From positions 1 through 21,928 of the IMG/VR virus record IMGVR_UViG_3300042881_000615: DNA of 21,928 nucleotides. One strand, written 5' to 3'. Below the pieces are notes generated by a model. It was given only the letters and a program-made list of their open reading frames with translations, was not told the origin of the DNA and ran no database searches. This document shows, piece by piece, positions 1-21,928 of this stretch (position 1 is its first letter; every line of letters begins with the position of its first letter). This DNA is from a virus. Position numbers and translations under genes: made by a program.

Positions 1-3000
1 GCATCAGCGCCAGCCGTCGCAGCCTTCTCGCTCGGCGATGCACCCATTGAGCTAGTCGCCTTGCTGATCCGCTCCTGTGCATCGTCAATGGCATTCTCAA
101 GGATGCCTGCCTGATTGCTCGTCAGGCGACCGCTTGAGTTCAGAGCGTCAAACTGCCCGTAGAGATCAGACAACTGATCCAATGACGTGGCGTTCTCAAC
201 CTCCTTGAGAAGGTCGGCGAACTGCTCACCCATCACACGATTAGCCTTGCCCTTGCGTGTCGTCGCGCCGACGTTTGCTTCTGCGTCCTGCGTTGCCGCA
301 CGCCGCTCGTCTGCACGACGCTGGTTCTCTACTTGCCGTTCGTCTTTCGTTGCCTGCGCGTCTTCCTTGACTCCCTTGACGCGATCCTGCCGATCCTTTT
401 CCGCTTGATCGTTTTCCTTTGCAGCCTTCGCCGTGCGTCCCTCAATGCCTGGACGCTCCTGCCGTCGCTGCTCTGCTCTCGCGGCGTTCTCGTCCCTAAT
501 CTTCTGCACTCGCTCTTTTGTGTCCTTCGCACCAGTGATGAATCCCTGCACCCGAGTCCATGCGATTTGGATGCCAGCCACGAGGTTGTCAAACGTCGCC
601 ATCACGCCGTTTGCGATGTTGTCGAAGAAGCCCATGATGAAGGCTCCCATCGTGTTAAGCAGCGCCGCCGAGTCTGTGTAAATCTTGTCCCACGCGATGT
701 AGATGCCCGAGCCGATATCCGTGAAGACGTCCTGAAACGCTGCCACCCACGGATCAACGTAGGACATCAACGCTTCGGCGCCACGCAGCCAGCCAGCGAC
801 AAGCCCAGCCCAGAGAATGTCCATCGCACCGGACAAGTCGCCGGCAGCGACTGCTTCATAGACGCCGTTGAAGGTGGCCGTGGCTGTGGCGGCGAGGTCG
901 CCCAAGACGACGATGCCGTCAGAGACGGCAGTCGAGAAACCGCCAGCGATAGCACCACCAGCCTCGGTCACGTAGCCCGCCAGCCCAGCGAAGGCACCGG
1001 CGATCTGCGGGCCGAACTGCTTGACGGCGACGCCGACGCCTACAGCGGCAGCAGACAAAAGCAGAAGCGGTGCCAGAGGTGCGAGCCACGCAGCCGCTAC
1101 CGCAGCAGCAGACGCCACAGAGCCAGCCACAGCCATTGCAGTGGCGGCGAGGTATGTGCCGATGCCAGCGACGGCAGAGCCGACGAATGCCGCCACGCCA
1201 CGAGCAGCCGAGCCGAGCCACGCCGCTGACATCGCAGCGGTTGACGCAATCGTCTTGCCGACAGCACCCGTGAGATTGGCGGCGTACTGTGCCATCCGTG
1301 CTGACGCACCCGTTGCCCACCACACGAAAGACTTGTAGGTGAGCGTCAGCCCGCCGACGATGTCGCCGACGAAGCGAGCCATGCCGGAACCAGACACGGC
1401 AAACATCGCACCACGCAGAGCACTCGACGCCATCACGACGCCGTTGAGTCCTCGAATCGTTGCAGAAAAGAATCCAGCGCCAGCAGCGATTCCGCGATTG
1501 AATCCCGTGAAGAACACCGGGAACATTGCCGCAGCAGCAGCCGAGGCGGCACCGCTCATCCGCACAAAGCCGGCTGCACTCGATGCGGCGAAGCCTGCCA
1601 ACGCCGTGGTAGACGACGCCGCAAAGCCAGCCATCGCACTGCCAGCAGTTGCAGCGAACGATAGGACGGACGCCGACGCTCCCAGCATCGACGAGCCGAT
1701 TGAGTTTGCGAGCTTAAGCGTTGCAGGCATCGCCACCAGCGCAAAGCTCTGGCCGACTTTGGAGGCTGCGCCGATCAGCATCGTCAGAGGCGACAGAGCG
1801 AACGCTGCCGCCTTGCCGATTCCAGCCAGGCCAAACGACGTCACTTGTAGCGAGATGCCAAGCCCGACCATCGCACTGCCGACCGCGACCGCAGCAACAG
1901 CGAACTTCGCAAACGCCGCGACGGCTTCCTTGTTGTCAGTCGCCAGCTTCGTCAGCCCGTCGATGAATCCCGTGATGAACGGCAACGCACCCGCGAGAGC
2001 CGGCGCCACGGCATCCGTGATGGCAATCGCCATACGCTGCATTGCCGCCAGCACGCTACCAAACGAGCCAGCCAGGCCCGACATCACCAACTTGTACTTC
2101 TCGCCCACTGGCAGGGCGGATGCCATCGCTTCACGCATCTTGGTGAATCCATCCACGCCTTCAGAGGCGAGAATCGACGCGGCGCGAATGGCATCGGCAC
2201 CGAAGATGCGGCGGAAGATGTCATCCTTCGCCGTCTGGTCAAGCCCGCCCATTGCCTGCGTGAGCGTGCCGATGATATCCACCATCGGCTTCATCTGCCC
2301 GTCAGCACCACGGAACGAGGCGACAGAAAGCCCGAGTTGGTCAAGAGCACCCACGGCATCGTCAGCCGGTGCCATCAGCCGCATCAGCATCGTCTTGACG
2401 CTGGTGCCTGCGTCACTGCCCTTCACGCCGTTATTGGCGAGGATCGCCAGCGTGGCAGACAAGTCCTCAATGCTCTGCCCCGCTAGGCCGGCGACGGCAG
2501 ACGACATCGAGAACGCTTCCGACATCTGAGCGATTGAGGTGCTCGACGCATCCGCAGCAGAGGACAACGCATTGGCGGCGACGTCGGATGACACCTTGAA
2601 CACGTTCATGGCGTCCGACATCACCACAGCCGCCTGGGCAACGTCCATCTCGCCAACCTTGGCGAACTCCAACGCCGTCTTGCCGGCACCGCCAAGGACA
2701 GCATCAAGCGACATGCCAGCCTTCAGCAGTTCAAGCATGCCTTGAGCAGCCTCGGTCGGCCCGACGCCGAGAGCCTGCGACATCGCCATAGACGATGCTT
2801 TGATCTGGTCAATCTGCGCCGACGTCGCACCAGTGCTCGCCCGAATGTTGAGCAGCGTGGATTCAAACGCTGCACCCTGACGCACGGCAGCGGCGATAGG
2901 TGCCGCCATGCCAATGCCAGCAGCAGCAAGCTTGCCGCCGCCAGACGCAAGCGAGCGGCCCATATTGCCGAGAGACTTATTGACCTTGGTCAGTGCCGAG

Positions 3001-3068
3001 AAAAACTTCCTCGGATCGGCACCGATCTCGACAAATACGCCACCGGCTCTGACTGCTCCAGCACTCAT
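1..3068 (-). CDS. Tail tape measure protein (N-terminal part, runs off left edge)
   Basis: Sets tail length and threads the tail tube; the chaperone products coat it during assembly. The frame is open from the ATG at 3068 to base 1, so about 1022 codons are visible and the C-terminus is missing. Residues from about 65 to 330 resemble the TP901-type tape measure core: an AFESTLLNIRASTGAT stretch, then Ala/Met-rich helices. Long Ala/Gly-rich hydrophobic helices follow, including a membrane-like segment near residues 643-683 (bases about 1020-1140) with the run PLAPLLLLS. A highly charged Lys/Arg/Glu/Gln helix, probably coiled coil, lies near residues 850-945. The ATG overlaps the stop of the frameshifted chaperone (ATGA) and has only a weak Shine-Dalgarno, which suggests translational coupling. 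The long plus-strand ORFs here are shadows of this Ala-rich gene. Confidence 0.93.
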   Translation of the reverse strand, partial: MSAGAVRAGGVFVEIGADPRKFFSALTKVNKSLGNMGRSLASGGGKLAAAGIGMAAPIAAAVRQGAAFESTLLNIRASTGATSAQIDQIKASSMAMSQALGVGPTEAAQGMLELLKAGMSLDAVLGGAGKTALEFAKVGEMDVAQAAVVMSDAMNVFKVSSDVAANALSSAADASSTSIAQMSEAFSMSSAVAGLAGQSIEDLSATLAILANNGVKGSDAGTSVKTMLMRLMAPADDAVGALDQLGLSVASFRGADGQMKPMVDIIGTLTQAMGGLDQTAKDDIFRRIFGADAIRAASILASEGVDGFTKMREAMASALPVGEKYKLVMSGLAGSFGSVLAAMQRMAIAITDAVAPALAGALPFITGFIDGLTKLATDNKEAVAAFAKFAVAAVAVGSAMVGLGISLQVTSFGLAGIGKAAAFALSPLTMLIGAASKVGQSFALVAMPATLKLANSIGSSMLGASASVLSFAATAGSAMAGFAASSTTALAGFAASSAAGFVRMSGAASAAAAAMFPVFFTGFNRGIAAGAGFFSATIRGLNGVVMASSALRGAMFAVSGSGMARFVGDIVGGLTLTYKSFVWWATGASARMAQYAANLTGAVGKTIASTAAMSAAWLGSAARGVAAFVGSAVAGIGTYLAATAMAVAGSVASAAAVAAAWLAPLAPLLLLSAAAVGVGVAVKQFGPQIAGAFAGLAGYVTEAGGAIAGGFSTAVSDGIVVLGDLAATATATFNGVYEAVAAGDLSGAMDILWAGLVAGWLRGAEALMSYVDPWVAAFQDVFTDIGSGIYIAWDKIYTDSAALLNTMGAFIMGFFDNIANGVMATFDNLVAGIQIAWTRVQGFITGAKDTKERVQKIRDENAARAEQRRQERPGIEGRTAKAAKENDQAEKDRQDRVKGVKEDAQATKDERQVENQRRADERRAATQDAEANVGATTRKGKANRVMGEQFADLLKEVENATSLDQLSDLYGQFDALNSSGRLTSNQAGILENAIDDAQERISKATSSMGASPSEKAATAGAD

Positions 3069-3804
3069 ACGTGTTTCTGCCAGTCTTTGCCAAAGAGGCG
3101 TTTTAGGTCATCAGGCGTCGCCTGTCTCGGCTTCGGTTTCTTTGCGTAAGGATTCAGCTTGCGTGGGTCTGCCTTCGGCGAGTTCTTGTCCCGGTTGATG
3201 TTTGCCTGCTGTGCCAGCAGGTTTGCCGTGTGCCACCAATCGTGCTCTAGGCGGCTGTCACGAGCGGCGAAGAGTTGTCTGACGGTCCACTTGCCGGGAT
3301 AGACTCCGAGGATTCCTGCGGCTTCCCAGATGGCGTCCCAGACGCTCCTGCGAGGCTCTCCACCGTCGCCTTCTCCAGACCCGCCTCCGCTCTGCCGAGC
3401 ATCTCGTTTGCCACTTCGTCCATCTTGGACGCGAGAAGACCGATCATCTTGCGGAGGCGCTGCGGGAAAAAATCGACAAGTTCCTGCTCTAGCGCTTTCG
3501 TCGCAGCGTCCAGAGAATCGCCACGCAGACCGTCAAGGAAGTCTTCTCGCGACAGTCCCTTAGTCTCGACTTGCTTGGTCAGCAGTGCGTAGAGGATCTC
3601 GCCAATCTTGGCGTACTGGCTACGCAGCACTTGGAACGTCTGCGAGATGTTCGCAGCGTCCACCACGTCAAACGGCACAGCCTTACGCTCGCCGCTTTCC
3701 TCGTCCACGACATCGACCGTGACGTTGTCGCGGACACGCAGCGCAGACGCGACGGTCAACGCCACCTGCCACGGCCTGCCCTGGTCGTCTCGAAACTCAC
3801 GCAT
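3065..3804 (-). CDS. Tail assembly chaperone, -1 frameshift fusion product (GT-type, 246 aa)
   Basis: Predicted long product of the chaperone gene. Ribosomes decode residues 1-113 in frame 0, slip back one base on T TTT TTC (3472-3466) and continue in the -1 frame to a TGA at 3067-3065, adding 133 residues. The -1 frame has no stop across this stretch. It reads as a Pro/Gly/Asp-rich linker (SGGGSGEGDGGE) and then a compact domain with WDAIWEAAGILGVYPGKW, a WWHTANLLAQQANINRD helix and a C-terminal DDLKRLFGKDW. This resembles the T-type domains of phage tail chaperones, which bind tube protein while the G part binds the tape measure. Its stop overlaps the tape measure ATG. I read this frame by hand; it has no obvious start of its own. 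A separately initiated gene is the alternative. Confidence 0.82.
3247..3804 (-). CDS. Tail assembly chaperone, frame-0 product (G-type, 185 aa)
   Basis: Short form of the tail chaperone, placed where siphoviruses keep it, between tube protein and tape measure. The N-terminal half is a small beta-rich domain (residues 1-50, WQVALTVASALRVRDNVTVD) followed by helices (QVLRSQYAKIGEILYALLTKQ; SREDFLDGLRGDSLDAATKALEQELVDFF). After residue 113 the frame-0 tail turns into a low-complexity Ser/Pro/Gly end (ESSESIPASGPSDNSSP), as expected for sequence under less constraint where the -1 frame carries the real domain. The ATG follows the upstream stop by 2 bases with a GAGGGAGTAGGC purine-rich leader. 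The family assignment rests on position, size and the frameshift arrangement rather than strong sequence identity. Confidence 0.85.
   Translation of the reverse strand: MREFRDDQGRPWQVALTVASALRVRDNVTVDVVDEESGERKAVPFDVVDAANISQTFQVLRSQYAKIGEILYALLTKQVETKGLSREDFLDGLRGDSLDAATKALEQELVDFFPQRLRKMIGLLASKMDEVANEMLGRAEAGLEKATVESLAGASGTPSGKPQESSESIPASGPSDNSSPLVTAA
3466..3472 (-). promoter_or_regulatory. Programmed -1 ribosomal frameshift site T TTT TTC
   Basis: On the minus strand the chaperone gene reads GAT TTT TTC CCG in frame 0, giving a perfect X XXY YYZ heptamer T TTT TTC at Asp111-Phe112-Phe113. Both tRNAs can re-pair after a one-base backward slip. The -1 frame is open from here to 3065 and encodes a folded-looking domain. 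Downstream sequence is GC-rich and could form a stimulatory structure, but I did not identify a specific stem or pseudoknot. Confidence 0.82.
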
Positions 3805-3806
3805 GC

Positions 3807-4172
3807 CTACTCCCTCGCTAGCCTCGGGTCGGTCATCTTGCCTTCTAGAACAAACGACGCGATGCCGTCGATTGGGTCTGTCTCACTGATGCCTGTCATC
3901 ACGGCGAGGAACGAAAAACCAGCGGCACCGCCTGACACAGTGAACGTCCCGCCCGAGTGCATCTTCTGAAACGCCGTGCCGAGGCCAGCGACGTCGTTCA
4001 GTTCCACGCTCACCGTGCAGTCGTAGCCTGTGTTGTAGGTTGCCGCGTAGCGACTGCCGTACGGGTTGACGTCAATCGTGCGGGCCGACTCTGTCAGCGT
4101 GACGTTTCGGGCGCTGGCGATAAATCCGCCATCGAGAACGATGGAACAGTCTTTCCCCAGCGTGATCGCCAC
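3807..4172 (-). CDS. Tail tube-like protein, third paralogue (121 aa)
   Basis: A compact beta-rich protein that I read as one of three tandem tail-tube paralogues. It opens with MAITLGKD and shows an ESARTIDV segment, a SVELND strand, a GGTFTVSGG turn and a closing DGIASFVLEG strand. The same landmarks appear in the same order in the two genes upstream. The start is GTG at 4172, overlapping the previous stop as TAGTG and preceded by AAGGAG with 7-base spacing, the strongest ribosome site of the three. This copy sits directly before the chaperone, where the main tube protein often lies, so it could be the dominant tube subunit, but the sequence does not decide that. Tube fold is inferred from size, position and pattern. 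Confidence 0.72.
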   Translation of the reverse strand: MAITLGKDCSIVLDGGFIASARNVTLTESARTIDVNPYGSRYAATYNTGYDCTVSVELNDVAGLGTAFQKMHSGGTFTVSGGAAGFSFLAVMTGISETDPIDGIASFVLEGKMTDPRLARE

Positions 4173-4492
4173 TAGAACTCCTTGGCTGTCACGTTGTAGG
4201 TGACGGCACCGTCAACGCCGATGTTCTCCGACACGCTCATGATCGAAAACGAGCCAGCGGTGCCGGCTGCGGTCAGCGAGGTGATGAGTCCATCGGGATC
4301 GTGGCACTCGATTTCCCACGTCTTCGTAACGAAGCCAGCACGACTGACCCGGCGGCCAGGAGCACCGGCAGAGCCGCCGACGTTGGCACGGTTCGAGATG
4401 TCAATCGTTTCGCATTCCTCGGTGAAGCTCGCCGAGATAATGCCTTCGCCGAACGGAGGAGCGGATGCGTCTTTGCCAAGCGAAATAGCCAT
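4172..4492 (-). CDS. Tail tube-like protein, second paralogue (106 aa)
   Basis: The second of three tandem small tube-like proteins. It starts MAISLGKDASAPPF, shows an EECETIDISN segment where its neighbours have ESARTIDV and SASDVDV, a TWEIECHDPDG strand matching the ELEC and VELND strands, and ends DGAVTYNVTAKEF. It has lost the clear GTFT(I/V)SG turn of the other two and carries a Gly/Ala insertion near residues 38-47, so it is the most divergent copy. The ATG at 4492 has AGGAA about 10 bases upstream, weaker than for its downstream neighbour. It could instead be a specialised tail-tip or tail-end ring, but the shared ends favour common descent with both neighbours. Confidence 0.65.
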   Translation of the reverse strand: MAISLGKDASAPPFGEGIISASFTEECETIDISNRANVGGSAGAPGRRVSRAGFVTKTWEIECHDPDGLITSLTAAGTAGSFSIMSVSENIGVDGAVTYNVTAKEF

Positions 4493-4518
4493 GTGTGATT
4501 GTTCCTATGCGTGAGTGG

Positions 4519-4851
4519 TTAGGCGCTGACAGTGCGAGAGCCGCTGACGGTGAAAGTTTCAATGCCGTCGAGCGGCTGAGACTTGGCAATGTTCGTGCAG
4601 ATGTAAGTCGCGTTGCCGGTCTGCGTGCCGCTGATGGTGAACGTCCCGCCGATGCTGACGCCGGGAGCGTCCACGCACTCAAGCTCAATCGTCTGCTCGA
4701 TGAGAGCCTTGCGGAACTTGCGGGAAGTGTCACCGAACTTCGTGACGTCAACGTCTGACGCCGAGTTGGTGACGGTGCATGACCGAGCGTTCGCGACGCC
4801 CGTGATAGTCACGTCTTTGCCGAGCGTGATCTCAACTGAGCCAATTGGCAT
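4519..4851 (-). CDS. Tail tube-like protein, first paralogue (110 aa)
   Basis: First of the three tandem tube-like proteins. VEITLGKD sits at residues 6-13, so it has a 5-residue N-terminal extension compared with the other two copies. A SASDVDVTKFG segment, an IELECVD strand, GGTFTISG and a closing DGIETFTVSG follow, matching the third paralogue most closely. The ATG at 4851 is preceded by AGAGGG with about 8-base spacing. It opens the tube block after a 91-base gap that carries a repeated 19-base element just behind the preceding stop. Assignment to the tail tube is inferred from order (after tail terminator and gp10-like genes, before chaperone and tape measure) and the compact beta pattern. 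Confidence 0.68.
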   Translation of the reverse strand: MPIGSVEITLGKDVTITGVANARSCTVTNSASDVDVTKFGDTSRKFRKALIEQTIELECVDAPGVSIGGTFTISGTQTGNATYICTNIAKSQPLDGIETFTVSGSRTVSA

Positions 4852-4921
4852 TTGGTGCCCTCTCGTGTGCGAGTGCCAGCGGTGCGGCTGGTTCGCTCAC
4901 GGTATGGGCAGCAGGGCGGAA

Positions 4922-4940
4922 TCTAGACCGGGTATGCCGT
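4922..4940 (-). other. Repeated intergenic 19-base element, copy B
   Basis: The minus strand reads ACGGCATACCCGGTCTAGA here, starting 2 bases after the TAG of the gp10-like gene. A second copy differing at two positions lies at 19377-19359, also immediately behind a stop codon and on the same strand. Position in two of the few non-coding gaps suggests a functional site (late promoter part, RNA processing site or protein operator), but the function is unknown. Confidence 0.45.
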
Positions 4941-4942
4941 GG

Positions 4943-5758
4943 CTAGTTTCTCGCCAGCATGTTTCGCCACTTCTCGTTAGCCTTCGCCACGGCGGCGTCA
5001 ACTCGCTTTGAGCCAGCCATAAACGGGCGGGCTGGGTAGCGAGCCATGCGGGTGATGCTCGTCTTCTCCCAGTTGCGGCTGTAGCGGAAGCCGCCCTTGT
5101 CGATGACCCACTGAAGGGCACCGTATTCGTACTGGTTCCTCTGCGGCAGTGCGTTCGTAAACCGCCCCTTCTCGTCTCGCCCTTGGCGACCATTGCCACG
5201 CTTCCGCAGGTACGCATTGCGTGCAGCCCCGACGCCGATACGCCACGCCGTCTGCTTCACCGTGCCGCCCATCTGGTGCAGCTGTGCCAGCCACGGCTTC
5301 GTCTTGTACGTGCCGATCACAGCCGTTCCACGGGCGGCATCGTAGACATCAATGATGTCATAGTAGAACCACTTCTTAGGTGCCCACGACTTAATCGGCT
5401 GGCCTGCGGCCCGAGGCGTGCCAGACCCGTACGCCGTGATGTCGAGGTACAGACCACCGACGAACTCCACTGGCTTGCCGCGACCCGCCCGTCGCTTCGC
5501 TGCGCCGCTGATCTTGCCCATTCCTCGACCGATCCCAGCCTTGGCAGCGTTCTTGATGTTGAGCCCAAGGTTTGACAACACCTTGGCATTCATCTTGCCG
5601 ATCATCCGAGCGACCTTCGGCTTGTCGAAGAAGTTGCCTCGGAGCGACGCCCGCAGCTTGAGCCGACCGAGCGTGTCGGCAGACATCTCGCGGCGATTGC
5701 CGCCGATCATGCCGGGACGGATAAACGCCCGGCTCATGCCAGAAAGCATCGACGGCAT
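4943..5758 (-). CDS. gp10-like tail completion / minor tail protein (271 aa)
   Basis: A very basic protein likely to act at the head-tail joint or in tail completion, in the HK97 gp10 and minor tail protein Z type group. The best family sign is the C-terminal YPARPFMAGSKRVDAAVAKANEKW (residues 241-264): these proteins typically end with a His/Tyr-Pro-x-Arg-Pro-Phe motif and an amphipathic helix. The N-terminal 100 residues are rich in Arg, Lys and Gly, and a beta-rich middle (WFYYDIIDVYDAARGTAVIG) follows. It is longer than the usual 120-200 residues, with extra basic sequence in the N-terminal half. The ATG has an excellent ribosome site, TAGGAGG 5 bases upstream, made partly from the stop codon of the tail terminator. 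Its place between terminator and tube genes fits. Confidence 0.72.
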   Translation of the reverse strand: MPSMLSGMSRAFIRPGMIGGNRREMSADTLGRLKLRASLRGNFFDKPKVARMIGKMNAKVLSNLGLNIKNAAKAGIGRGMGKISGAAKRRAGRGKPVEFVGGLYLDITAYGSGTPRAAGQPIKSWAPKKWFYYDIIDVYDAARGTAVIGTYKTKPWLAQLHQMGGTVKQTAWRIGVGAARNAYLRKRGNGRQGRDEKGRFTNALPQRNQYEYGALQWVIDKGGFRYSRNWEKTSITRMARYPARPFMAGSKRVDAAVAKANEKWRNMLARN

Positions 5759-5763
5759 AGCAG

Positions 5764-5770
5764 CCTCCTA
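5764..5770 (-). promoter_or_regulatory. Strong ribosome binding site that uses the upstream stop codon
   Basis: Minus-strand TAGGAGG: the first three bases are the TAG stop of the tail terminator gene, and the whole is a near-consensus Shine-Dalgarno 5 bases before the ATG at 5758. It fixes the start of the gp10-like gene. The same trick is seen at 7395-7390 (TAGGAG before the ATG at 7384). Confidence 0.8.
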
Positions 5771-6229
5771 GACAGTCGGCAGCACGTTCGTCTCGAACAC
5801 TCGATACGTCGCCGTGATCACGGCACGCCAGACGTTTCGCTCCGTCAGTGCATCGTCAGGATTCAAGTCGATGCTGACCGTCTGCGGGCTGGTAACGCCA
5901 GCCGGCCACGTTACCGCTTGCCCGAACGAGTGGGCGCGCACGTAGAGCATGACGCTGTCAGCCAGGTCAAGCATGCCATCCACTTCAGCGTCAGTCGTGA
6001 CGTGACGCCCGACGAAGACTGTGACGGTGTAGTCTACTTGCATCACTTGGCGGCTGATGCGTGACACGTCAGCATTGCCGGGAACGACGAACACGCGAGG
6101 CACGCTCATGGCGTCTACGTCAATGTTTGCCCAGTTGCGACGCTCGACGGTGGTTGACGGAATCTCCCACGTCACGGAATCTAAGCCCGTGGCGAGGCTG
6201 TCGGCGATAGTGCGAAGGACGCTGCTCAT
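5768..6229 (-). CDS. Tail terminator-like protein (153 aa)
   Basis: Probably the protein that caps the finished tail tube and joins it to the neck (gpU-like or HK97 gp10-neighbour type). It has an N-terminal helix (SSVLRTIADSLATGL), alternating strands (PRVFVVPG; QVDYTVTVFVGRHV), a central helix (AEVDGMLDLADSVMLYVRA), a loop with WPAGVTSP and two C-terminal strands (TVSIDLNP; WRAVITATYRVFET), the usual arrangement for terminator proteins of about 130-160 residues. It follows the small membrane-type ORF by one base (TGAGATG) and has GGAGTGGTGAG upstream. Assignment is by fold pattern and gene order; identity to a named family is not visible by eye. Confidence 0.68.
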   Translation of the reverse strand: MSSVLRTIADSLATGLDSVTWEIPSTTVERRNWANIDVDAMSVPRVFVVPGNADVSRISRQVMQVDYTVTVFVGRHVTTDAEVDGMLDLADSVMLYVRAHSFGQAVTWPAGVTSPQTVSIDLNPDDALTERNVWRAVITATYRVFETNVLPTV

Positions 6230-6230
6230 C

Positions 6231-6356
6231 TCACCACTCCACTGCTAGTGTTCGCTGGACAGCCCATCGCATGAACGCCGCCGTAGTGCGTGCCGCCATC
6301 ACGCCCGCTGCAAGCGAGAACGTGATGAGAGCAGCGAGGAAGATGGAGTCTCTCAC
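6231..6356 (-). CDS. Small membrane-type protein (41 aa), function unknown
   Basis: Short gene read by hand in the gap between the LamG-like fibre gene and the tail terminator. GTG at 6356-6354 overlaps the TAG of the upstream gene (TAGTG), an AGGAA lies 7 bases before the start, and its TGA is one base before the next ATG. It encodes RDSIFLAALITFSLAAGVMA then ARTTAAFMRW and an AVQRTLAVEW end: one hydrophobic helix of about 17-19 residues followed by a basic C-terminal part, without a lipobox. Tight coupling on both sides argues that it is translated. It could be a small holin or inner-membrane protein, or a virion peptide; no family is recognisable. Confidence 0.6.
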   Translation of the reverse strand: MRDSIFLAALITFSLAAGVMAARTTAAFMRWAVQRTLAVEW

Positions 6357-7384
6357 TAGACGTTCCTGCTGAGAGTTGTCTGGAACGCCTGCACGGCGGA
6401 ATTGACGGCAGTTACTTCCGAGCCAGACAGAGATTCCGACAGGAACACAAATGACTGCTCGCGGTTTGAGTGCAAGCTTGGGCCATCGGTATGGTTCTGT
6501 GCGCCTATGTAGAGCGGGCGGTTTGGTAGGTCGGTGGTGATGTCCGACGATGCCCCGGACGCCACTGAATTGCCGTTTCGGTAGACCGTCATCAGCGAAG
6601 TGCTTGTCCGCGAGACGACATGGAACCCAGTCACACTACCGACGGTCGACGTGGCAACTGTTACGCGATTCCGCCAGTCGTAGTACGAATTGCCGTCGGT
6701 TGATCCAATATGCTGGAGAAATCGGTTGCTCGTTGGGTCGGAGAAAAACTGAGCACCCATGTCCACTCGATACCCAGTCGAAGATGCTGGGTTTGTGCGC
6801 AGATACAGGCCGTATGCGCCTGTGTAGTCGCTAAAAAACGTGGATGGCACGGCGAACGTATTGGCATATGCCGTGCTGCCATCTGGAGTGGCCCCCGTTG
6901 CGGAGTGCGTCCAGTTGCCTGAAAACGCCAGTCGATAGGCGGCGTCCAAGTCTCGCGGGTCTTTGAGGTTCCATTTGTGAGTCGATGCCGTGCCGCCGAT
7001 GAACGGGTACATCGCGCGCATTTTTGACCAGACGCCCGCGCTCTTCAGCGATCCGACGAGCGTCCCTATAGCAGATGACTGTGTTGCGTCCGTGATGCCC
7101 GCCGCTGTCAGGAACGCAGTGGCGTCAGAGTCCCACGTACTCAACGCTGTACGTACCCACGTATTCGTAGCCGTCGCAACGTAGAAAAACCCGTTGCCGC
7201 CGTCATACGCTATCTGCCCCGCCGTCCCGCTCGCCGTCGCGGACGCTGGCACGCTTGACCACGTCAGGCCGCCGCCGCCGCTCGCCGCGACGAGTTCCCA
7301 CGCATAGCCCGTCCACGAGTAGGTGCGACCGTTCTGCGTCGACTGCTGCCCGACGGTTGGCGATGATGGGAAAGAGAGTGGCAT
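6356..7384 (-). CDS. Fibre or appendage protein with LamG-like C-terminal domain (342 aa)
   Basis: The last gene of the fibre cassette. Residues 1-35 hold a Trp/Tyr-rich adaptor (FPSSPTVGQQSTQNGRTYSW). Residues 39-84 carry a module (GLTWSS, then AGQIAYDG, FFYVA and a closing LSTW) that also occurs in the 1178-residue fibre. A helical linker follows, then from about residue 118 a concanavalin/LamG-like beta sandwich (WSKMRAMYPFIGG, HKWNLKDPRDLDAAYRL, GAYGLYLRTN, RPLYIGAQNH, SFVFLSESLSG). LamG-like folds often bind sugars, so this may be a receptor-binding or surface-adhesion tip; that role is inferred. The ATG has TAGGAG upstream, formed with the preceding stop codon. No enzymatic motif is visible. 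Confidence 0.72.
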   Translation of the reverse strand: MPLSFPSSPTVGQQSTQNGRTYSWTGYAWELVAASGGGGLTWSSVPASATASGTAGQIAYDGGNGFFYVATATNTWVRTALSTWDSDATAFLTAAGITDATQSSAIGTLVGSLKSAGVWSKMRAMYPFIGGTASTHKWNLKDPRDLDAAYRLAFSGNWTHSATGATPDGSTAYANTFAVPSTFFSDYTGAYGLYLRTNPASSTGYRVDMGAQFFSDPTSNRFLQHIGSTDGNSYYDWRNRVTVATSTVGSVTGFHVVSRTSTSLMTVYRNGNSVASGASSDITTDLPNRPLYIGAQNHTDGPSLHSNREQSFVFLSESLSGSEVTAVNSAVQAFQTTLSRNV

Positions 7385-7392
7385 GGTGACTC

Positions 7393-8538
7393 CTACGAGA
7401 TGTTGAGTACGGCCGTGATGCGGTCGTTGTTTGCGCTATCGCCGCCGTCCTTGGCATATCGCAGGACGAGATGCTGCCCAGATGTAACGGCTACGCTGCC
7501 GGTGGACGTTGAGGTGCCAGTAACTGTTCCAGAAACCAGAGTCATCCCAGCGGGGTGATTGCTGTAACCACTAAAAGCCGAGTGGTTGGCCGGAGATGCT
7601 GACGTGCGATACAGCGCGCCGCCGTCATATCCGTCTTCGCTGCTGGCGGTGACTGTGTACGAGAGCGTTCCACTGGTGCCGATCAGCAGCCAGAGCCGTG
7701 TATCAGAGTCGTCGCCGCCGCCCGTGACTGTGGCCGTGATAGTGCTGGTGCCAGTGACGGTGTACGACCCCGGCCCGAACTTGGCCGCATAGGCAATCGG
7801 CGGACCCGCCGCAGGCGTCACCGCACTAGATGCCGTTGAGTAACTGCTAGTGCCAACTCCATTCGTCGCGGATACTCTGAAGACAACAGCCGTGCCGTTG
7901 GTGAGTCCTGTCACGGTCGCACTCGCCGAAGCCGAGGCCGCCCGCGTGAACGTCGTCCATGTCGAGCCGCTGTTGGTGCTGAACTGAACGGTGTAGTCCG
8001 TGATCGGGGTCTGTGCGAGTACGCTGGGTGCCGTCCACGACACGGTGGCCTGTGCATCGCCAGCCGTCGCAGTGACGCTCGTCGGTGCACCGGGAACGAA
8101 CAACGCACGCAGCACCGAGTCACCAGTTGCAGAAAGCACCCCGTCGCTGATTGTCAGGCCCGAACCAACCTTGACACCACCAAGCTCGCTTGCCGTTGCG
8201 GCGGCGAGCGTGAACGAGCTACCGCTACCACCACCGCCAGACGTTCCTGCCTCAACGTAGACGCCGCTTGCGTCCCAGAAAAAGATTCGACGCACATCAG
8301 TCGCGTGGTACAAGGTGCCGACACTACCCACTGCCGGGAAGCCCGCCGCCGTCGATGCCTCAACGATGTTTGCGGAGCCGCCGCCGCCGCCGCTGCCTGC
8401 ATTGAGCAGCACAGCCACGTTCGCAGCGTTACCGGCGAAGAGCCGATTGTCTGCCGCGTTGTACGCAAGCTCGCCGTAGCTCACGCTGGGCGTTGAGCCT
8501 GCGACGTTCGACCGCTTTACCTTTACGATCTTTGGCAT
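7393..8538 (-). CDS. Fibre or appendage protein with Fn3 domain (381 aa)
   Basis: Residues 1-45 are the short N-terminal module found in three proteins of this cassette (PKIVKVKRSNVAG, then ELAYNAADNRLFAG). Residues 66-105 are the Trp/Tyr adaptor module (FPAVGSVGTLYHATD, FFWDASGVYVEAG) ending in a poly-Gly/Ser linker. Residues 150-243 form a fibronectin type III domain (PGAPTSVTATAGDAQATVSW, ITDYTVQFS, VTGLTNGTAVVFRVSATN). The last 130 residues are a Ser/Thr/Gly-rich beta domain. Fn3 domains are frequent in phage tail and surface proteins and often give weak sugar contacts or spacing. The ATG overlaps the stop of the large fibre gene as TAATG, so the two are translationally coupled. Confidence 0.75.
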   Translation of the reverse strand: MPKIVKVKRSNVAGSTPSVSYGELAYNAADNRLFAGNAANVAVLLNAGSGGGGGSANIVEASTAAGFPAVGSVGTLYHATDVRRIFFWDASGVYVEAGTSGGGGSGSSFTLAAATASELGGVKVGSGLTISDGVLSATGDSVLRALFVPGAPTSVTATAGDAQATVSWTAPSVLAQTPITDYTVQFSTNSGSTWTTFTRAASASASATVTGLTNGTAVVFRVSATNGVGTSSYSTASSAVTPAAGPPIAYAAKFGPGSYTVTGTSTITATVTGGGDDSDTRLWLLIGTSGTLSYTVTASSEDGYDGGALYRTSASPANHSAFSGYSNHPAGMTLVSGTVTGTSTSTGSVAVTSGQHLVLRYAKDGGDSANNDRITAVLNIS

Positions 8539-11500
8539 TACGGCACCGTGAGAATGGCTGCGTTACTGTTGACTGTCGTGTAGCTGTCTTTCGTGAACAC
8601 GGCTCGATATCGCTTGCCGCTGTCGCCCGAGACCGGCGACAGTGCGAGCGAGCTAGACGTGGCACTGCTGATGTTCGTCCACGTCGCGCCGCCGTCAGAC
8701 GACTGTTGCCACTGGATGGAAGGCGCGCCGAAGGTGGTCGTGGCGGAAGACGAGAAGGTGGCCGAGGTCGAGCCGCCGAGGTTGATGATTGTGCCGCCGA
8801 ACGAAGTGTCACTCAGAGATGATTGCCAGAAGATTCGGCCAAGCCCGACTTGCGTCGGCCCTACCGATCCGCTGGTTGAAAGGACTCTCGTTGTCCACGA
8901 AAGGCCACCGTCGTCCGACGTGTAAATCGTCGCTGACGACGGGAAGTTGGTGAACGCAATACGGCTACCGCTGACGTAGAAACGCCCGTTTCCGTTCGCG
9001 CCAATCGTAGTGCTCTGCCGCAGTGCCCACGTCTGTCCTTGGTCGTTCGACGTGTAAAAGCCTGCATTTCCAACAGCCGCCCAGCGAGGAGATGCAGGAA
9101 GCACGGCAACAGTCGCGCTGCTGCCCGGTAGGGCCGCAAACGACACGGTCGTTGGTGTCGTGGCCGATTCGTTCGCATACGACAGCAGCCTTGGGGCCGA
9201 CCCGCCGTTAACCGACAAATTGTGGACGATGTAGCCGCCTGCGACCGAGAGCCTCACGTTGTACGAGGTTGTAACGACGAGACGAATAATTTCCTGATGC
9301 ACAGGAGCCCCGTCGCCAACAATCGTCGCAACGTCAAATTGGTATTGGTTGGTTTGGCTCAAATACGACGGTTGCATCGCCAAAACCGTGCGGTTGCCGA
9401 CTGTCAAAGAGTCAAACCACGACGCGCCCACGCCACCCGCACGAGCGGCCCACGTCACGCCATCGGACGAAACTGCACCTGCCGTCGAGCTTGCTCCCTG
9501 CGAACTGATGACCACGAATCCGACGCCGGTATGAACGACGATTGCAAAGAACGCATTTCCAATCGCAGCCGCAAGAACGGTCGAGTTGCGCGCCGTCCAT
9601 GTCACGCCGTCGGTGCTGGTTGCATATCGAGGCGATACGGTGCTTGAGGTTGTCCGATAAGTCAGATACACGCCGCCGTAATACAGAACGTCACTCCACT
9701 CGCCGACGGCGGGAAGTGCCAGATTGGTTCGCGTCCAATTCACTCCGTCCGCAGAGGTGGCGATGTAGTCGCCACCAAAATCTAGGTTGCTCGGAGTGGC
9801 GAACCAAAGACCGTTGGCGTTGCTGACACGATTCCACCGCCCCGCCGGAAGGGCAAACGCTGACGTGGCGAAGGAGGACACGCTCGCCGTCGTATTGCTC
9901 GGCTGCTGCGTCACCGTGATTGCATCAAGCGGAACCGTCAGTGTGGCAACACTCGAACGTACCGTGTTCCAGCCGCTCTTCTCAAACTTCGCCCGGTAAC
10001 GCTTGCCCGTGTCAGCGTTCGTCAGTCCCGTCAGCGAGAGCGACGAATTCGTCTGCCCGCTCACGTCAGAGAATGTCGTGCCGCCGTCAGTCGAGACTTC
10101 CCACTGGATCGTCGGAGAGCCTGCTGGCGATGTCGCCGCAGCCGAGAACGAAGCAGAATAGTTTGGAGTCGTGCCCGCCACGGGCGAGCCTGTGGCACTG
10201 CTGGGCTGCGACGTGACCGTGATCGGTGCCACGTCGAGCAGAGCAGCGTTGCTCGTGGCGTCGGCGTAGCCGCTGCTCGACACGATGCAGCGGTATCTGT
10301 AGTTGTCGTTGCCCGTCTCGGTGATTCCCGTGAGAGCGTAGCTGGCAGATGTCGCACCGCTGATGTTCGTCCAGTTGGTTCCGTCAGGCGACGACTGCCA
10401 CTGGTAGGCGAGCCCAGTGCCCGGTGTGGTTGCCGACACTGAGAACGACGCCGAGGTGCCGTTGGTCAGGTTCACGTTCTGCGGCTGCGTGATGATGCTA
10501 ATTGCCGCCGACACGGTGAGCGTCGCTTCGCCGCTGGTGACGGTCGCCGTAGGCGTGAGTTCGACCACGACCGCTGGGAGCCACCCGTTGACGGCAGTGC
10601 CGCCCGTGCCCGCAGCACCAGAGGAAATCACGACTCGGTACTTGTCGCCGCTGTTCGTCGCGTAGCTGAGATCGGCGAGACCAAGCGTTGCCGACAAGCC
10701 GGTGCCGATATTGACCCACGCACCCGCGCCACCCGCCTGCCGCTGCCACTGGTAGGTCAGTTCAGCGTTCTGCGACGCCGTCGCGGTGACGGCAAACGTG
10801 GCTGTGCCGCCGACTGCCGTCTGGTTGCTGGGCTGCACCGAGATCGTGATGGTCGGCGTCGTCCAATCCTCAAGCGACGTGCGACGCCACTGATCCACGG
10901 CATTGGCGACATAGAGAAAATTCTCGTCGTAGCTGATCTGCCCGGCCTTGGTCGTCGTCTTGGTCGTCGTCGGTGCCGTGGACCAGGCGATGCCGCCCGC
11001 CTCAATCGTCACGTTGCCGGTCTTGCCGTTGACGCTCTGCACCGGCGCGGCTGCTGACGCACGCAGCGTGGTGAAGTACAGGTTGGTTGAGCCTTCAGCC
11101 ACCGAGTCGGTGGAGCCGGGGCTTGCCGAAATCTCGATGTAGGCAGTGCCCGACCATCGGTAGACCTTGTTCGTGTCACGGGCGACAAACAGCTTTCCAA
11201 CTTCGCCCGTCGCCGGGAAGTTGGCAAGTGCTGCGAACTCGACAACGTCATCGACAAAGCCCGGCAGCTGGCTGGACGGGACGAGACCATTGACCAGCGT
11301 TGCGTATGTGCCGCTCGCTTGCTTGCCATCAAGTGCGGCTTGCAGCCCCGTAACGTCGCTGACGGCGTGCTGATGGGTCGCCGGGGCGAAGGTCGTCGGC
11401 ACATTCGTCAGGTTTGCGTAGCTGATCGTCGGCACAGCATGGACGTGGTCAGCACGGGCGGCAAATCCCGCCGTGCCTGCCGACGCAACGCCCAGCGGCT

Positions 11501-12074
11501 GCGGCGTCTCGTCGGCGAGGTTCGCCGTACCGTCAACGCCACGCGGAATGGTGAAGCTCAACGAGACGGTGTTGCCAGAAGTCAGGCTGTCAATCTTCGC
11601 CTGCGTGCCAGGTGCTCCCGTCGCGACGGTGCCGACCTGAATCGTCGTGTACGGCCCAGCCGCGCCAGTGTCGCCCCTGTCGCCCTTCGGCAGCGTCAGC
11701 GATAGCACCTGACTAGGAGCAGTGCCGGTGATCGTTGCCGCCGGATTGTCGCCCTTCGTCACGGTGCCGATGGACAACGAGTTGACCGGCCCGGCTGGCC
11801 CAACTTCGCCCTGCAAGCCACGCTCACCGACCGCACCTTGCGGCAGCGTCAGATTGAGCGTCTGAGACGGCGACACGCCGGTCAGCGTCGCAGCTGCGTC
11901 CGTGCCAGTGACCACCTTGCCAATCGCAATCGTGTTCGCAGGCCCAGCAACTCCAGTGTCACCCTTCGGCCCACGCTCGCCAGCGGCAGAAAACGTGACG
12001 TTGACTGTGTCGCCGTTGCCGACAGTCGGGTTGATTGTCGTTGAGCCGTTGACTGTGACAGAAATCTCACTCAT
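8538..12074 (-). CDS. Large modular fibre: collagen-like repeats, Ig-like domains, inserted beta-propeller (1178 aa)
   Basis: The largest intact protein here. An N-terminal beta domain (residues 1-30) leads into three collagen-like Gly-X-Y runs (32-46, 83-97, 131-142) alternating with three beta repeats of 40-50 residues. A fibre shaft follows with an HVHAVP and THQHAVSDVTGLQAALDGK segment, an adaptor module (286-320) and the AGQISYDENFLYVA module (359-404). Then come Ig-like domains near 408-520, 524-616 and 617-714. A fourth Ig starts at 717, is interrupted at about 735 by roughly 360 residues with Asp-box motifs (SxDGxxW), and resumes at about 1096 to the end. It is probably a trimeric adhesion fibre. 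The start is ATG 12074, overlapping the upstream stop (ATGA); a farther in-frame ATG at 12146 would lie inside the upstream gene and is not preferred. Confidence 0.85.
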   Translation of the reverse strand: MSEISVTVNGSTTINPTVGNGDTVNVTFSAAGERGPKGDTGVAGPANTIAIGKVVTGTDAAATLTGVSPSQTLNLTLPQGAVGERGLQGEVGPAGPVNSLSIGTVTKGDNPAATITGTAPSQVLSLTLPKGDRGDTGAAGPYTTIQVGTVATGAPGTQAKIDSLTSGNTVSLSFTIPRGVDGTANLADETPQPLGVASAGTAGFAARADHVHAVPTISYANLTNVPTTFAPATHQHAVSDVTGLQAALDGKQASGTYATLVNGLVPSSQLPGFVDDVVEFAALANFPATGEVGKLFVARDTNKVYRWSGTAYIEISASPGSTDSVAEGSTNLYFTTLRASAAAPVQSVNGKTGNVTIEAGGIAWSTAPTTTKTTTKAGQISYDENFLYVANAVDQWRRTSLEDWTTPTITISVQPSNQTAVGGTATFAVTATASQNAELTYQWQRQAGGAGAWVNIGTGLSATLGLADLSYATNSGDKYRVVISSGAAGTGGTAVNGWLPAVVVELTPTATVTSGEATLTVSAAISIITQPQNVNLTNGTSASFSVSATTPGTGLAYQWQSSPDGTNWTNISGATSASYALTGITETGNDNYRYRCIVSSSGYADATSNAALLDVAPITVTSQPSSATGSPVAGTTPNYSASFSAAATSPAGSPTIQWEVSTDGGTTFSDVSGQTNSSLSLTGLTNADTGKRYRAKFEKSGWNTVRSSVATLTVPLDAITVTQQPSNTTASVSSFATSAFALPAGRWNRVSNANGLWFATPSNLDFGGDYIATSADGVNWTRTNLALPAVGEWSDVLYYGGVYLTYRTTSSTVSPRYATSTDGVTWTARNSTVLAAAIGNAFFAIVVHTGVGFVVISSQGASSTAGAVSSDGVTWAARAGGVGASWFDSLTVGNRTVLAMQPSYLSQTNQYQFDVATIVGDGAPVHQEIIRLVVTTSYNVRLSVAGGYIVHNLSVNGGSAPRLLSYANESATTPTTVSFAALPGSSATVAVLPASPRWAAVGNAGFYTSNDQGQTWALRQSTTIGANGNGRFYVSGSRIAFTNFPSSATIYTSDDGGLSWTTRVLSTSGSVGPTQVGLGRIFWQSSLSDTSFGGTIINLGGSTSATFSSSATTTFGAPSIQWQQSSDGGATWTNISSATSSSLALSPVSGDSGKRYRAVFTKDSYTTVNSNAAILTVP
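8790..9872 (-). other. Beta-propeller-like domain inserted in the fourth Ig-like domain
   Basis: Residues about 735-1095 of the large fibre. Asp-box motifs occur at 774-780 (SADGVNW), 820-826 (STDGVTW), 869-875 (SSDGVTW), 1009-1016 (SNDQGQTW) and 1053-1060 (SDDGGLSW), each followed by a strand, as in BNR/sialidase-type propellers. The flanks together rebuild one Ig domain when aligned to the preceding one. No catalytic sialidase residues were identified. Confidence 0.6.
11526..11981 (-). repeat. Three protein-level repeats: collagen-like Gly-X-Y run plus beta unit
   Basis: Residues 32-183 of the large fibre. Units read NTIAIGKVVTG, then SQTLNLTLPQG and GERGLQGEVGPAGP; NSLSIGTVTKG, then SQVLSLTLPKG and GDRGDTGAAGP; and TTIQVGTVATG, then TVSLSFTIPRG. 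Gly-X-Y runs of 4-5 triplets join them. The pattern suggests a trimeric shaft of alternating collagen-like helix and beta modules. Confidence 0.75.
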
Positions 12075-12451
12075 GCGCCCGGTGCCCTCGGGATGCAGCT
12101 GCCAGCCAAGATTGTTCGCGTCATAGTCGTGCCAGGCGTGATCCATCGCAGATACCAGAGGTATCTAATGGCTGGACTCAGAGAGGCAGTCTGTACCTCG
12201 TTGAGGCTCCAGATGATTGCGCCAGTGGACGCCGTCACGACTTGAATGACAGGCGTCGCCGCAGTCGCTCCGACAGTCGATACAGTGCCGCCGCCGCCGC
12301 CTTGGAATCCGCCAGTGCTCGCGACATAGACAGCCGATTGCAGCGTGTACGAGGCAATCGACTGCCCCAGATTCATGGCGATATTGACCTCGTCGCCCAC
12401 CACGAAAGTGACGTCAAGTTGGCCTGGCAGCAGAGAGAAGACGTTGGACAT
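12071..12451 (-). CDS. Small beta-rich appendage protein, possible Ig-like adaptor (126 aa)
   Basis: Not firmly recognised. The middle reads VTFVVGDEVNIAMNLGQSIASYTLQSAVY, a poly-Gly linker (residues 47-55), VIQVVTASTGAIIWSLNEVQTASL and a YLWYLRWITPG strand before TRTILAGSCIP. A GD-x-V-x-I strand followed by a second sheet ending in an aromatic strand is the pattern of small Ig-like adaptor domains that start baseplate or fibre proteins (for example BppU N-terminal type domains). A stand-alone protein of this type could dock the large fibre, whose gene starts inside its stop codon (ATGA). The ATG at 12451 has GAGGTG 6 bases upstream. Function is inferred from position and fold pattern only. 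Confidence 0.55.
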   Translation of the reverse strand: MSNVFSLLPGQLDVTFVVGDEVNIAMNLGQSIASYTLQSAVYVASTGGFQGGGGGTVSTVGATAATPVIQVVTASTGAIIWSLNEVQTASLSPAIRYLWYLRWITPGTTMTRTILAGSCIPRAPGA

Positions 12452-12495
12452 CGCGGCACCTCGTGGCTGGCATTGTCACGGCGACGAGCAGCACA

Positions 12496-12511
12496 GCGAC
12501 CGGCTATGCCT
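12496..12511 (-). other. Degenerate relative of the 19-base intergenic element
   Basis: The minus strand reads AGGCATAGCCGGTCGC in the 69-base gap between two small genes. It shares GGCA(T/C)A(C/G)CCGGTC with the elements at 4922-4940 and 19359-19377. The similarity is weaker and may be chance. Confidence 0.2.
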
Positions 12512-12520
12512 TCAGCAGCG

Positions 12521-12871
12521 TTAAATCCCCGCCGCCTCGACAAACGCCTGATCGACCTGAGCCTCAGTGAGTCCGAGAGCCGCCGCTAGCGGCACGAGCA
12601 TCGGGTGCGACCGCTCGACGTACGGAGCGTAGTCCCACTCCACCCTGACCGAGTCCCGCTGGAGTTGGTCGGGGATGGCGTCGATAGCTGCGTCCACGGC
12701 TGCAAGTGAGATGCCATGCCGAAGCATCCACAGGCGTATCTGGCGAGCGGAGACGCTCGCCGGTACAGAGTCGTCCACGGCCTGCTGGTTCATGCCGATG
12801 ACGTTGCCGCTCTCGTCACGCACTTCCCAAGTGCGTATGCCATCGATCACGCCGAGGTAGGTGGTCGTCAT
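12521..12871 (-). CDS. Small fibre-associated phage protein (116 aa), possible fibre assembly partner
   Basis: Residues 41-116 follow a pattern common in small proteins coded beside phage fibre genes: SARQIRLWMLRHGISLAAVD, a VEWDYAPYVERSHPML segment and LGLTEAQVDQAFVEAAGI at the end. These proteins have an N-terminal beta part (TYLGVIDGIRTWEVRDESGN, residues 4-23) and a helical C-terminal half. They are usually annotated as hypothetical, and some are suspected fibre chaperones; here the role is open. Its ATG at 12871 overlaps the stop of the upstream fibre gene (ATGA), so it is made in step with it. A 69-base gap follows its stop. Confidence 0.6.
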   Translation of the reverse strand: MTTTYLGVIDGIRTWEVRDESGNVIGMNQQAVDDSVPASVSARQIRLWMLRHGISLAAVDAAIDAIPDQLQRDSVRVEWDYAPYVERSHPMLVPLAAALGLTEAQVDQAFVEAAGI

Positions 12872-13794
12872 GAAATCCGCCCATAGATCATGAAGTTGCC
12901 ATTTGATACGGTCGTGGGCGCAGTCGGCATATCAGACAAACCAGTGACAGCACCCGCAGCCATTGGCGGCAGTCGCGTGATCGCGCCTGTTGTAACCGTG
13001 CCCGCTTGCCATGTTCCGGCCGTGCTGCCGACAACCAGCACGCCAGCGGCATATCGCGTTCCAGCGACAATGCTGTACGAGGCTGGGTATCCGTCAGTTG
13101 CAAACGCGCGAGAATAAATCGTCTGGGAGGCGTTTCCGATTGTTGTGTCGTTTGCCGTCCGTGCAACCATCGTAATTATCGGTGACGTGCCCGTGACAGA
13201 GTCGACAATCGTCTCGTTCACGGTAAAAAGCGCAAACCTACACAGCGACAGCGAGGCAGTGGCAGTGCCGCCCGTTATAAATGTCAGTGTGGTGGCGGTA
13301 AACGAGTACGGGGCTGTAAAAAACGCCAGCATCAGACTTCCCGAGAATGCCGCCGCGTTGCCGATAGTGCCGTGCCCGCGAGGCAACCAGTCAATTGATG
13401 TACTCGTGGTCTGCATCGCCCATCGCAGGTTTTGGTTGACTGTGACGTTGCTGCTCAACCTCGCATCGGGCAGCGTGCCACTCGTGAGATCGGAAGCCGA
13501 TGTCGTGGCGGTCCCCCCGCCACCAGAGACTCCGACCTCAATGTATACCCCGCCCACGAACTGATAGGCGCGAGAGCTATCCGACGCGAGGTACAGCACA
13601 TTCGCCAAACCGACTGCGGGAAAAGACGCCGTAGTAGCGAACGACGCAATGGACGAAAACGTCGTTACGGTGCCCGACGGCGAGCGAAAGAACAGACGCC
13701 CGTCCGCCTCGTTGACGGCAATCTGGCCGCTGACGAGCGAGGACGGCACGTTGCCTGCCGTGGTGCTTCGGAGGATGCGTACGGTGTTTGACAC
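12868..13794 (-). CDS. Fibre protein with shared N-terminal module (308 aa)
   Basis: Residues 1-45 are the cassette's shared N-terminal module (SNTVRILRSTTAG, then GQIAVNEADGRLFF). Residues 58-94 are the adaptor module (FPAVGLANVLYLASD, YQFVGGVYIEVG, poly-Gly). A short shaft repeat (DLTSGTLPDARLSSNVTV) comes next, then a C-terminal beta domain from about residue 140 with FFTAPYSFTATTLTFITGG and GTRYAAGVLVVGSTAGTW, the look of a head domain in short fibres or whiskers. The start is GTG 13794, one base after the TGA of the preceding gene, with GGCGGGA upstream lying inside that gene's last codons. Target or receptor is unknown. Confidence 0.72.
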   Translation of the reverse strand: MSNTVRILRSTTAGNVPSSLVSGQIAVNEADGRLFFRSPSGTVTTFSSIASFATTASFPAVGLANVLYLASDSSRAYQFVGGVYIEVGVSGGGGTATTSASDLTSGTLPDARLSSNVTVNQNLRWAMQTTSTSIDWLPRGHGTIGNAAAFSGSLMLAFFTAPYSFTATTLTFITGGTATASLSLCRFALFTVNETIVDSVTGTSPIITMVARTANDTTIGNASQTIYSRAFATDGYPASYSIVAGTRYAAGVLVVGSTAGTWQAGTVTTGAITRLPPMAAGAVTGLSDMPTAPTTVSNGNFMIYGRIS

Positions 13795-13795
13795 G

Positions 13796-14401
13796 TCAGA
13801 ACGTCCCGCCGTTCAAGTCGATGCCTGCAACCGAGCCACCAGTGATCGCCACGTTGCTCGCCGCCTGGACTGCCATTGTGCCGAGCCCGAGATTCGTGCG
13901 AGCCGCCGAAACATCGACCACATCCGACAAGTTGCTTGCTTTTGCCATCTTGCCAGAGAGGGACGCTGTGACGGTCGTGGAAAACGCAGCATCGGAACCG
14001 AGAGCGTCAGCCAGTTCCTTGAGCGTGTCGAGAGCAGCCGGTGCCGCATTGATTACGTTTGAGATCGCCGTGCTTACACTGCTCTGCGTTGCATATGTGC
14101 TGGCCGCCGTCGCTTGTGAAAGGTACGTCGATGCAGCGGCGGATGTGGTCAGATAGCTTGAGAGCTGCGACGAAACATCCACCGCAGACACCGCAGACGT
14201 CACGTAGCTCTTGGTGGCGAAGGTGCCACTGCCGCCAATTGCCTGAATCGTCGTAGCTGACCCGCCAGCGCCACCAGTGCCGACGCCCACGTAGAGCGTC
14301 GAGTCGGCTTCGTTGAATGCAAGTTCTGCCTGCTGAAGACTAGCGGGAGCGCCTGCCGCACCGGCTGCGTTGCGTCTCTTAATGCGGATAGTGTTGCTCA
14401 T
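13796..14401 (-). CDS. Short fibre protein with Ala/Ser-rich helical shaft (201 aa)
   Basis: Residues 1-42 are the shared N-terminal module (SNTIRIKRRNAAG, then AELAFNEADSTLYVG). A heptad-like Ser/Ala/Thr shaft follows (SYLTTSAAASTYLSQATAAS), then the widespread fibre segment PAALDTLKELADALGSDAAF with LSGKMAKASNLSDVVD and ARTNLGLGTMAVQ, and a closing VAITGGSVAGIDLNGGTF. Such sequences form trimeric shafts. ATG 14401 is chosen; a TTG at 14407, which overlaps the upstream stop as TTGA and is better spaced from GGCGGG, would add two residues. The gene ends in LNGGTF, like LDGGNF in the gene before it. Confidence 0.75.
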   Translation of the reverse strand: MSNTIRIKRRNAAGAAGAPASLQQAELAFNEADSTLYVGVGTGGAGGSATTIQAIGGSGTFATKSYVTSAVSAVDVSSQLSSYLTTSAAASTYLSQATAASTYATQSSVSTAISNVINAAPAALDTLKELADALGSDAAFSTTVTASLSGKMAKASNLSDVVDVSAARTNLGLGTMAVQAASNVAITGGSVAGIDLNGGTF

Positions 14402-14403
14402 GC

Positions 14404-14673
14404 TCAAAAATTCCCGCCGTCGAGGCTTGTGGTGAGGTTGTTGTCAGTCCATGTCGTTAAGTTGTTATTGAGTCGCCACACGATGCCGTCCGAGAGCGTC
14501 AGCACCAGCATCCCGGCTTCCCGCCTCAACTGCGGAATCGCGTCTCTCTCGGCGATGTCGGCTACGCTGCGGTAGCCGCCCTTGCCGTACCGCGCCTCGT
14601 GCGAGGCGTGTGCATCCGTCGTGTCGAATGGCACGACCGGCGCGAGTACGTTGGTGCCCTTGATGCTTGACAT
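14404..14673 (-). CDS. Small phage structural-type protein (89 aa)
   Basis: A short protein of a type often seen beside phage fibre or neck genes, with the pattern DAHASHEARYGKGGYRSV (residues 20-37), AERDAIPQLRREAGMLVLTL (41-60) and DGIVWRLNNNL. The region from 41 to 70 resembles the Trp/Tyr adaptor modules in the longer fibres (a turn, a V-x-V strand, then a Tyr/Trp-x-Leu strand). It may be a free adaptor or a short fibre tip. The ATG at 14673 comes 3 bases after the upstream TGA. No catalytic motif is visible. Function is unknown. Confidence 0.62.
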   Translation of the reverse strand: MSSIKGTNVLAPVVPFDTTDAHASHEARYGKGGYRSVADIAERDAIPQLRREAGMLVLTLSDGIVWRLNNNLTTWTDNNLTTSLDGGNF

Positions 14674-14676
14674 ACG

Positions 14677-15366
14677 TCATGTGACCACGAGGTTGACGGT
14701 GCCGGTGATCGGATACGTTGAGCGGTAGATGCCGTAACTCTGTGCCGCCTGCCCGGCGAACGTGATCGACCTGGTCGTGGTCTCCCACGCCGAGGACGTC
14801 AGACCGCTGACTGCAAACGTCGGTACGCCGAAACTCGTCGGCAGGACGACGTAGATATACGCAGTCTGTGCGGTAATCGTCCTCGACTGTGCCCGAGAGC
14901 CTCCGAGGTCATTAGCGAGGCTGGCGACGATCTGAGCGTCAGTGATAGTTGCCGCAGCGAACGAGCCCCAGAATCGACGCCTGAGCGTCGGAGCGACCTG
15001 TGCCGCCTCGGCAGTGGCAATCGTGTGAACACGCACCGTCTGCCGGAATGCGTCTCCGTAATGAAAAACCGGGACGCCACGCGGGCTCGTCACTTCATAC
15101 GTGATGTCCACGCCGTTGATCGTGTCAACAATCTTGTCGTGCCGCAGCGGCTCGCCAAACGGCAGCGTGCCCGCCTTGATGACGAAGTCACGCGACTCCC
15201 ACTGCTCGATTACGCCGCTGGTGCCCTGCGACTCAAAGCGGCTTGTGCCAATCGTGGCACTGACTGTGCCGTAGTCAGCCCCGCGAGAGTAGCGGACAGA
15301 CCGCGACGCACTCGCCGAAAACTGACCGGCGAGCCACGCTGCACCGCTGGCGAGTAGATCGGACAT
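14677..15366 (-). CDS. Head-closure-like protein with fibre-type C-terminal domain (229 aa)
   Basis: Residues about 30-118 follow the pattern of small head-closure or head-tail joining proteins: RDFVIKAGTLPFGEP then HDKIVDTINGVDITYEVTSP and a YGDAFRQTVRVHTIAT end. Residues about 125-229 look different: ITDAQIVASLANDL, TAYIYVVLPTSFGVPTFAVSG and SYGIYRSTYPITGTVNLVV, a beta domain typical of the C-termini of phage fibre proteins. The protein therefore looks like a fusion of a neck component and a fibre-type domain. The start is ATG 15366, with AGAGGTG 5 bases upstream. The open frame continues to 15618, but that extension lies over the decoration gene and is Cys/Arg-rich shadow. A strong hairpin lies just upstream. 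Both domain names rest on pattern only. Confidence 0.65.
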   Translation of the reverse strand: MSDLLASGAAWLAGQFSASASRSVRYSRGADYGTVSATIGTSRFESQGTSGVIEQWESRDFVIKAGTLPFGEPLRHDKIVDTINGVDITYEVTSPRGVPVFHYGDAFRQTVRVHTIATAEAAQVAPTLRRRFWGSFAAATITDAQIVASLANDLGGSRAQSRTITAQTAYIYVVLPTSFGVPTFAVSGLTSSAWETTTRSITFAGQAAQSYGIYRSTYPITGTVNLVVT

Positions 15367-15386
15367 AGGCACCTCTAACCACAAGA

Positions 15387-15427
15387 CCGCCGGCGGCGCG
15401 GAAAGGATGAAACGCTGCCGCCGGCGG
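15387..15427 (-). other. GC-rich hairpin between decoration and head-closure genes
   Basis: CCGCCGGCGGC at 15387-15397 is a perfect complement of 15417-15427. A further 3 base pairs (15398-15400 with 15413-15415) form after a 1-base bulge, leaving a 12-base A-rich loop. No T-run follows in the direction of transcription, so this is not a classical terminator. It could attenuate transcription or protect mRNA ends. Confidence 0.7.
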
Positions 15428-15446
15428 CTTGCAGTGGGACGAGAAC

Positions 15447-15770
15447 TCAGCCGACGTTGAGGATGACCATCACCGACGCATCGCCCGACGCAGCCGCAGC
15501 AGCGGCCTTGCCGGCCCGCTTGTGCGTGCTGGCAGTCGTGGTGACAACGCTGTTGGTGGCATCCCAGTACAGAAGCGCACCCTGCGAGACAGCGCCCGAA
15601 GCCTTGGCGATGCTCCACACGCCATCAACCGACACCGCACCCAGCGCGTTGGCGGCGATTGCACGAGGAGCCACGGTCACGAGATCAGCGAGAAGGACGA
15701 CATCGCCAGCGGCAACAGCAGCCGAAGGCGTGTAGTCGATGAGACAGCCAGCCTGAGAATAAGAAGCCAT
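15447..15770 (-). CDS. Capsid decoration protein, DUF2190-like (107 aa)
   Basis: A small Ala/Val-rich beta protein directly after the major capsid gene, where head decoration or stabilising proteins lie. Pattern: SYSQAGCLIDYTPSAAVAAG, DVVLLADLVTVAPRAIAANA, GAVSVDGVWSIAKASGAVSQ, GALLYWDATNSVVTTT, then KRAGKAAAAAASGDASVMVI. This resembles DUF2190-type proteins, which bind the outside of capsids. The start is ATG 15770, with AGGTGAT upstream; an in-frame start at 15812 would add 14 residues but has no better signal. The gene is flanked on both sides by strong GC-rich hairpins, unlike any other gene in the window, which hints at separate mRNA control for an abundant product. Confidence 0.8.
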   Translation of the reverse strand: MASYSQAGCLIDYTPSAAVAAGDVVLLADLVTVAPRAIAANALGAVSVDGVWSIAKASGAVSQGALLYWDATNSVVTTTASTHKRAGKAAAAAASGDASVMVILNVG

Positions 15771-15813
15771 TAGGATCACCTGCTTTCTGAGAAATGGGTT
15801 GGTTGGAATCATG

Positions 15814-15845
15814 CCGCCGGGCGGGCTGGGGCTCCCGCCCGGCGG
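15814..15845 (-). other. GC-rich hairpin between capsid and decoration genes
   Basis: CCGCCGGGCGGG at 15814-15825 pairs perfectly with 15834-15845 around an 8-base loop (12 bp stem). It lies in the gap after the capsid gene stop. The downstream minus strand reads GGCATGATTCCAACC without a T-run, so a factor-independent terminator is unlikely. Attenuator or mRNA-stability role is inferred. Confidence 0.75.
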
Positions 15846-15863
15846 TCACGGTTTGTCTTCAGA

Positions 15864-17678
15864 TCAAGAAGCGTCAGCCTTCACGCCGGCGAGGTACTCG
15901 GCCTTGGCAACGCCAAAGTCGAAGTAGCCACGCATCTGCACGCCCAGCGTGTTGAAGTCGGCTTCCGCCGTCTCAACGATGGGAGACTGCACGCCGTTGA
16001 GGAACGCCACTTCCATCACCGGCATGTCAGCCGGCGAGGCAAGCAGGTAGTAGTCCTCGGCGCTGGACAGGTAGCTGGTCGAGACGACCTGATACCGACC
16101 GGCGAGCACGTTCACGTTGGGGCCAGCGGACGAGCCGCCAACCAGCAACGCCGAGCCCATGATCTCCGCAGCCGACAGTTCGATGTCGGACGGCACGAGC
16201 AGCACGCGAGGCTCAACGGCAACCGGGTTGCCATCGGGGTCTTTGAGCTTGCGGAACAGCGTGGCAATCGCCTTGAGGTTGCTCAAGCTGAGAGCACCCG
16301 CCGTGGTCTTCTTGTTGCCACGGCCCGTGGTGAAGAACGCCGAGTCATCTTGGAACGAAGCCCAGAAGACGTCGTTGAGCTTCAGAGCACCGCCACGACC
16401 GATCCGCTGCGGCACCGCAGTCAGAGCACCGAGGTCATCGTTGATGAGGTCATTGCGAGTGACACTCGTCATGATGCCGTAGGTCTCTGCCGAGATCGTC
16501 CGCGACTCGTCGCTGACGGCAGCGTTCTTGAGTTCGCCGCCAGGGGCGACCTTCTCAAACTTCATGCCACCGTTGAGCCGGTAGCTCGTCAGCGCCTTGA
16601 AGTCGTTCACGCTGCGAACCGACGAGATGGACCGCCACGAGGACTCGACGCCGTTGAAGCCGGCGAGCAGGAACTTGTTGACGGTCGCCGACAGGATGCC
16701 GCTGATGCTGTGGGTCGCCCAAGCAGCAGCAAGGATCGGACGCAGAGTCGCGGCGGAAATCCGACGCGAGCCGGTGTAGCCGCCTTCCTCAGCAGCCGAG
16801 AGCAGAACTTCGCCGAGGCTCGTCGTCCGCTGAATCTTGCCAGCGGCTTCGAGGGTCTTGGCGTCGTACTGCTTCTCGACATTCGGCAGGTTGCCCTGGA
16901 GGGCAAACGCCGCTTCAATCACTTCGGGGCTGCGGCTGGTCGGCTGCGCCATGTGGATGGCAGGAGCCGCCGGTCGCTCGTCGCGGGTCGCAAGGAGCTT
17001 TTCCATGTTGGAAACTTTCTGCGTGAGGGACGCGATCACTTCGGCGTGATCGACTTCGGGCTTGGTCTCCACGGCGACACTCGCCGTGGCTTCCACCGCA
17101 GCCGTGACCGGCTCTTCGGTGGGCGTCTGGTTGGCGTTGTCCGCCATAGAAAACTCCTCGTCGGCTTCAGCCGCGATGGCGACGCTGGTAGCTGCATCAG
17201 CGCCCAAGGTGACAAACGAAACCTCACGCAGCGATGAGGCTTTGACGACTCGCACCGGCCCGATGTGGGCAGTGCCGTTGACGGTGGTGACGCCTTCGGC
17301 GTCGATCTTCTGGTGCCTGCGGACATCGGCACCCACGCTCGCCTGGAACTGGTAGCCAGCGGCACCAAGGGCGGCGACCTGCCGTGCGTTCTCGTTGTCG
17401 GCCAGAATCTCGCCTTCAACGATGATCTGCCCAGCTTCGATGAACGGGCGACCCTGCCCGACGATTGAACCAAGTGCGTAGTCGTGGCCGACCACCACGG
17501 GCACAGTCGCCGGCAGCTGCATCCCAGCCATGTCGATCACGACCGGCTCGCGGCTCCAGCCCTGACGGATAGGAGCACCCGTGTAGGCGACGATGCGAAA
17601 CTTCTTGCCAGCCGGTGCCGAATCGCCTTCGGCAGCTTGCAGGAACTCGACACCAGAATTGAGATTGATTGCGTTCAT
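15864..17678 (-). CDS. Prohead protease / scaffold / major capsid protein fusion (604 aa)
   Basis: One ORF encodes a maturation protease and the capsid subunit. Residues about 25-170 match the HK97-type prohead protease pattern: VPVVVGHDYALGS with His65, FQASVGADV with Ser114 and SLREVSFVTLGADAATSVAI with Glu152 as the probable catalytic or motif residues. Residues 178-250 are a linker and short coiled coil (HAEVIASLTQKVSNMEKLLA) likely serving as scaffold. Residues about 270-604 are an HK97-fold or gpT-like capsid protein (ETYGIMTSVTRNDLINDDLG; PRVLLVPSDIELSAAEIM; MRGYFDFGVAKAEYLAG). Such fusions are known in phages. The ATG overlaps the portal stop (ATGA). A strong internal ribosome site precedes Met178, so a 427-residue scaffold-capsid product is probable. 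Confidence 0.92.
   Translation of the reverse strand: MNAINLNSGVEFLQAAEGDSAPAGKKFRIVAYTGAPIRQGWSREPVVIDMAGMQLPATVPVVVGHDYALGSIVGQGRPFIEAGQIIVEGEILADNENARQVAALGAAGYQFQASVGADVRRHQKIDAEGVTTVNGTAHIGPVRVVKASSLREVSFVTLGADAATSVAIAAEADEEFSMADNANQTPTEEPVTAAVEATASVAVETKPEVDHAEVIASLTQKVSNMEKLLATRDERPAAPAIHMAQPTSRSPEVIEAAFALQGNLPNVEKQYDAKTLEAAGKIQRTTSLGEVLLSAAEEGGYTGSRRISAATLRPILAAAWATHSISGILSATVNKFLLAGFNGVESSWRSISSVRSVNDFKALTSYRLNGGMKFEKVAPGGELKNAAVSDESRTISAETYGIMTSVTRNDLINDDLGALTAVPQRIGRGGALKLNDVFWASFQDDSAFFTTGRGNKKTTAGALSLSNLKAIATLFRKLKDPDGNPVAVEPRVLLVPSDIELSAAEIMGSALLVGGSSAGPNVNVLAGRYQVVSTSYLSSAEDYYLLASPADMPVMEVAFLNGVQSPIVETAEADFNTLGVQMRGYFDFGVAKAEYLAGVKADAS
17145..17159 (-). promoter_or_regulatory. 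Internal translation start in the protease-capsid gene
   Basis: The minus strand reads GAGGAGTTTTCTATG: a consensus Shine-Dalgarno GAGGAG 6 bases before an in-frame ATG (Met178, MADNANQTP). It falls exactly at the boundary between the protease domain and the scaffold linker. Initiation here would give scaffold plus capsid domain (427 residues) without the protease. Confidence 0.72.
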
Positions 17679-19123
17679 TCGGCCCCCATTGGTTCGCCGT
17701 TCTCGTCAAGCGTTCCGCCGTAGTTCACTTCCGGCGCGAAGTCAACGAAGAGGTTGAGTTCCTTCATCAGCGCCACCTCGGCGGCTCGCTGACGCAGTTC
17801 CACGTCCCACTGCTTGCCAGCCTTGGCGTACTCAGCAGCCAGAGTGGTCGTGTGCGTTCGCAGCCGAGTTTCGGCAGCGTTGGCTTCCTTGGACGGGTCA
17901 ACGTGCTCTTTGCCATCCCACTGCCACGACCAATCCCACTCGCTGAACGGCGGCACGCCTTCCGGCAGCACACCCGCAAGCGTGGCTTCGTTGACCCACG
18001 CCGCAAGCAGACGGTCAAGCATCACACGCTCAAGATCGTCACGCATGACCCGCTGGGTCGTCGCGTAAATTTGGTGATCCATGCGACCGCTCGCGTAGTT
18101 GTATGACGACGAGTCGAGGGCACAGACGTTAAATGGCAGATTCATGCAGCGACCCAACTCGCCGAGAATCTGACGCACGAACGACGGGAATTGCGTCGTA
18201 GGCTGCTCTGCCTTCAGCTGCTCGAACGTCCAGCCGTCTGGCAGCGTGACCATCGTCCGCTTCTCAATCGGCATCTCGGCGAACGCTTCGACCTCGTCAA
18301 TCTCGGCGGCAGGTGAGTTCGTCCGCAGGAAGCCAGCGAAGTCGGCGGCAGTCTCAGCAGCAGCAACAACCGCCTCGGTGTAGCGGCGAAGCTGACCAAA
18401 CAACCGCAGAGCCGGTGCCACCTCTGGATACCCACGGTGTTGACCGGGCCGGATAGGCCGGAACCAATGCACCATCTGGGCAGCGGGCACGCGCTGGAAT
18501 TGCAAAGTGTTGACGCGGAAATTGCTGCCGGGATGGAAGTTGAGAACTTGATAGGCAACGACGTTGCCGACGGCGTCAAACTCCATGCCGTCAACAGTCG
18601 AGCCGTCTGGCGTGATCGTCTCGCTCATCAGTTCCGTAGGCGTGGCGACCATCTCGGCTTCCACAAGCCGCAGGTCAAGCTGAACGCCAGGCAGGCGAGG
18701 ATTGGAAATCATCAGCGAGAACGCTTCGCCGTCCACGACCAAAGCCTCACGCATCGTCCGCAGCTTCGCCGGAAGGTCGATCTGCCAGCCCCAGTCGAAG
18801 AACAGCTTTTCGATTGCCCGTGCACTTTCGTCGTCGCCAAACTGCAATTGCAGACGCGGGCCGGTGCCGACCAAGTCATTGGCGAGCGTGGACGAGATGC
18901 CAGCGAGCCACGAGTTGTTGGCACGCTCGTAGCGAGCACGGTTCCGCATCTCGCGCCGCTTCATCGGCGAGAGTGCCGCATCCGCAGCGAAGGCGTCAGC
19001 GTTTGCCCAGTGCCGCCGGTCGTCTTGGCTCTCGGCAGCGTCAAACTTGGCACGGACACGCACGGGCATAGCCGCAGGCTGCGGCCTGTTCCCACGCGAA
19101 AACAGGTTGCCAAGCAGTCCCAC
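17675..19123 (-). CDS. Portal protein, lambda gpB-like (482 aa)
   Basis: Forms the dodecameric DNA gate at one capsid vertex and docks terminase and neck. The lambda-type family pattern is clear: DRRHWANADAF (about residues 35-45), RARYERANNSWLAGISSTLA then NDLVGTGPRLQ (62-92), REALVVDGEAF (125-135), a PIRPGQHRGYPEVAPAL segment, SSSYNYASGRMD, and the C-terminal HVDPSKEANA with TLAAEYAKAGKQWDVEL. The length is in the usual range for the family (450-540). The start is GTG 19123, one base after the gpW-like stop with AGGGA upstream; an in-frame ATG at 19189 would lie inside the upstream gene. Its last codons overlap the capsid gene start (ATGA). Confidence 0.93.
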   Translation of the reverse strand: MGLLGNLFSRGNRPQPAAMPVRVRAKFDAAESQDDRRHWANADAFAADAALSPMKRREMRNRARYERANNSWLAGISSTLANDLVGTGPRLQLQFGDDESARAIEKLFFDWGWQIDLPAKLRTMREALVVDGEAFSLMISNPRLPGVQLDLRLVEAEMVATPTELMSETITPDGSTVDGMEFDAVGNVVAYQVLNFHPGSNFRVNTLQFQRVPAAQMVHWFRPIRPGQHRGYPEVAPALRLFGQLRRYTEAVVAAAETAADFAGFLRTNSPAAEIDEVEAFAEMPIEKRTMVTLPDGWTFEQLKAEQPTTQFPSFVRQILGELGRCMNLPFNVCALDSSSYNYASGRMDHQIYATTQRVMRDDLERVMLDRLLAAWVNEATLAGVLPEGVPPFSEWDWSWQWDGKEHVDPSKEANAAETRLRTHTTTLAAEYAKAGKQWDVELRQRAAEVALMKELNLFVDFAPEVNYGGTLDENGEPMGAE

Positions 19124-19124
19124 G

Positions 19125-19328
19125 CTAGATAGTCCCTGGCGGCAGGAGCTTGTTGAAACGCAGACCACGTCGCTTGTTCGTGCCGGCACTCGCAGCCTTT
19201 GCAGACAAATACTTGTCCGCCTCGATCATGGCGGCGACGTCCTGCGACTCGACCTCGCCTGCGTCCGTGCGGACGCGCTTCGGGCCGGATGCCACTTCGC
19301 TGATCTTGTCGCGCAGTTCGTCGCTCAT
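19125..19328 (-). CDS. gpW-like head-tail joining protein (67 aa)
   Basis: Very small protein between terminase and portal, the position of gpW in lambda-like phages. The size equals gpW (68 residues). The layout fits: an N-terminal helix (SDELRDKISEVASG), a basic turn and beta hairpin (PKRVRTDAGEVESQ), a second helix (DVAAMIEADKYLSAKAASAG) and a basic tail (NKRRGLRFNKLLPPG). gpW fills the portal exit after packaging, so that tails can attach. The ATG at 19328 has no strong Shine-Dalgarno; the gap before it holds the 19-base repeated element. Assignment rests on size, position and pattern. Confidence 0.75.
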   Translation of the reverse strand: MSDELRDKISEVASGPKRVRTDAGEVESQDVAAMIEADKYLSAKAASAGTNKRRGLRFNKLLPPGTI

Positions 19329-19358
19329 GCGAGCAACGCTACGGGAAACGTCGTGCGT

Positions 19359-19377
19359 TCCAGACCGGGTGTGCCGT
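19359..19377 (-). other. Repeated intergenic 19-base element, copy A
   Basis: The minus strand reads ACGGCACACCCGGTCTGGA beginning at the last base of the acetyltransferase stop codon and ending 30 bases before the gpW-like ATG. It matches 17 of 19 bases with the element at 4940-4922. Function is unknown. Confidence 0.45.
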
Positions 19378-19787
19378 CAGACTTTGACCCAATCAGAGCC
19401 GTCGTGCTTGTACCGATGCACGTCAGCGAACCCAAGGCGGCGAGCGATGCCTTCTGTGTGCTCGCTGAACACGGCGATAGTTTCACGGCGATCAAGCGTG
19501 CCGTGTGCCACAAGTGCCGCAGACAGTGCAGTTGCTACCCCACAACGCCTGTGGCGGTCGTCAACCCACTGCTCTAGCGTCTGCATCCCACGCCAGACGT
19601 GAGAGCAAGCCCAGCCAACTAGACCGTCGTCACGGTGGCACAAGGCGACAGGAGTGATGTTGCTTGCCTGCCCTTCCAGGACGGCGGTTACCTCCTGCTG
19701 CCATTCGCTATCATCGTGCGTCATTCGCAGCTTGATAGCCAACAAGTCGCGAGGGTGAACGCCGTCAATCGCCATCACGGAAATCAT
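19377..19787 (-). CDS. GNAT-family N-acetyltransferase-like protein (136 aa)
   Basis: Likely transfers an acetyl group from acetyl-CoA to an unknown acceptor. The GNAT acetyl-CoA loop is visible as VDDRHRRCGVATALSAALV (residues 75-93), with the R-x-x-G-x-A form of motif A; the end LGFADVHRYKHDG (118-130) matches the usual GNAT C-terminal strand. The preceding strand GLVGWACSHVW fits motif D/A geometry. The start is ATG 19787, overlapping the terminase stop (ATGA) with AGAGG 6 bases upstream; an in-frame extension to 19967 lies within terminase and reads as shadow. An enzyme gene between terminase and gpW is uncommon. It may modify virion or host proteins, or protect against a host factor; none of this can be read from sequence. 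Confidence 0.78.
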   Translation of the reverse strand: MISVMAIDGVHPRDLLAIKLRMTHDDSEWQQEVTAVLEGQASNITPVALCHRDDGLVGWACSHVWRGMQTLEQWVDDRHRRCGVATALSAALVAHGTLDRRETIAVFSEHTEGIARRLGFADVHRYKHDGSDWVKV

Positions 19788-21883
19788 TTCAGCCTCTTCA
19801 CTTGGATCATCTTCTTGCCATTCGGCCCGCTCGGGATTGTCACCTTCTTCCGCTGGCGTCCACCCGCCTCGGTCGCCACGGGATGCACGCCAGCAATCGA
19901 CGCCGCAACGGCAGAGCCCACGAGACAATCCCAGAAGTGATTCTCTCGCCGGTTGTCTAGCTTCCACTCGTCCACGACTCTGCCCCTCGCCTCAGTCCGC
20001 ACCGGGTACTCGCTGGTGAGATGCTCGACCAGCATGTCGTGCTCGCCAGCGTGGAGCGTGATAGCCTCGGGATCGCCCAGTGCCAGACGCAGCCGAGCCG
20101 CAGAGAACGTCTTCCAGAAGTTCGTGTCATAGACACCGTACCGCTGGCTAGTCGCCGTCTGCCTCATGACCCAGTTCAAACCAATCTTCTCGCCTCGCCC
20201 CTTCTTCTCCGTGAGCGAGCCGCCAGACGCACCGATGCCTTTGCCGTGACTCGGCAGCAGACTCGCCGCAAACGTGGACCGCCGGCAGAACGTCCGCACC
20301 GTCTCGGTGGACTGCCCCCAGTTGGCGTCTATGAGCACCTGACGCACACGCATAGGCACGTCGTCCTCACGCATCCAATCCTTGCCGAGAAGTATCTGCG
20401 TCAGAGATTCCAGCCCAGCGGATAACGCACCCTCAAACCCGGCACCCTTGGAAGTTAGTGCCAGCGTCTTCTTTGCGTTCTTCGCTTCAAAGAACGTGCT
20501 GGCTTGGTCAGGGTATGTGCCGTAGGCGACGACGTGACCACCGAACGACTCGCCCCACGAAGCGACGAGCCAGTACAGAAGTTTGTCCTGCACGTCGATG
20601 AACGCAGTGAGCGTCTGGTGCGACAGCGGCACAGCCCCACGCGGAAGCGTCATCGCACGAGCGGCGAGCGCACGCTTGTCTAGTTTCTCGGACGATATGT
20701 CATCCGCCAGCGGTGCGTTCTGGTACTCCGCTTGGAACGCTGACTCTCCACGGTCAATCCGCAGATTCCATGCGTGCTGTATCGCCGTGAGTTCGTCGTC
20801 GTGCTTCCGCTCAGGCCACGCCACCCGAGAGCCTGCATCCATCGTCGCCTGATTGGCAGCGTAGAAGGCGTCGGCGGCTCCTGTGCCTTCACCGCTACGC
20901 TGCCCCTCTCGCCGCATCTCGGCGTACTGGCCCCACAACTCATCAGCGGTAGGCCACTCGTAGACAAGCTTCGTGCGTTCGCCCTGCCACGACGGGTGCC
21001 TCATCCGGTCCAGCAGCCGGTCAGCCAGGTCGTCGGGACGAATTACCGTGATCGTCGCCAAACCGGCGATCTTCGCACCGGGACCGGCGAGACCGAGGAT
21101 GGCACCCGAGAGGATGCGTTCACGGGTGGCGACCTGCGACGGCGACGCTGACGACTCGTCAGTCTGTGGGTCGTCGATCAGCACAAGAGACGGTCTCACT
21201 GTTTTTCCGTCTGCGCAAATGTGCTGCGCACCTCGTATGCGGCCTGTAATGCCAGCTACGCGAACAGCTGCACCCGCTGAAGGCGCACCAGGAATCCATG
21301 CTAGGGTGATCTGGTCTGCGGTCCACTCCAGCTGCGTAGGCTCGCCTTGGTACGTCTGGCCTTTGGCTCTCTGGCTAATTCGCTCAAGGGCACGGATCGG
21401 AAAGCACGCCTCTGGGAAATCCTCCAAAAGCAGGTCGTTTGTTTCTAGGTGAGCCTTGACGATGTCGAGCATCTGACAAGCTATGGATTGATCCGCACCG
21501 ACCAGCATTACGAAAGAGCGGTGCCCGTACAGCATTGCCCAGATGCACGCCCAGATCGACAGCGTGCTCTTGCCAGACCCACGGGGCATGGCGAAGGCGA
21601 ACAACTCGCCACGCAGCACAGCCGCCTCAATCTTGGCGATAGCCGTCAGATGGTCAGCGGACCACGCCAACGGAAAGGATTCAGTGCCGTACGTTTCGCA
21701 AAACTGCTGGAAAGAGTTTCGGCATGAGTCTCTGCGTTTGTGGTTTGCAACGGCGGGAAGGTCGCCAATGTCTCTGGCGGTGTTGTGAACTTCTCTGGAT
21801 CGGTGCCCCGCCCGCACATTCTCTTTTTGGTGCCTGAGGCGAGCGGCGTCCTCGCGTTGCGATCTAGCCGAGTTTTTGGGCAT
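19784..21883 (-). CDS. Terminase large subunit (699 aa)
   Basis: DNA-packaging motor with ATPase and nuclease activities. The N-terminal ATPase has Walker A PRGSGKST (residues 100-107), an adenine-binding region upstream (SADHLTAIAKIEAAV) and Walker B LVLIDD (233-238). The C-terminal RNase H-like nuclease has three spaced acidic residues in strands: AFIDVQ (Asp430), VLIDANWG (Asp519) and HFWDCLVG (Asp652). The basic C-terminus (GRQRKKVTIPSGPNGKKMIQ) may contact portal or DNA. The length is a little above average, in the range of the GpA-type and similar groups. The ATG at 21883 lacks a good Shine-Dalgarno, so coupling to an upstream gene (small subunit, outside the window) is likely. All motifs appear intact. 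Confidence 0.96.
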   Translation of the reverse strand: MPKNSARSQREDAARLRHQKENVRAGHRSREVHNTARDIGDLPAVANHKRRDSCRNSFQQFCETYGTESFPLAWSADHLTAIAKIEAAVLRGELFAFAMPRGSGKSTLSIWACIWAMLYGHRSFVMLVGADQSIACQMLDIVKAHLETNDLLLEDFPEACFPIRALERISQRAKGQTYQGEPTQLEWTADQITLAWIPGAPSAGAAVRVAGITGRIRGAQHICADGKTVRPSLVLIDDPQTDESSASPSQVATRERILSGAILGLAGPGAKIAGLATITVIRPDDLADRLLDRMRHPSWQGERTKLVYEWPTADELWGQYAEMRREGQRSGEGTGAADAFYAANQATMDAGSRVAWPERKHDDELTAIQHAWNLRIDRGESAFQAEYQNAPLADDISSEKLDKRALAARAMTLPRGAVPLSHQTLTAFIDVQDKLLYWLVASWGESFGGHVVAYGTYPDQASTFFEAKNAKKTLALTSKGAGFEGALSAGLESLTQILLGKDWMREDDVPMRVRQVLIDANWGQSTETVRTFCRRSTFAASLLPSHGKGIGASGGSLTEKKGRGEKIGLNWVMRQTATSQRYGVYDTNFWKTFSAARLRLALGDPEAITLHAGEHDMLVEHLTSEYPVRTEARGRVVDEWKLDNRRENHFWDCLVGSAVAASIAGVHPVATEAGGRQRKKVTIPSGPNGKKMIQVKRLK

Positions 21884-21928
21884 AAAAAATAGGGGGCATG
21901 CGGGCCGGAAACAGTGTTATAAAAGGCA
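21884..21928 (-). other. 45-base leader before terminase
   Basis: Nothing firm is visible. One minus-strand frame stays open across this stretch and stops a few codons inside terminase (TAG), so it could be the end of an upstream gene such as the small terminase. The AT-rich TTTTATAAC stretch could equally be part of a promoter. The window edge prevents a decision. Confidence 0.2.

Follow-up and report, generated by a model that had tools for sequence, protein, structure and literature searches.

A conserved slippery heptamer points to a programmed -1 ribosomal frameshift in the tail assembly chaperone gene of an uncultured phage group

Two overlapping reading frames, in a -1 relation to each other, lie immediately 5' of the tape measure gene in a 21,928-base stretch of viral DNA, referred to here in its entirety as the window (Table 1). 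They are very probably best explained by programmed -1 ribosomal frameshifting within the gene for a tail assembly chaperone. What the sequences themselves show is a slippery heptamer that is conserved, codon-type constraint on each of the two frames, the absence of a start codon for the second frame, and an unusually stable predicted stem. From these features we infer that the slip occurs and how efficient it is, what the stem does, and the functions of the proteins. In the proposed mechanism, the majority of ribosomes would translate the ORF from 3804 to 3247 into gpG, a protein of 185 aa. The others, a minority that the stem 6 nt downstream probably slows, would slip back by one base on T TTT TTC, with both Phe tRNAs re-pairing with UUU, and would read on in the -1 frame through the T domain to produce gpGT, with 246 aa. 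If the proteins act as they do in lambda, the G part would bind the tape measure protein, and recruitment of the tail tube protein would fall to the T part. The locus looks like an ordinary lambda-type G/GT frameshift, which would extend the known range of such frameshifting to an abundant group of uncultured phages. A search limited to open-licence literature, in the portions of text available there, found no printed account of the frameshift of this phage group.

Table 1 Features of the window and of the G-T region
Feature	Coordinates	Strand	Remarks
Virus record window	21,928 bases		GC 61%
Tape measure protein	1..3068	-	PF10145, E=1.1e-37, and tape measure PHROGs; continues beyond window edge
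-1 frame extension	3065..3466	-	133 codons and stop TGA 3067-3065; base 3466 read twice
T-domain core (VWDAIWEAAGILGV...WWHTANLLAQQANINR...NPY)	3068..3343	-	Conserved; weak Phage_tail_T match
gpG-like ORF, frame 0	3247..3804	-	185 aa; stop 3249-3247
Hydrophilic linker, -1 frame	3344..3466	-	Double-coded with gpG tail
Predicted stem, 3' arm GCGGAGGCG	3382..3390	-	Inner stems fold between the arms
Predicted stem, 5' arm CGCCTCCGC	3451..3459	-	
Spacer, heptamer to stem	3460..3465	-	6 nt
Slippery heptamer T TTT TTC	3466..3472	-	Frame 0, codons 111-113 GAT TTT TTC (Asp-Phe-Phe)
Purine-rich SD-like stretch GAGCAGGAA	3481..3489	-	Ends 8 nt 5' of heptamer
Three tandem small paralogous proteins upstream of G	3807..4851	-	Context

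An earlier note on this DNA had placed a T TTT TTC heptamer in frame 0 at Phe112-Phe113, followed by an open -1 frame of 133 codons reaching the start of the tape measure gene, and both are present as described. The -1 frame, in which the preceding stop is at 3535, closes with a TGA that overlaps the tape measure start codon as ATGA. The -1 part of the predicted product begins with PAAPPQ and ends with DWQKHV. Between the slip and the stop, the -1 frame of the window contains no ATG, GTG, or TTG, and a listing of ORFs of at least 60 aa by standard start codons has no entry in the -1 stretch, so that, as the note had remarked, simple ORF calling overlooks the T half. Within the scanned stretch, T TTT TTC is the sole X XXY YYZ motif in which Y is A or T, and it is directly overlapped by T TTC CCG, a motif of the same form with Y = C that was seen on the relatives. 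The bare heptamer is not rare, with at least one copy in 53 of 100 shuffles of the window, and the signal beyond chance therefore lies in its invariance among relatives and in the switch of constraint between the frames.

Relatives were collected by scanning viral contigs, with the 80 best taken out of 199 for the -1 product and out of 224 for gpG, and then wider sets by way of more distant members (the best 80 of 249, 151, and 82 relatives). Once duplicates had been removed, 136 distinct G-T regions were measured, one of which (L003) is identical to that of the window. Rows without G (L185), with a contig that ends before the site (L317), or with broken frames (L318) were excluded, and L300 was handled apart. 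The frames of L318 are broken in both G and the tape measure gene, probably by an assembly or sequencing error. TTTTTTC occurs at the same place in all 136 regions, where G identity to the window falls as low as 44%, and the -1 frame of each region also encodes a T domain, the core of which was recognized automatically in 135 and by eye in L288. L300, which reads IDFF at this position, likewise has the heptamer and a -1-frame T domain. In the last two scans, the queries were T domains alone, which do not span the heptamer; these scans gave 79 loci, of which 27 were examined. One of them, L397, is without the site, and the heptamer with its -1 relation is present in all 26 loci that include it, some of which are near-identical to each other, with G identity down to 29%. 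The conservation in related phages that the note had asked about thus extends to every measured region, to L300, and to the 26 further loci. Two scans of genome contigs gave 183 and 216 pattern hits, none of which was confirmed as a relative. In tblastn searches of 50,697 phage records, G and T of the window had no match at E up to 1. G of one distant member had no match in the phage records, and its T had a single match (E 0.3), in a Mycobacterium phage at a place where a minor tail protein and a hypothetical gene are annotated.

Across the 136 regions, the three codons of the heptamer read GAT in 135 and AAT in one, TTT in 136, and TTC in 136, whereas elsewhere in the G part TTT accounts for 159 of 514 Phe codons and GAT for 323 of 1430 Asp codons. 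All three wobble positions of the heptamer are invariant, and most neighboring wobble positions vary. The pattern of variability, counted in 66 distinct close sequences, changes along the region. In the G-only part, the third positions of frame 0 are variable in 104 of 112 columns, compared with 43 and 23 at the other positions, and in the first 40 codons of the overlap they are still the most variable (24 of 40, against 15 and 10). Over the last 32 codons of the overlap, variation has moved to position 2 of frame 0 (24 of 32, against 3 and 8), and in the T-only part this position, which is the wobble position of the -1 frame, varies in 52 of 60 columns compared with 12 of 60 and 26 of 59 at the others. 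Wobble variation thus shifts from position 3 to position 2 of frame 0 across the overlap, suggesting translation of both frames, with frame 0 dominant in one half of the overlap and the -1 frame in the other.

These counts also bear on the tail of gpG, which in the window extends 72 codons past the slip. The earlier suggestion that this tail becomes low-complexity is correct for about its last 30 residues only, but residues 115-145 form one confident helix in the AlphaFold prediction, and frame 0 is the constrained frame over the first 40 codons of the overlap. We see an even chance that the overlap is double-coded in four layers, comprising the constrained, helical gpG tail, the linker of GT, the slippery site, and a dedicated stem that would set the ratio of gpG to gpGT. 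If so, gpG and gpGT would be proteins with alternative C termini rather than short and long forms of one protein.

Entry into the -1 frame can be placed by its stops and starts. In the -1 frame, a stop immediately precedes the heptamer in 9 of the 136 rows, in L300, and in 13 of the 26 further loci, and no ATG, GTG, or TTG lies between the slip and the T core in any of the 135 rows with a recognized core. Together, these observations place entry at or just after the heptamer. Start-type codons do occur inside the T core in 48 of the 135 rows, too late to give a whole T domain. Other loci speak against this placement: an ATG stands just 5' of the heptamer in L329, a GTG far 5' of it in L398, L399, L404, and L405, and both a GTG and a TTG in the linker in every member of a set of seven (L335-L341).

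It is very unlikely that the overlapping T TTC CCN, and not T TTT TTC, is the site of the shift. T TTC CCN occupies the same in-frame position and would result in the same peptide; both slips give ...DFFPAAPPQ, and a junction peptide therefore cannot separate them. However, a slip on T TTC CCN needs no TTT at codon 112, where TTT is found in all 136 regions, and its own Pro codon, codon 114, varies between CCG (88), CCC (47), and CCA (1). A slimmer chance still attaches to transcriptional slippage, in which the polymerase would add one U on the T6C3 tract and normal translation of the altered transcript would yield GT. The tract does contain a homopolymer run, TTTTTTCCC is conserved, and passages of one paper describe a bacterial IS element in which the polymerase slips at T5C5 (PMC5009743). 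However, as described in those passages, slippage at T5C5 deletes one base and so leads to the other frame, it requires a 5' stem-loop, insertions there are blocked by an rC:dA mismatch, and highly efficient slippage was demonstrated on runs of 9, compared with the 6 T present here (PMC5009743). A structure spaced 6 nt from the heptamer also suits a ribosome, for which the usual spacer is given as 5-9 nt in an excerpt from PMC7618472.

We consider it scarcely probable that T is a separate gene with a start of its own, possibly at a non-standard codon. The -1 frame of the window does contain ATC and CTG codons, and the GTG and TTG codons in the linkers of all seven of L335-L341 could be cited in favor of such a gene, but the absence of ATG, GTG, and TTG from slip to T core in 135 of 135 rows speaks against it, and a separate gene would leave the invariant heptamer unexplained. 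In the loci examined, there was no clearly separate T gene and no site with an intact frame that lacked the heptamer, the two findings that the note had said would count against its proposal. That the frames are merely broken, by pseudogene formation or sequencing error, has a negligible probability: one contig (L318) does have broken G and tape measure frames, but the arrangement recurs in the 136 regions, L300, and the 26 further loci, and both frames are constrained. The proposal that a -1 frameshift creates a GT-type chaperone is supported by the conserved heptamer, the T domain in the -1 frame, and the lack of a start codon.

What is new here is a conserved, stable predicted stem 6 nt 3' of the heptamer, which some clades are without. 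Its spacing falls within the 5-9 nt expected for the structure in a bipartite -1 signal. The 84 nt 3' of the heptamer were folded in 13 diverse relatives, of which 12 gave z-scores from -1.97 to -4.49, the exception being L280 at -0.47. The window, which has the same 84 nt as L003, stands at -1.97, but 130 nt of it taken with the heptamer reach only -1.11, with 26 of 200 shuffles as good. In 25 diverse relatives, folding windows placed at the end of the heptamer or 7 nt past it had mean z-scores of -2.77 and -2.78, and all other folding windows from -238 to +245 had means above -1. Against a null of sequences synonymous in frame 0, which does not preserve the -1 protein, 24 of the 25 were more stable than 95% (mean z -3.4); L281 was not. 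Three upstream control windows gave -1.22, -0.86, and -0.34 with the synonymous null. L280 is mixed, with -0.47 in the 84-nt folding and -2.16 against the codon null.

In an alignment of 93 distinct sequences, 96.2% of the cells of the stem are paired, compared with 35-55% when the stem is slid along the alignment, and RNAalifold kept only 5 pairs over the 93 rows. The main register of the stem is found in 83 of 92 rows and other registers in 9. Changes on both sides of a pair were seen in 6 cells at 2 pairs. Shuffles never reached 6 cells (89 of 500 reached 2 pairs), but slid stems reached up to 5 cells and 3 pairs, and the covariation therefore proves little. Farther out, folding covered 22 of the 27 loci examined from the T-domain scans; 12 of the 22 have z below -2, L398 and L400-L403 have z near 0, and L335-L341 are without the long stem. 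Four of the latter (L336, L337, L339, and L340) keep TTTTTTC, and in these another hairpin is predicted, which is shorter and begins 5 nt downstream. No Rfam family matched positions 3000-4000 at E up to 1. The alignments, with the stemless clades included, provide natural data on the evolution of a possible frameshift-stimulating stem in a double-coded stretch. On the other side of the heptamer, the SD-like stretch GAGCAGGAA is a possible frameshift stimulator. Computed pairing with an assumed anti-SD sequence is strongest around this stretch across relatives; because it encodes a conserved Glu-x-Glu, a stimulatory role is inseparable from coding.

The note had proposed a profile search of the -1 product against tail chaperone families, and T of the window does match Phage_tail_T (Pfam PF06223), but at 13.4-14.4 bits, below the curated cut-off of 25.9. 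With E up to 1, 16 of 23 diverse members match this family (best 0.0038, under the Pfam cut-off), as do none of 10 reversed-sequence controls; in one member, T matches DUF4381 slightly better, with E 0.0018. The G part matched no known family in Pfam or PHROGs and no solved structure significantly. Taken together, searches of Pfam, PHROGs, NCBIfam, and solved structures with G and T gave sub-threshold or chance matches only, the PHROGs and NCBIfam scans with alignments having covered T alone. Comparison of T and G profiles with the lambda group by hhalign, with alignments that are shallow, found nothing. AlphaFold models of G and T, with mean pLDDT of 80.5 and 85.6, led to no significant fold in structure searches, of which the plain PDB Foldseek search covered G; the top viral match of the T model is a 'Minor tail T domain-containing protein' at E 0.92.

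In passages of published descriptions, the ORFs of different phages are said to have low sequence similarity (PMC5009743) and G/GT frameshifting to be conserved in many tailed phages (PMC5009743, PMC4493119). For lambda, the same passages give a product ratio of 30:1 and describe a minor frameshift product, with G binding the tape measure protein and T binding the tube protein (PMC5009743). As here, lambda gpG and gpGT come from two overlapping frames directly 5' of the tape measure gene, and the -1 shift takes place on an X XXY YYZ heptamer, according to an excerpt from PMC7618472. The two systems differ in that the heptamer is T TTT TTC here and G GGA AAG in lambda, and in that gpG continues for 72 codons past the slip here and for 5 codons and a stop in lambda; the profile comparison, made with shallow alignments, gave no significant similarity of G or T to the lambda group. 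A stable fold lies a few nt 3' of the slip site in lambda, PhiR12_2, and N15 (L320, L321, and L323) as well, with z-scores for the 84 nt past the slip of -3.5, -4.0, and -4.5, respectively, although in lambda and PhiR12_2 other windows are more extreme than the one after the slip. The stem may therefore not be special to this group. The dnaX signal of E. coli, as outlined in part of PMC3711429, resembles the present one in having an SD-like stretch, a slippery heptamer, and a downstream hairpin, but belongs to a different gene with a different product. For two other phage tail chaperone genes, an excerpt from PMC3711429 gives measured -1 product levels of 6-7%.

All identified genes of the window are on the minus strand and include a terminase with a GpA nuclease domain, a lambda-family portal, a protease-capsid protein, small tail proteins, and the tape measure protein, with the order around the site being tube-like proteins, G, T, and tape measure. 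The three paralogues upstream of G are probably tail tube proteins. They have 110, 106, and 121 aa and 22-34% mutual identity (E 2.6e-15 to 0.002), and occupy the place where one tail tube protein is expected; the protein at 3807-4172, the only one of the three that was scanned, has weak tail PHROG matches (E 0.14 and 0.17). At 15864-17678 on the minus strand, a single ORF of 604 aa fuses a protease-like N-terminal part to a capsid protein, with a weak match to Peptidase_S78 (E 0.038), a match to Phage_capsid_4 (E 2.9e-37), and a PHROG match to 'major head and protease protein'. Between the head and tail genes, a minus-strand ORF of 1202 aa (8538-12146) contains collagen-like glycine-proline stretches and repeated segments that, judged from their sequence, look Ig-like.
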